A stretch of DNA of 54,689 nucleotides from a virus: positions 1 through 54,689 of the IMG/VR virus record IMGVR_UViG_3300005753_000041. The stretch is one strand, 5' to 3'. Positions 1 through 54,689 of this stretch are shown in pieces. A program made the translations under genes and the position numbers. The notes beneath the pieces were generated by a model. The model saw nothing but the letters and a program-made list of their open reading frames with translations, was not told the DNA's origin and did no database searches. Within the stretch, counting starts at the first letter, position 1. Every line of letters begins with the position of its first letter.

Positions 1-381
1 ATGAAAACATACACAGTATACGCACAAGAGTTCGTACCAGAGTCTTTACTAGCTAAATATCCAAAACCAGCAGAGTATGCAGAAGGCAAATTATATTTAT
101 TTGCTGAAAATTTAGAAAAAGTAACAGGTACACCGGCTGTTGATATATTTGATTTTTCGGTCATGGGATTGCAAGAAGATGACGGTACTGAAAAATCAGT
201 ATCTATAGTAGATGGTGTTGAGGTTGAAACAGATATGCTAACTAAATCGGGATTGATATCAATGGTAACTGCAATGCTTTCTGGTACGATGACTGGCAGA
301 GAAATTCAATTGTCAGTTGCTCAGGGTAAATATTTATATTCGACAATATTTGCACCAAAGTCAGCGATCGAACAGCAATGA
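1..381 (+). CDS. Hypothetical protein, 126 aa, first gene of the overlapping small-gene run
   Basis: The product is a soluble-looking 126-residue protein with no signal peptide, no membrane segment and no motif that I recognise. The window begins exactly on its ATG, so I cannot see a ribosome binding site and cannot exclude an upstream start. Its TGA stop overlaps the ATG of the next small gene (ATGA at 378-381). That places it at the head of the translationally coupled membrane-protein cluster that runs to 2593. No function is assigned. Its position beside holin-like genes is the only contextual hint, and tail or structural roles are equally possible. Confidence 0.6.
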   Translation: MKTYTVYAQEFVPESLLAKYPKPAEYAEGKLYLFAENLEKVTGTPAVDIFDFSVMGLQEDDGTEKSVSIVDGVEVETDMLTKSGLISMVTAMLSGTMTGREIQLSVAQGKYLYSTIFAPKSAIEQQ

Positions 382-467
382 AATCTGGTAAAGAAATAGC
401 AACGGACATTAACATTATATCCTTAATAGTGTTGATTGGTTATCTAATATATATAGGAAACTTGTAG
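378..467 (+). CDS. 29-aa single-pass membrane peptide
   Basis: This is a 29-codon reading frame starting at ATG 378, inside the ATGA overlap with the previous stop, and ending in TAG at 465-467. The last G of that stop is also the first base of the next gene's GTG start. The product has a short charged N-terminus (MKSGKEIATD) followed by a hydrophobic helix of about 17 residues (IISLIVLIGYLIYIG). The overlaps at both ends, and the lack of any other use for this stretch, argue that it is real. Small one-helix proteins next to holins are common in phage lysis modules, but no specific role can be shown. Confidence 0.6.
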   Translation: MKSGKEIATDINIISLIVLIGYLIYIGNL

Positions 468-928
468 TGGAAAAACGAATTGAGAGGCTAGAAATAGCAG
501 TAGGCAAACTTGTGACTAGTGAGCAAAGAAGTATTGACATACAGAACTCCTTAAAGGTCAGCATGAAAGATATTGCTAATTCACTAAGAATCTTTAACGA
601 CCATATGGTTGAAAGTAAAGTACTTAATGCAGCCCATCTTAGATTTGAAGCAGATACCCTACAAAAACTCACTGAGTATGACGCTAAACGGAGTAAAGAC
701 TTAGATAAAATTTATAAAATAATTCGTGATGAGCAGAAGACTTTAAGTGAAAACGCTACCTGTGTGAAACTAGTTACCCAACGTGGCGATAGACTCAGAG
801 AGGATATTGAGCACTTAAAGCAAAGTGCAGAAAATTCTATTATTATGTGGCGCAATAGTGCCATAACACTATTTTTAACCATTATGGCTGGCGTTAGTTT
901 ATGGCTTATAAAAGGTAATACACCATGA
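467..928 (+). CDS. Coiled-coil protein with C-terminal membrane anchor (XhlA-like architecture)
   Basis: This 153-residue protein starts with GTG, overlapping the preceding TAG. Residues 1 to about 125 are charged and heptad-like (MEKRIERLEIAVGKL and later segments), followed by one hydrophobic segment near residues 132-148 and a very short tail. The order coiled coil then C-terminal helix resembles the XhlA family of phage lysis accessory proteins, although I see only the architecture and not a family motif. It overlaps the next gene by ATGA at 925-928. It probably sits at the inner membrane with its bulk in the cytoplasm. A role in lysis is inferred from the adjacent holin-type genes. Confidence 0.65.
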   Translation: MEKRIERLEIAVGKLVTSEQRSIDIQNSLKVSMKDIANSLRIFNDHMVESKVLNAAHLRFEADTLQKLTEYDAKRSKDLDKIYKIIRDEQKTLSENATCVKLVTQRGDRLREDIEHLKQSAENSIIMWRNSAITLFLTIMAGVSLWLIKGNTP

Positions 929-1209
929 CCATCAATTTAAAAATAGTATCAACTCTACTGGGTATTATAGGAAGCTTGTTCACTGCAGGCTATTTTGTAT
1001 TTGAATATCATAATACCCTTGCAACGAAAAAAGAGGTTAATTTAATTTTTATTGAATTACGCCTTAATGACGTTGAGGATAGTATTGAGAATTATAGTAA
1101 TGCAGATACGTTGACTACAGTTGAGCAGAGGCGGTATGATAGATTAGTCAAGACGCTTTCTAGGTTAGAAGGAAGTCGAGATAAAATTTTAGGATTAGGT
1201 AATGATTAA
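925..1209 (+). CDS. Small protein with N-terminal membrane anchor and coiled coil (possible i-spanin-like)
   Basis: The 94-residue product has an N-terminal hydrophobic helix at about residues 5-27 (IVSTLLGIIGSLFTAGYFVF), then a charged alpha-helical remainder rich in Glu, Arg and Lys. An N-in, C-out anchor with a helical periplasmic domain is the layout of inner-membrane spanins (Rz). This protein is shorter than lambda Rz (153 aa), and no lipoprotein partner lies next to it in the cluster, so the assignment is tentative. It is coupled to the previous gene (ATGA) and overlaps the next gene by 8 nt. Confidence 0.55.
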   Translation: MTINLKIVSTLLGIIGSLFTAGYFVFEYHNTLATKKEVNLIFIELRLNDVEDSIENYSNADTLTTVEQRRYDRLVKTLSRLEGSRDKILGLGND

Positions 1210-1444
1210 ATATATTTTAATTGGTTTACTTCTTGTAGTTTCCTTGGCTGGTCAAACAGCTGTAGTGGATAAGATGGTGTCCAGAAATGGTGACTTACTT
1301 ATTAGAGTGAGTAACATTGAAAATTATACTGTCCAATGCCAAATTTGGAATGACACATATTATGTAGAATTTAATTTAGGTCCAATGAGGACAAGTAGAT
1401 GGTACATAGAACCTTACGGTAATTACACGGTGGAATGCGAATAA
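1202..1444 (+). CDS. Small exported protein, 80 aa
   Basis: The first 19 or so residues form a signal-peptide-like stretch (MIKYILIGLLLVVSLAGQ) ending in small residues, so the mature protein of about 60 residues is probably periplasmic. There is no cysteine at the cleavage region, so it is not a lipoprotein. The mature part contains two cysteines (in VQCQIW and VECE) that could form a disulfide in the periplasm. It starts 8 nt before the previous gene ends and its TAA overlaps the next ATG (TAATG at 1442-1446). I do not recognise a family. Confidence 0.55.
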   Translation: MIKYILIGLLLVVSLAGQTAVVDKMVSRNGDLLIRVSNIENYTVQCQIWNDTYYVEFNLGPMRTSRWYIEPYGNYTVECE

Positions 1445-1683
1445 TGAATGATTTAATAGTACAATGGTTTGAAGATATCCAATTATCAAAAACAATTAGC
1501 TTTGCCCGATTGAAGCAATTAGTTGGTTTAGTAGGAATTGTCTTATATATGGTTCCTTTATTTGAAGTTGGATTCTGGACAGGTGTCACATCTGCATCTT
1601 TGTTAGTTATGGGTGCGGTAGATGAATACCTCCGTAAAAATACAACTGCATCTCTTGAATTGAAGAGGGAACGCGCAGAATGA
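1444..1683 (+). CDS. Small membrane protein with two predicted helices (holin-like)
   Basis: I place the start at ATG 1444, inside a TAATG overlap, giving 79 residues. An in-frame ATG at 1435 would lie within the previous gene and would add only three residues. Two hydrophobic segments lie near residues 28-44 (LVGLVGIVLYMVPLF) and 47-60 (WTGVTSASLLVMGA), with a charged C-terminus (ELKRERAE). Two-helix proteins of this size next to a 3TM holin are often holins or antiholins. The function is inferred only from size, topology and position. It is coupled to the next gene by ATGA. Confidence 0.6.
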   Translation: MNDLIVQWFEDIQLSKTISFARLKQLVGLVGIVLYMVPLFEVGFWTGVTSASLLVMGAVDEYLRKNTTASLELKRERAE

Positions 1684-2090
1684 AGCTACCGTGGACAGCA
1701 GTTCTTGAAGTAGGCGGTAACTTAATTGATGAGCTGTTTACTTCTGATGCAGAGAAGGCAGAAGCCAAGTTAAAATTGGCTACTCTTCATCAAGCTGGAA
1801 AGCTTAAAGAGACTGAAAGTTCCATGAATGTAGTAGTTGCGGAAGCCAAGTCTGAACATTTTATTGTTGCTGCTTGGCGACCAATCACAATGCTTACTTT
1901 CGTATTCATTATTGCTAACAATTATATTATCTACCCATACATGAATCTATTTTTTGATACCGGTATTAAGTTGGAATTACCTAAAGACCTTTGGGAATTA
2001 TTAAAGATTGGTTTAGGGGGTTATGTCGTTGGACGTAGTGGTGAGAAAATAGCAAAAGAATACGCTAAATTTAAGGAAAGCAAAAAATGA
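1680..2090 (+). CDS. 3TM-type holin family protein
   Basis: The protein has 136 residues. The central motif SEHFIVAAWRPITMLTF, then IIANNYIIYPYM, then the C-terminal stretch LWELLKIGLGGYVVGRSGEK, matches the conserved pattern of the phage/GTA 3TM holin family (holin_3TMs type). The amphipathic N-terminus contains the family-typical LFTSDAEKAEAKLKLA segment. Such proteins form lesions in the inner membrane that time lysis. Here it is the seventh gene of a run in which every gene overlaps the previous one (ATGA at both ends). No endolysin is visible next to it and one may lie upstream of the window. Confidence 0.8.
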   Translation: MKLPWTAVLEVGGNLIDELFTSDAEKAEAKLKLATLHQAGKLKETESSMNVVVAEAKSEHFIVAAWRPITMLTFVFIIANNYIIYPYMNLFFDTGIKLELPKDLWELLKIGLGGYVVGRSGEKIAKEYAKFKESKK

Positions 2091-2593
2091 GTAAATTGAA
2101 ATCCCCCTGGAAAAGTGGAGTAACAATTGCAATCACATTATTTATATTAGCTTGGTTGGTTATTGGTACTAAAGCAGAAGCTAAAACAATTTTTGGTGTA
2201 TCTGCAGGCGCTACCTTTGTTGGTGGTGAGCAGTACGAATCAGAAACCATTATGATTACAGAAACCCTTGACGACAAATATGAGCTAGGTATTGCGCTGA
2301 TGTTAAGGTTAGCCTGCACAGAAGACAGTGAATGTGCCCGTGGCGAGTATGATTCAGCTAATCAACTTATATTTGTACAAAGAGTAGTTAGGTATAAAGC
2401 TTTCCAAATGGGGATTGGAGTAGGTTACAGCCATAATAAATTACCCACATATAACACGCATACCCCCTTTATTTTATCTATGAGATATGATCTCACTGGA
2501 AGATTAAGTGTCGGATATTTCCACGAATCATGTGGTGGTAGTTGTACATCCAATTCAGGCAAAGACATGATTTATATTGGATACAGCTTTTAA
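2087..2593 (+). CDS. Exported outer-membrane-barrel-like protein, possibly PagL/acyloxyacyl-hydrolase-like
   Basis: This 168-residue protein has a positively charged start, a hydrophobic signal segment at about residues 10-28 and a likely cleavage after AEA. The rest is rich in alternating beta-strand pattern and ends in aromatic residues (YIGYSF), typical of outer-membrane barrels. Near the C-terminus the segment GYFHESCGGSC...NSGKD loosely resembles the His-Ser region plus the Asn-Gly turn of PagL-type lipid A deacylases, which are also found in phages. The catalytic assignment is weak: I see a histidine and serines but no clear alignment. It is the last gene of the overlapping run. An alternative is a non-enzymatic surface-exclusion or receptor-masking barrel protein. 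Confidence 0.55.
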   Translation: MSKLKSPWKSGVTIAITLFILAWLVIGTKAEAKTIFGVSAGATFVGGEQYESETIMITETLDDKYELGIALMLRLACTEDSECARGEYDSANQLIFVQRVVRYKAFQMGIGVGYSHNKLPTYNTHTPFILSMRYDLTGRLSVGYFHESCGGSCTSNSGKDMIYIGYSF

Positions 2594-2608
2594 AATAAAT
2601 TCAAGTGG

Positions 2609-2636
2609 ATGATGGAGGTAAGCAATCTTACATCAT
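2609..2636 (+). other. Imperfect stem-loop upstream of late promoter
   Basis: GTAAG (2618-2622) pairs with CTTAC (2627-2631) around a CAAT loop, and ATGAT (2609-2613) pairs with ATCAT (2632-2636), leaving a 4-nt bulge on the 5' side. No T-run follows, so it is not a standard intrinsic terminator. It sits between the small-gene cluster and the promoter at 2636 and may act in transcript processing or partial termination. Confidence 0.35.
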
Positions 2637-2663
2637 TGACATCAACATAGTTCAAGGTACAAT
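2636..2663 (+). promoter_or_regulatory. Sigma70-like promoter for the structural genes
   Basis: TTGACA at 2636-2641, a perfect -35 consensus, is followed after 16 bp by TACAAT at 2658-2663, a five-of-six match to the -10 consensus. Initiation near 2670 would give a short leader before the ribosome binding site GAGGAA at 2681-2686 and the ATG at 2692. N4 late genes are known to be read by host sigma70 RNA polymerase, so a promoter of this type at the head of the virion genes fits. It is predicted only from sequence. Confidence 0.6.
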
Positions 2664-2691
2664 TGATCAATAAACTTATAGAGGAATTAAA

Positions 2692-3102
2692 ATGAAAACA
2701 TCAAACGCAGGCGTTATTGCCGGACTTAACGCAATTACAGCATTATTAGATGCGGGTGCAGGCGCTGCAGTCATTAAGATATATAACGGAACGCAACCAG
2801 CAGATCCTTCTGTAGCAGTTGGTGTTCAAACATTACTAGGGACAGTTGTTTGTACTGACCCTGCATTTCCGTCAGCAATTGATGCTACAGGCTCTGCTAC
2901 TGCTACAGCTTCTGCAATTACTGCTGGGTTAGCAGTAGCGGTTGGTACTGCTTCATGGTTCAGGGCTTCAGATAGTAACGGTGTTGCTGTTTTTGATGGC
3001 GATGCTGGACAAGGTTCTGGTGAGCTAAACCTTGATGATAATACATTTGAAATCAATGATAATATCAGCGTCAACTCTTGGGTCATCACTATGGCAGAGT
3101 AA
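2692..3102 (+). CDS. Phage virion-associated protein, 136 aa (tail/decoration type)
   Basis: The protein is Ala/Thr/Gly-rich with no signal peptide. The layout matches a small structural family seen in many tailed phages: an N-terminal helix with DAG near residues 20-22, a strand with IYNGTQPADPS, a QTLLGTVVCTDPAF segment, then TASWFRASDSNGVAVFDGDAG and a C-terminal VNSWVITM strand. Members are annotated as structural or head/tail-associated proteins and the exact place in the virion is unknown. A good ribosome binding site (GAGGAATTAAA) precedes the ATG. It is the first gene after the sigma70-like promoter. Confidence 0.6.
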   Translation: MKTSNAGVIAGLNAITALLDAGAGAAVIKIYNGTQPADPSVAVGVQTLLGTVVCTDPAFPSAIDATGSATATASAITAGLAVAVGTASWFRASDSNGVAVFDGDAGQGSGELNLDDNTFEINDNISVNSWVITMAE

Positions 3103-3128
3103 TGCCTATCTCCTAAAGGATATGCATT

Positions 3129-4043
3129 ATGACCCTAGTTCTCGCAAGTACAGCGCACTCTGCTGTATCTAACACTGTAGATAAGACTTATAGTTGCTTT
3201 GATACGGCAGAATCAGCTACGTTCTTAGTAGAAAATTTAGTTGCGGGTACTTTAGTTAATATGAGTACCGGCAATAATCTAAGTGATGTTGGCTATAATC
3301 CCTATAGTAACCGTTTTATGTTCACGCGTAATAACTTTGCTTCCTTCCATGAGTTCTCTGAATCAGATATTGTTAATGGTGTGGCAAGCCCTACACAAAT
3401 AAGAGTAGTTACTGTAACTGCCCTCTTCGGTGATGATACTGAAGGACTTACTGATGTAGTTCCTAATTTAACAGAAGGGGGCTATGAATTTTGGATTTCC
3501 ATAGAGAATGGGGGAGTTAATCAGACATACAACGTACCCTATTCTAAAACTAATATGTTAGGGACAAGTAACATTTCCATTGGGGCAAGACAGCAATTAA
3601 TTATGGCTACGGTTGGTTCATCTAATGATGGTCAAGAAGGGGTAGGATTCCATCTTAAGAATCAAGAACTAATTGGATGTTCTGAAGGTGCTGTAGGTGT
3701 AAGAAGAATCTACGTAGCTAATAGACCTACAGATAGAGATACGAATTACGATCAAGCCTCAGATGCAGAACTTACGGTAACCGCTCCGTTTGATGCAAAT
3801 GTAGTTGTGCCTTCTGGGTCTGATTTATCCTCTATTTGCTTCCATGAAGCTACCGGGCATATTCTAGTATTATCTGAGACGGGTAATGCTTTATATCAAT
3901 ATAAAAGAGATGGGACTTTAGTATCTACTCTATCTGGATTAAATACCCCACTATTTCAACCAGAAGGTATATGTATGCATGGAGACAACATGGTAATTAT
4001 GGGAGAAACAGATGAATGCTGTTATTACACCTATACACCATGA
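3129..4043 (+). CDS. Beta-propeller-like protein (SdiA-regulated/esterase-like propeller), 304 aa
   Basis: The C-terminal 75 residues contain the pattern DLSSICFHEATGHILVLS, then YQYKRDGTLVSTL and FQPEGICMHGDNMVI. This resembles the blade signature of SdiA-regulated-type beta-propellers (DLS...TGhllvLS, FQPEGIa). Earlier parts show other strand-turn elements (NPYSNRFMFTRN). The N-terminal 15 residues are mildly hydrophobic with AHSA, and a weak signal peptide cannot be excluded. AAAGGA precedes the ATG. Lying between structural genes, it is probably a virion surface or tail-associated protein. Propeller folds in phage tails often mediate host binding, but no ligand can be inferred. Confidence 0.55.
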   Translation: MTLVLASTAHSAVSNTVDKTYSCFDTAESATFLVENLVAGTLVNMSTGNNLSDVGYNPYSNRFMFTRNNFASFHEFSESDIVNGVASPTQIRVVTVTALFGDDTEGLTDVVPNLTEGGYEFWISIENGGVNQTYNVPYSKTNMLGTSNISIGARQQLIMATVGSSNDGQEGVGFHLKNQELIGCSEGAVGVRRIYVANRPTDRDTNYDQASDAELTVTAPFDANVVVPSGSDLSSICFHEATGHILVLSETGNALYQYKRDGTLVSTLSGLNTPLFQPEGICMHGDNMVIMGETDECCYYTYTP

Positions 4044-4053
4044 GGCTAATTAA

Positions 4054-6546
4054 ATGACTATAGCTTTTGATGCGATAACAACCAACCTACAATTTACAGC
4101 CTCTGCTATAACTATTGGACACACTCCTACAGGAAACCCTGCAGGGGTATTTATATCTATAGTTCAGAATGCAGGTGTAGCTAATTTAGGCGCCATAACT
4201 TATGGCGGAGATGCATTAACTGAAATCGGAAGTTCCCCTTATATCAGTTCAAATGGAGAAGGGGGAGTAATCTCTCTTTACTTCAAAGGTTCTGGAGTTA
4301 AGACCGGTACACAAGATGCTGTTATAAATCCTACAGCTGGTGCAGGACGATATATAACAGTAATGACTGTAACTGCCGCAGCCGATTTAGAGATTAATTT
4401 AGCTTCTATAATATTAGATGTTGCTTCACAAGCTAACCCTTCTGGGACTTTAGCTTTAGGTAATCAAGAATCCTTTGTATATCATGTGCACATGTCGGGG
4501 CTTAGTGGCACGAATAGCACAGCTCCTTTAGCTGGTTGGACTGATAGGGGTGAAGGGGATTTAGGTTCGCTCACTTCTGGGCTATACACATATGACACTA
4601 TATCTGATGTAGATGTAACCTGTGGCTATTCCGCAGCCATTAATGACAATGTACATATAATTGCAATAGCAGTTAACGAAGAGGCTGCACCAGCTGGAGT
4701 ATCAATAGCTACGGTAAATGCAGGAAACTCAGTAGCTATAGGCGATACTGGTATAATTTTTACTGGGTTAAATTTTGAAGCTACCACCGGCACATTAACC
4801 ATAAGTCCTACAGATGATAGTAGTGATGTCAATGCCCGAGTACTTACTACTTCTGCATGGACAGATACTTCGATCACAGCTGATTTTCCTTCTGGATTAA
4901 ATCTCTTATACGATACTATTTATGTCTTTGTTACTACGGATACTGTACAAAAAAATGTTGCAGGTAAGGCGTTTCAGTTGGTACCTCCTGCGGTTAATAC
5001 TTTCACTTTAATTGAATCTATAAATGATGCTGGATTATTAGTCGGTACCACAAATATTCAATTTGGCTCAGACCAATTAGAGTATCAATTACTCTCTAAT
5101 GCGGGAGGGGGTGTACATATAGACATCTCTGGTACTTATTATATTGATTACGGGATTTCCGCAGCCCCTGCTACAGATACTATTTATATTAGGTTAGGGG
5201 ATTTCAGTGATCAAACATGGTCCAGTTCTAGCCTAACAGCAGTTGTACTAGGAAGTGCCGCGGCAAATATTGTAGGAAATGTAGCTCAGAGTTTAAATAG
5301 CCTTACTCAGAGCCTCTCAGCGAGCGTTACAGCTAATTCTACGGTAAATGCAGGAGATATTACCCAGACACTAAATTCATTAACACAGGTCTCTATAGGT
5401 AACGTTACTCCTAATGATACAGCTATTGCCTCCGATATTGCCCAAACACTTAATGCCTTAACGCAGTCTGCCAGTGGGACGCTCTCTAGCAATATTGCAG
5501 GGGATATTACGCAGACATTAAATAGCTTAACTCAATCAGCTACGGGAGTTGTCACTGACCATATAGCTGGGGATATAGCGCAGAATATAGGTGCCCTAAC
5601 TCAATCCGCTACTGCAACAGTTACAGCTAATTCTGCAGTGAATGCAGGAGATATAAATCAGAGTGTAAACGCATTGATTCAAAATGCTGTAGGGGTTTTG
5701 ACCCCTAATGCTACAGTAAACACAGGGGATATTACACAGACATTAAATAGCTTAACTCAATCAGCTACAGCTACTATTAATTTATTCGGACATATAATAT
5801 CAGGCCCCATTGCACAAACTCTTAACTCCCTGACTCAAACAGTCTCAGCTACAGTAACTACGAATAGTACAGTAAATGCTGGGGACATTAACCAGAGTTT
5901 AAGTAGCCTTACGCAAAGTGCCACTGGAGTTGTAGTTAGATTAGAGTCCATTGGCGATATCTCACAAACATTAAATAGCCTAACTCAGACTGTAACAGCT
6001 GTAGTTACAGCTAATGCTACAACGACAACAGGTAATATTACACAAACATTAAGTAGCTTAACCCAGACTGCAGTAGGTAATGCTTTTGGAGGAAGCTTAA
6101 TACAAGGAAATATTACACAGTCACTTAACGCACTGACTCAAGTTGCAACAGCCACGATAACTATTAACAGTACAGTGAATACAGGAGATATAAGTCAGTC
6201 CCTAAATTCACTAACTCAAACGGCTACCGGTAATGCAATCTCAAGTATATCCGGCAATATAGCTCAGTCCTTAAATAGCCTTACTCAAACATTATCTGGA
6301 AATAGTATTACAGATATAGATGGGGATATTACTCAATCATTAAGTACATTAACTCAAACCGCAACAGGAGTAGTGAGTCCAAATACTACACTCATCACTG
6401 GTAATATATCTATGGCTTTAAACAGCCTTACACAAATAGCCTCAGATGCGGAAATACTTATTGAGCCTAGAGATAAGATGTATACTAATTTTGATAATAG
6501 GATGTATACTAATAAGCCAACTAACATATTAGTGACTCACGCTTAG
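4054..6546 (+). CDS. Modular tail fibre-like protein with 16 GDI-Q-LNSLTQ repeats, 830 aa
   Basis: Residues 1 to about 210 form a beta-rich N-terminal domain of unknown family. Residues 215 to about 310 look like an IPT/TIG-type Ig fold (SIATVNAGNSVAIGDTGIIF...). Residues 408-794 consist of sixteen copies of GDITQTLNSLTQ-type motifs with a period of 23-26 residues. The protein ends with a short duplicated RDKMYTN/DNRMYTN tail. The regular period suggests a fibrous trimeric beta structure, as in phage fibres and spikes. GAGG lies upstream of the ATG and the gene starts 10 nt after the previous one. A receptor-binding or appendage role is inferred from fibre-like composition and location among virion genes. 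Confidence 0.65.
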   Translation: MTIAFDAITTNLQFTASAITIGHTPTGNPAGVFISIVQNAGVANLGAITYGGDALTEIGSSPYISSNGEGGVISLYFKGSGVKTGTQDAVINPTAGAGRYITVMTVTAAADLEINLASIILDVASQANPSGTLALGNQESFVYHVHMSGLSGTNSTAPLAGWTDRGEGDLGSLTSGLYTYDTISDVDVTCGYSAAINDNVHIIAIAVNEEAAPAGVSIATVNAGNSVAIGDTGIIFTGLNFEATTGTLTISPTDDSSDVNARVLTTSAWTDTSITADFPSGLNLLYDTIYVFVTTDTVQKNVAGKAFQLVPPAVNTFTLIESINDAGLLVGTTNIQFGSDQLEYQLLSNAGGGVHIDISGTYYIDYGISAAPATDTIYIRLGDFSDQTWSSSSLTAVVLGSAAANIVGNVAQSLNSLTQSLSASVTANSTVNAGDITQTLNSLTQVSIGNVTPNDTAIASDIAQTLNALTQSASGTLSSNIAGDITQTLNSLTQSATGVVTDHIAGDIAQNIGALTQSATATVTANSAVNAGDINQSVNALIQNAVGVLTPNATVNTGDITQTLNSLTQSATATINLFGHIISGPIAQTLNSLTQTVSATVTTNSTVNAGDINQSLSSLTQSATGVVVRLESIGDISQTLNSLTQTVTAVVTANATTTTGNITQTLSSLTQTAVGNAFGGSLIQGNITQSLNALTQVATATITINSTVNTGDISQSLNSLTQTATGNAISSISGNIAQSLNSLTQTLSGNSITDIDGDITQSLSTLTQTATGVVSPNTTLITGNISMALNSLTQIASDAEILIEPRDKMYTNFDNRMYTNKPTNILVTHA
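5275..6435 (+). repeat. Sixteen in-frame degenerate repeats (69-78 nt) within the fibre gene
   Basis: Each unit begins with a GDI(T/A/S/N)Q(T/S)LNSLTQ-like dodecapeptide followed by a variable 11-14 residue linker. The unit lengths in residues are 26, 26, 23, 23, 26, 26, 26, 26, 24, 26, 25, 26, 23, 23, 26, then a final 12-residue unit. Lengths of 23 and 26 differ by exactly three residues and dominate. The DNA of the units is clearly diverged, so the period is kept at protein level. Confidence 0.85.
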
Positions 6547-6555
6547 GAACCAAAT

Positions 6556-6912
6556 ATGAAGATAAATATACCTGAAATTACTGCAGGAGATGATGTAGAT
6601 ATTGAACATCACATCACAGCGCAGAAAGTATCCTTCACTGTAGCCCCTACAGCCGTTGTATATTGCAAGATTATATCCAGAGATAAAGCTACAGCGTACA
6701 CAAGTGCGATCCGACAAACAGCCATTCAAGCTGGAGCGAATTGGGCTAAAAGTATTGTGAGTATTGTCATGTCTGCAAGTGAAACAGAAGCTATAAGTGC
6801 TTTAGAGCTACCTTGGAGAAACGGGGAATTGCCTGCCCTAATAGCAACAGAAATTAATGATAATGGTAAAGAAACGTATTACGGGCGTGTTTTACTACAT
6901 AAAGCTATATAG
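6556..6912 (+). CDS. Phage structural protein, 118 aa, unknown family
   Basis: This is a soluble beta-rich protein with segments like VAPTAVVYCKIISRDKATAY and ALELPWRNGELPALIATEI that recall small head-tail or baseplate proteins describing an input range. I cannot name the family. It starts 10 nt after the fibre gene with AGGA in the ribosome binding position, and the adaptor-like gene follows 9 nt later. That makes it a member of the tightly packed virion operon. A tail or fibre assembly role is inferred from position only. Confidence 0.5.
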   Translation: MKINIPEITAGDDVDIEHHITAQKVSFTVAPTAVVYCKIISRDKATAYTSAIRQTAIQAGANWAKSIVSIVMSASETEAISALELPWRNGELPALIATEINDNGKETYYGRVLLHKAI

Positions 6913-6920
6913 GAAATCCA

Positions 6921-7637
6921 ATGTTACTATCAGAGATATTTGAACATTTAAATTATGGGGAACTAGCACAAGTTTCCTTAGCAGGAGCAGAAGAAGAAGG
7001 TATTGTAAGCGGAGCATATCCTGCAATAATTTCTCACTTAAACATGGCTCTAATTACGTTGTACACTCGCTTCCCATTACGTATACGAGAAGTACAAATA
7101 CAACTATACTCTTCAATAACCGAGTACCAGCTAAAGGCAAGTTTCGCAACTAATAGTGGCTCCTTAGAATCTCCAAAATACTTAATAGATACGGCAAACG
7201 ATCCCTTTCTAGCAAGAATATTAAAGGTAGAACGTGTGGAGACAGATGACCCGAAGATTGTAGATGACTTACCACTAAATGACCTTACTGAAGAAACTAG
7301 TGTACATACCACAGCGTATAACACACTAAAAGTACCTACACCAAATGACACAGATATACTCACAGTTCACTTCAGAGCAGCTCCAGATAAGATAATTGCC
7401 GCAGGACTTGACCCTGAAACAGTGGAAATCCCTATTCCAGACAGTTTGTTAGAACCTTTGGTTTATTACATTGCTAGTAGAGCGCACGCAAATGTACCTT
7501 CCCTAGATGGGCAACCTACTGACAGTATGATGTACCTGCAAAAATTTGAACAAAGTGTAGCTAAAGTAGAGGCTCTGGGGTTAATCGAAAACACACACAC
7601 TAACAATACTAAATTGGAAAATAACGGATGGGTATAG
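6921..7637 (+). CDS. Probable head-tail adaptor (N4 gp67-like 30-kDa protein)
   Basis: The 238-residue product begins with a helix (LLSEIFEHLNYGELAQVSLAG), continues with YPAIISHLNMALITLYTRFPL, and has a later segment EPLVYYIASRAHANVPS. Podoviral ring adaptors that dock on the portal share this layout of an N-terminal helical hairpin and a beta middle. In N4 a 30-kDa protein of this kind (gp67) is needed to keep the genome in the head. The assignment rests on pattern recall, not on an alignment. The stop codon lies 10 nt inside the following large fibre gene. Confidence 0.5.
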   Translation: MLLSEIFEHLNYGELAQVSLAGAEEEGIVSGAYPAIISHLNMALITLYTRFPLRIREVQIQLYSSITEYQLKASFATNSGSLESPKYLIDTANDPFLARILKVERVETDDPKIVDDLPLNDLTEETSVHTTAYNTLKVPTPNDTDILTVHFRAAPDKIIAAGLDPETVEIPIPDSLLEPLVYYIASRAHANVPSLDGQPTDSMMYLQKFEQSVAKVEALGLIENTHTNNTKLENNGWV

Positions 7638-10600
7638 TCGGGCCAAGAGGATACCCAGGGAGCAAAGGTCTCGTTGGGGATTCTGGGAATAAAGGGGACA
7701 AAGGTGATTCCGGTGTTGGCGCAACAGTAGTCGATAATGGTGATGGTACATTCACTATATCTGGCGCCAATGGCTCTATTGTATTACGCAATGGTGCCGA
7801 CCCCTCCAAAGGTACAGATTATTTTGATGGGAATACAGGAGATTTCGTAAGTTCTGTCTACGCTAAAATCCCGATAGGAGATCCTGCTCCAACTATAGAT
7901 GCAGGTACAGGCACTTTTGATGGTGTATTAGAGACAATGCCAACAGGCTCAGTTGCATGGTTCGATGAACCTGATTACTCAGTAGGGTTTACAACTTACT
8001 TATCCAAGAATAGATACAAACATGACGTTACAACAGGTGGTTCAGGAACTTGGTCACTACGTAATAATGCATGGTCCACACCTAGAATTTTCACAGATAA
8101 CATAGCTATACAAGGGCGCTTAGTTTCCTATGCGTTTATTAGAGATGTGACACAACCTACCACGCCCAGCGGTGGGAATTACGACAGTCCACTCCCGACA
8201 ACTGCGGGATGGACTGACGGCATTCCTTCTGGAACTACTCCAGTTTACATGGCTAAGCGTTTATTTACTTCAGATGCTTTACCTCCTGAGGATATTGCAT
8301 GGTCAGTACCCCGACTATTAGGTGAGTCGGGGTCTGGGACTAAGTTTCAGTTTGGCTTTACAAGTAGTGGCCCTTGGCATGACATCCCTCTGGAGTCAGA
8401 TGAATGGATGATTGTATGTACTCAAGATAATGCAGGGGCGTATATATGTGATACAGCTAATTCAGTCAAAATTAAAGGTGAAGTAGGGGTAACTGCTCAA
8501 AGTAAGTTCAACGCCTACGCATTTAAACGATCTTTAACTAATTTAAGTGAGCAACCCACAGGTGGAGATTTTGACTTTCCATTTCCTGTAGATGGTGTAA
8601 TCACAGGATGGACTTCTAATATCCCTGCAGGTACTGCCCCTTTATATGTCAGTACCCGTATGTTTACTTCAGATGGTTTAATTCCACAAGATGGTACATG
8701 GGCAATTAGCCAACTATTTTCTGGAGAAGGTGCTGTTAATTTCTTTATTACAGTTAATGCTCAGATATTTTCATATGATACGGAGAATAATAACCCAGCC
8801 CCAATAGCTGTAACATTTACTGCACACAAACAAAATTTAACCGATGGAGTTATATGGACTACTGACCCTGTAACTACTATTGCAGCTAATGTAGGGGCAC
8901 AGGATACACTTCTATTAACTGCAGCAGAGTTTGGTACATTGGAGACTTTGAGGGTTACAGCTACAGCTGGGACATTCACAGATGATATTACTATAGTTAG
9001 AGTTAAAGATGGCCCAGCTGGCTCCTCAGGAGTAGCAACTGAAATAAGACAAGTAAAGTTTCAATTTGCTCCAGACGCCTCCGGTTCTCCGGGCACTTGG
9101 CATGATAGCCCAATGGTGCCTACCGATGATTGGATGCGAGAAGGGACTTTTTATGATGATGTATTGCAGGGATCTTACTCAGTAGGCAATCAAATTACCG
9201 GTGACGATGGCGCAAATACTTATACTGAGTTTTGGTTTGGAGATGCTAATGCCTCAGGAAACCCAGATAGTACTCCAGCTGATTGGACACAAACTCAAGG
9301 TGCGAGTGATGTATATATTATTAGTAGAACGATTACACTAGGTATTGCTAGTGCATGGGGGGCTATAGCCCAAATAAGAGGAGATGATGGGGTAGATGGT
9401 AAGTATTTTGAGACTAGATTCTTTAAGCGTTCATTAGCTTTAGGCGCACCAGCTGATCCAACAGATTATAATAAAACTGCAGAACTTCCTGTAGGATGGG
9501 CAACCGATCCTAATATAGCTACATCTGGAGATGAAGTAATATGGGCAATAACTGCTACTAAATTATTTGATGGTACCTTAGATACTGATTGGTCTGCCAT
9601 TTCAGTTCAATGGGGAGCATACACTCCTAGACAAGGTACAGACTATTCTGACGGTACAGGGGTCTATTTATCCAAAGTATATATAGAAGCGGTTGATGGC
9701 TTCAATACACCCCCTACAGTCAATACAGGCTCTTGGGATGGCTTAACAGAAGTATTGCCTAATGGAGGATGGAGAGATGATCCTTTAAGCCCTACAGCAG
9801 GTAATTATATTTATGAGTCTAGTTTCTTGTACGTATCCACCTTAGTTAGTGGAATAAATACATGGCCTGCAACTGCCGGCACATGGAGTACCCCAACTAA
9901 ATATGCGTATATTCCTGTCTTAGGTACAGATTACTTTAATGGCACAGCCGGTAACGGTACATTCCACTCTTATATATTTCAGAATATACCAATAGGGAAT
10001 ACGTTAGTTGCTCCTACAGACGGTAGCTACGATGGGACTACAGAAGTAGTTCCTGCAAGTTGGACAGACAGTCCAATTACTGCAGCAAATGATCAAGTTA
10101 CTATGGTCAGTGAGAGAACTTATGTAGTTATCAATGATGTATGGCAAGCGTTTCCCGCATGGTCAGACCCTGCAGAGTTCTCAGCAATCAGTGCTTTAGT
10201 TGGTGTGTTAACCAATGATACAGATAGCGTTATATCTGATTTTAATGGAAACAATATTGTATATAATAGTGATGAAGGGGGAAACTTCTTAGTATATTTT
10301 GGGACTCTTGAGGTCACTACAGATTGTACGTTCACTATAGCAGGGGGCGCAGTATCTGCACCTAACCATACGTTAACTCAAAACTCGTTAACTATGAGTA
10401 TTAACCAGAATACTGGGGTGTATACTGTTACTGGACCTCTATGGAACTCAGACAGAGAATCCTTCACTTTAGTTGCTACACATGATGTTTCGGGAACCAT
10501 AGCTACTAAAAAATATAGCTTAACCAAGATAAAAACAGGGGATGTAGGAATATCAGGGACAGCAAACAGATTAGATTTGGCTTATGGTACTTCCATTACT

Positions 10601-12700
10601 GGAGGGACTGTAAATTATCCGACCTTAGCTAGTGCAGCGTCTTCTACAAATAAAACCCATATGGGCACTAATGTAGTTACATGGATACCTCCTGTAACAG
10701 AACCCGCTATAAGTAATACTACAACGGATTATGAGTGGACATTATTGACCGGTGCAGATGGTTTAGATGGGGCAATAGGCAAGGACGGCGTAGACGGTGC
10801 AGATGGTTTAGATGGGGCAATAGGCAATGATGGTTTAGATGGATCTAGCGCGTATACTTTACTAAATACAGCAAACACAACACTTACTCCTTCAACCGTC
10901 ACAGGAAACTCTAGTACTGCTTGGATTAGTGGTGCGTACTCTTTAGAGCAGTACGCGGGTGCAAGCTTCGCATCCTGTAAGTTTGGCACCAAAGTAGATG
11001 GGATGATGTTTGGGCTATCGGATAATGATGGCACCGATGCTCACTTTAATACAATAGATTATGCAATATATATGGTTGCAGACGGGAGTATATATATATA
11101 TGAATCAGGGTCCAATAAAGGGCATCAAATTGCAGCAGTAGATGTAGACATAACCAGCGATGTATTTGCTGTAGTCAATACAGGGAACTCAGTTAAATAT
11201 CTACGGAATGGTCTAGTGCTTTATACCTCGTTAGTGATCCCATCAGGAGCTTACAGATTTGATTGTTCCTTTGCAGGTAATGGGGATAAATTAAGTGAAA
11301 TATCTTTTGGACCAATTGGAGGGGCAGGACTTAGTACTAGGGTAGATTTTGCATACTCAGATAACGACAATGGTGTAGGTAACTTCAATACAGGCACTGC
11401 AGGAGCTACTAACAAATATATAGGCACGAATGCAGTTACTTGGGTTTCGGACGCTATAGAGCCTGCAGTATCGACTGTGCCCGGAGATTATGAATGGTCC
11501 CTGTATACAGGTTCAGACGGGGCTAATGCCATAACTATTATCAACTATACTCCAGCATCTTCAGTAACTACTGATAGTGCAGGAAATTCAGCAAATTACG
11601 GAAACACCGCTACTACGATAGCCATATACGAAGGTGATGTCCAGCTGACTTATGATGGAACAGGCACTGCAGATGGTACTTGGGAGGTTTCCAGTACCAC
11701 AAATGTAGATATAGCTGTAGGTGCTTTGAGTGATGGAGGATTGACTGCAAAGTATGCAGAGACTTCAGGAATGACTGCGGATACGGCTTTTATTACATAC
11801 CAAATAGCCGGAAAAAGATTAAACGGGGGCACCTTTACATCTCAGGCTACACAAGTGTTCAGTAAAGTTAAGCAAGGTGAAGGAGCAATAAGTTTATCAT
11901 TAACCAATAGTAATCATAGTATTCCTTGTAATGAATTAAGTACAGTATTTGATTTTGCTAATTCAGGTACAGATATACATATTTACCAAGGAGGTACTGA
12001 GCTTGATTACGTTGGAGCAGGTGTAGCTGGAGCAGGGACAGCAGATGGAACATGGTTATTGGCTATGACAGGACAAAATGTCATTGCAGGAGGTTTATCT
12101 GATTTCGGGTTATACGTAAGTGTTTCCCCAATACAAGATTGGTCAGGTGGCGTAAATACAACAACTGGTTCAATTACGCACACTATTTCAGGTAAAACAA
12201 TAAATGGAGAACTGTTTACTATAATAGCTTTACAGACTTTTAATAAGGTAATTGGAGCTATTCCAGCCACATTTGAAATTAACACTAATAGCGGTAGTGC
12301 AGGTACTATCACTACACATAAAGGTATAGGTAATGACGTAACTATTACATGGGGTTATTCTCAATCGGGTGAGAATGGTGGATTTGATGGTACTGATTCA
12401 GATGGGGATTATATACAACAAGCAGCCAGCTGTACTTATAGACTATTTAGGGATACAACCGAAATAGATTCTATTGTTGTAGTCCCTACTATCACTTTAC
12501 TAAATTATGATTGGGAAACGGGAGAAGAACCTGAAACATATTTTTATGACCGCATGTTTTGCGTATTTAGTAGTAGAGTTTATGTGGATACGGGCACTGT
12601 AAATAATGTTACTCACAACTATACTATAACTAAATCAGTAAACTATACGCCGATTAGTACTGACACAGGTACTATAGGCACTACTGAACAAACAGTTTAG
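7628..12700 (+). CDS. Large modular tail fibre/appendage protein with collagen-like segments, 1690 aa
   Basis: Residues 1-30 are collagen-like Gly-X-Y repeats (GPRGYPGSKG and on), and a second Gly-X-Y block lies near residues 1042-1074. Between and after them are repeated modules. One type is FKRS...P(T)GG.(Y/F)D.P.P...W......G..P(V/L)Y...R.FTSD, seen near residues 165-240 and 295-365. A second type has RLDLAYGTS or RVDFAYSD followed by THMGTNVVTW or KYIGTNAVTW and DYEW. A third has TADGTW followed by an IAGK or ISGK strand. Such chains are typical of long tail fibres or N4-type appendages with a variable tip. The start overlaps the adaptor gene by 10 nt, preceded by GGAAAATAACGG. Its position just before the portal fits an N4 gp65/gp66-like place. 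Host-receptor specificity is inferred. Confidence 0.65.
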   Translation: MGIVGPRGYPGSKGLVGDSGNKGDKGDSGVGATVVDNGDGTFTISGANGSIVLRNGADPSKGTDYFDGNTGDFVSSVYAKIPIGDPAPTIDAGTGTFDGVLETMPTGSVAWFDEPDYSVGFTTYLSKNRYKHDVTTGGSGTWSLRNNAWSTPRIFTDNIAIQGRLVSYAFIRDVTQPTTPSGGNYDSPLPTTAGWTDGIPSGTTPVYMAKRLFTSDALPPEDIAWSVPRLLGESGSGTKFQFGFTSSGPWHDIPLESDEWMIVCTQDNAGAYICDTANSVKIKGEVGVTAQSKFNAYAFKRSLTNLSEQPTGGDFDFPFPVDGVITGWTSNIPAGTAPLYVSTRMFTSDGLIPQDGTWAISQLFSGEGAVNFFITVNAQIFSYDTENNNPAPIAVTFTAHKQNLTDGVIWTTDPVTTIAANVGAQDTLLLTAAEFGTLETLRVTATAGTFTDDITIVRVKDGPAGSSGVATEIRQVKFQFAPDASGSPGTWHDSPMVPTDDWMREGTFYDDVLQGSYSVGNQITGDDGANTYTEFWFGDANASGNPDSTPADWTQTQGASDVYIISRTITLGIASAWGAIAQIRGDDGVDGKYFETRFFKRSLALGAPADPTDYNKTAELPVGWATDPNIATSGDEVIWAITATKLFDGTLDTDWSAISVQWGAYTPRQGTDYSDGTGVYLSKVYIEAVDGFNTPPTVNTGSWDGLTEVLPNGGWRDDPLSPTAGNYIYESSFLYVSTLVSGINTWPATAGTWSTPTKYAYIPVLGTDYFNGTAGNGTFHSYIFQNIPIGNTLVAPTDGSYDGTTEVVPASWTDSPITAANDQVTMVSERTYVVINDVWQAFPAWSDPAEFSAISALVGVLTNDTDSVISDFNGNNIVYNSDEGGNFLVYFGTLEVTTDCTFTIAGGAVSAPNHTLTQNSLTMSINQNTGVYTVTGPLWNSDRESFTLVATHDVSGTIATKKYSLTKIKTGDVGISGTANRLDLAYGTSITGGTVNYPTLASAASSTNKTHMGTNVVTWIPPVTEPAISNTTTDYEWTLLTGADGLDGAIGKDGVDGADGLDGAIGNDGLDGSSAYTLLNTANTTLTPSTVTGNSSTAWISGAYSLEQYAGASFASCKFGTKVDGMMFGLSDNDGTDAHFNTIDYAIYMVADGSIYIYESGSNKGHQIAAVDVDITSDVFAVVNTGNSVKYLRNGLVLYTSLVIPSGAYRFDCSFAGNGDKLSEISFGPIGGAGLSTRVDFAYSDNDNGVGNFNTGTAGATNKYIGTNAVTWVSDAIEPAVSTVPGDYEWSLYTGSDGANAITIINYTPASSVTTDSAGNSANYGNTATTIAIYEGDVQLTYDGTGTADGTWEVSSTTNVDIAVGALSDGGLTAKYAETSGMTADTAFITYQIAGKRLNGGTFTSQATQVFSKVKQGEGAISLSLTNSNHSIPCNELSTVFDFANSGTDIHIYQGGTELDYVGAGVAGAGTADGTWLLAMTGQNVIAGGLSDFGLYVSVSPIQDWSGGVNTTTGSITHTISGKTINGELFTIIALQTFNKVIGAIPATFEINTNSGSAGTITTHKGIGNDVTITWGYSQSGENGGFDGTDSDGDYIQQAASCTYRLFRDTTEIDSIVVVPTITLLNYDWETGEEPETYFYDRMFCVFSSRVYVDTGTVNNVTHNYTITKSVNYTPISTDTGTIGTTEQTV
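10751..10827 (+). repeat. Perfect 32-bp direct repeat in collagen-like block
   Basis: Positions 10751-10782 and 10796-10827 are identical over 32 bases and both encode GADGLDGAIG plus one base pair of the next codon. They lie 45 bp apart (15 codons, in frame), so recombination between them would remove five Gly-X-Y triplets without shifting the frame. This contrasts with the other fibre repeats, which are diverged at DNA level, and suggests recent duplication. Confidence 0.85.
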
Positions 12701-12752
12701 ATTTTAATTAAAATAATATATACTTCGATTAGTGTATAAAATAGGTAAAAGT

Positions 12753-14891
12753 ATGGAACTTGATAAACCTGAAGAAGGGCGTTTAGAAATAGGTGCAGAA
12801 ACTGAGAAGTTTACTGATTGGGAAAACGAACCTACTGTAAAAGACTTTAAGCAAGACTACACGGATGCCTCCTCTGATAGGGAGAGCCACATATCAGATG
12901 TTAACCGTTGGTTAGATAATCTCAATATAACTGGTATGACTAAACGTAAGAAGGTTAAAGGGAGATCTAGCATTGTCCCTAAACTAATTCGTAAGCAAGC
13001 TGAGTGGCGCTACGCTTCTCTAAGTGAGCCTTTCCTAAGTACAGATGATATATTCAATGCTGACCCAATAACATATGAAGATAAGAAGGCAGCCATACAA
13101 AATGGATTAGTTCTTAACAACCAACTCAATACTAAAATACAAAAGACTAAGTTCATTGATGAATACATTAGAACAGCAGTAGATGAAGGTACGGTTATAG
13201 TCAGAGTTGGATGGGACTTTGAAGAGGAAGAGGTTGAGGTTCCTGATTACCAATTACAACCCTCTAATGATCCTGCAGTAGCTCAACAACATCAGCAGAT
13301 TATGCAACAGATGCAAGCTGATCCTAATTCAATGAATCTATTACCTCCTGAGATGCGACAAGCCCATGAGCTTACAATGCGAACCAATGTCCCCCATATA
13401 CCTATACAAGTTGGCGTTAAGTTAGTAATGAATACTTTACGTAACCAACCTACACTAGATATAGTTAATTATAAAAACATAACAATTGACCCTTCAGCAA
13501 TGGGGGACTTAGATAAAGCTAGTTTTATTATATATAGTTTTGAGTCCTCTTTGTCTGAATTGAAGAGGGATGGTAAGTACAAGAACTTAGATGAAATTGA
13601 CATCGAAAATAATGATATTTTAGGTGAACCTGATCATGATTCAGATGATTTAAGTAACTTTAACTTTGCGGATAAAGCACGTAAGAAATTTGTGGTTTAT
13701 GAGTACTGGGGCTATTGGGATATACATGATAATGGTACAGTGGAGCCTATTGTAGCCACCTATGTAGGTAACATACTTATACGCCTAGAAGAGAATCCTT
13801 TTCCAGACAAAAAACTACCTTTCGTAGCGGCTGCATATTTACCGGTTAGACGTTCGATATATGGGCAACCAGACGGAGAGTTATTAGAAGAAAACCAACA
13901 AATCATTGGAGCAGTCACCCGAGGTATGATTGACATCATGGGTAGAAGTGCCAATGGACAGATGGGTAGACGTAAAGATGCCTTAGATGTAACCAATAGG
14001 CGTAAGTATGATGCTGGAGAAGATTACGAGTTCAATGCAACAATGGACCCACGACAGGGCTTCTTCATGCATACCTACCCAGAGATCCCTAATTCAGCAC
14101 AGTTTATGCTAACTGCACAAAATGCAGAAGCAGAGAGCATGTCAGGAGTCCGAGCATTCGCACAGAGTAATACTGGCAGTATTGGTTCACAAACTGCAGC
14201 AGGTGTACGCTCTGCTATGGATGCGTCCTCTAAAAGAGAGCTTGGTATATTACGTAGACTTGCAGAGGGTATGAAACAAATTGGACGTAAAATAGTTAGC
14301 ATGAATGCTGAATTTCTAGATGAAGAAGAAGTAGTAAGAGTAACTAATGAAGAGTTTGTAACTATCCGTAAAGATGATCTACAAGGTAACTTTGATTTAA
14401 GACTTACTATAAGTACAGCAGAAGCCGATAATAGTAAAGCAGAAGAATTAGCCTTTATGTTACAGACTACTGGACAAACAATGGGACCAGAGTTCTCCCA
14501 AATCATTTTAGCTGATATAGCTAGACTAAGAAAAATGCCTGAGTTGTCTAAGAAAATTCAGGCATACCAACCTCAACCCGACCCAATAGCAGAAGAAAAA
14601 GCTAAGTTAGAAGTAGAGTTCCTCAAAGCACAAATAGCCAATGAATATGCTAAAGCTAATGAGAACAATGCTAACGCTAATTTAGATAACGCTAAGGTAG
14701 GGAACTTGAGTAGTGATACTGACCAGAAGAACTTAGACTTCTTGGAACAAGAGTCAGGCACTAAACAAGCAAGGGACCTTCAATTACAAGGTGAACAGGC
14801 TAGAGGGAACATGATCCTCGAAAACCAGAAACACGTTAATAAGGTCCGAGAAAACCAGTTGAAGCCACTGGCTTCAGCTAAATCTGCCTAA
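12753..14891 (+). CDS. Portal protein (N4 gp59-like)
   Basis: The product has about 712 residues, close to the 763 of the N4 portal. It begins with an acidic segment, then shows the conserved RGRSSIVPKLIRKQAEWRY-like start of the podoviral portal core, an insertion rich in Gln/Met (about residues 170-220), FVVYEYWGYWDIHDNG, and the long C-terminal coiled helix with many Ala/Asn/Lys. Portals form the dodecameric DNA channel at the capsid vertex. I prefer ATG 12753, which has TAGGTAAAAGT directly upstream, over the in-frame GTG at 12732. The gene sits ahead of the scaffold and capsid genes in the N4 order. Confidence 0.85.
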   Translation: MELDKPEEGRLEIGAETEKFTDWENEPTVKDFKQDYTDASSDRESHISDVNRWLDNLNITGMTKRKKVKGRSSIVPKLIRKQAEWRYASLSEPFLSTDDIFNADPITYEDKKAAIQNGLVLNNQLNTKIQKTKFIDEYIRTAVDEGTVIVRVGWDFEEEEVEVPDYQLQPSNDPAVAQQHQQIMQQMQADPNSMNLLPPEMRQAHELTMRTNVPHIPIQVGVKLVMNTLRNQPTLDIVNYKNITIDPSAMGDLDKASFIIYSFESSLSELKRDGKYKNLDEIDIENNDILGEPDHDSDDLSNFNFADKARKKFVVYEYWGYWDIHDNGTVEPIVATYVGNILIRLEENPFPDKKLPFVAAAYLPVRRSIYGQPDGELLEENQQIIGAVTRGMIDIMGRSANGQMGRRKDALDVTNRRKYDAGEDYEFNATMDPRQGFFMHTYPEIPNSAQFMLTAQNAEAESMSGVRAFAQSNTGSIGSQTAAGVRSAMDASSKRELGILRRLAEGMKQIGRKIVSMNAEFLDEEEVVRVTNEEFVTIRKDDLQGNFDLRLTISTAEADNSKAEELAFMLQTTGQTMGPEFSQIILADIARLRKMPELSKKIQAYQPQPDPIAEEKAKLEVEFLKAQIANEYAKANENNANANLDNAKVGNLSSDTDQKNLDFLEQESGTKQARDLQLQGEQARGNMILENQKHVNKVRENQLKPLASAKSA

Positions 14892-14939
14892 CGGCAACTA
14901 AACCTACAGGTCAAGCTGGGGGACACACGAGGAAGTACC

Positions 14940-15275
14940 ATGAGTGAGCAAGACTTAGCAGAACTAGAAGTATCAAGTAAACATTGTAAAGAAACAATTG
15001 AAACCTACGAAGCTTATGATCGTTTATCTAAAAACAAGGATTTCAAACACCTTATTGAAGATACGTATTTTTTAACATATGCTAGTAGATTAGTTCTATT
15101 ACGTGCAGAGACAAATTTATCTAAAGATATACAAGAAAATATACTTAGAGAAATTGACGGTATTGGATTTTTCCGCAGTTTCTTAAAACAAGTTATTCAA
15201 GCAGGGCACTTAGCTAAGAATACGTTAAGTCAGGATGACGAAACTAGAGAAGAAATTCTAGGGGAGGGCATCTAA
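14940..15275 (+). CDS. Small helical protein between portal and scaffold (N4 gp58 position)
   Basis: This 111-residue protein is acidic and almost wholly alpha-helical (LAELEVSSKHCKETIETYEAYDRLSK). It has no membrane segment. It lies between portal and the scaffold-like gene, where N4 relatives carry a small conserved gene. It starts after GAGGAAGTACC and ends 1 nt before the next ATG. The function is unknown. A role in head assembly is inferred from position only. Confidence 0.6.
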   Translation: MSEQDLAELEVSSKHCKETIETYEAYDRLSKNKDFKHLIEDTYFLTYASRLVLLRAETNLSKDIQENILREIDGIGFFRSFLKQVIQAGHLAKNTLSQDDETREEILGEGI

Positions 15276-15276
15276 T

Positions 15277-16443
15277 ATGAGTACAGAAACTGATACTCCA
15301 GAAGGCGATGAACATCTACAGAATCCTTTAGACTTATCTGATGAAGAAATAATGGAAATGCCTGAGCCAGAAGACCTTCCTGCTGAAGGAGAGGATGCTG
15401 AGCCGGAAGAGAAGGAGCTTAAGGAAGACCCTGAACCCAAACTTGATCCAGATGCTACTGAGGAAGTCGATGATGATACCGAAGAAGAAGAAGATGAACA
15501 AACTACACCGGATTCAGAACCCTTCAGAGAGACTACGCAAGCCTACGAATCAGATGAAGATACCCCAGAATCTGAAGAAGTAGATAAGAAGTCTACACAA
15601 GAGGTTGACAATAAGCTAGACTATGAAGCAGAATACAAGAAGTTGTTACAACCCTTTAAGGCAAGTGGTAGAGAAGTCCAGATTAAGAATGTGGATGAAG
15701 CTCTAAGACTTATGCAAATGGGCGCTGACTACAATAAGAAGATGGCTGGACTCAAACCCAACTTGAAACTTCTTAAAATGTTAGAGAACAATGGAATTTT
15801 AGAAGAAACTAAACTTAGTTATTTAATAGACTTGGATAAGAAAAATCCACAGGCTATCACTAAGTTGCTAAAAGATAGCGGGGTAGACCCCTTAGACGTA
15901 GATGTTAACGTAGATACTGAATACAAACCAAGTACTTACACTGTAGATGATAAACAAGTGGAACTCGATTCCGTCCTAGATGATATAAAGGACTCTGACG
16001 GATATGACCGCACTATCGACATCATAGGCAATAAGTGGGATGAATCCAGTAGAGTATTTTTGTATGAGAATCCAGCAGAAATAAAGTTTATCAATGAGCA
16101 TATAGCGAACGGAACATATGATCAAGTAAACAAGATGGTGCAAGACCAACGTATGCTAGGAAACCTTACAGGAGTCTCGGATGTAGATGCGTATCGTAAT
16201 GTAGGCAATTACATGCAACAGAATAAGTTATTTAAAGGGCAACAGTCCAATATTCAACCTAATCTAAATGCCAATGTGACTACTGAAACTACAGGTACAG
16301 TCTCAGATCCCAAGCTTAAGAATCGAAAGAAAGCAGCAAGCGCAACTAAAGCAGCTCCAAGCAAGAAAGAGAAAACATCGGATTTTAATCCACTAGCCCT
16401 TTCTGATGAAGAGTTTGCTAGGGTAAGCGAACCACAAATTTAA
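15277..16443 (+). CDS. Acidic scaffold-like head assembly protein (N4 gp57 position), 388 aa
   Basis: Residues 1 to about 110 are extremely rich in Asp/Glu/Pro and look disordered. The middle has YKKLLQPFKASGREVQIKN and DEALRLMQMGADYNKKM, a pattern common in proteins encoded just upstream of podoviral capsid genes. The C-terminus is basic (NRKKAASATKAAPSKKEK). Strong charge, helical content and placement directly before the capsid gene are typical of scaffolding proteins, which shape the procapsid and then leave. GGAGGG precedes the ATG. Confidence 0.65.
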   Translation: MSTETDTPEGDEHLQNPLDLSDEEIMEMPEPEDLPAEGEDAEPEEKELKEDPEPKLDPDATEEVDDDTEEEEDEQTTPDSEPFRETTQAYESDEDTPESEEVDKKSTQEVDNKLDYEAEYKKLLQPFKASGREVQIKNVDEALRLMQMGADYNKKMAGLKPNLKLLKMLENNGILEETKLSYLIDLDKKNPQAITKLLKDSGVDPLDVDVNVDTEYKPSTYTVDDKQVELDSVLDDIKDSDGYDRTIDIIGNKWDESSRVFLYENPAEIKFINEHIANGTYDQVNKMVQDQRMLGNLTGVSDVDAYRNVGNYMQQNKLFKGQQSNIQPNLNANVTTETTGTVSDPKLKNRKKAASATKAAPSKKEKTSDFNPLALSDEEFARVSEPQI

Positions 16444-16466
16444 CGTAATTTTACAGGAGGCCACTA

Positions 16467-17942
16467 ATGGCTAACGAAAGAGTTTATGGCAATGGTACTA
16501 ATTCAAGTATCGGTGCCACACAATTTAATGACTTCTATTGGCAGAAAAAAGCCCTCATAGAGGCAAAAAAAGAACAATACTTTGGGCAGATGGCAGACAC
16601 TATGTCTATGCCTAAGCACATGGGTAAGAAGATTAAACGGTACCATTACTTACCATTGCTCGATGATGCTAACATCAACGATCAAGGTATTGATGCAAAT
16701 TCAGCAATCACTGAATTTAAAGAAACCTTTACCTTTCAACCTCCGGGAACAGTTGTAGCATCTAATGGTGAGAACTTAGTTTTCGCTATAGGTGAAGGAA
16801 CTGGAGCAGCAGCAGCCACAACTGCAGCTAAAGTAAAAGCTAACCTAGTAGGTGCTTTTGCTAACGAAGGTTACTCAATCACTTGGAACACTTCTTATGC
16901 TCAAACAATCCTAGACATTCGTGCCCTTGGTTGGAAAGTATCTGATGATACCCATAATGAAATCCCAATCTTCCCGTACACAGCCCCTGTCTTTGATGGC
17001 GGTAACATGTATGGTTCAAGCAAAGATGTAGGCACTATCCTTAACAAACTCCCAGCATTATCGGAAGTTGGTGGGCGAGTTAACCGTGTAGGTTTCAAGC
17101 GAGTTGAATTAGAAGGTACACTAGAGAAATTTGGTTTCTTCGATGAATACACTCAAGAGTCTATGGACTTTGATACTGATTCAGAAATGATGATGCATGT
17201 TAATCGTGAAATGATCAATGGTGCTAACGAGATTACTGAAGACGCACTTCAAATTGATTTATTAAACTCAGCAGGTGTTGTACGTTTCGGTGGAATTGCT
17301 ACTCAAACTTCTGAGATATCTGCAGAGGGTACAGTCTCTACTCCTACTTATGAAGATTTATTACGTTTATCAATTGATTTGGATAACAATCGTACACCTA
17401 AGTCTACTACCTTGATTACAGGTACGCGCATGGTTGATACGAAGACTGTTCAAGCAGCTCGTTACATGTTCATCGGTTCTGAGTTAATCACTATGGTTAA
17501 AAAGATTAAGTCTTTAGACGGCTCTTCAGCTGTAGGTTCTGGTTTTGTATCTGTTGAGAAATATGCAGATGCTGGCTCAGTAGCTCTTGGTGAGATTGGA
17601 CAGATTGACCAGTTCAAGATTATCGTTGTTCCTGAAATGTTACATTGGGCAGGTGCCGGTGCCGCAGTTGGGACAAATCCTGGATACAGAGAAACTGGTG
17701 GAAACTACGATGTATATCCAATGCTAGTTATTGGGGATAAATCGTTTACTACTATCGGTTTCCAAACTGACGGAAAATCTGTTAAGTTCAAGATTAAGCA
17801 CTCTAAGCCGGGTGACAGTATCTCGTACTCAAAAGATGATCCTTATGGCGAAATAGGCTTCATGTCTATTAAATGGTACTACGGTTTCATGGTACTACGT
17901 CCAGAACGTATCGCAGTTGTTAAGTGTGTTGCAGAATACTAG
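16467..17942 (+). CDS. Major capsid protein (N4 gp56-like)
   Basis: The protein has 491 residues, longer than N4 gp56 (401). Recognisable features of N4-group HK97-fold capsid proteins include an early KKALIEAKKEQYFGQMADTM segment followed by PKHMGKKIKRYHYLPL, a central GFFDEYTQESMDFDTDSE stretch, and a C-terminal SIKWYYGFMVLRPERIAVVK. The ribosome binding site ACAGGAGGCCACT is the strongest in the window, and an intrinsic terminator follows the stop. Both fit the highest-expressed virion gene. An insertion near residues 95-150 (GEGTGAAAATTAAKVKANLVGAF) may form an extra surface domain. Confidence 0.85.
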   Translation: MANERVYGNGTNSSIGATQFNDFYWQKKALIEAKKEQYFGQMADTMSMPKHMGKKIKRYHYLPLLDDANINDQGIDANSAITEFKETFTFQPPGTVVASNGENLVFAIGEGTGAAAATTAAKVKANLVGAFANEGYSITWNTSYAQTILDIRALGWKVSDDTHNEIPIFPYTAPVFDGGNMYGSSKDVGTILNKLPALSEVGGRVNRVGFKRVELEGTLEKFGFFDEYTQESMDFDTDSEMMMHVNREMINGANEITEDALQIDLLNSAGVVRFGGIATQTSEISAEGTVSTPTYEDLLRLSIDLDNNRTPKSTTLITGTRMVDTKTVQAARYMFIGSELITMVKKIKSLDGSSAVGSGFVSVEKYADAGSVALGEIGQIDQFKIIVVPEMLHWAGAGAAVGTNPGYRETGGNYDVYPMLVIGDKSFTTIGFQTDGKSVKFKIKHSKPGDSISYSKDDPYGEIGFMSIKWYYGFMVLRPERIAVVKCVAEY

Positions 17943-17966
17943 TAGTACACTAAACTAAACTAATAT

Positions 17967-17997
17967 AAGCCTCTCAATCCTGAGGGGCTTATTTTTA
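17967..17997 (+). terminator. Intrinsic terminator after the capsid gene
   Basis: AAGCCTCTCA (17967-17976) pairs with TGAGGGGCTT (17981-17990) across an ATCC loop, with one G-T wobble, and is followed by ATTTTTA. It lies 25 nt after the capsid stop. It would make capsid mRNA the 3' end of much of the upstream transcript and reduce expression of the following tail genes. Confidence 0.8.
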
Positions 17998-18011
17998 TAA
18001 GAGAGAAAGAA

Positions 18012-18608
18012 ATGACATCAGACCAAAACGCAGTTACAACTGAACCTGCAGACTTAAACGCTTTAAAAGTACACGCTAAGTCTCTAGGTATTGTTTTTCA
18101 CCCAATGATAGGCCTAAAGAAATTACAGGATAAAGTGGCTAATCATTCCACTGCACCTGAACCAAATATACCTACGCAGGCGGTATCTTCACAACCCCCC
18201 GCAATAATGAGCATACCTAAACAAAAACGTGTAATACCTACTATAGAAATGCATGCTAAAATAGTAAAAGAAGCTACTAAGCTTATTAGAGTTCGTGTAG
18301 CATGTATGAATCCAAATAAGAAAGAATGGGAAGGTGAAATATTCACTGTTTCTAATTCTATTGTTCCAGCACAGAAAAAGTATGTTCCATTTAATGCAGA
18401 AGAAGGTTGGTTTGTTCCACGCATTATCTTGAATGTAATTAAAGAAAGAAAGTGCCAAGTGTTCCATACAATCAAAGGTCCGAAAGGCGAAAAGATTCGT
18501 AAGGGTAAACTCATACCTGAGTTTAGTGTTGAAGAGTTAGCGCCATTAAATGAACATGAGTTTAATGACTTGGCTAAACGACAAGCGATGGCAAATAACT
18601 TAGACTAA
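18012..18608 (+). CDS. Conserved phage structural protein with N-terminal HeH/LEM-like motif, 198 aa
   Basis: Residues 14-45 (LNALKVHAKSLGIVFHPMIGLKKLQDKV) fit a two-helix HeH/LEM-like motif. A Pro-rich linker follows, then a conserved-looking domain beginning KLIRVRVACMNPNKKEWEGE with KKYVPFNAEEGWFVPRII and CQVFHTIKGPKGEK. This second part recalls a protein encoded right after the capsid gene in N4-like and other podoviruses, of unknown exact role. The gene begins 14 nt after the terminator with GAGAGAAAG as ribosome binding site. Confidence 0.6.
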   Translation: MTSDQNAVTTEPADLNALKVHAKSLGIVFHPMIGLKKLQDKVANHSTAPEPNIPTQAVSSQPPAIMSIPKQKRVIPTIEMHAKIVKEATKLIRVRVACMNPNKKEWEGEIFTVSNSIVPAQKKYVPFNAEEGWFVPRIILNVIKERKCQVFHTIKGPKGEKIRKGKLIPEFSVEELAPLNEHEFNDLAKRQAMANNLD

Positions 18609-18619
18609 GGTAAAATACT

Positions 18620-18961
18620 ATGTTAATACAAAATAACGCACTTACATTTGATTGGGTACTTACTAAAAGCGCAAGCTTTGCTACTTATAATGAAGCTTAC
18701 TTTGATATTCAAGTTACCGCTCCAGATGGAACTGTAACTTATAGTGAGGGAGCTAATGGAGCTGGGTGGACTACTACGTTTACACAGTCTACAGCTACTG
18801 TAGACGGTCAGTTGACTTATGCCTACACTCCAACTCAATTAGGTATTTACACCATTATACTAGGTACTGGAGGCGCTACTAGCTTCACCATCTTAGATAC
18901 AGTACTTGCTTTGATTGTAAAGCAAGATAGTACTGTAAATAATACTGTTATATTAGCATAG
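18620..18961 (+). CDS. Small Ig-like virion protein, 113 aa
   Basis: The protein is beta-rich. The strand-turn pattern FDIQVTAPDGTVTYSEG, GQLTYAYTPTQLGIYTIILGTGG and TILDTVLALIV resembles a single Ig-like domain. It has no signal peptide or cysteines. Gene spacing is 11 nt from the previous gene and 8 nt to the next, with AAGGTAAAA and AGGATAA as ribosome binding sites. It lies within the tail/internal protein operon and is probably structural. I do not recognise a specific family. Confidence 0.55.
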   Translation: MLIQNNALTFDWVLTKSASFATYNEAYFDIQVTAPDGTVTYSEGANGAGWTTTFTQSTATVDGQLTYAYTPTQLGIYTIILGTGGATSFTILDTVLALIVKQDSTVNNTVILA

Positions 18962-18969
18962 GATAAATC

Positions 18970-21393
18970 ATGTCAGCGATTGAGATCACAGACCTTACAA
19001 CACAGGAAACTGATGGCACAGGAGTTTTTGATGAACTCATGCGCGCTATATCAGTCCACTTGGATTCCGAGTATAAGAAGGGCAGGTTAAAAGGCTCAGA
19101 TTATGCAAAGGTGTCCTTAGGATCTATGGACTCAATCCTTCAGCAATCAACAGCTTTCCTTTTAGGAAGGCAGGCTGCTGATAAGCAGGCAGCCTTACTA
19201 GACCAACAACGTATCAATGCAGAAAAAGAGTGTCTACTTCTACTGGCTCAGATAGCCAAACTGGAAGCAGACACTTCGTTAGTTATACAGAATGAAGCAA
19301 TCGCAGTAGTAACCGAAGCAAACTTATTGGCTGAAGGGTTAAATATTCCTAAGCAAGGTTTACTGATAGATTCACAGGTAGCGAAAACCAACCAAGATAC
19401 AGCCGTAGGCGTTGTACAAGAAGCTTCAATCGTACAAGGTACTCTGAAAGCTGTAGAAGAAACTGAGCTAGTTAAACAGCAGGTTCTTAATGCACAACAA
19501 GACATCTTACTATCTATTGCCAAAATAGCAGATATGGAAGCACAGCTTGTAGTAACAAGAGCACAAGCAACTAAAATTATCCAAGATATTAGCTTATCTA
19601 AAAAGCAAGAGTTAAAACTAGACCAAGATATCCTAGTTGCACAACAGTCAGTATTAAACGCAATTCAAGAAGTACTGATGTCTAAAGCTCAAGTAGAGCA
19701 AATGGCTCAACAAATACTATTAACAACAGCACAGGTACATAAGACTATCGGTGATGGTAAATTAACTCAGAAGCAAATTGAGAAATTGACTCAAGATATT
19801 CTTGTAGCTAAGCAAGAAGTATTAGGCGCTGTACAGCAAGTACTACTATCACAGGCTCAAGTAGAAGAGATGCAAGAGCGTATCTTACTTACAACAGCTC
19901 AAGTACATAAAACAATTGGTGATGGCGAGCTAACACAAAAGCAAACAGAGAAATTGACTCAAGATATTCTTGTGGCTCAACAGACTGTATTAAATGCAGT
20001 ACAAGAGGTTGCATTCTCTAAAGCGAAAGTTGCTCAGATGCAGGAACAAGTACAATTAACCACTGCACAAACCTCTAAGACTTTAAATGACAGTGAACTG
20101 ACCGATACTCAAAAATTGAAGTTAGAACAGGATGTACTAGTAGCGCAACAGACTGTGCTGAACGCAGTACAAGAAGTCGCATTATCTAAAGCTAAAGTGA
20201 ACCAGATGGGTGAGCAGGTACAATTAACTACTGCCCAAACTTCTAAGACACTAAATGATAGTCAGTTAACTGATAAGCAGAAGTTGAAAGTAGAACAGGA
20301 GGTTCTTGTAGCCCAGCAGACTGTATTGAATGCTGTACAGGAAGTTTCATTCTCCAAAGCGAAAGTAAACCAAATGCAAGAGCAGGTTCAACTGACCACA
20401 GCACAGACTGTTAAAACAATTAAAGATAGCGATTTAACAGCCAAACAAGTAGAAAAAACCACACAAGATGTATTGGTTGCTCAGCAGGATGTCCTGAACG
20501 CTGTTCAAGAGGTTCTTTTATCAGAAGCTAAAGTTGATAACATGGTTAACCAATCAGAGCTTACAACGGCGCAGACAAGTAAAACAGAGCAAGATACTAT
20601 CAATAGTACAGTACAAGGAACCTTGTTAATTCAACAAAGAGATAAGTTGGAACAGGAAGTATTGACTGAACAACAATCTGTATTGAATATGGAACAACAG
20701 GTTCTTAAATCAGCAGCAGAAGTTACAATGATTGGAAAGCAGGAAACTAAGTTAGATGGAGACATTTTATTGAATGCAGAGGCTCTGAATACAGCCATTG
20801 CAACTACGTCACTAACTAATTCTAAAGTAACCATGACAGGTAATCAGGCATTGACCGAAGTTACTCAAAAGCTTAAGTTAGATCAAGATATTGCTTTAAG
20901 CGTATCTCAACAGTCTAAAATTGCACAGGAAACTTTAATAGGTGTTCAGCAAGAAAAGAACCTATTTACTGACGAACTCAAGACAGACCAAGAAATCCTG
21001 TTATTAACTGAGAAAGTAACCAATGAAGCTAAGCAAGGTATCGTGCTAGATAGTCAAACAGTTAAGATTGATTCTGAGAAGGATCTATTAATTGAGAAGA
21101 AATGGACTGAACAAGCCCAAACTAAGAATGTAGTAAACGGTACTACAATCTTTGATGCTACAGTAGAACCTAATATTGTTAATGGTGCTGTAGGTGCTCA
21201 ACGTAAGTTATATCATAGACAAGCAGATGGGTTCTTACGTGATGCTGAACAGAAGTTAGCCAAAATTATGACTGACACATGGTCTGTACGTAAATCAGCA
21301 GATCCAAATGGCACGAACACTACTGCAAACAACCTAGCAGATGCAGATATTGCTTCAGTAATAGTAAAGGCTAAGACAGGCATAGGTGCTTAA
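18970..21393 (+). CDS. Long coiled-coil tail/internal protein with six 56-residue repeats, 807 aa
   Basis: The protein is Gln/Ala/Val-rich and mostly alpha-helical. Residues 1-100 form a conserved start (AISVHLDSEYKKGRLKGSDYAKVSLGSMD...LLGRQAADKQAALLDQQR) common to phage structural proteins. Residues 217-552 are six 56-residue repeats. The last 60 residues include FLRDAEQKLAKIMTDTWSVRK, which recurs in many phage virion proteins with this repeat style. It occupies the place of N4 gp54. The likely role is a long helical tail or internal component. AGGATAAATC precedes the ATG. Confidence 0.65.
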   Translation: MSAIEITDLTTQETDGTGVFDELMRAISVHLDSEYKKGRLKGSDYAKVSLGSMDSILQQSTAFLLGRQAADKQAALLDQQRINAEKECLLLLAQIAKLEADTSLVIQNEAIAVVTEANLLAEGLNIPKQGLLIDSQVAKTNQDTAVGVVQEASIVQGTLKAVEETELVKQQVLNAQQDILLSIAKIADMEAQLVVTRAQATKIIQDISLSKKQELKLDQDILVAQQSVLNAIQEVLMSKAQVEQMAQQILLTTAQVHKTIGDGKLTQKQIEKLTQDILVAKQEVLGAVQQVLLSQAQVEEMQERILLTTAQVHKTIGDGELTQKQTEKLTQDILVAQQTVLNAVQEVAFSKAKVAQMQEQVQLTTAQTSKTLNDSELTDTQKLKLEQDVLVAQQTVLNAVQEVALSKAKVNQMGEQVQLTTAQTSKTLNDSQLTDKQKLKVEQEVLVAQQTVLNAVQEVSFSKAKVNQMQEQVQLTTAQTVKTIKDSDLTAKQVEKTTQDVLVAQQDVLNAVQEVLLSEAKVDNMVNQSELTTAQTSKTEQDTINSTVQGTLLIQQRDKLEQEVLTEQQSVLNMEQQVLKSAAEVTMIGKQETKLDGDILLNAEALNTAIATTSLTNSKVTMTGNQALTEVTQKLKLDQDIALSVSQQSKIAQETLIGVQQEKNLFTDELKTDQEILLLTEKVTNEAKQGIVLDSQTVKIDSEKDLLIEKKWTEQAQTKNVVNGTTIFDATVEPNIVNGAVGAQRKLYHRQADGFLRDAEQKLAKIMTDTWSVRKSADPNGTNTTANNLADADIASVIVKAKTGIGA
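19618..20625 (+). repeat. Six tandem 168-bp repeats encoding a 56-residue coiled-coil unit
   Basis: Units begin at residues 217, 273, 329, 385, 441 and 497 without any length change. The consensus contains QDVLVAQQTVLNAVQEV, then SKAKVNQM.EQVQLTTAQT, then KTLNDS.LTDKQKLK. 56 is eight heptads, which keeps the coiled-coil register across units. Units c, d and e are the most alike, and the last unit degenerates after LTTAQTSKT. Confidence 0.9.
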
Positions 21394-21398
21394 ACACA

Positions 21399-23738
21399 AT
21401 GGCTGAGTATAGTGTAGCGGCTGCCGTACAAGGGCAGCCCTTATTTCCTTCAGGTACTCAAGATAATAAGATTAGTTCTGTTGTTTTAAGAAGTGTACTA
21501 GATAACTCTAATATAGACACAAGCGTAAGACATACAATATCTAGCGTTATCGCCGATACCTATACCCACCACCTAAATTCATTCAAATCCTCCGCGGAGA
21601 AGTATTTTCAATATGGTAAGAATTATCATCCAGACGGTATTCCTACTGATCGTACTGCAGGCAGAGATGCGGCAGATGCTGTTGAAGACGAAGGCTCTGT
21701 TGAAGCAATACAAGCTATTATAGAAGCTGAAATCGGGGAAGAAATAATAATAGAGTATTATGCCTATAGGCCCACTAAACCTAATTTAGTGGCTATAAAA
21801 TGGTTATTAGATGATGTGAAATTAACAGTAACCAATACCCGTGCTAGTACGTATACCACTCATGGTATATTTGATTTTTACAAGATAGCTAGTGGGTCTA
21901 GGCAACGTGTAATTGCTCCTCCCACAATAGTTGGAAATACACTTACAATATCTCACAGCACTATAATAGAGTACAGAGACTACAGTGAGTGCCAAGATGC
22001 ACAAACTGATGATGGGCAAAGAGAATGCCAGCAGGATTACGACACTTACTGGGATTTCGCAGACGTTTCCGTAGTCCAAACTAGAGTATATGATTTATCT
22101 TTAACTTCATCATATACTGATATTTCCATATTACACCAAGTCCGGTACTTCTTAAAAAGTAACCATAGGGTATTTATTTGGATGTATAACCAAAACGATA
22201 ACACCTACCCAGATATTCATACAAACCTAGTTGGCTTCTCTGAGGATGGGTGTTTTCCCTTCGCGGTACTAATTGATTCAGGTAAAAAGGTATCGGAGGA
22301 TGAACTAGGGGTAGATTACAAACGGCATACAGATTACCTGTTAAACAAACTAGGTATTGAATTAGATACTGTAATGGAAGGGCTTGAAGACCCTGATGAC
22401 AGTACATCACTATCCAGCGTAGAAGATGCGTTCATAATGTTCGGAGTAGACTTTGATACAAGCGAACAAGAGAGTTTAATGTATCTATATGAGTTCTTCA
22501 GGAACGCGCATTACCATGAGAACGCATTTTCACAATCAGATTGGATAACGCATGGACCTACTTTTTACGCAGGTAATACGACCCATTACAGTTCCAGTAA
22601 AATAAGCTTTCGTATAGGACATACTTTTACCACAGTTGAAGAATTAAATGGAGCCATCACTAGTACCACTGTACCTAATTTACAAGTGGTAATTGTAGAT
22701 GGGGCAGAACTTGACCCAAACAATGATGGAGTGACCTATGTACAGGATGGAGATGTAACTGAGACTTTACTAGGGGAGATATCTAGTCAAATAGTTCTAG
22801 GAGACTTTAGTAGTTATGATCGATATGGACTAGGATATAACAATCATACGTTAATACTACGCAAACAACACACTCCAACCACATATATACAAATAGTAAT
22901 TCATGGCTTGGATTACTTTACTCGCGTACTAGATACTGAAACTAGGAAAAGTAAAGGTGTGTTGGCTACGCTTAATGATTTAAGTAATAGACGATTTCTA
23001 CTTCCTATATCACATAACGTAATTAATAACTTACATCCAATAATACAAGCATATATCTTGGAGCAGGGACTGCACATAAGTATCTACTCTATAACAGTCA
23101 CTAAACTTAAATGGTACCAAACAAGTACCTTTGCAACAATAATGCTAGTTGTACGTATTGTACTCCTCGCAGTATCCCTAGGCAGTAGTGAAGGTATATG
23201 GGAGGCTATTTGGTTTTTAATACAGAATTATGTAATAGGGCAGATTATTGTCTATGGATTAGCTATACTTGTAGACGCTATTGGAGGGGAAGCGGCATTA
23301 TTCCTTGCAGCGGTTGCAGCGGTGGCTTCTATTACATTAGGCGATGGCTCAGGTACTTTTGCACTAATGAGCGCAGACCAGCTTATGCAGGCTGCTGGGT
23401 ACCTAATTACAGCCACTAATGTAGTAACTGCAGACGCCTTTGAAGATTTACGTAGAGAGATGGCAGTAGCTGAAGATTTACTAGAGTCTCAAGAAGAACA
23501 AATAGCTAAGATCAATGATTTATTAGATGATGGTGGCGGAGAACTAAATTATTTAGATTTAATTGTAAATAGACCTGTGCTTGATTTGAATGAATCCCCA
23601 ACCGCCTATTACAATAGAAGTATACATATAACTAATCCGGGTGTATTATCTTTAGATAATATTGACTCATATATAGGTAATCTACTTAGATTGCCTGAAT
23701 TAAGTGAATACAACACAAGCATTCGAGGACTAACATAA
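21399..23738 (+). CDS. Virion protein with C-terminal membrane-like segments (N4 gp53 position), 779 aa
   Basis: The N-terminal 550 residues are soluble and beta/alpha mixed, with a Cys pair in CQDAQTDDGQRECQQDYD. Residues about 570-680 contain three to four hydrophobic segments (TFATIMLVVRIVLLAVSLG, IIVYGLAILVDAIGG, ALFLAAVAAVASITLG). A charged helix follows (REMAVAEDLLESQEEQIAKI). Hydrophobic segments in a protein encoded among internal virion genes suggest insertion into the host envelope during genome ejection, but this is inference. The ribosome binding site is weak, and TAATG at 23736-23740 couples it to the next gene. Confidence 0.6.
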   Translation: MAEYSVAAAVQGQPLFPSGTQDNKISSVVLRSVLDNSNIDTSVRHTISSVIADTYTHHLNSFKSSAEKYFQYGKNYHPDGIPTDRTAGRDAADAVEDEGSVEAIQAIIEAEIGEEIIIEYYAYRPTKPNLVAIKWLLDDVKLTVTNTRASTYTTHGIFDFYKIASGSRQRVIAPPTIVGNTLTISHSTIIEYRDYSECQDAQTDDGQRECQQDYDTYWDFADVSVVQTRVYDLSLTSSYTDISILHQVRYFLKSNHRVFIWMYNQNDNTYPDIHTNLVGFSEDGCFPFAVLIDSGKKVSEDELGVDYKRHTDYLLNKLGIELDTVMEGLEDPDDSTSLSSVEDAFIMFGVDFDTSEQESLMYLYEFFRNAHYHENAFSQSDWITHGPTFYAGNTTHYSSSKISFRIGHTFTTVEELNGAITSTTVPNLQVVIVDGAELDPNNDGVTYVQDGDVTETLLGEISSQIVLGDFSSYDRYGLGYNNHTLILRKQHTPTTYIQIVIHGLDYFTRVLDTETRKSKGVLATLNDLSNRRFLLPISHNVINNLHPIIQAYILEQGLHISIYSITVTKLKWYQTSTFATIMLVVRIVLLAVSLGSSEGIWEAIWFLIQNYVIGQIIVYGLAILVDAIGGEAALFLAAVAAVASITLGDGSGTFALMSADQLMQAAGYLITATNVVTADAFEDLRREMAVAEDLLESQEEQIAKINDLLDDGGGELNYLDLIVNRPVLDLNESPTAYYNRSIHITNPGVLSLDNIDSYIGNLLRLPELSEYNTSIRGLT

Positions 23739-24304
23739 TGCACACTATCGCTAACAACTCTTTCGCTTTACAACAAGCACAACCATACAGAAACGATAGC
23801 TTCCAATCTTTTGGTAATGTAGGTCAAAGCAATATTCCAACCACTGCGATTAGTACTGGAAACTTCAATACTGGAGGCTTTAATAACCTAGGAGGTACTG
23901 CACTCTCTCAAAGTTTAAGCTCTATAGGTGGGATAAATCATCCGGATACTCAAGGGTATGCTGCCGGAGGAAATGCCACACAAATGCAAAGTATACAGGA
24001 ACAAATACAAGCAGAGCGCCTACGACAAAGCAATGCAAACCAAGCGGGAGAGAGTGGCTTTAGTTTAGATGATGGGATAAAATTAGGGGGTTTAGCTGTA
24101 GACGGATTTAATGCATATTTGAACTTCAATGCTCAAAGAGATCAGAATAGGCAATTTAAACAAAACTTCAGTGCCAACTCCATCATAAACAATAATAAAC
24201 TATTAGGGTTGGAATCTAATTTTAACGACAGAGAACGACACAGAGCGTTAAATACTCCTGGATACAAAAAACAGACGCTTAATTTTGAAAGAATCCCTAA
24301 TTAA
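23738..24304 (+). CDS. Small Gln/Asn/Gly-rich virion protein (N4 gp52 position), 188 aa
   Basis: The composition is low-complexity: Asn, Gln, Ser and Gly dominate (for example FNTGGFNNLGGTALSQSL). A GFSLDDGIKLGGLAVDGFNAYLNFNAQRDQNRQFKQ segment near residues 108-140 is found in short proteins that precede internal core proteins in podoviruses. It has no membrane segment. It starts at a TAATG overlap and ends 9 nt before the next ATG. N4 gp52 (16 kDa) is a virion protein at this position. Equivalence is inferred from position and size. Confidence 0.6.
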   Translation: MHTIANNSFALQQAQPYRNDSFQSFGNVGQSNIPTTAISTGNFNTGGFNNLGGTALSQSLSSIGGINHPDTQGYAAGGNATQMQSIQEQIQAERLRQSNANQAGESGFSLDDGIKLGGLAVDGFNAYLNFNAQRDQNRQFKQNFSANSIINNNKLLGLESNFNDRERHRALNTPGYKKQTLNFERIPN

Positions 24305-24313
24305 GGAAAGCTT

Positions 24314-26125
24314 ATGCAAAACTCAATAGATGTAAGTGCTCTAGGTAGGGCATCTTTCCGTAATGGTAAAGATAATACCGCACAGTACCTTGAAAATATA
24401 AGTAAAGCACTTAATAGAGGTTTGACCCGTGTACAAGGAATTGCCGACTCTCAAGCAGATGACCGCTCACAGCAGGCCAATGATTACATTAATAGCCTTA
24501 CTACAGCGGATGCATTAGCTGGTGCGGATTTATCCTCTACGGCACTCAAGGCTAGGTTTGGTGGGCGTTTAAACGCTAATGTATTCACTAATGCTTCTGG
24601 GCAAAATAAGGAAAACCAAGACTTATTCTTATCTAACCAAGCCTTTAGTGATAAAAAGAAATCTATAGATGATAGAAGTATTGTGCAGGACTTAGGTGCG
24701 CTGTTAGTTAAAGGACAGCAAACCAATAACTTTAGTGAATATGAGGCAGCACTATCTAAAGATGGCTTTGCATTTGGATTAAACGATAGGTCTTCAAGAT
24801 TGTCACAAGGTTTAGCAACTAGACGACAAACTGAAACCTACTTCAAACAACAGGCTAAGGAAGCTACACGAGTAGCTGGAGAGACTGCTATAGGCTCTGC
24901 TATTGACTTTAGCGAGAATGATAGAAATGAAACTGTAGATGAATTTGGGAACATGAATACTGAGTTCAATGATTTCTTACAAGCATCTGGAGCTAGTAAA
25001 GACGCAGACGGTAACTATAATATTACACAAGCAGATACTGATACTTTTAAGGCATCCCAGAATGCTGTAAATACCTTTAGTACAGGACAAGCTGAAGCAC
25101 TGGAACAGTACGGTGACTTTGATCCAAATGCTAAATTTACTAAATTAGGGATACATCCAAATACCAAACAAATTGCGATAGGTTACATTGAAGAAGGGAA
25201 TAGACTACGTAAAATTAAATTTGATGAAGACCAAGTTAAAAATAGAAGCGCAATACAGGCAAACCCTTATATAACGCTTAACCAAGATGGTAAAGTCGAA
25301 GCTACGGAATACACTACTCCAGAAGGTTTATTTAACTTAAAGGAGATAGGTGAGCGTAGGAAGACGTTTAACGATAGAAAAGCCGCTTTTGATAAAGGGG
25401 TAGCTTCCAGACAAGAAGACAGACGAATTTTAGAGAAAGAGCTAGGAATCAATGGAATATATAAACGTGGACTTGAAAACCTACGTGCCTCATCTGGATA
25501 TAAAGCTTCAGAATCAACTAGACGTGCACAGTTAGAACAAACATATACTTCTCAGTTTGATGCCCAAAGTAGGAATAGTGGATTTGGTGATCGTAAGTTA
25601 GCATTAGCCAACCAAAGGGCTTCTACTGAAGCTTCAAGTCAATTAGCTACTGCACAGGCTGCCTTTGATAAGTTTACTCCGGGAAAACCTGAGTATGAGA
25701 CTGTAGAGGAGCAATCAGACTTAATATCTGAGGTTATGGATGAAATCAATATAGATAATGAGGGCAGTAATGTATTAGGCTTCTTAGGTAATGATGGGGT
25801 TGCAGGCAAAGAACTTAGAGCTTTAATTTCTAGTGAGGAGGTAAGGTATATTAAACTTGCTGGAGCTGAACGTAAACCAGTTCCTGCATCAGTAATGAAG
25901 GCTGCTATAAAACTAGCTACTTTAGATGATGGATTCTGGCAAGATAAAGGCGTAAGGAAAGATAAACTTAAAGCGCGTATACAGGAATTGATGAATGCTA
26001 GAAGTAAAGCATTCAATACTGCAGACCTTGGATTAAACCAAGCTAAAGCTAATACTAAAAAAATACAAGAGCAGATACTTAATCACGGGCAAAAAGGTCA
26101 GACCTTACCTCAATTTGGAAAATAG
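24314..26125 (+). CDS. Internal/ejection-type virion protein (N4 gp51 position), 603 aa
   Basis: The protein is hydrophilic and helical. It begins with repeats of Gln/Asp-rich helix (ALNRGLTRVQGIADSQADDRSQQAND) and contains long charged coils, with no signal peptide or membrane segment. It lies directly before the vRNAP gene, 5 nt upstream, and starts with AAGGAAAGCTT. Large helical proteins of this kind are co-packaged and ejected in podoviruses. In N4 the gene next to the vRNAP plays a virion role. I see no enzymatic motif such as a lytic transglycosylase site. Confidence 0.6.
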   Translation: MQNSIDVSALGRASFRNGKDNTAQYLENISKALNRGLTRVQGIADSQADDRSQQANDYINSLTTADALAGADLSSTALKARFGGRLNANVFTNASGQNKENQDLFLSNQAFSDKKKSIDDRSIVQDLGALLVKGQQTNNFSEYEAALSKDGFAFGLNDRSSRLSQGLATRRQTETYFKQQAKEATRVAGETAIGSAIDFSENDRNETVDEFGNMNTEFNDFLQASGASKDADGNYNITQADTDTFKASQNAVNTFSTGQAEALEQYGDFDPNAKFTKLGIHPNTKQIAIGYIEEGNRLRKIKFDEDQVKNRSAIQANPYITLNQDGKVEATEYTTPEGLFNLKEIGERRKTFNDRKAAFDKGVASRQEDRRILEKELGINGIYKRGLENLRASSGYKASESTRRAQLEQTYTSQFDAQSRNSGFGDRKLALANQRASTEASSQLATAQAAFDKFTPGKPEYETVEEQSDLISEVMDEINIDNEGSNVLGFLGNDGVAGKELRALISSEEVRYIKLAGAERKPVPASVMKAAIKLATLDDGFWQDKGVRKDKLKARIQELMNARSKAFNTADLGLNQAKANTKKIQEQILNHGQKGQTLPQFGK

Positions 26126-26130
26126 CTTAC

Positions 26131-29100
26131 ATGAGATTTGATGATAGTTTTATAGACTTCGATTTATCCAAACAATCGTCTATTAACATGTTTGGACAAA
26201 AAGAAGATGCGGTAGCTAATGCAAGCCAAGCCAAGCAGAATTCAATAAATGATAAAGTTAATCAAGATACTTTGGATAGGTTCAATGAAACCGTAATACG
26301 TAATAACCGTAGAGATTTTGGGGAACATGCCCAAGATGCTGCTTCTCTAGCCTTAAGAGCTTCACTAGGTTTAGGGCAAATTGCGTATGGCGCAACAGAT
26401 TTAGCATTATACGGGATCTCTCTCGGCAATATTGATTTAGATAAAGCAACCGAAGATCAGTATGGGGAAAGTCTAAGCCAAAAATTCCAACGAAGTAGGC
26501 GTATAGCCAACTCATTCGAATCAGAGCAACTAACTGCGCGTAGAGCAGAAATAGCTCGTAGGTCACATGAGAGAGGCTTAACCAATCAACAATTTGATGC
26601 AACTAATCCCACCGGCTTAGATAACTTTTTTCAAGGAGTTAAAAACTTTGGTAGTGCAGTAGCCGACCAAATTGAATTTGCAACTGTTGGTTTAGATTCT
26701 GCATTAGAGTCAATTCCCCAAGCGCTTGTGCCCGGAGGAATAACCAACATATTCAGAGCCAAGTTAGCCGGTGCTGCAGGAAAACTAGCAGCTAAGAATG
26801 TTACTAGAACTAAGCAAGGTAAAGCCTTATTTAATGCAAATGTACCCGAAGGTAAAGTAGCTAAAAACTTCAGACGTACTAAAGCAGGTAAGGCAATAAC
26901 TAAAGAAATAAAAGAAATAGCTTCTAGAAAAGGAGCTAAAGATTATTTAGAATCTAAAGCTGGGGTTAAAGCAGTAAATAGTATTGCATCTAAAACTGGA
27001 TTAACTTATGTAGCTGTATCGGAAGGAATAAGTAATGCAGGCGAGGTTCAATCTACAATATTGAACTCTACTGAGAAAGACTTAAATGCAAGCTCTAAAG
27101 AATATCGAGAGTTACGTAAACAAGGTCAGACACATAAACAAGCTAAACGGGCATTAGCTAATACAGGACGTTTAATTACTGCTTTAATAGCAGGGGCTAC
27201 AGGAGCCGTAGCAGGTAAATTAACCGGTTCAGCTAAGTTAGAAGGTCTTGGATTTAAAGTCGATTCCCCAGTAGGTAAAAAAATAGCCTCTAAAATATTG
27301 GTTAACCCAGTAACCAGTTCTGCAGCAAGAGAAGGCGTAGAAGAGACCCTCCAAGGAGCGTCAGGAACCTTTGCAGGAAACGTAGCTCAACGATTGACCT
27401 CAAACGATGATCAGAAGCTGTCAGAAGGCGTTATAGAAGGTGCTGCTCAAGGATTAGTTGCAGGTGTTATCTCAGGTGGTGGCTTAGCTGCTGTTTTGAA
27501 TATACCTAATGTAGGCTCAACAGTTTCTACTGGAATTAAAACAGGCGTTCAAGCAGTCTCTAAAAAGATTGAAGAGAAGACTTTAAGTAATGTAGATCCT
27601 ATTGCTAAAAAAGCGATCAAGTCAGGAGACTTAAGTAATATAGATAAGGAAGCTAACCCATTAGCTTATTTACAAGCAATTACTAATGAAAAATTCATAC
27701 CTAAAGACGAGAAAGAACTGGCTAAGCATAATGAAGAACTAGTTAGGGCAGCCACTGTTATATTTAATGATTTAGGTACTAGAGGTAAGGCACTTGCAGA
27801 TATTGGGGATACTGTACAAGAATTTCAAAAACAGTTAATTAGTCATGAAGAGACTCCCAACTTAACTGATGAACAAGTTACTGAGTACACACAAGCTATT
27901 GAACAGTATATAACAGACTTGGGTGAATTTCGTACTTTAAAGGACGCTTACGTAATACAAAACGACAAAATAACTACAATTAAAGAGGGTATTAAAGCTA
28001 CAGCACAAGCACCTATACAGGCTATAAAAGAAAAGTTAGATGCGGATAACTCCACAGTTATTGGGGAGAATACTAATGTAGATGCCCCGAAGGACAATTC
28101 TACTAAAATCACAGTAGATGAAGCCAACACTTTGTTAGGTAGTGGTACTAGGGTCACTGAATCTCAAGTAAATCAACTAGCAGAAATAGATGGTTTATCT
28201 GAGGAATCTAAAGCAGCGATTGATTATTACAAAGCAGTTAACTCAATAAGTGCTGTATCTCAAAATATAGCAGATAATGCCCCATTGCTTACGGATAAAC
28301 CAAATGCAAAAAAAGGCGTAGTACAGCACATAGAGGCAATACTTACTGCAACTAGTAAAGCAGATAAGGTTGGTGCCTATAACGAGTATGTTCAATTCAG
28401 GGATGGTTTAATTAATAAAAGTAAGGAAATTCTTGACTTAAATAAACCGAAGACTAGTCCTGAGTATAAGAAAGCATTTGCTAAATATATACCTCAAAAA
28501 CTAAAAGATAAAAATCCAGCTGACTTAGATGCACAAGTTACTAAGATTATGCACAGTGTATCTAAGGCTCTCAGACAGCAGGATTTACCGCTACTGAAGG
28601 TTACAGATATACATCTTAGTAACTTTGCCGGGATAACTACAAACAGTCCCTTAGAAGGCTCTACAGAGGTTGGGAGTACTCCAGAACAAAGTGTCGATAA
28701 TGTTACTACTCCAGAAACTACATCTGTACAGAATACGGATACGGGCACCGCAGACGTGCCTACTAAAGGTAAAATTCAACGGATTAAGCGGGTAAGTGTA
28801 AATACCCCTAGCAAACATAAAGATTCTTTATTTGTGTTTGGAGATAACCTAATAGGCAAGGGTAAAGCGGGACAAGCAGTAATCCGTGATGCAGAAAACT
28901 CAATAGGTATTCCTACTAAAAATCTACCCAGTAATAAGGATGGGGCCTTTGCAACTGATGCAGACTTTGATACATACAAGACTGCTATAGATACAGCTAT
29001 TACTAGTATCAAGGAAGCTCAAGATTCAGGAAAGAATATAGTGTTTCCGGTAGATGGTTTAGGTACGGGCTTAGCTAATTTAGCTGAAAGTAGCCCTAAA

Positions 29101-32100
29101 ATAGATAACTATTTACGCGCCCAATTAAAAAGTAATTTTGGGTATACTTATCCAACTCCTCAGACCAGTAAAGGTACAGTAGCGAAGGCTGATAAGCCGA
29201 AAGCGAATGTACCTGATACAGTACAAAATACCCAACAACAACAACAAACAACTACTACTACTCCAGAAGAATCCGGTACAGATACTGATATACGTGTAGG
29301 GTATCAATCAAGCATAGATGAATTAAATGGGAATGAGATCCACCCTGATGCTCCAAGTACAGTTAATGCAACCATAGTTAGAGAGCGTTTTGAGGAATTA
29401 TACAATAGTAAGATTCCCTTAAGTGATAAACAATTAAGTAAAATAATGCAGATAGCGCTGAATGGCGAAAAGTTTATTAGCAACAAAACTCACAAGCAAA
29501 ACATAATGAGAGCAGTTAACTCTTTATTAGTTGAGTTTAATCCAACCTTTGTTAACCCAAATCAGCAAAGTGATGCCCCTACTAAACAGGTAAATACCAA
29601 AGTTAAAGAAGGTACCCCATACACTAAAGCTAAACTTAAATTACTGGATAAATTAACAAAAGATTCTAACTTAGATGCAACACAGAAAGCAGCGGTTATT
29701 AAACAACTAGAATCCGGTATTGATAAACTAAACCCTAAAAGTAAAACATACTTAACGGATGCCGTGGCTTTATTAGAGACTAACGCTACACGTCTTGCTG
29801 AGTCTCAGGCACAACAAGGTAAGTTGGCGATACAGTTAGGACTGAAAGCTAAAACAGAATCGTATGCAGAAAATACAAACAAGGCTACGGATTTCATAGA
29901 TGCCCCAGAGCGTAAAACTAAGACGCAGGGAACAATTGAAGCCATCACTAACGTATTTACTAAATGGTTTACTTTACGTCCTTCAGGTAATATTTTTGGA
30001 TCTAGCTTTGACTTAACTAATAGGCTTGATTTTGATAAAGCAATTCTTGCATCATTACCTCCGAATACTGACTTAAATGATGTACAGCAACAGAGTATAG
30101 ATAACGTCTTTGACTATATTGGAAAGTATATAAAAGAGTATCGAAAACGGCAGGTAACTTCATCGACTATAAACTCAAAAGGTAATCCATTAATTAACGG
30201 ATCATTCCTTGCGACTGCCCCTATATACAGTATGTTACGCGGAGAAGGTGTAAAAGTTTTTGATGATAACGTAGTAGCAGCATTTGCTATGGCTTCACTA
30301 GATTACATTACAGGCTCTATGCTAGAAGATATTAACCCAGCAGAAGCTCGTACTCGAACAGCATCCATCTTGGGTATTAAAGATAAGAGACAGCCAATTA
30401 ATAATTTCCATGTCAAGGTACTAGGTAATATAGGTAAGTTAAGATCAGACTTAGAAAAAGATATAGGTAGAAGTTTTAAATCTATAATAGGTGTTCAGGC
30501 AAACGATGAAACATTAGAGTCAGTATCTGATTTAATGGATTCAACTGCAGGTGCGATAATCACTCAGTCTATGCTAAACACTGGAACTCTAGTAGAAACA
30601 GTTATGCCTACAGCATTATATCAAGCGATAACTGATCCTACTGCATTAAATTTAGAAACATTTACTAAGTATTTTGACAATGTAACCGGGCAGTATATCA
30701 AAGGAAGTTACGAGAAAGATTTTGCAGACGCGCTACAAACTATATCCTTCTTGAGTGCGAATCATAGAGTTGATATTAAGACAACTAAAGCAGGTAATAG
30801 GTATTCCACCAAACAGGTACATCCTAGATTAGACACTATGGCTAATATGTTTACTAATACAGCATCATTAGGGCATAAATTATTTGGGGTAACTTCTGTA
30901 GATAAATTACCTTCATTAAATGAACCAACAGAATTGCAAGAAACTGCAGGAGGGAAAAAACAAAATAAGGTGAATCCTAAAGTAGCTAAAATACGTTTAG
31001 AACACTCTAAGAAGCCCGTTAAGCTAAATAAATCAATAACCCAAGTGTTACTCTCATTAGGTAGAGAACAGGTTATAGACATGATTGTTACCCCTCTAGA
31101 TGAACAAGTCATACACTCAGATGATTTTATGTCTGAGAAAGCAAAATATGATACTACAGTACGGTCTATAAATGACTTCTTTGATTTTGTAGAGGGATTA
31201 CCTACCCAAGATGCTGAGTTCTATTTAACCCAAGTTGGTTGGACAAATACACGTACAGGTCTAGAAAATAATAAACTTAATCCTCAAGGAGATAAGTTTG
31301 CTAGGTTTATTATGCAGTACTCTGCCAATAAAATAAGTATAACTAAAGGCGACTCAGATAGTTTATTGGGGTTCAAACTAGCTGTCACACAGGCGTTAGG
31401 ACATAGTATTGATAATATGAATATAAATCAGATAAACACTGTGTTTAATGGCTTAGTAGACGAGGCGAATACCCCAGATAGTTTCTTACAACAGCAAATA
31501 GAAGTTGCAAATGGGCTAAGTGAAACAAACACTCCTGAAGATTTTGGATCAGGCATTGTAGAGTCGTTGATTATAAAAGACCATAAAGGGAACGAAGGGC
31601 TACACCATTTAACTGGTTTACTTGCATTAGGGGATTATATTTCCACAGAAGAGGGTGATTCGTTTGATACTTCAATTTTCTATGAAGTAGATGGTAAGAC
31701 AAATGGTTTTGCTATTACCTTACTTCAATTAGTCACTCAAAGTGGGGGAGTTACTTCCAGCAATATTGGTATATTAGAAGCAAAGGTAATAGAGAACTCA
31801 GACCCCGAAGCTATAGCTACCTTTTACGATTCTAGGGGAAAGCGTACATCTATTTTACAAAAACTTATTCGTAACCTCTCAGTAGATGAAAGACTTGCTA
31901 AGACAGGTGTGATGCAGGACTCTAGTACATTCAAAACTTATGTAGAGTATAAACAGAAAACGGGAAGTCAGGACTCATACCAAGAATTGATGGCAGATAT
32001 ATTAACTAGAGAAGTTAATGTCAACAAAGTATTAGGGGACCAAACAAAAGCAGAACTCTTAGACACTATGATTAGTGCAGGGATCACCAAAGCAATTAAT

Positions 32101-35100
32101 AGTACTATTTTTAGAGTGAATAAGGCAATAAAAGAGGGCAACTTACTTAGCCCAGAAACTGTACATTATATGTACACGAATGCATTACAAAATAATATAG
32201 ACTCTTTAGTTAATCTTATAAATAAAGACCTTGATGGGGAGTCACAACCACAGTTAGGGATTTCGGAGGAACAGCTTAATTCAATCAAAGACATTAACAA
32301 CTTAAGAACTGCAGCCAATATATTATATTCAGCTAGAGCTGACGATAGTAAACGTACTGCAGCAATGATTCTTAACAATGCTACACCAGGGAAACCAAAG
32401 TATGTTGTTATTAAAGCTGAAATGGCGCGTAGAGGGCGCAATACAGCCAAACATATTCGTACAGCTAATGATCGTTTGGACGCTGCACAAAGCCTTGTAG
32501 GTGCCTTACAGAAAGGGGAATCTATAGATGAACAAGGTCTGCCACAATTCATAATAAGTTCATTAGGTAGAGAATTAGCTAAACCTGCATTATTAATCTC
32601 TAACTATGGGGCAGCCATTACCAGCATTATAAATAAATACTCCGACTTTGTTATAGCAGAGCTAAAGAAGGATTTAGTTAACTTACATAAAACACGGGAA
32701 GATATAGATAGCCAAGGGAGGATTGATGCATTAAATAAAGCATATAATCAACTAACAGGCAAAACAGGGGTTATATTATTTACTAAGCAAAATCTCTTAA
32801 GTCGATTACCTGCAGATATAAGTACTGTAGTAAGAGCAAACCTAAACAAGTCTTATGGTCAGCTTATTAAAGATACTCTACAAGAAAAGTATGGGGATGT
32901 ATTTGAGGCTAGGAGACAGTTGACTAATATGACAAGCTTAACCTACCACCTGTACAAGGCATATGAGCAAGCAACTATAGAAGAGTATAAGAAAGAGCAT
33001 GATATAACAGCACTAACTGTAGGTGACAGGAAAACTATCAATGAACAGTTAATCGCTGTAACACCTTACTATGAAACTTATTTTTCAGAGTCTATAGATG
33101 AGGGCATCTTAGGCCCAGTACTTTCAGAGAAACAAGTAATTAATGATCCTAGTTATACGTCAAATGTCCCTATTATTACAAAAGAAGGAGCAGTAGGGCG
33201 TAGAAAAGTTACCGGGTATAGGAAAGAAGTAGATCACCCGGGAGTGCGAGTTCCTGTAATGTTGACGCACTCCTTAGATGCTACAGTACAATTATTATTC
33301 ATTGAAAAGTTACATGAGCAAACAGGGATTACTGCACTAAATCTCCATGATGCATATGGCATGTCTACTTTAAATCCTGAACTTACTACTAAAATTTATA
33401 ATGAATCGTACAAAGAAGCTGTAATTAAGTTTTCCATTACAGAGTCAGTAAATAATCCCCTACAGAGAATCCATGAAGCATTTGAGCTTATGGGGGATAC
33501 TGGTACTTACCAAGATAATTACAAAAAACTGGAGAAAGATATAAAGGATAGAGTAGTTACCGATGGGGGTTTAGGCTTACTTGGCATGAGAGGTTTCTTA
33601 GAGCTTGGCATCCCAGGATTAGTTGCTAGTGCTGGTAATATTTCAAGAGAGACTAACCAAGCTCGTAATGAATATTTTAGTAGGGGAGACATTCACTTCA
33701 ATCAATACATTGCTACGGATCTTGAAGGTAGTACTTCTACAGTAAAAGAGGCTAATGCTAACTTGGATTCTAACCATACTCCTTCCCCTAAAACAGAGAC
33801 CAGTAATACGGAAACTGAGTTAGGTAGTAGTAATGAAGACCTAGATATAAGCAATTTCAAAGCAGATACAGAAGTGGATCTTACGCCCTCTTCAGTAGTA
33901 GCGGAATTTGATAATCTAGTTGGTGCCGGCAACAAACAAGATACTCCTTCACATACAGCCCAACTCAAAGATGTAATAGAGTCTATTATTCAAAAGGTAC
34001 TCAAGCCAGTTACGCTCAAGATACGTACTGCAGGTAACTCCACAATAGGTGCCTACAAGCCTAGTGAAGGAATATTTTTGAATATATCTAGCCCAACAGC
34101 AGGTAAACCCAATTTATTCACAGATATGAGTCCTCAAGAGGTATATACGCATGAATTAACCCATCGGGTAATACTAGAAGCCTTGAACACTATTCCTGCT
34201 CTATACACAAGAGCAGACAGGTTTAGGACCGAAGTTATGCAGGCAAAGGATGCTAATGGCAATCTTATAATGACTTCAGATATATTCTTAGACCCTGCGT
34301 TAGCTAATAATCCTGATGCAGTTAAGCTCGCAGAGGATACTTTTAATTATATATTTCATAACACAGGGACAAGTAGAGTAAATATACTTGACCCACGGAC
34401 AGGTAAAAAGGTATCTAAGAAAGTAGAGAATGGTATACACGAATTTATGACATTTTCTGTCACAAACGAACCCTTTATACGCGCACTAAAACAAATACAG
34501 ATTGCTAACAAAGTGAAAGTTAATACTAATGCAACTTTATTTGAAAAAGCTGTAGAGTTGTTTAATACCATACTAAATATATTCAGAAGGTATACTGGTA
34601 AATCTAATACATCAGCAGATATAGCGGCTATGAACATAGTTAATGCTTTAGCAGATGTGCAGGTTAAACAACGTAGCCAAGTCGCCAAAGTGTATAACCA
34701 AGTTACAGATACCGTAAGTACTATCTACTCTAAGAGTATTGATAAAACAATAGGTAAACTACTAAAAGACGGCATAACAATTAAGGGAGTTAACCATAAT
34801 TTAAATCTCCCTGATGTGGATACTTATGATGCCTTCTTTACTGGAGCCAAAGCTGTGTTAGGTAAAACCTCTGCACCATTAGACGGGTTTGCACACGGTA
34901 TATTAAATGAGTTACATCCTAATTCTAAGACCAATGATTTTATTCATAATGCGTTTAGGTATAAGCGAGTTAAAATTGATCAAGCAACCCAGAGAATAAG
35001 TCACGGCTTTGTTACCTATGTTAATAATCTATTTGATAATGAATTAAACAAGCAAGACAAAATACATATAACTAAAGTTATGTTGCGTACTGATTCTCAA

Positions 35101-37314
35101 TCCTTAGTTGGTAGCTATGATGCAAATCAACTAGGAGACTTTATGCTTAAGCCTAGTTCATTACAGACTGAAATTAATTCATTAGAGAAACAACTGAAGA
35201 AAGACTTCGGTGCAAACGCACATTATTATTCTGTTATGTCTAAGAATTTAGCATGGTTTATGGCCACTCAAAAATCTAGAGGGAAAGCCTTATTATTAAA
35301 TGCATATGATATAGCTAACCTTAAACAATCTGGATTAAAGAGTATAGGTAATTTAAAAGCAGCAGAGAAAGCAATAGATACTTTAACTTCTTTAAGAGCA
35401 TTAGCTTTTACAGAATCTGGAGTCTTACGTAAAGCAGGAGTGTTATATAAAAAATACCCTAAGCAAATGGATGAACTATTAGAATCTAATCGTATAAACT
35501 ATTTATCACGTATGAAAAGTATGTTTAATAATAATCCTAGTCAAGTTACAAAAGGATGGGTTAGAGAAAAATACTCCAATAACATTCAAATACGAGTAGG
35601 GGAAAGAGCAGATTTAGATCAGATGGCAAGTGAAGGTTTCTATCCAGATGAAAATGCAAAAAGTATGTTGAATGATCCAAGTGATAAGAGTCCAGAAAAG
35701 CTACTTTACGTTAATAAATACGCTGACCTCTCCGCTAGAGTATCTGGTGCATTTAGCTTAAGCGATATACACGCTAAAGGAACTAAAGTAGAAAATAAAT
35801 ACTTATCAGACGTTATTCTAGATAAAGATAGAGTGTTTAAAAAGATTGCCAATGGAGGTGATGTACTTACTACTTCAGATGAAGGAAACGTAATACCATT
35901 AATGAACTCTAGTGGGGATATTGTTGGGTACCGATATGTCATATCTAACTTCCATAAAGAATCTATGTTAGATGCTGACTTAACTATAGATAATGTTATG
36001 GCTCGAATGGAGACGCATAATATAACTAGAACTCGTACTAAAATTGTAAACAAAGCTTTAGTAGATAATGCTTTTAAGTCTTTTTCAACAGCAACTCCTC
36101 AGTCACAACGATTACAGTATGTGGCTATAGGTGCAAAGGAAAAAGGTAAATTTAAAGAGTATTGGGATTTATTGCCAGAAGAGACAAAACAAGATGTGAT
36201 TAATACGTGGGGTACGGCAAGAATGTACTTACCTAAGGATGCTGTCATCATGGCTATGGGACAGGCTAAATGGTCTACGCAAAGTATACGTAAGAAAGAT
36301 TTAACTAATCTTAAAGGAAAAAAACACGTATACGGGGCTATCAATAACGTAGTGGCTACCTTGTTAAATAACCCTAAGATTAACTTTGGAGAGACTTTAT
36401 TAAGGGAAGCTATACTATTTGCTAAAGACACCATTGTGAATAGAACAGGGACTGTTCTAGTAGGGAATCAGTTAAGTAATATGATTACTTTAAAAATTAA
36501 AGGTATTCCTTTTGCTGATATATTGCAGGGACAAACAGAAGCAGTTAAGCATATTAAATTATATGCGATTACAACTGACAAAATAATGCAGAACATTATT
36601 AAGTTACGTAACAATCCTACTTTATCTAAACAGGAACGTAAGGTTATAAAAGCCGAGCTTACGAGATTAAACCATCAACTTACTCAGAATCCTGTTGGGC
36701 CTTTAATTGATGCAGGAATGCATCAAACTATTGTAGAGGATGTGGATATTACAGATGACCCATCTAAAATGGGACGCATTGAAAAAGCTATAAAAGGTAA
36801 TAAATTAATTCAAAGCTTAAGTAATACAAGTGGTAATGCTTATTCAAACGCTATACGTAAAGTTGGGTCAGAATTACTAATGACGCATAATAGTGCACTG
36901 TATTCTTTCTTGCATGACGCTACTAGAATTTCGGATTTTGCTGCAAGGTATGTACTACATAAACACAATCTAGCAAAAGGAATAGATGCAAATAAATCTA
37001 TTTCAGAAATAGATAGAACATTTATCAATTACGATTTGCCTTCACATCCTTTCTTACAGTTAGGTAATGATCTAGGCTTCATGATCTTTACTAAATTCCT
37101 GTTCAGGATTCAACCAATAATAGCTGAGCTTCTTGTGAATAATCCTAAAAATGTTACAGCTTTTCTACTGTATCAACTTACGTTAGGGATAGATCCTGAA
37201 GATATAATGGAGGCGTTTATGAGTCCAACTAAATTAATCAATAAGTTCAATAATCCTTTTGAACTTATGTTGGATGTAATGGATGAAGGGTTAGTAGCAA
37301 GTACGCTTACTTAG
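26131..37314 (+). CDS. Giant virion RNA polymerase (N4 gp50-like vRNAP), 3727 aa
   Basis: This is a T7-like single-subunit RNA polymerase packaged in the virion and injected with the DNA to read early genes. The visible motifs are a TxxGxR-like TKAGNRY at residues 1552-1558; motif A with D1854 (EVDGKTNG); motif B with R2147, K2151, Y2159 and G2160, exactly the RxxxKx7YG spacing; and motif C with H2406-D2407 (LHDAYG). N4 vRNAP has 3,500 residues with its polymerase in the middle third, as here. N-terminal regions hold Ala/Gly-rich amphipathic segments (about 60-90, 345-370 and 430-460). Unusual are a FGDN...GIPTK phage domain at about 891-1010 and a zincin-like H2674-E-L-T-H2678 with E2771 as candidate third ligand. 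The ribosome binding site is poor. The stop overlaps a convergent minus-strand gene. Confidence 0.9.
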   Translation: MRFDDSFIDFDLSKQSSINMFGQKEDAVANASQAKQNSINDKVNQDTLDRFNETVIRNNRRDFGEHAQDAASLALRASLGLGQIAYGATDLALYGISLGNIDLDKATEDQYGESLSQKFQRSRRIANSFESEQLTARRAEIARRSHERGLTNQQFDATNPTGLDNFFQGVKNFGSAVADQIEFATVGLDSALESIPQALVPGGITNIFRAKLAGAAGKLAAKNVTRTKQGKALFNANVPEGKVAKNFRRTKAGKAITKEIKEIASRKGAKDYLESKAGVKAVNSIASKTGLTYVAVSEGISNAGEVQSTILNSTEKDLNASSKEYRELRKQGQTHKQAKRALANTGRLITALIAGATGAVAGKLTGSAKLEGLGFKVDSPVGKKIASKILVNPVTSSAAREGVEETLQGASGTFAGNVAQRLTSNDDQKLSEGVIEGAAQGLVAGVISGGGLAAVLNIPNVGSTVSTGIKTGVQAVSKKIEEKTLSNVDPIAKKAIKSGDLSNIDKEANPLAYLQAITNEKFIPKDEKELAKHNEELVRAATVIFNDLGTRGKALADIGDTVQEFQKQLISHEETPNLTDEQVTEYTQAIEQYITDLGEFRTLKDAYVIQNDKITTIKEGIKATAQAPIQAIKEKLDADNSTVIGENTNVDAPKDNSTKITVDEANTLLGSGTRVTESQVNQLAEIDGLSEESKAAIDYYKAVNSISAVSQNIADNAPLLTDKPNAKKGVVQHIEAILTATSKADKVGAYNEYVQFRDGLINKSKEILDLNKPKTSPEYKKAFAKYIPQKLKDKNPADLDAQVTKIMHSVSKALRQQDLPLLKVTDIHLSNFAGITTNSPLEGSTEVGSTPEQSVDNVTTPETTSVQNTDTGTADVPTKGKIQRIKRVSVNTPSKHKDSLFVFGDNLIGKGKAGQAVIRDAENSIGIPTKNLPSNKDGAFATDADFDTYKTAIDTAITSIKEAQDSGKNIVFPVDGLGTGLANLAESSPKIDNYLRAQLKSNFGYTYPTPQTSKGTVAKADKPKANVPDTVQNTQQQQQTTTTTPEESGTDTDIRVGYQSSIDELNGNEIHPDAPSTVNATIVRERFEELYNSKIPLSDKQLSKIMQIALNGEKFISNKTHKQNIMRAVNSLLVEFNPTFVNPNQQSDAPTKQVNTKVKEGTPYTKAKLKLLDKLTKDSNLDATQKAAVIKQLESGIDKLNPKSKTYLTDAVALLETNATRLAESQAQQGKLAIQLGLKAKTESYAENTNKATDFIDAPERKTKTQGTIEAITNVFTKWFTLRPSGNIFGSSFDLTNRLDFDKAILASLPPNTDLNDVQQQSIDNVFDYIGKYIKEYRKRQVTSSTINSKGNPLINGSFLATAPIYSMLRGEGVKVFDDNVVAAFAMASLDYITGSMLEDINPAEARTRTASILGIKDKRQPINNFHVKVLGNIGKLRSDLEKDIGRSFKSIIGVQANDETLESVSDLMDSTAGAIITQSMLNTGTLVETVMPTALYQAITDPTALNLETFTKYFDNVTGQYIKGSYEKDFADALQTISFLSANHRVDIKTTKAGNRYSTKQVHPRLDTMANMFTNTASLGHKLFGVTSVDKLPSLNEPTELQETAGGKKQNKVNPKVAKIRLEHSKKPVKLNKSITQVLLSLGREQVIDMIVTPLDEQVIHSDDFMSEKAKYDTTVRSINDFFDFVEGLPTQDAEFYLTQVGWTNTRTGLENNKLNPQGDKFARFIMQYSANKISITKGDSDSLLGFKLAVTQALGHSIDNMNINQINTVFNGLVDEANTPDSFLQQQIEVANGLSETNTPEDFGSGIVESLIIKDHKGNEGLHHLTGLLALGDYISTEEGDSFDTSIFYEVDGKTNGFAITLLQLVTQSGGVTSSNIGILEAKVIENSDPEAIATFYDSRGKRTSILQKLIRNLSVDERLAKTGVMQDSSTFKTYVEYKQKTGSQDSYQELMADILTREVNVNKVLGDQTKAELLDTMISAGITKAINSTIFRVNKAIKEGNLLSPETVHYMYTNALQNNIDSLVNLINKDLDGESQPQLGISEEQLNSIKDINNLRTAANILYSARADDSKRTAAMILNNATPGKPKYVVIKAEMARRGRNTAKHIRTANDRLDAAQSLVGALQKGESIDEQGLPQFIISSLGRELAKPALLISNYGAAITSIINKYSDFVIAELKKDLVNLHKTREDIDSQGRIDALNKAYNQLTGKTGVILFTKQNLLSRLPADISTVVRANLNKSYGQLIKDTLQEKYGDVFEARRQLTNMTSLTYHLYKAYEQATIEEYKKEHDITALTVGDRKTINEQLIAVTPYYETYFSESIDEGILGPVLSEKQVINDPSYTSNVPIITKEGAVGRRKVTGYRKEVDHPGVRVPVMLTHSLDATVQLLFIEKLHEQTGITALNLHDAYGMSTLNPELTTKIYNESYKEAVIKFSITESVNNPLQRIHEAFELMGDTGTYQDNYKKLEKDIKDRVVTDGGLGLLGMRGFLELGIPGLVASAGNISRETNQARNEYFSRGDIHFNQYIATDLEGSTSTVKEANANLDSNHTPSPKTETSNTETELGSSNEDLDISNFKADTEVDLTPSSVVAEFDNLVGAGNKQDTPSHTAQLKDVIESIIQKVLKPVTLKIRTAGNSTIGAYKPSEGIFLNISSPTAGKPNLFTDMSPQEVYTHELTHRVILEALNTIPALYTRADRFRTEVMQAKDANGNLIMTSDIFLDPALANNPDAVKLAEDTFNYIFHNTGTSRVNILDPRTGKKVSKKVENGIHEFMTFSVTNEPFIRALKQIQIANKVKVNTNATLFEKAVELFNTILNIFRRYTGKSNTSADIAAMNIVNALADVQVKQRSQVAKVYNQVTDTVSTIYSKSIDKTIGKLLKDGITIKGVNHNLNLPDVDTYDAFFTGAKAVLGKTSAPLDGFAHGILNELHPNSKTNDFIHNAFRYKRVKIDQATQRISHGFVTYVNNLFDNELNKQDKIHITKVMLRTDSQSLVGSYDANQLGDFMLKPSSLQTEINSLEKQLKKDFGANAHYYSVMSKNLAWFMATQKSRGKALLLNAYDIANLKQSGLKSIGNLKAAEKAIDTLTSLRALAFTESGVLRKAGVLYKKYPKQMDELLESNRINYLSRMKSMFNNNPSQVTKGWVREKYSNNIQIRVGERADLDQMASEGFYPDENAKSMLNDPSDKSPEKLLYVNKYADLSARVSGAFSLSDIHAKGTKVENKYLSDVILDKDRVFKKIANGGDVLTTSDEGNVIPLMNSSGDIVGYRYVISNFHKESMLDADLTIDNVMARMETHNITRTRTKIVNKALVDNAFKSFSTATPQSQRLQYVAIGAKEKGKFKEYWDLLPEETKQDVINTWGTARMYLPKDAVIMAMGQAKWSTQSIRKKDLTNLKGKKHVYGAINNVVATLLNNPKINFGETLLREAILFAKDTIVNRTGTVLVGNQLSNMITLKIKGIPFADILQGQTEAVKHIKLYAITTDKIMQNIIKLRNNPTLSKQERKVIKAELTRLNHQLTQNPVGPLIDAGMHQTIVEDVDITDDPSKMGRIEKAIKGNKLIQSLSNTSGNAYSNAIRKVGSELLMTHNSALYSFLHDATRISDFAARYVLHKHNLAKGIDANKSISEIDRTFINYDLPSHPFLQLGNDLGFMIFTKFLFRIQPIIAELLVNNPKNVTAFLLYQLTLGIDPEDIMEAFMSPTKLINKFNNPFELMLDVMDEGLVASTLT

Positions 37315-37480
37315 GGGTCTTTCTAGACTCCCTGATTAACCCAAAAAGTATAAAGCCTACAAAACCTACTCCCAGTATTATGACTAGTACAGTCATGATA
37401 GCTGGGAGTATGAATATGCAGAATACGATTAATCCCATAAGTACTATCGCAGAAAATGCGGATATTATATTATTCCACAT
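37307..37480 (-). CDS. 57-aa membrane protein, convergent with the vRNAP gene
   Basis: This is a short minus-strand frame. Its ATG (37480-37478) shares a base with the TAA of the upstream gene (TAATG), so it is coupled to the last gene of the replication operon. The product contains two hydrophobic segments (FSAIVLMGLIVFCIFILPAI and VLVIILGVGFVGFILFGLI) and a basic tail RESRKTPK, so the C-terminus probably faces the cytoplasm. Its 3' end overlaps the end of the vRNAP gene by 8 bp. The function is unknown. Confidence 0.65.
   Translation of the reverse strand: MWNNIISAFSAIVLMGLIVFCIFILPAIMTVLVIILGVGFVGFILFGLIRESRKTPK
37368..37409. other. Long hairpin between the convergent transcription units
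   Basis: ACTCCCAG (37368-37375) pairs with CTGGGAGT (37402-37409). TAT pairs with ATA, and ATGACT (37380-37385) pairs with AGTCAT (37391-37396) around an AGTAC loop, with one mismatch and one bulged base. That is 17 bp in a 42-nt element inside the 57-aa gene, 54 nt beyond the vRNAP stop. On the minus strand it is followed by GGTTTTG, a short U-run. It may be a bidirectional attenuator for the convergent operons. Confidence 0.5.
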
Positions 37481-37776
37481 TAGTTAGCAAATAGAGATTC
37501 AGCCTCTACAGCTTCTTCAGAAGTTTCACTATCATTTCCGCCCTCAACTACAGCCTCCAAAGTTGTATTCTCTTCAACAGGATCTACGATAGCTTTAGCG
37601 TCAGCTATTGACTCTACTCCAGTAGCTTCAATAGAAATATTTGCAGAATACCCTGTTCCGCTTCTACCTGCAGTAAAGGTAACGTTGACAACAGAGTTGT
37701 TTAAGTTTAAGCCTTTCTTTCCGGCAAAATCAATAACGGACTGTACTAGCTCGTCATGGTTAAATTGTAAATTCAT
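37480..37776 (-). CDS. Conserved phage protein with acidic C-terminus, 98 aa
   Basis: Residues 1-55 form a compact domain (DELVQSVIDFAGKKGLNLNN, then VVNVTFTAGRSGTGYSANISI) of a type that recurs next to phage replication genes. The last 35 residues are acidic and look disordered (DPVEENTTLEAVVEGGNDSE). It overlaps the RusA-like gene by 4 nt (ATGA) and the 57-aa gene by TAATG. The acidic tail might mediate contacts with replication proteins as SSB tails do, but that is speculation. No function is known to me. Confidence 0.6.
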   Translation of the reverse strand: MNLQFNHDELVQSVIDFAGKKGLNLNNSVVNVTFTAGRSGTGYSANISIEATGVESIADAKAIVDPVEENTTLEAVVEGGNDSETSEEAVEAESLFAN

Positions 37777-38153
37777 AATTCTTCCTCAATTAATATTTCG
37801 ACTCTAGGATTCTCTTTATCTATTTCTCCAAACAAATAAATTACTTTTTTTAAGTGATGATAATTATCGTCAGGTAATTTACCTAACTCAACTAAACTGT
37901 CACAAAAGAACTTATCATGTATGGATAAAATGTTACTGATATCGCAGAGTCTTTTGGTTTTTGGGAATAAAGTATACACAATGCATGCTCTATCCATTTT
38001 GGGTAACTTTTCAATTTGCTCCCTTAAGATTTCCTTGTACGTTATCTTCGCTTTATTTAAAACTTGGAAATGCGTATTTCGGTAGACGTTAAGATTCAAT
38101 GTAAACATTTTCTTCTTAGTCTGTTGAACTCTTAAGGGAGCATGTATGATCAT
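37773..38153 (-). CDS. RusA-like Holliday junction resolvase, 126 aa
   Basis: The protein matches the size and order of RusA-type endonucleases. A start of LNLNVYRNTHFQVLNKAK is followed by a strand VYTLFPKTKRLCDISN and then IHDKFFCDSLVELGKLPDDN. RusA cuts branched DNA with three Asp residues. Here D71, D80 and the pair D95-D96 are the candidates, while the second Asp of the DxD motif appears to be Ser73. The start at 38153 shares a base with the SSB stop (TAATG). It probably resolves recombination intermediates during replication or packaging together with the ERF annealase of the same operon. Confidence 0.7.
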   Translation of the reverse strand: MIIHAPLRVQQTKKKMFTLNLNVYRNTHFQVLNKAKITYKEILREQIEKLPKMDRACIVYTLFPKTKRLCDISNILSIHDKFFCDSLVELGKLPDDNYHHLKKVIYLFGEIDKENPRVEILIEEEL

Positions 38154-38872
38154 TACGAGAATAATTCCTGTGGCTTATCAATAGGGGCCGATGTAGATTG
38201 CCCTTCTGCCGCACCTGAATTTTTAGCTTTACGGATTACAGTTTTACCTGCTTTATCAGCCTTCCATTTAGCTAAGAATGCTGGCTTAGTTTCTCCGGCT
38301 TTTTGCTCAGTTAAGGTTAAGCCATTTTTAAGAAAGAATTTAGCAAACTCATTCTTATCTATATACTCCCCTGTACCATCTTTATACCCACTTTCCTTAG
38401 TGGTTTTTTCTTCGGATACATGCTGGATGGCAATAGCTAACTCTTTGCCTAATACATCCGTAAACACAGATACAGAGCGATCCACTTCTGCCTTTACAGC
38501 AAAGTCATATAAAGCTACAACTTTATCGGCTTTAGTTTGTTGTGCAATTCCTTGCCCAGTAGCTACTTTAAAGAAGCTATCCATTTGTGAGTAACCCGGT
38601 AACGGTAATTCCTTTCCTGATTTTTTATCAGTATACGTAAATTTAACATTGTTGCCTAAATCAGCACGTTTAGCTGTAGAAATATAAATAGTCTGTCTGG
38701 TAGTTCTACCTCCATGCTCAAAGTGAATATTTACACTTACAGCCCCTGACTTAGATGCATCTAAAAAGCACATCTTGACATTACCTTGGTATATGCCTGA
38801 ATCTACATATCCACCACCAAGTGAATCACTCTCTTCTTGTACTTCTACATCATTTCCTAAACTTAAATCCAT
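38153..38872 (-). CDS. Single-stranded DNA-binding protein (N4 gp45-type), 239 aa
   Basis: The pattern YVDSGIYQGNVKMCFLDASKSGAVSVNIHFEHGG, then TIYISTAK, then LPLPGYSQMDSFFKVATGQG and VVALYDFAVKAEV, matches a phage ssDNA-binding family found in N4 relatives. In N4 the SSB (gp45) protects replicating DNA and also activates host sigma70 polymerase on late promoters. The C-terminus is weakly acidic (DKPQELFS), not a strong SSB tail. It is followed by the RusA-like gene in TAATG overlap and preceded by MazG at 9 nt. The assignment to the gp45 family is from pattern and context. Confidence 0.65.
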   Translation of the reverse strand: MDLSLGNDVEVQEESDSLGGGYVDSGIYQGNVKMCFLDASKSGAVSVNIHFEHGGRTTRQTIYISTAKRADLGNNVKFTYTDKKSGKELPLPGYSQMDSFFKVATGQGIAQQTKADKVVALYDFAVKAEVDRSVSVFTDVLGKELAIAIQHVSEEKTTKESGYKDGTGEYIDKNEFAKFFLKNGLTLTEQKAGETKPAFLAKWKADKAGKTVIRKAKNSGAAEGQSTSAPIDKPQELFS

Positions 38873-38881
38873 TATGGACTC

Positions 38882-39250
38882 CTATTTCATGTCGGCACGA
38901 TCTTGTGCCTGTTGGTCTGAATAATTGCCTTCTGCATATCTTGCATTAGCACCGGTTAATAATTTATCAAGGTTACCTTGTAAGACTTCCTCTCTAGTTA
39001 TTTTAAATCCTTGACGTAAGCCTTCTAAATAAAATTCTACATCGCCCATCTCTTCAATTAACTTAGCTCGGTCCATTGGCTTATTGTACATAGTTGCTTT
39101 CTTAATTAAGTCCACAACTTCACCTGCTTCTCCAGCTACGCCTAATGCCATATGTAAATTATGACAGTCCATAGCTGATAAGCTCTGTCGGATAACTTCT
39201 CCGGGCTTAGATAGGAGTAATACCATTTCACTATGACTTAGCTGTGGCAT
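38882..39250 (-). CDS. MazG-like nucleotide pyrophosphohydrolase, 122 aa
   Basis: The all-alpha NTP-PPase signature is clear: GVAGEAGEVVDLIKK with E41 and E44 of the first metal site, and LIEEMGDVEFYLEGL with E66, E67 and D70 of the second. These enzymes hydrolyse (d)NTPs to monophosphates, and phage copies are proposed to adjust nucleotide pools or counter the stringent response. I chose ATG 39250 because GAGGAGGATTCTG directly precedes it. A longer frame starting at 39271 would add seven residues without a ribosome binding site. It overlaps the ERF gene by 20 nt. Confidence 0.85.
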   Translation of the reverse strand: MPQLSHSEMVLLLSKPGEVIRQSLSAMDCHNLHMALGVAGEAGEVVDLIKKATMYNKPMDRAKLIEEMGDVEFYLEGLRQGFKITREEVLQGNLDKLLTGANARYAEGNYSDQQAQDRADMK

Positions 39251-39725
39251 CAGAATCCTCCTCAGATGCAATCAAGCAAATAGCTTGTAGAGCGTAACGT
39301 CTACCATAGGTACAATTAACGCCAATCATTTGAGCTGAACTTAATTGGGGCATTACTTTAATAGGTAATTCAATTGAACTCTTATGCCACTCACCTGATG
39401 AGTGCCCTATTGTAGTATGGGTAACTACGCTAGGAGATTTACCTTTTACTAGCTCGTGGGTTTGAATAATTCCAATACCATTTTCGGCTAGTGCAGGTCT
39501 TGCGATTTCAATTAAAGTACCTAATTCCATGTACTTGTAGCCATATCCTTGTTTGTCCTTTGCTCCGTTAGTCATTTTACCTTGTGCTAGAGCAAGTGCT
39601 CCAAACAAGTTACCAATACTATCAGACATTGTTTCACCAAATGTCCGATATTCTGGTATAACTTCCGGTTCGGGTGTAGTCACTTGGTTTTCTATTTCTG
39701 CAGTTGCCTGCTCTAATTCTGACAT
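39231..39725 (-). CDS. ERF-family single-strand annealing protein, 164 aa
   Basis: The ERF pattern is visible in LFGALALAQGKMTN, then GYGYKYMELGTLIEIARPALAENG, then VVTHTTIGHSSGEWHKSSIELP and IGVNCTYGRRYALQAI. ERF proteins anneal complementary single strands, for recombination and genome circularisation or concatemer formation. The first gene after the intrinsic terminator at 39749-39770, it heads a recombination operon (ERF, MazG, SSB, RusA). The leader has AGGAGATAAC before the ATG. Confidence 0.85.
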   Translation of the reverse strand: MSELEQATAEIENQVTTPEPEVIPEYRTFGETMSDSIGNLFGALALAQGKMTNGAKDKQGYGYKYMELGTLIEIARPALAENGIGIIQTHELVKGKSPSVVTHTTIGHSSGEWHKSSIELPIKVMPQLSSAQMIGVNCTYGRRYALQAICLIASEEDSDATAKS

Positions 39726-39748
39726 GTTATCTCCTATTTAATAATTAC

Positions 39749-39770
39749 AAAAAAACCCTCCGTAGGAGGG
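39749..39770 (-). terminator. Intrinsic terminator after the primase gene
   Basis: Reading the minus strand, CCCTCC, a 3-nt loop TAC and GGAGGG form a 6-bp GC-only stem (39770-39756), followed by seven T (39755-39749). It begins right at the stop of the 715-aa gene and lies 24 nt before the ERF start, so it separates the polymerase-primase operon from the ERF-SSB operon. Confidence 0.9.
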
Positions 39771-41918
39771 CTATGCGTTCCGCTTAACGATTGCTTTAGA
39801 AACCGACATCATTATGGTACTCATAATTTCTGTCTCTGTAAGCTTATCTGCAAGCTTGCTATTGAACGCTAGAACATTACTCTGTACTGAATGTAAATCC
39901 ATATCAGAATCAACTAACATTAATGCATACTTGATAAGCTGTTTATTTCTATTACCATCGCCAGTTTTAGATAAGAACCATCTTTCCATATTAGATAATG
40001 ATTGAGTATCCGCGATAAATTGCTTTCGACTTTCATTCTTAGTAGTCTTAGGAATAAAGTCCAAAGCATTAAGTAGACCTCCATCATTATATATATGTTG
40101 CCCTATATTGGTTAACCATTTACGACAACGATCTACAGTGCCTGTGTCAACTTCAAATGGGAGCCACTCATAAATATTACGCATGAACTCAGTGTACTCA
40201 CTTTTCTCCATTTTTAAGGTATGAGATAGGGGTAGTATTAAACGAAAACGATTCTTTTGTGCTGTGTGCCGTTTAGTTGTATAGATTAAATATTTATAAT
40301 CCTTCATTAATAATTTAACAGTATCTAATGTTACTGCATCATCAATATCTAACACGGCTAAATTGAATCCTTGGATAATACTATCTTCTCTACGCCTACC
40401 CTCATTAAGATGGTGGGCAACCCAATGGTATCCTTTTATTTGAGTCATCTGGTGTAGCTTATGGAAAGGCACTAATTCATTCCTATAGTTTTCAGCTATG
40501 TGATTACTATAAGATACAACTAGTTTAGCTAAATCCGTTTCTGCTAAAGATTCCCCTTTCAAGAACTCTATACCGTCATTAAACATTTTTTTAATGATGA
40601 TATTATTCTTGTATCCATATGCTATAGCAAGGTTCATCATTTCTCGTTTCTGAGATTCTGAACCTTTGTAAAACGGCAAATCTTCTACCATATCTACGTG
40701 TGTAACCTCTTTACCTATTGTTGCTATGTATTTGGCTAATTTCACGTAGTTCTTATCCCGTGTAAGCAACTTAAGGAATGCGTCACCCGATTCTTCAGCT
40801 AATTTAATAGCGTTGTATAGGTGGTCTTCTGTGAGGTCTGGTGAGCCATCAATGAAGGCATACGTTCCTGCTAGTTTTAAAGCTTTAAAATACCTATGCC
40901 CTAATTCTGCTTTTTGTATTTCATCATGCTCCGCTAATTTATTAGCGCGCTTCTCGCAATGCATTTTATATTCAATTAAAGTGATACTCACTTCTTTTGT
41001 CATATGGATGTTAATGCCAAAATTAGCATCATCGGCTAATAGAGCTAGGTCAGTTGATATATTAATTAAGTACGCGTTTGTTGTACTATCAGTCAACATT
41101 GCATAAATTTCTTCAGCAGTTAATTCCGTATCTTTGTTGAGATTGGTAGCCATACCAAAGAAGCATCTTCTTGCCATACCTGTCTCTAACATGGATAGCA
41201 TTTCTTCTTCAGTTTTACCTCCATCCATTAATTTAGTAGGCGTACCAAATAACAACATGTTGGTTGGAGTTCTTCCATATATTTCTTCGTTACGAACATT
41301 CTCACTAGTATTTTTGGTTAATTTTTGTTTAACCTTACCCATATCAAATAGTTCAAGGAAGGTTTTTAGTACGTCAAGGTTACCTAATAGGTTTGACCCT
41401 ATTTCATCAATCTCCATATTCATTGAACCAGCATTTGCCATAAGTAATTTGTGTCTCATTTGTTTTACAGCGGCAGTTGTACCTGAATCAAATGAGAATG
41501 CCAATTCCCCTAAGTTCTCAAATTCTTTGAGTGCTTTTGCTGTTTCATCATCAGGGTCAGTGTCTTTCTTTGTAGAGCGTTTAATAGCTAATTTAGCTAA
41601 GTTCTCCATAGCTTTTTTTTGAAAGGTTTCCTCTAGGAATTTTTCTCTAAACTCACTGATAATATGATCTTCAATAATGTTAGTAGAGTGCCCCTTACCT
41701 ATGCCTGAGTTGCCTAGATTTATTGCATACATATTAATAGGAACTATTCCCCTATCATGCGTATCAATATTAGTACGCATCATAGAGGCCACTTTAGTTA
41801 AGTAGTATGCAGATATTACTCTAAAGAAGCCTTTCGCAGTACTTTGGGTTTTTTGGCATAAAATATCAGCTATTTTCTCATTAACTGGATGATGCACCAT
41901 CTCTGATATATCTTTCAT
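39771..41918 (-). CDS. Primase/ATPase (N4 gp43-like): N-terminal P-loop, C-terminal AEP primase, 715 aa
   Basis: Residues 69-78 (GNSGIGKGHS) form a Walker A-type loop in a DUF3987-like ATPase part, with a Walker B-like NMEIDEIG at 167-174. Near the C-terminus, LAVLDIDDAV (DxD at 524-526), YTTKRHT (547-552), NRFRLILPLS and VDTGTVDRCRKW resemble the catalytic core of archaeo-eukaryotic primases. A helicase-like part followed by a primase domain suggests a priming machine for replication, consistent with its place next to the Cas4-like nuclease and DNA polymerase, as in N4. It overlaps the 103-aa gene by 4 nt and ends at the terminator. Confidence 0.75.
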   Translation of the reverse strand: MKDISEMVHHPVNEKIADILCQKTQSTAKGFFRVISAYYLTKVASMMRTNIDTHDRGIVPINMYAINLGNSGIGKGHSTNIIEDHIISEFREKFLEETFQKKAMENLAKLAIKRSTKKDTDPDDETAKALKEFENLGELAFSFDSGTTAAVKQMRHKLLMANAGSMNMEIDEIGSNLLGNLDVLKTFLELFDMGKVKQKLTKNTSENVRNEEIYGRTPTNMLLFGTPTKLMDGGKTEEEMLSMLETGMARRCFFGMATNLNKDTELTAEEIYAMLTDSTTNAYLINISTDLALLADDANFGINIHMTKEVSITLIEYKMHCEKRANKLAEHDEIQKAELGHRYFKALKLAGTYAFIDGSPDLTEDHLYNAIKLAEESGDAFLKLLTRDKNYVKLAKYIATIGKEVTHVDMVEDLPFYKGSESQKREMMNLAIAYGYKNNIIIKKMFNDGIEFLKGESLAETDLAKLVVSYSNHIAENYRNELVPFHKLHQMTQIKGYHWVAHHLNEGRRREDSIIQGFNLAVLDIDDAVTLDTVKLLMKDYKYLIYTTKRHTAQKNRFRLILPLSHTLKMEKSEYTEFMRNIYEWLPFEVDTGTVDRCRKWLTNIGQHIYNDGGLLNALDFIPKTTKNESRKQFIADTQSLSNMERWFLSKTGDGNRNKQLIKYALMLVDSDMDLHSVQSNVLAFNSKLADKLTETEIMSTIMMSVSKAIVKRNA

Positions 41919-42226
41919 ATATTACCCTCTATTGGTATACCTGTTGGTAGTGAATTACGATCTACTTTTTCTTGCCATACTCTTCGATAAACACCGATGG
42001 TTTTATCTTTTTTAAGCCAGCTGTTCAATGTAATACATAATTCAACCTGCGTCTTTCTATTCTCTGGATTGTGTAAATTATACACACGCCATTGTCCATA
42101 CGCGTCCATAATGAAATCGTAGTCATACTGAGTTAGTAATGATACATCACTTTTTTTACGTGCAATACGGACAGTACTACCTATAACCGGTTTAGCACTA
42201 AACCAATTCATAATTGTTTTGAACAT
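41915..42226 (-). CDS. Hypothetical protein, 103 aa, between primase and nuclease
   Basis: This is a small basic protein with a hydrophobic start (MFKTIMNWFSA), a strand-rich middle (GSTVRIARKKSDVSLL, YDFIMDAYGQWRVYNL) and a helical end. The middle may be an SH3- or KOW-like barrel, but I cannot confirm that. It starts after TAGGAGATATC and ends in ATGA overlap with the primase gene, so it is co-translated with replication proteins. No function is assigned. Confidence 0.55.
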   Translation of the reverse strand: MFKTIMNWFSAKPVIGSTVRIARKKSDVSLLTQYDYDFIMDAYGQWRVYNLHNPENRKTQVELCITLNSWLKKDKTIGVYRRVWQEKVDRNSLPTGIPIEGNI

Positions 42227-42234
42227 GATATCTC

Positions 42235-43203
42235 CTAAGTGAAGTCTGCTATGTAAGCATCTTTCTGTTTACAGATTGGGAAGGCACTACAGTAAAGACA
42301 AGCTTTGGCTGCAGGTTTTACTTCAATAACAACACCTACTCCCCCGTTCTTGGCTTGTAACTCATAAGCGTCTACGCCATTAAGGAAGTTCTTAGTGCTA
42401 CGTTTCATCTTGGCTTGATCTTTATAGTATTTCCATACTGAATCTCCACGCCATAATTCTTTATCCGTACACGCAGGTAATTCTGACTCAGGTTTACCCA
42501 TTAAAGACTTTAATTTAATTATACGCCTACTGATATATTCTTCAGTTTCATCAATACTCATTAAAGGAACTGTATGACATAGTTGAGGTTTCGCTGGGTA
42601 AACTAATGGCTTACTTTTAAGTTCAAATGCTTTCCAATCTGTAAACACAAATTGAATATACATTTCATCTTTGGTAATAATGTCTTGGTTCAACCAACGG
42701 TATATACTCCCTTGTAATTGATAGTCCTCTTCTTTGGTATTGTTAACATAAGTGTACGTGCTGGTTTGCTTAATATCTTCTAAGCGTCCATCAACTACTA
42801 AATCAAATTTACCCGATACAGTCATACCTTCGATTTCTTTACTGGAACGTCTTTCTAAATAAATAGGAATAGTACCCTCTGTAGGGTTTTCTGGATTAAC
42901 TCTAACCTTATCTATTAACTCTTGAGTGTATCCAAGGGCCTTCATTGCTGAAGGATAATGGTTCATCCAAGCAAACTCTACTGCAGTATGTACAGCCGTC
43001 CCTGACTGAGCTTTTAATTTATCTTTAATATCTGGCAGGGCTGAACCTTCAGGCACTCTAGCAGACAGTACAAGCTGTTTTAGAGGCTTAATCAAACTAG
43101 TTACAGATATTGTATTTGGATTGTCATTGTAGTCATATAAATCTGTAGCTAACCACACTGCCATAGATAAACTAAGCTGACTCACATTATTATATTTCTT
43201 CAA
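42235..43203 (-). CDS. PD-(D/E)XK nuclease, Cas4/AddB-like with Fe-S cysteines (N4 gp44-like), 322 aa
   Basis: The catalytic pattern is complete. H72 lies in SGTAVH; D134 in GKFDLVV; E142-D143-I144-K145 forms the ExK motif; and Q162/Q164 with Y168 follow in a QxxxY-type helix. Cys245 and C302-x2-C305-x5-C311 give the one-plus-three cysteine layout that binds a 4Fe-4S cluster in Cas4 and AddB nucleases. Such enzymes process DNA ends. Within the N4-type replication block it corresponds in place to gp44. The first 14 nt overlap the small coiled gene upstream. Confidence 0.8.
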   Translation of the reverse strand: MKKYNNVSQLSLSMAVWLATDLYDYNDNPNTISVTSLIKPLKQLVLSARVPEGSALPDIKDKLKAQSGTAVHTAVEFAWMNHYPSAMKALGYTQELIDKVRVNPENPTEGTIPIYLERRSSKEIEGMTVSGKFDLVVDGRLEDIKQTSTYTYVNNTKEEDYQLQGSIYRWLNQDIITKDEMYIQFVFTDWKAFELKSKPLVYPAKPQLCHTVPLMSIDETEEYISRRIIKLKSLMGKPESELPACTDKELWRGDSVWKYYKDQAKMKRSTKNFLNGVDAYELQAKNGGVGVVIEVKPAAKACLYCSAFPICKQKDAYIADFT

Positions 43204-43372
43204 GAGATTCCTCCAGTAATTCGCATTTAGCTAATAGAGCTTTATTCGTATTTTTCATATCTTGTAAGAGTGAAACCATTGAATCCATATCTATTATCAT
43301 TTCTAAGTTTTTAGCTGTAAGCATATTAATAATTTGCTTATCAGTTTTTCTCGTTAAAAGTAATTTTTTCAT
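43190..43372 (-). CDS. Small coiled-coil protein, 60 aa
   Basis: The basic N-terminus (MKKLLLTRKTDK) is followed by an amphipathic helix with heptad-like Leu/Met spacing (MVSLLQDMKNTNKALLAKCELLEESLEE). It starts in an ATGA overlap with the Cys-rich gene and overlaps the nuclease gene by 14 nt. The tight coupling supports that it is expressed. The function is unknown, and a dimerising adaptor is one possibility. Confidence 0.55.
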   Translation of the reverse strand: MKKLLLTRKTDKQIINMLTAKNLEMIIDMDSMVSLLQDMKNTNKALLAKCELLEESLEEI

Positions 43373-43620
43373 AAGTTCTCAGTTAAGACTTTAATAGCTT
43401 CTGCAAGTTTTTTACCGGGACCAATATACTTGTCCATACACGGACTACACGGAGCTACTGATATACGAGTTCTAAATAAATCAGACTCACATAGACCCCC
43501 TTTGTTTTCTTGGTATGTACCTGATATATTTACTGTAGTTACCTGCTCTTCTTTATACTGTATATCTAATGGCTCACCACAGTCAGAGCAGTGGAGTATA
43601 GTTAATATTACATTTCTCAT
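43369..43620 (-). CDS. Small zinc-binding-like protein with two CxxC pairs, 83 aa
   Basis: CSDCGEP near residues 11-17 and APCSPCMDKY near residues 57-66 supply two CxxC knuckles, so a single zinc ribbon or treble-clef is likely. The remainder is short strands and a C-terminal helix (GKKLAEAIKVLTENL). AAGGAATAACT precedes the ATG. It follows a 90-nt gap after the DNA polymerase gene and leads into the coiled-coil gene. The role is unknown; it may act as a small DNA- or protein-binding factor in replication. Confidence 0.6.
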   Translation of the reverse strand: MRNVILTILHCSDCGEPLDIQYKEEQVTTVNISGTYQENKGGLCESDLFRTRISVAPCSPCMDKYIGPGKKLAEAIKVLTENL

Positions 43621-43710
43621 AGTTATTCCTTTTAAATTAGTGCTAGTTTTACCCCTACTATTAGCGGAGTAAATTTCAAGGGCTGGACCCCTTTGGATTT
43701 GGGTTAGAGA

Positions 43711-46260
43711 CTAGCTACATAAAGTAGTAATCTCTTGTGTAGTCATGTTATTGTTTAAAGTAATGCCAGTAGACCAATCAGGATAAAAGATATCTAACTC
43801 AGCTTCAAGCTTCACTTCATCATGTTTTATTGCATCTAGTTCACACCATCGCATACAGTCCACTAAGTTATCATTTACCCATTTAATAATTTTAACTTTG
43901 TTTCTAACTAGTAAATAAATAGCGTCATGTATTTGTGCACAGATTTTAATTTCGTATTTATATTCAGAGTTATATACTCTTCGCATAAATTCATTAGACG
44001 CTCTACAATTAAGTAAACCAAAGGATTGACTAATAGCGTTACCTAACGTCCTTCCTTCAGCTTCTGCTAATCTAGGAGTTACACTATTACCTAAAATTGT
44101 TTTAGCTAATACTGGAGTCCTTATACGTAAACCAAAGGCTACTTCTAAATAACCTTGCTTGGCTGCTAACGCTATAGCCTCCTTAGTATAAATGAGTGAG
44201 TGCGAATATAGTGAATGATAACTTGCATAAATACGTTCAGCATCTTCCTCAGAAAATCCTGAGTTTTTTATTAAAGTATAAACCATACCTTGATACTGTA
44301 ATGCAAAAGATACTGGCTTGCTGATACTCCGTTGAACTGAGTGTGTCTTCTTAATTGTATTGATACTATCCGGTGATGTTGGATCTAAATTAGGAAACAT
44401 ATCAGTCCAGTAAGTGTACGTATTAATGCAATGTGAATCGAACCCCTGTAAATATACTTTTAGTTTATTCGGGTCTTTAGTCAACAGTGCATCAATACGC
44501 ATTTCTAGTGCATTAAAATCAGCCCCACAAAATAACCATTTTTTATTTCCTGCAAAGCATTGTTTAATTAATTTACCAAAGCGACTTCCACTTGGAATAG
44601 TTTGTAAATTAGGCTCACTACTAGAGAGTCTACCACTAACAGTACCACCTAATTTAAAACTACCAAAGATGTAATGAATACCATCTGCACCTAATACTGA
44701 ATCCATAAAGGGTCCAATAAATGTGCTGAGTATTTTACCTGCTTTGGTTAAATCTATAACCAATGTTATAAACTCCTTGTATGCTTGGTTTGTAGTATGG
44801 TTAACTAACTTTTCTATATCTTCTGCACCTGTAGCGGGTAACTTAGTAGGTGTCCTATCCAATACAGGTAGTCCCATTATATCGTATAATACTACAGCTA
44901 ATTGTTTTCCTGAATTAGGATTAAATTCCCAAGATATGTTCTCTAATAACTTTGGTTTAATATTTTCTGGGTTTTTAGCTTTTTCTTTTCTAGTTTTAAA
45001 ATCTTTCTCTAAGAATTGTTGTTTAAGTATTTCCGTAGCCTTAGCTACTTCAGGGTACTTAATAATTTTTTTATTACACTCTTCCACAATAGACTCTAAT
45101 TGAGTTTTAGCTTCTATTACCTTTTCAGGTAATATCGGCATACCTGTTAGTTCCATTTGAACTAGGGTACGGATAGTTTCCTTCATCAATCCTAGATATA
45201 GCTTTTCCTGATTATCTGCAATTACTATTGGATATTCGTTTCCATACACGAACCATGTTCCTAGACAATCCTTCAGATTGTACTCTAGGAGCTTGTCCCG
45301 AGGTATCTTAGTGATATCTTTAACATCTACTGAGTAATCGCCTAAAAATTCGTGAGCAGCCTCTTTGAGATTTAATTTGTTACCTCCACAACTGTTCGTT
45401 GCTAAGTATCTAATGACTTGAGTACAGTCAAAGTTTTTGGTTAAAATATCTAAGCCTATTATTAAGCCAATATGATCTGTTATATCTGACATCCATAGTG
45501 CATAGATTAAAATCTTAATATCAAAGGTAGCATTATGATATTTAATGTTACCAACGTATTCCGTAAAAAACTTACGGAGTAAGTCCCTAACTTTTGGATC
45601 ATAAAAATCTACCTCAAAAGCTATACCATTATTTTTATCCCAAGCAAATGCAATAGTCCCAAGTCCTGCTTCTACATGACGTAGTGCAAAGGTTTCTGTA
45701 TCACAAACTATGGAATCATATTGATGTAGAGCTTTAAGTGCAACCTCTATTGCATTGAGGGTATTAGGATACTCAGCTGAGTGAATTACATTTTCGCCTA
45801 ACTTGAATACCAATCCGTAATAATTAGCATCTAGTGTTTTTAAGCTAAGCTTTAATTTCTTTTTATTATCATCACTGTAAATACAGCTCTGGTAATTAAC
45901 ACCTAATATTACATTTATGTGTTTGTAACCTTTAATATTACAAGGGAACACATCTCCTATACATCCGGTAGCTTTACGGTTAGCGGTTAAGAAAACAAAG
46001 TAAGTCGAATCACATACGAGTAATGTAGTAACCCCTAAAGTGTTTAATGCGTTTAACATATTATCTATGTATGGTTTAGCAATGTTTGCAGGAGCTTTAT
46101 TAGCATCATTATATTTAAGACTACACATAACAAAATCTTTAAGAGGTAAGCCGCTAGGCTCTGCATACCAATCTTTGATGGTATGTTCCTGTAAAGCTTT
46201 CTGTTTAATTAACACAGCTATCTTATAACTACTGGCTTGCTCAAATACTTTAATATTCAT
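43711..46260 (-). CDS. Family A DNA polymerase with 3'-5' exonuclease (N4 gp39-like), 849 aa
   Basis: The exonuclease domain has DTE at 187-189, N243 to D247 in YHNATFD and Y327/D331 in YNLKDCLG, so proofreading residues are intact. The polymerase domain has motif A D581-FNALEMR, SGRLSSSEPNLQTIP near 542-556, motif B R644-SISK648-PVSF652-ALQY656 and motif C H778-D779. Motif B ends YQG instead of the usual YG, a departure from E. coli and T7 polymerases. An extra N-terminal region of about 175 residues precedes the exonuclease. It replicates the phage genome. It starts 4 nt after the previous gene. Confidence 0.9.
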   Translation of the reverse strand: MNIKVFEQASSYKIAVLIKQKALQEHTIKDWYAEPSGLPLKDFVMCSLKYNDANKAPANIAKPYIDNMLNALNTLGVTTLLVCDSTYFVFLTANRKATGCIGDVFPCNIKGYKHINVILGVNYQSCIYSDDNKKKLKLSLKTLDANYYGLVFKLGENVIHSAEYPNTLNAIEVALKALHQYDSIVCDTETFALRHVEAGLGTIAFAWDKNNGIAFEVDFYDPKVRDLLRKFFTEYVGNIKYHNATFDIKILIYALWMSDITDHIGLIIGLDILTKNFDCTQVIRYLATNSCGGNKLNLKEAAHEFLGDYSVDVKDITKIPRDKLLEYNLKDCLGTWFVYGNEYPIVIADNQEKLYLGLMKETIRTLVQMELTGMPILPEKVIEAKTQLESIVEECNKKIIKYPEVAKATEILKQQFLEKDFKTRKEKAKNPENIKPKLLENISWEFNPNSGKQLAVVLYDIMGLPVLDRTPTKLPATGAEDIEKLVNHTTNQAYKEFITLVIDLTKAGKILSTFIGPFMDSVLGADGIHYIFGSFKLGGTVSGRLSSSEPNLQTIPSGSRFGKLIKQCFAGNKKWLFCGADFNALEMRIDALLTKDPNKLKVYLQGFDSHCINTYTYWTDMFPNLDPTSPDSINTIKKTHSVQRSISKPVSFALQYQGMVYTLIKNSGFSEEDAERIYASYHSLYSHSLIYTKEAIALAAKQGYLEVAFGLRIRTPVLAKTILGNSVTPRLAEAEGRTLGNAISQSFGLLNCRASNEFMRRVYNSEYKYEIKICAQIHDAIYLLVRNKVKIIKWVNDNLVDCMRWCELDAIKHDEVKLEAELDIFYPDWSTGITLNNNMTTQEITTLCS

Positions 46261-46264
46261 TAAT

Positions 46265-46606
46265 TCAAATCTCTAATGGAGTACGTATTGATCTAACAAC
46301 ATACATACCTAAGTCCCAAGGGCATCCCCTAGATTCTGTATCTGTATCGTCCTCTCCTGTACGGATAAAGCCATATAACTCCCCATCCATAGAATCTAAA
46401 TTATCCATCAGTTCAATTACTTCTAATATATCTGGAAACTCGTCATACCATTTTATATCATGTATTGTCCAGTAGACTACATCGTTTACAGTTTCACTAG
46501 GTACATAGTCCTGCCCCAATAGAAAGGGGAAATTTACTCCCTCTAATAATAATGAAGCTATAGCTTCTTTCTTAATCCCTATTACTACCTCTGAATGATA
46601 GCCCAT
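46265..46606 (-). CDS. Conserved small phage protein, 113 aa
   Basis: The sequence starts MGYHSEVVIGI, has VVYWTIHDIKWYDEFPDILEVIELMD and a GELYGFIRTGEDDTDTES segment. I recognise this as a small protein family widespread in phage genomes, with no established function. I chose ATG 46606, which shares a base with the upstream TGA (TGATG) and has GGTGGATTT before it. A TTG three bases earlier would add one residue. The next gene, DNA polymerase, starts 4 nt after its stop. Confidence 0.65.
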   Translation of the reverse strand: MGYHSEVVIGIKKEAIASLLLEGVNFPFLLGQDYVPSETVNDVVYWTIHDIKWYDEFPDILEVIELMDNLDSMDGELYGFIRTGEDDTDTESRGCPWDLGMYVVRSIRTPLEI

Positions 46607-47160
46607 CAAAATCCACCTAAAATGTCTTTATTGGCTTCCCATATTTTTAACTGTAATAAGCCTTCGGCATTCTTTTGTTTAAAATTAATCAAAGTATCCA
46701 TTTTAATAGTTTCTTCAGAATCTGCATAAAGTAATAAAAGTTTGTGAGGTACTCTCCAGCACAAACATTGACCTAGTGTATTAAATAAATCTTTAGGCGT
46801 TTTAGATATAGCTAAACATTTACGTATGAACGCTCCTACCTGTCGCCTGTGCGCATCTAAAGTGTCTAACTTAAATACTATGTTGGTTAGTTCTTCAATG
46901 AAAGCTGGTTTTGCAGGAGTGTACGTATGGTTCCTAGTTATATTTGAATTATATTTTTTGCCTTTAAAAATCATTCCGGGATTAGCGAAATCATTATTCC
47001 TTTCACCAATCTCCCATATCTCTGAAAGTAATTTTTTATTATCAGACTCAAAAATAGAATGTAATATATAATTAAGTGTAACCTCTTTATAAGTAGAGTC
47101 GTAAATATTTACAAGTAAATCGGGATCTTTAAATACTGTATTTGGAAGGGAGTTGTCCAT
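46606..47160 (-). CDS. Hypothetical protein between helicase and polymerase, 184 aa
   Basis: A mixed helical protein with two Cys-containing helices (VGAFIRKCLAI, LGQCLCWRVPHKLLLLYA) and a basic central stretch (FKGKKYNSNITRNHTY). No domain is recognised. Its start lies 32 nt inside the helicase gene, preceded by CAGGTAATTATTT, so translation is coupled. N4 has small replication-block genes of unknown function in this interval, which is the only contextual clue. Confidence 0.55.
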   Translation of the reverse strand: MDNSLPNTVFKDPDLLVNIYDSTYKEVTLNYILHSIFESDNKKLLSEIWEIGERNNDFANPGMIFKGKKYNSNITRNHTYTPAKPAFIEELTNIVFKLDTLDAHRRQVGAFIRKCLAISKTPKDLFNTLGQCLCWRVPHKLLLLYADSEETIKMDTLINFKQKNAEGLLQLKIWEANKDILGGF

Positions 47161-48427
47161 AAATAATTACCTGTTCTGAGGCTCTGGTTAATGCAACATA
47201 CATTAGTCGAGCAAATTCCATATGGTTACTATTCCTACCTATATCCCCAAGGTCTATAAATACTTTTTTATGTGTACTACCTTGACTTTTATGTATAGTG
47301 GAACAGTGTGGTGGACGTAAGTCTACAAAAGCTTCTTTAAGCGCATAGTAGGGCATCCAGTTACCTTCTTTCTTTGCCTTACGACTCAGTTTACCTAATT
47401 CCCTTTTAAGCTCTTTTGGGTCAACAGGTATTCTACACTGGATATCACTACTTGTTTCAAAGGTAACTACCCAATTAGAAACGCCATTAAAGTAATTAGC
47501 ATCAGTATCAATCGAAGCTATTTTAACTGGGCTATCTGTAGTAAATAATGTAGCCCCTTTATTACTTGCTATAGGATTGTTCGTAATTAATATTTCACCT
47601 ACTTCGAACTTTGAATGAGGGGTAAATTGTTTTCTTACGAAAGTATTGTATTCATTTACTCTGTCATTAGTCCAGCAGACTATTTTACCAGAATCAATGT
47701 CATGCCCAACTGAATTAAATTCAGCTTGGATTAATTGTTGGAACCTTTTACCATCAACAGTCATTAACTCTTTACCATTACCAATGATACTGGGAATACT
47801 CCCCCCATCTAATACTTTCCTAAATTTTTCAGCTAAGGCAATAATAGGGTTACCTAATGCCTGTCTTTGTATTTGAGTTAAGATTGCTTTGTTATGTACT
47901 TCAGTAGCCACTGGACAAGAGTTATACCCAATAGGTGCTAACTGATAAGGGTCTAGTATAAAAACTACTTTACAGTCTATACATAATTCTCTAATTATAT
48001 TGAGTAGTGTCTTATCAATCATACTGGCTTCATCAATAATAATTAATGTATTCCTGACGGGTTTACTTTCTCTTGTTTTTCTTATAGAGGTCGCACCTGT
48101 GTTATAATTGGTATAGACTTTTAATCCTAAGAAACTATGAATAGTTCTAGCCTCTCGTGTATTAAAATTACCTAATACTCTTGCGGCTTTATTTGTGGTA
48201 GCGCACAACACAATATTGTCACTTTCCTTTTCAAATATATTTGCCTCTTGCTTAAGTAATTTACTTGCATTTTTTAGCTTGTAAGTTAAGTCTATTAATT
48301 CTCTTGTTAATATACTTTTTCCTGTTCCAGCATGCCCTTCTATTGCAAGCTCTCCCGGAAAATCATCTAGTATAAACTCTGCAAATTTATCTACAGCAGC
48401 TTGTTGATCATCGGATAGTACTATCAT
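47129..48427 (-). CDS. SF1 RecD/Dda-like DNA helicase (N4 gp42-like), 432 aa
   Basis: Walker A is GHAGTGKS at 31-38. A TTNKAAR motif lies at 77-83, the DEAS box at 132-135, motif III in FILDPYQLAPI at 156-166 (D-P-Y-Q in place of GD-x-Q), motif V in STIHKSQGST at 376-385 and motif VI YVALTR at 410-415. These define a 5'-3' type superfamily 1B helicase like Dda or RecD2. It most likely acts at the replication fork with the polymerase and primase of the same operon. The start follows the ATTTATAAGGAATAAAA leader shared with the MoxR gene. Confidence 0.85.
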   Translation of the reverse strand: MIVLSDDQQAAVDKFAEFILDDFPGELAIEGHAGTGKSILTRELIDLTYKLKNASKLLKQEANIFEKESDNIVLCATTNKAARVLGNFNTREARTIHSFLGLKVYTNYNTGATSIRKTRESKPVRNTLIIIDEASMIDKTLLNIIRELCIDCKVVFILDPYQLAPIGYNSCPVATEVHNKAILTQIQRQALGNPIIALAEKFRKVLDGGSIPSIIGNGKELMTVDGKRFQQLIQAEFNSVGHDIDSGKIVCWTNDRVNEYNTFVRKQFTPHSKFEVGEILITNNPIASNKGATLFTTDSPVKIASIDTDANYFNGVSNWVVTFETSSDIQCRIPVDPKELKRELGKLSRKAKKEGNWMPYYALKEAFVDLRPPHCSTIHKSQGSTHKKVFIDLGDIGRNSNHMEFARLMYVALTRASEQVIIYGQLPSKYSI

Positions 48428-48432
48428 TTTTA

Positions 48433-48446
48433 TTCCTTATAAATAA
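48433..48446 (-). promoter_or_regulatory. Leader motif TTATTTATAAGGAA upstream of the helicase gene
   Basis: This exact 14-mer also lies directly upstream of the MoxR gene (50810-50823), and an 11-base core of it upstream of the rightmost early gene. It contains the ribosome binding sequence AAGGAA and an AT-rich 5' half. It may be a binding site for a phage middle RNA polymerase, or simply a favoured leader. Confidence 0.4.
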
Positions 48447-49577
48447 TTATTTTGAATCTTCCATATGAATTAATGTGCCAAAATTTACCTCAACATTTGG
48501 ATTATCAAAGCAAATCCATATTACAGGATACCCCGGATCTTTTTGTACTTTTTGACAGTATAAATCACTAAATATAATTAATACTTCAGGAGGTGCTTGG
48601 TTATAATATTCAAATACTGGGGTTAAATCTGTGCCCCCTCTACCAGTAAAAGGTAAACCAGTTACGTCTTCATCTGCTTGAAGTTTATGTATATTTTTAA
48701 TCGAAGTATCGAAATCAATAATTGTAGTAAGGGACGGCTTTAATCGTTGTTTAATTTCATTTATTTCTGTTAGAAACTCCGTAAACATATCATCACTCAC
48801 AGAACCGCTTGTATCCACTGCTACAGCCACTTCTCCTGTGGATTCGCTGTACAAGGTAGGTATATACATATCAGGCATGTAGCGCTTGTTTGGACGCTTA
48901 TACGAGTAGTCATCTTTAGAAAACGAAGTCATATAATTAGCCAATATGGTCTTCCAATCTAATTTAGGATTTAATAATTCATCAATCATTAATTTAATAT
49001 CCCCAGGAATATTACTGTACTGCTTTGCGCTTTCCATCTTGGTAGCGGTTGCAGCCTTCACAAGAATATCTTGTACTTTCCTTTGTACTAATGCTTTCTT
49101 TTCTGCAGTTAACTTCTCAGTTGAAATTATATCACAATCATATCCAGCACCAATGTTACTACTAGGGTCGTCTTTTAATAATGCGTACACTTGAGCTGTA
49201 CTCATACCAATGTACTTGTTGTCTAATAAACCCTTAGGGGGTAAAGTGTACCCTGCTTTAGTTACTACCAAATTAATCACGTAATCCGCTGCGCGGTTAT
49301 ATTTTTCCTTCTTAAATTGTTCACTCCTAAGGATGTGTTCAAAAGCAACATGCCAAGCTTCGTGAGCTAGTAGCCCAATACGTGCTGGTTCAGTTAATGT
49401 TAGCCACCATGTTGGATTAATAAATAAATTAATCCCATCTACACCTGCTGTGGGAATTTGCTCTTCCCATTTAGTTTTTAATGAGAAGAGGATAGTAGAT
49501 AAAAAGGTAGAGTTGCCTTTACTAATTAAACCAATCTTAGCTTTACTTAGTGTTTTCTTTAATACTTGTTGATCCAT
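48447..49577 (-). CDS. VWA-domain protein with HExxH metallopeptidase-like N-terminus (N4 gp25-like, DUF2201), 376 aa
   Basis: Residues 71-81 (AHEAWHVAFEH) carry HExxH with a further His at the +9 position, as in the DUF2201 N-terminal putative metallopeptidase. The C-terminal VWA domain has the MIDAS sequence DTSGS at 255-259 and a later GRGGTDLTPVF threonine. In N4 this pairs with a MoxR ATPase, and MoxR-VWA systems are chaperones that remodel or metallate protein complexes. The phage target is unknown. I place the start at ATG 49577, after GAAGAAGAAATTT. A TTG five codons upstream is possible but less likely. It overlaps the 79-aa gene by 35 nt. Confidence 0.8.
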   Translation of the reverse strand: MDQQVLKKTLSKAKIGLISKGNSTFLSTILFSLKTKWEEQIPTAGVDGINLFINPTWWLTLTEPARIGLLAHEAWHVAFEHILRSEQFKKEKYNRAADYVINLVVTKAGYTLPPKGLLDNKYIGMSTAQVYALLKDDPSSNIGAGYDCDIISTEKLTAEKKALVQRKVQDILVKAATATKMESAKQYSNIPGDIKLMIDELLNPKLDWKTILANYMTSFSKDDYSYKRPNKRYMPDMYIPTLYSESTGEVAVAVDTSGSVSDDMFTEFLTEINEIKQRLKPSLTTIIDFDTSIKNIHKLQADEDVTGLPFTGRGGTDLTPVFEYYNQAPPEVLIIFSDLYCQKVQKDPGYPVIWICFDNPNVEVNFGTLIHMEDSK

Positions 49578-49782
49578 AAATTTCTTCTTCAATGAAAGGT
49601 AAGATTGACCCTAGTTTAGCAAACCAATGTATAATTTTATCTGGCTTACCTGCGTAATACCCAATATCGTTAAGGGTTATTAGATACCCTTCATAACTAT
49701 ACTTAACAAGATTATTTCTGATAGGAGTATGCGGAGATATTCCACGTAAAAGCATCTCTGCCTTGAACTCAGTCATAGTCAT
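49543..49782 (-). CDS. Small protein between MoxR and VWA genes, 79 aa
   Basis: The start shares a base with the MoxR stop (TAATG), giving MTMTEFKAEMLLRGI. A longer frame from 49824 would lie inside MoxR. The product is a soluble mixed helix/strand protein with EGYLITLNDIGYYAG and IIHWFAKLG. Its first residues resemble the amber-interrupted gene at 50872-51102 (EFKADMLLMGW). Being translated between the two partners of a MoxR-VWA pair, it may be part of the same complex, though that is inference. Confidence 0.55.
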   Translation of the reverse strand: MTMTEFKAEMLLRGISPHTPIRNNLVKYSYEGYLITLNDIGYYAGKPDKIIHWFAKLGSILPFIEEEIYGSTSIKENTK

Positions 49783-50804
49783 TACATGTACTCTTTCGCG
49801 TACTTCAGGGTAGCTTTTTTCCATGAACTACTCTGAGTAATCTGAGGGCAACGTCTACAACAACCACGCATAGTTACTGCTTCAAACTCTGCATCCATAC
49901 GCTCAATATATTTATATAAAGTTTCGAAGTTTTTAACTGTAGTGTTCGAACCAATCATCCCCATAATTGCATACAGTGTCGCTGGCTCATCTGGAACCTT
50001 ACACCCAGTTGGATCAGCTAAGATGTCATCTATAGTAATCAAGTCACCATATATTTCACAGAATGTTGTAAACTCCCTTCCTGCTCCTTCTCCAATAGTA
50101 CCTTCTATAATTGGAATCATTATTTCAGGTAAAGCATCTGGATAAGGGGTGATAAGTCTAGAAACAAAGTCATGGGTACGAGCACAAGGAAATGTTAAAT
50201 CATTATGGTTTGGATCGAATTTATGTAGCAGTTCAGGCCTAAAGTTAATGAAGGCAATAACCCGATGATCAATATTATTATTTTCTGCCCATTCTACCCA
50301 AGCTTTATGCTCCATTTGTATTTGTAGATGGATCATTCTTGATTGCATTGCAGTAGACGATTTATTAACTATTGCTTTATCTGACATCAAATTACCTGCA
50401 GCCATAATAGCTACACTTTTATGTAAGTTAAGTTGCCCTACTTTTTTATCTAAAATAAGTTTATAGGCGGCTGCTTGAATAGCCTGTGGTGCTGAATTAA
50501 TTTCATCTAAAAATAGTAACCAGCCTTTCTTCCCTTTAGGGAGAGGATCTCTCTCAACTGGAAATGTAGCTACGGGCATATAGTCAGCCTTCATTGTTTC
50601 TTTGTTAGGAAAGATAAATCCATTTAAGTCAGTAGGGTCCACTGTACTTAATCTAATATCAACCAACTCCAAACTAGCTTCATCTGCTATTTGGCGTGCT
50701 AATGCACTCTTGGCAGTTCCAGGGCTTCCATGTAACATAGGAACTAAACCTACTTTTAATACAGCTAGTACTGCTTCTTTTGCTTTTCCAATTGATATAA
50801 ACAT
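49782..50804 (-). CDS. MoxR-family AAA+ ATPase (N4 gp24-like), 340 aa
   Basis: Walker A is GSPGTAKS at 26-33 and Walker B LLFLDE at 96-101. The sequence NSAPQAIQAAAYKLILDKKVG follows, then a sensor-like AIMAAGN. This layout belongs to the MoxR branch of helix-2-insert AAA+ proteins. MoxR ATPases work with VWA proteins, encoded here in the same operon, to remodel client proteins. The leader TTATTTATAAGGAACACTA precedes the ATG, and the gene begins just after the tandem terminators, so it heads the long replication operon. Confidence 0.85.
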   Translation of the reverse strand: MFISIGKAKEAVLAVLKVGLVPMLHGSPGTAKSALARQIADEASLELVDIRLSTVDPTDLNGFIFPNKETMKADYMPVATFPVERDPLPKGKKGWLLFLDEINSAPQAIQAAAYKLILDKKVGQLNLHKSVAIMAAGNLMSDKAIVNKSSTAMQSRMIHLQIQMEHKAWVEWAENNNIDHRVIAFINFRPELLHKFDPNHNDLTFPCARTHDFVSRLITPYPDALPEIMIPIIEGTIGEGAGREFTTFCEIYGDLITIDDILADPTGCKVPDEPATLYAIMGMIGSNTTVKNFETLYKYIERMDAEFEAVTMRGCCRRCPQITQSSSWKKATLKYAKEYM

Positions 50805-50809
50805 TAGTG

Positions 50810-50823
50810 TTCCTTATAAATAA
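50810..50823 (-). promoter_or_regulatory. Leader motif TTATTTATAAGGAA upstream of the MoxR gene
   Basis: This copy is identical over 14 bases to 48433-48446. It begins inside the T-run of the terminator at 50822-50845. Because two terminators close the early operon just upstream, transcription of the MoxR operon must begin here or read through. That makes this AT-rich motif a candidate phage (RNAPII-type) middle promoter as well as the ribosome binding site. Confidence 0.4.
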
Positions 50824-50845
50824 AAAAGACACCTCAAGGGTGCCT
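50822..50845 (-). terminator. Second of two tandem intrinsic terminators
   Basis: On the minus strand AGGCACC pairs with GGTGTCT around a CTTGA loop (one G-U pair), and six T follow (50827-50822). It lies just upstream of the MoxR start and directly downstream of another terminator. Confidence 0.85.
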
Positions 50846-50849
50846 ATGC

Positions 50850-50871
50850 AAAAAAACCAACCGAAGGTTGG
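50850..50871 (-). terminator. First of two tandem intrinsic terminators
   Basis: On the minus strand CCAACC, loop TTC and GGTTGG form a 6-bp stem (50871-50857) followed by seven T (50856-50850). The stem starts immediately after the second TAG of the amber-interrupted frame, so it marks the 3' end of that gene. Confidence 0.9.
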
Positions 50872-51102
50872 CTATTCAATTTCTTTAATTTCTCTACGTA
50901 ATTCACTAAAAGTAAAAGGCTGTATACTAGCAGGAGTATTAAGAAGGTGTAGGGTTAATAAATACTTATTCTACTCTGAGATTAAATGGAATATATCAAT
51001 TATTTTATTTATATGTTTCCACCTAATTTCTACACTAGAGTAAGCTTCAGTAATCACCCATCCCATTAACAGCATGTCTGCTTTAAACTCTTTAGTTAGC
51101 AC
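50872..51102 (-). pseudogene. Small gene interrupted by an in-frame amber codon (43 + 32 codons)
   Basis: Reading from GTG 51102, the frame gives LTKEFKADMLLMGWVI and on for 43 codons. It then meets TAG at 50973-50971 and continues open for 32 more codons, ending FSELRREIKEIE and TAG (50874-50872) directly against the first tandem terminator. Both halves have normal amino acid composition and phage-like codons. The start region resembles the 79-aa gene at 49543-49782. The possibilities are a point mutation, a sequencing error, amber readthrough, or a real 43-residue protein with an untranslated tail. The start overlaps the previous gene by 11 nt. An ATG at codon 10 is an alternative. Confidence 0.5.
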
Positions 51103-51340
51103 TAATTAAACGTACAGCATCAATATATACGTCCTGCTCTGAAGGCTCTGTAGTAACCACTGCTAGTTTTTCAATAGCGTAGTGTCCCATAGCTCTTGTA
51201 AGCGCTTGTTGTGCATTAACTTCATACTTAGCGCACCAATGCATTAAGTCACAGAGAAGATCACTTAGATTGGTTTCTAAGTCCTCCTCTTGTAAATTAT
51301 ACCCAGTTAATATTCTATGTGCTTTTGTATGGTATTCCAT
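51092..51340 (-). CDS. Small helical phage protein, 82 aa
   Basis: The product contains LSDLLCDLMHWCAKYEVNAQQALTRAMGHYAIEKL, a helical pattern seen in many short phage proteins annotated as conserved hypothetical. I place the start at ATG 51340, where AAGGAATGATT gives six-base spacing to the ribosome binding site. The in-frame ATG at 51346 would sit directly against it. It follows the HTH gene and precedes the amber-interrupted gene. No function is known. Confidence 0.6.
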   Translation of the reverse strand: MEYHTKAHRILTGYNLQEEDLETNLSDLLCDLMHWCAKYEVNAQQALTRAMGHYAIEKLAVVTTEPSEQDVYIDAVRLISAN

Positions 51341-51352
51341 AATCATTCCTTA

Positions 51353-51892
51353 TTAAGTAAGCTGTAGTGTATATCCAGTTAGTAAATGAAAAGGAAGCAT
51401 ATTAACATCACGTGTATGGCTTGGTGTTATCACTACTGGGCCATTTTCTCTAGCTTTACGTAACCACACATTAACACAGCATGTAGTTACATCTAATTTT
51501 AATGCAATATCTTCTACCGCTTCTCCTGCATTAAATAGTTTAATGCCTTGTGTACTTCTGGTAGAAATAAATATGTGTTTCTCTTCATCTATACGTTTAT
51601 GCTTTATACATTCGCTCATTAAATAACGAGTGTTACTCCCTACTTTTATTTTACTGATATGGTTGTTATTAACCCAACTGTACATATTAGCAATGTTAGT
51701 TGTATCAAATACTTTCATGATATCACGTATAGATTTATACTCATCATATTTCATAAATGCATATAAGTCTTTTCGTATAAATGTGCCTAGTAGACCACTC
51801 TTCTTTGGTAAGTTTTTTGATGTAGTAACCGTGTACCAATCTTTGCCAAATATCTTTTGACATTCATGTTCGTTAATGTATTTACTTTCCAT
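51353..51892 (-). CDS. Putative DNA-binding protein with helix-turn-helix, 179 aa
   Basis: Residues 124-147 (EAVEDIALKLDVTTCCVNVWLRKA) fit a helix-turn-helix with an IALKL first helix and a recognition helix after DVTT. An earlier stretch, SIRDIMKVFDTTNIANMYSWVNNNHISKIKV (54-84), resembles an excisionase/MerR-like two-helix element followed by a wing. Two DNA-binding-like segments suggest a transcriptional regulator in the probable early region. The ATG is preceded by AGGAAGAAGTA. No target can be inferred. Confidence 0.6.
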   Translation of the reverse strand: MESKYINEHECQKIFGKDWYTVTTSKNLPKKSGLLGTFIRKDLYAFMKYDEYKSIRDIMKVFDTTNIANMYSWVNNNHISKIKVGSNTRYLMSECIKHKRIDEEKHIFISTRSTQGIKLFNAGEAVEDIALKLDVTTCCVNVWLRKARENGPVVITPSHTRDVNMLPFHLLTGYTLQLT

Positions 51893-51901
51893 TACTTCTT
51901 C

Positions 51902-52291
51902 CTACTTATTTTTAATCTTGAACCATTTATCGCCAGAGTTGTATCCTGAAATAGCGATCCATTTATAGCCTTTTATTGACATATCCTCTCTAGTTCTTAC
52001 TTTAGATTCGTTGTTGTCTAATATGTATCCATCTACCTCTAATACGCAATGTCCCGAACCATTCGCAACAGTACAGTAAATTAGTCTAGAACGTAAGTCT
52101 GCTTCTCTGGCTAATTTACGACAGGCTAAAGCAAAGTCTTCGCAGTCTCCTACAATAGTTGAGAATCCTGAGAAATCTTCGGGAGGCATTACCCATTTTT
52201 CTGCCATACCATACTGGGCGGTATCTGTTTTATAGGTAAAGTTTTTAATTACTTTCCTATGAATAGCGCGTAATTTCATTAAAGTGCTCAT
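51902..52291 (-). CDS. Transglutaminase-like cysteine protease (BTLCP family), 129 aa
   Basis: The catalytic triad is visible: C50 in VGDCEDFALACRKLA, H81 in GSGHCVLEV and D92 in YILDNNES. This is the pattern of bacterial transglutaminase-like cysteine peptidases, which occur in phages and proteobacteria. It has no signal peptide, so it should act in the cytoplasm unless exported otherwise. The start shares a base with the lipoprotein stop (TAATG). An early-expressed protease could attack a host protein, but the substrate is unknown. Confidence 0.8.
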   Translation of the reverse strand: MSTLMKLRAIHRKVIKNFTYKTDTAQYGMAEKWVMPPEDFSGFSTIVGDCEDFALACRKLAREADLRSRLIYCTVANGSGHCVLEVDGYILDNNESKVRTREDMSIKGYKWIAISGYNSGDKWFKIKNK

Positions 52292-52473
52292 TAGCAGTCC
52301 GCCTTTTTCTTTGGTAGAGTAGGATTAGCCCTATTCCATTCCTGTACGTCCTTCTTGAGCTTTTCACAACCATACATAACAAACTCTTCATCAGTAGATT
52401 CAAAGGGCTTAGGCCCTATGTCACGCTTTTCTGAACATGCTGTTAGTAATAATATAATTAATAATTTATTCAT
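52291..52473 (-). CDS. Small lipoprotein, 60 aa
   Basis: The start MNKLLIILLLTAC is a short signal peptide with a lipobox (LTAC), so the mature protein begins at Cys13 and would be lipidated. The rest is charged with two more cysteines. I chose ATG 52473 because GGAGGGCGTAAAG precedes it. A longer frame from 52494 would spoil the signal peptide. The gene overlaps the Cys-rich gene by 8 nt and the protease gene by TAATG. It could be superinfection exclusion or envelope-modifying. An outer spanin is less likely in this region. Confidence 0.65.
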   Translation of the reverse strand: MNKLLIILLLTACSEKRDIGPKPFESTDEEFVMYGCEKLKKDVQEWNRANPTLPKKKADC

Positions 52474-52687
52474 CTTTACGCCCTCCACAGGCATCTAAAT
52501 CATCCTCGCATATAGGACAGTATTTGATCTCACACTCTGGTGAACATCTACCATCATCATCTAAATCTTCTTCTGACTCTACGTTGCCGCAGTTTGGGTT
52601 AGAACATTCTAAGTGTTGTGGTTTATAGAATGGACTGCGCGGATCGTGGTCGTAATTTCTCACGTCCGATGGGTAATTGTCGTACAT
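52466..52687 (-). CDS. Cys-rich acidic zinc-ribbon-like protein, 73 aa
   Basis: The protein has CSNPNCGN, then CSPECEIKYCPICEDDLDACGG, giving four CxxC or CxxxC-type knuckles, enough for two zinc sites. The first knuckle is set off by a Tyr/Asp-rich N-terminus and an acidic stretch ESEEDLDDDG. Strongly acidic small zinc proteins in phage early regions often bind host enzymes, but I cannot assign a target. AAAGGAGAGTAGAA precedes the ATG. A 240-nt non-coding leader lies upstream. Confidence 0.65.
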   Translation of the reverse strand: MYDNYPSDVRNYDHDPRSPFYKPQHLECSNPNCGNVESEEDLDDDGRCSPECEIKYCPICEDDLDACGGRKDE

Positions 52688-52712
52688 TTCTACTCTCCTT
52701 TGAATTATAAGT

Positions 52713-52777
52713 GCTTACACCCCCCATGCCTATCCAACTGTTGTCACGTTAGCTCTCAAGGGGTATATGGTGTAAGC
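52713..52777. other. Structured non-coding element A in the leader of the Cys-rich gene
   Basis: GCTTACACC (52713-52721) is an exact inverted repeat of GGTGTAAGC (52769-52777), and CCCC (52722-52725) can stack on it by pairing with GGGG (52760-52763), leaving a 5-nt bulge and a 34-nt loop. No reading frame of note occupies the interval 52688-52928, which otherwise holds only this element and the hairpin at 52903. It would form in either strand's RNA. If transcription starts near 52900 it lies in the 5' leader. Confidence 0.55.
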
Positions 52778-52902
52778 GGGTTTAGAGAAGTCTACACAAA
52801 GAAGGATATTTCCGTATTATTTAAGTTTAACGGAGCTTCCCCTTCTAATCTGGTACTTTTCAATAGCTTTCTTGACTTAACTCAATAATAACTAAATCAT
52901 GT

Positions 52903-52915
52903 TCCCTTCAAGGGA
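52903..52915 (-). promoter_or_regulatory. 5-bp stem, 3-nt loop hairpin: candidate vRNAP early promoter
   Basis: On the minus strand TCCCT, loop TGA and AGGGA form a perfect 5-bp stem with a purine-centred trinucleotide loop. N4 vRNAP is known to recognise exactly such single-stranded DNA hairpins (5-7 bp stem, 3-nt loop with central G) centred about 11 nt before the start. It points toward the Cys-rich/lipoprotein/protease genes and has no T-run, so it is not a terminator. A sigma70 reading (TTGAAG, 15 bp, TATTAT) is also possible but poor. Confidence 0.45.
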
Positions 52916-52928
52916 TAGGCTTACAGAC

Positions 52929-53393
52929 TCATTTAAGGTTATGTCTCAACCTGTATTCTTTTATTCGTTTTAAAGCCTTATGTTGACTATTCCAACGAGG
53001 CCTATCTTTGTACTTTTCTATATTCCTTTTAGCATAAGTATTTATCACCCTCATGTTTACTCTTTTTCTATCTTGTGTATTTTTTCTATACCATTTATTA
53101 CTCTGTTTAATTGTTCCTCGTAGCCTTACATGAACTACGAATTTAGAAGGTACTTTAGGTTGTTTACTTTCGCCATAGTAAGCAAACCACCAACCAGTTC
53201 TTCCATTCTCCCAACCATCTAGTATTTTATCTATAGTCGTATCTTGTAGATTAGCATAATACTTAGCTCTACAGATTACCCAATTAAATAATCCAAATAA
53301 TACTTCCTTACTGTGTCCAGTATCTTGGAGATAGGCAGCTTTTAAGGATTTGTAACCCTCTGTCGTGGCTACATGCTTCCAATCAATTTTCAT
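52929..53393 (-). CDS. Basic hypothetical protein, 154 aa
   Basis: The N-terminal half is neutral with GLFNWVICRAKYYANLQDTTIDKILDGWENGRTGWWFAYYG. The C-terminal half is strongly basic (KWYRKNTQDRKRVNMRVI, NIEKYKDRPRWNSQHKALKRIKEYR), suggesting nucleic-acid contact. No family is recognised. It follows the 97-aa gene by 11 nt and ends just before the hairpin at 52903-52915. In N4-like phages early-region genes of this size mostly lack known functions. Confidence 0.55.
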   Translation of the reverse strand: MKIDWKHVATTEGYKSLKAAYLQDTGHSKEVLFGLFNWVICRAKYYANLQDTTIDKILDGWENGRTGWWFAYYGESKQPKVPSKFVVHVRLRGTIKQSNKWYRKNTQDRKRVNMRVINTYAKRNIEKYKDRPRWNSQHKALKRIKEYRLRHNLK

Positions 53394-53404
53394 TGTTTTT
53401 ATCC

Positions 53405-53698
53405 CTACAGTGCTATATTAAAAATTAAACTAGCATTTAATAAATTACGTATAACCATGTCAATGGTACCTTTTTTGCAATTAGTTATATCTACTTGTCT
53501 AAAAGCTTTTGCTAAGTCCTCTTTATCTTTAGCGTAGTCAAATTCTGACTTTATTTCATTTGAGAACTCTTTTAATAATCTTAGTAAGGCTTCTTCGCTT
53601 TGAGTTTCTGAGTACGTCTTAGATGCCGTGTTTATTAAACCTTCAAAGGATGTAAGAAATTCAGAGTATATTACTGTTTTATTATATTTATTTAGCAT
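53405..53698 (-). CDS. Helical hypothetical protein, 97 aa
   Basis: An alpha-helical, acidic protein (SEEALLRLLKEFSNEIKSEFDYAKDKEDLAKAFRQVD) with a hydrophobic C-terminal helix (MVIRNLLNASLIFNIAL) too short and polar to be a clear membrane segment. It starts after GGAGCTAAATAA, close to the structured element at 53729-53832, whose 3' side on the minus strand ends in TTTT. The function is unknown. Confidence 0.55.
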   Translation of the reverse strand: MLNKYNKTVIYSEFLTSFEGLINTASKTYSETQSEEALLRLLKEFSNEIKSEFDYAKDKEDLAKAFRQVDITNCKKGTIDMVIRNLLNASLIFNIAL

Positions 53699-53728
53699 TT
53701 ATTTAGCTCCTTTAAAATATCTATAAAA

Positions 53729-53832
53729 CACAAGGCTAGGTTATCCAATGGTCGCTTGCAAGCATGCGGGATAACGAATACCTTCTTTGCTACTCGACTT
53801 GCACTTCTCTGTATAAAACAGCTAACCTTGTG
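53729..53832. other. Structured non-coding element B (three-helix junction)
   Basis: CACAAGG (53729-53735) pairs with CCTTGTG (53826-53832), and after one mismatch TAG pairs with CTA. Inside, GTTATCC (53740-53746) pairs with GGATAAC (53769-53775), and CTGT (53809-53812) pairs with ACAG (53818-53821). A GCTTGCAAGC palindrome lies in the first inner loop. The 104-nt fold has a 7-bp outer stem but no T-loop or anticodon arm, so it is not a tRNA. It occupies the gene-free interval 53699-53926 together with element C. Confidence 0.55.
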
Positions 53833-53850
53833 ATGTATAAATACTTGAAT

Positions 53851-53921
53851 TATTCATCGCTTGATAGCACAAAGCACTCGTTAGAATGCTAAGCCTAAGC
53901 GATGCTACCAAGCGATAAATA
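53851..53921. other. Structured non-coding element C (17-bp interrupted stem)
   Basis: TATT, ATCGCTTG and TAGCA on the left arm (53851-53869) pair with TGCTA, CAAGCGAT and AATA on the right arm (53903-53921), giving 17 bp with two single mismatches around a 33-nt loop. The loop itself can form a small TTAG/CTAA hairpin. It begins 5 nt after the stop of the 42-aa gene on the minus strand and lacks a following T-run there, so it is unlikely to be a plain terminator. Confidence 0.6.
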
Positions 53922-53926
53922 AACTG

Positions 53927-54055
53927 TTAAAGTAAATTTTTTATTCTATTTCTTTCATACTCTTCACATAAGCCAAAGCAATCTAGCTCGTCTTCTGAGC
54001 ATGGATAATCACAGCAATCACATACTCGTTTGTCTTCTAAATTATCTTGATTCAT
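53927..54055 (-). CDS. 42-aa Cys-rich protein
   Basis: This is a short frame whose ATG overlaps the stop of the upstream gene (ATGA at 54055-54052). The product MNQDNLEDKRVCDCCDYPCS and on has six cysteines in 19 residues (positions 12, 14, 15, 19, 26 and 30), an acidic middle and a basic helix end. A single zinc knuckle or a disulfide-rich peptide is possible. Translational coupling to a clear gene is the main support. No function is known. Confidence 0.6.
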   Translation of the reverse strand: MNQDNLEDKRVCDCCDYPCSEDELDCFGLCEEYERNRIKNLL

Positions 54056-54480
54056 TTCGCATGTTTCCCGGTAGGTGGGGTTAATTCGTATTCTATGTTA
54101 TCCATAGATAGTTTACTCATTTCGGCTAACATAGTGGCTCTATATAGAAATCTATTAGTAAAGGTATAGTTATCGGTTTCAAAGCAGTTATCATGTACTA
54201 ATTGCAGTAGTCTTAAAAATTTTGAGATGTCCTCATCATTCCCACTGTGTGTAGTAATCCCCATAGTCTTTTTTACTGCTTGGAGTACCCTAGTGGTTAT
54301 TCCTGAATCAACTATTACGTTGTTAGCATCCATAGCCTCATCACTCATACAGTGACCCACCGCACATTTTAGGTTGTCGAGCCTGTATACGCAGTGGCTA
54401 TTTAGAATTGATTTAGCCCCTTGTTCTAAGACACTATTAACGCTCCTGTCGAATATTTTTTGCATATCTTTTTTGTTCAT
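54052..54480 (-). CDS. Hypothetical protein, 142 aa, early region
   Basis: A helical protein with HCVYRLDNLKCAVGHCMSDEAMD near residues 29-51, where three Cys and two His could bind a metal, followed by ISKFLRLLQLVHDNCFETDN. This resembles small phage proteins with a CAVGHLM-like signature whose function is unknown. It is linked by ATGA overlaps to a 59-aa membrane protein upstream and to the 42-aa Cys-rich protein downstream. Confidence 0.6.
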   Translation of the reverse strand: MNKKDMQKIFDRSVNSVLEQGAKSILNSHCVYRLDNLKCAVGHCMSDEAMDANNVIVDSGITTRVLQAVKKTMGITTHSGNDEDISKFLRLLQLVHDNCFETDNYTFTNRFLYRATMLAEMSKLSMDNIEYELTPPTGKHAK

Positions 54481-54656
54481 TCTAATCTACTCCTGTCATA
54501 TGCTCTTCGTTCTGGACCTTTATAAGTTTTGTAATCGCCTAACTTATAATTTATAACTTTTTTGGTTGTACCTAAATCTTGAAAAAATACATAAACTAAA
54601 ATACATAAAAATATCATTGATAGTATGGCTATATCTTCTAAGCTAAGTGGTGCCAT
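54477..54656 (-). CDS. 59-aa single-pass membrane protein
   Basis: The ATG at 54656 is preceded by AAGGAGTTATTACA. The product has a short N-terminus, one hydrophobic helix at about residues 9-25 (IAILSMIFLCILVYVFF) and a basic tyrosine-rich tail of about 34 residues (KVINYKLGDYKTYKGPERR). Its TGA overlaps the next gene's ATG. The leader shares ATTTATAAGGA with the MoxR and helicase genes. An early membrane protein of this size could alter the host membrane or block superinfection, but that is inference. Confidence 0.65.
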   Translation of the reverse strand: MAPLSLEDIAILSMIFLCILVYVFFQDLGTTKKVINYKLGDYKTYKGPERRAYDRSRLE

Positions 54657-54665
54657 TGTAATAAC

Positions 54666-54676
54666 TCCTTATAAAT
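54666..54676 (-). promoter_or_regulatory. ATTTATAAGGA leader copy at the rightmost gene
   Basis: This 11-base sequence on the minus strand repeats the core of the leaders at 48433-48446 and 50810-50823. It contains the ribosome binding site of the 59-aa membrane protein gene. The 33 nt beyond the gene to the window end hold nothing else that I can identify. Confidence 0.35.
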
Positions 54677-54689
54677 CTATTTAACATTA

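Follow-up and report, generated by a model that had tools for sequence, protein, structure and literature searches.

The window, by which we mean the whole stretch of viral DNA analysed here (54,689 nucleotides, IMG/VR record IMGVR_UViG_3300005753_000041), has as its largest open reading frame the gene for a virion RNA polymerase (vRNAP) of the N4 gp50 type. The protein belongs with the N4-type (Schitoviridae) vRNAPs by its family match, by a C2 region and by a T7-like RNAP motif C, which we take HDAYG to be from knowledge of single-subunit RNAPs. A zincin-type domain of the class that we call Zw separates the polymerase from C2 (Table 1). On the other strand, the window also encodes a DUF2201 protein, a putative metallopeptidase that adjoins an AAA ATPase, and a small cysteine proteinase of the transglutaminase-like kind.

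Table 1. Features of the vRNAP gene and other peptidase-like genes in the window.
Feature	Window position	Strand	Residues	Basis or remark
Virion RNA polymerase (vRNAP, N4 gp50-type)	26131..37314	+	3727 aa	phrog_2206 'virion RNA polymerase', E 1.9e-276; N4 vRNAP PDB sequences matched
DUF7831 (PF25176), N-terminal part of vRNAP	28810..29121		894-997	E 1.3e-31
Presumed RNAP motif C (HDAYG)	33346..33360	+	2406-2410	268 residues upstream of HELTH
Zincin domain (Zw class)	33850..34578	+	2574-2816	between RNAP and C-terminal C2 domain; HMM Zw 202 bits, the window sequence itself being among those that built the profile; AlphaFold2 model
Zincin core	33946..34086	+	N-terminal helix 2606-2623; strands 2627-2633, 2639-2643, 2647-2652	DSSP of model
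HELTH: predicted zinc ligands H2674 and H2678, predicted general base E2675	34150..34164	+	2674-2678	76/76 invariant; model helix
IHEFMTFSVTN: E2771, predicted third zinc ligand	34435..34467	+	2769-2779	E2771 76/76, N2779 70/76; model helix
C-terminal C2 region	34699..37221	+	about 2857-3697	homologous to N4 2632-3444 (phmmer to N4 vRNAP, matched over 2857-3674; phrog_2206)
DUF2201 protein, putative metallopeptidase	48447..49592	-		HEAWH and VWA-like domain
AAA ATPase	49782..50804	-		adjoins DUF2201 protein
Small transglutaminase-like cysteine proteinase	51902..52291	-		Peptidase_C93, E 1.6e-14

Conservation of the HExxH motif and the downstream glutamate

HELTH is the sole HExxH in the vRNAP and lies exactly where a preliminary description of this DNA had placed it; IHEFMTFSVTNEPF, beginning at residue 2769, puts E2771 93 residues after H2678, again in agreement with the third ligand proposed there. 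From composition, 0.048 HExxH motifs are expected in the protein, and shuffling produces one in 4.3% of sequences, while an HExxH followed 50-110 residues on by E[FLY]-x6-N arises in 0.18% of shuffled vRNAPs. Conservation is far stronger evidence for the motif than these statistics. Among 27 isolates (26 vRNAPs of annotated phages across Schitoviridae plus the window), H2674, E2675, H2678 and E2771 occur in 27/27, and no other column of the region is fully invariant; E2670 and N2779 are each found in 26/27. The loss of the two histidines and the glutamate in homologues, which the preliminary description had named as evidence against its proposal, is thus not seen.

The same four columns are each retained in 76/76 sequences when 49 non-redundant IMG/VR loci are added, at identities to the window of about 10-31%, although the invariance of the third ligand is partly selected among the added loci, some of which were retrieved with a pattern including EF..TN; the 27 isolates are free of this bias. 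HExxH is kept in 63/63 IMG/VR loci spanning the zincin region, the ten others being fragments in which the matched stretch starts past that region or the contig starts there. The spacing between HExxH and the third ligand varies from 57 to 97 residues across homologues. The window sequence alone, used as a query for related loci, gave no matches, and an alignment was required as the query. Pfam and NCBIfam give the window domain no zincin name; Pfam zincin matches are weak for some family members (best E 0.005) and lacking for the window.

If the zinc served structure alone, no glutamate acting as general base would be required. That E2675 varies no more than the ligands do favours catalysis over a structural role for the metal.

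Predicted fold

An AlphaFold2 model of the window domain, built with 47 IMG/VR homologues, has a mean pLDDT of 87.2 and a pTM of 0.84. In model numbering, a helix (38-55) is followed by strands at 59-65, 71-75 and 79-84, HELTH lies in helix 100-119 and E2771 in helix 199-210. This is the arrangement given for the zincins of polyvalent proteins by Iyer et al. 2017: a three-stranded sheet after the N-terminal helix, HExxH on the first conserved helix, and the third-ligand glutamate on the second, after a variable insert. The helix pair for which the preliminary description had proposed to look is therefore present in the model, and its suggestion of a zinc-protease-like domain is borne out by this pair together with the invariant histidines and glutamate.

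A Foldseek search of the PDB with the model returned no match under E 0.001. In a second look at the structural matches (VIA), for which the candidates were confined to Foldseek's list, the top match was the N4 vRNAP at residues 2374-2593 (Z 11.4, rmsd 3.9, 179 aligned), and the rows after it were mostly zincins. Among these zincins are the catalytic part of lethal factor (584-776; Z 7.0, rmsd 4.1, 144 aligned) and, at Z 5.5 (rmsd 3.9, 130 aligned), PPEP-1. HExxH oxygenases come next, with the HExxH domain of ChlB (8s5f; Z 4.2, rmsd 4.4, 127 aligned) and SjiH-Ni (22ob; Z 3.4, rmsd 4.7, 129 aligned). Since a Z of about 7 is middling, we base the fold assignment chiefly on the topology, the motif and the profiles. 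PPEP-1 and the catalytic domain of anthrax lethal factor resemble the window's domain in zincin fold at these middling scores, but are secreted bacterial enzymes with no detectable sequence similarity to it beyond the motif.

Two zincin paralogues in N4-type polymerases

The N4 cryo-EM preprint (Bellis 2025) reports a conserved HExxH in the C1 domain (2124-2375) and describes C2 (2376-3500) as having no structural homologue (PMC12633501). Like the window zincin, C1 stands between the RNAP and the C-terminal domain and has an HExxH with a downstream glutamate. Because the window model fell on N4 2374-2593 and not on C1, and because the stretch from HExxH to C2 is about 220 residues longer in N4-type than in window-type vRNAPs, we built separate profiles for the active zincins of N4-type proteins (Z1), the segment that follows these (Z2) and the active zincins of window-type proteins (Zw).

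In hhalign comparisons, for which the Z1 and Z2 slices did not overlap, Zw aligned with Z2 at E 1e-31 over 217 columns (3e-30 with the catalytic columns masked), with Z1 at E 4e-16 (masked, 4e-11), and Z1 with Z2 at E 5e-7 (masked, 3e-6). Six other N4-type segments and a reversed Z2, serving as controls, scored at chance level. A tree with the catalytic columns masked splits Z1 and the Z1-like copies from Zw and Z2 (SH-aLRT 96) and places Z2 as a single group inside Zw (SH-aLRT 89), with long branches limiting finer conclusions. An N4-type Z2 was modelled with moderate confidence (pLDDT 73.7), and structural comparison placed it on N4 2357-2591 (Z 12.9, rmsd 7.6, 203 aligned). An offset in the N4 residue numbering of the PDB entry was considered and rejected, the Z2 model falling on the same N4 stretch as the window model.

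Orthology of the window zincin to the active N4 Z1 (C1) is contradicted by profile comparison, structural placement and tree alike. The window zincin is orthologous to N4 Z2 (about 2361-2592), in which the motif is lost, and paralogous to C1. At the catalytic positions, Z2 of 26 non-redundant N4-type proteins reads LEER, FKQN, FKYV and similar, the set HEHE being found in 0/26 as against 39/39 for Zw; the Z2 of one locus (L042) retains the first histidine only. The Z2 model has no strands, and its sole zincin match, PPEP-2, is weak (Z 2.6, rmsd 5.9, 125 aligned); judging by this model, the dead copy may have lost its sheet.

Domain architectures and the insertion in Vibrio phage phi 1

Among 90 vRNAPs or zincin-C2 proteins, a count that includes near-identical phages and uses profiles trained on the same proteins, 48 have the architecture Zw(active), 38 Z1(active)-Z2(dead), two Z1(active)-Zw(active) and two a pair of Z1-like copies with Zw, and a protein without an intact zincin was found in 0/90. 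Window-type vRNAPs, unlike that of N4, mostly lack a separate Z1. The Vibrio and Pseudoalteromonas schitoviruses phi50-12, pVco-5, JA-1 and pYD6-A have the RNAP, one active Zw and C2, as in the window, to which their zincin regions are 19-27% identical; the spacer from the first histidine to the glutamate is 70-87 residues in this group versus 97 in the window.

The vRNAP of Vibrio phage phi 1 (KP280062; L036 and L102) is about 96% identical to that of its relative L075 on both flanks of a precise insertion of 218 residues (L036 1416-1633; L036:4248-4901; KP280062 39739-40392) that is absent from L075. What is inserted, between the RNAP and Zw, is a complete Z1-like zincin, with HELIH and then AELVTYGLTN, and within the phage collection searched high-identity copies of its sequence are confined to phi 1. 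The comparison with L075 indicates that the zincin domain can be acquired or lost as a module.

Extra Z1-like HExxH zincins also occur a long way upstream of Zw, early in the available protein stretch: two in tandem in L080 and L081 (residues 67-257 and 302-474), and one each in L059 (about 389-493) and L037 (about 170-287, a weak match at E 0.0075). Two contigs of 83 and 123 kb encode zincin and C2 proteins of about 1,220-1,240 residues with no fused RNAP (L091:2670-6395 and L100:94-3744).

Large ejected proteins with an HExxH and a downstream glutamate but, unlike the window protein, no fused RNAP are the PhiM1 internal core protein (PDB 8vb2) and an internal virion protein (PDB 9sfn). The former has 1263 residues and the motif HEAAH (L101:4198-7989; JX290549 32197-35988) and, among the three profiles, matches that of Z1 alone; the latter carries HEAVH in chain G. 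The PhiM1 ejectosome paper makes no mention of a peptidase.

Discussion

The preliminary description had regarded a peptidase in an N4-type vRNAP as a novelty, which it is not: a zincin-like metallopeptidase domain was assigned to the N4 vRNAP by Iyer et al. 2017 (PMC5512222), a 2021 review repeats this (PMC8472413), and the N4 preprint notes the HExxH (PMC12633501). The domain class is already known from these proteins. The exchange of paralogues is the new part, and appears undescribed in the literature on these vRNAPs, as far as the papers examined show. Several observations count against the peptidase reading put forward next: the N4 vRNAP papers examined report neither such an activity nor a bound metal for that protein, the purified full-length protein is not degraded, Pfam has no zincin match to the window's domain, and the structural matches are of the modest strength given above.

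We propose that residues about 2574-2816 of the window protein, the orthologue of Z2, are a metallopeptidase domain of the zincin type whose active site is intact and would act in catalysis after ejection, a reading that we hold with good though not full confidence. Zn2+ would be coordinated by H2674, H2678 and E2771, with E2675 as the general base that would activate a water molecule. The vRNAP, with its zincin, is injected along with the DNA, and the peptidase would act during or after ejection, either on the injected protein or the ejection apparatus or on a protein of the host. The analysis establishes the motif, its conservation, the predicted fold, the assignment to a paralogue and the loss of the site in Z2; hydrolysis, the metal, the timing and the target are what we infer, and a zinc peptidase that is active once ejected is the most likely combination. 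The presence of Z1-type zincins in ejection proteins that lack an RNAP points to a role in delivery, the setting common to these proteins being ejection and not transcription.

What might the enzyme cleave? We give roughly equal weight to the vRNAP or ejection apparatus and to a host protein. A host target, be it an envelope, defence or regulatory protein cleaved inside the cell, is a possibility to be taken seriously even if it falls short of being probable: the vRNAP is delivered first, with the DNA, zincins are common to ejection proteins without an RNAP, and the fold resembles that of trans-acting peptidases such as PPEP-1, but conservation over hosts from Escherichia to Roseobacter would require a conserved target. 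The domain might instead cut its own polypeptide after ejection, near the hinge between RNAP and C2, and so free the polymerase from an inhibitory C-terminal domain. The position of the zincin at this junction fits such a cut, as does the inhibition of transcription by the CTD of the N4 vRNAP (PMC12633501), and autoprocessing, like an effector role, was proposed for polyvalent-protein zincins by Iyer et al. 2017, citing P1 DdrB (PMC5512222). The N4 vRNAP is, however, packaged unprocessed (PMC5512222), and the purified, recombinant full-length protein shows no degradation (PMC12633501); both facts make it less likely that the protein constitutively cleaves itself before infection. Related zincins, of one superfamily with this domain, moreover reside in ejection proteins that carry no RNAP. 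We regard self-cleavage as possible, though less likely than not.

Explanations without proteolysis fare less well. A non-catalytic domain stabilised by zinc would accord with the persistence of Z2 in N4-type proteins after the loss of its active site and with the location of the N4 zincin in the part of the vRNAP needed for encapsidation (PMC5512222), but the invariance of E2675 alongside the ligands (76/76), and the fact that a dead paralogue is always accompanied by an intact one, make this improbable. HExxH occurs in alpha-ketoglutarate-dependent oxygenases as well as in peptidases (PMC12633501), and 8s5f and 22ob are among the structural matches; lethal factor and PPEP-1 nevertheless outscore these oxygenases, and the profile-profile comparison of Iyer et al. 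2017 gave zincin peptidases (PMC5512222), so that we consider an oxygenase very improbable. A chance motif, for which one might point to the frequency of HExxH among shuffled sequences, is already refuted by conservation, the motif being invariant across 76 divergent homologues. The zincin core of the model speaks against it as well, and we give it practically no credence.

Returning to a peptidase acting upon ejection, we lean, with some reserve, towards a model in which one active zincin is obligatory in schitovirus vRNAPs for a proteolytic step at or just after ejection, the duty having switched between paralogues. The C2-proximal copy would perform it in window-type proteins and the upstream copy in N4-type proteins, whose own C2-proximal copy would have decayed to a pseudo-zincin within the 'new fold' part of the CTD. 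A part of the 2025 N4 structure that was described without a structural homologue can accordingly be re-read as a decayed zincin. This dead domain (N4 2361-2592) offers an internal control to the N4 active site at H2228, E2229 and H2232, and Vibrio phage phi 1 and its relatives form a natural gain/loss pair for the zincin.

The N4 literature leaves the role of the C-terminal region of the vRNAP open, and the zincin bears on it. Every vRNAP seen has a complete catalytic set while the paralogue that carries it varies, which is good evidence of selection on enzymatic activity and suggests that these phages preserve the activity itself.
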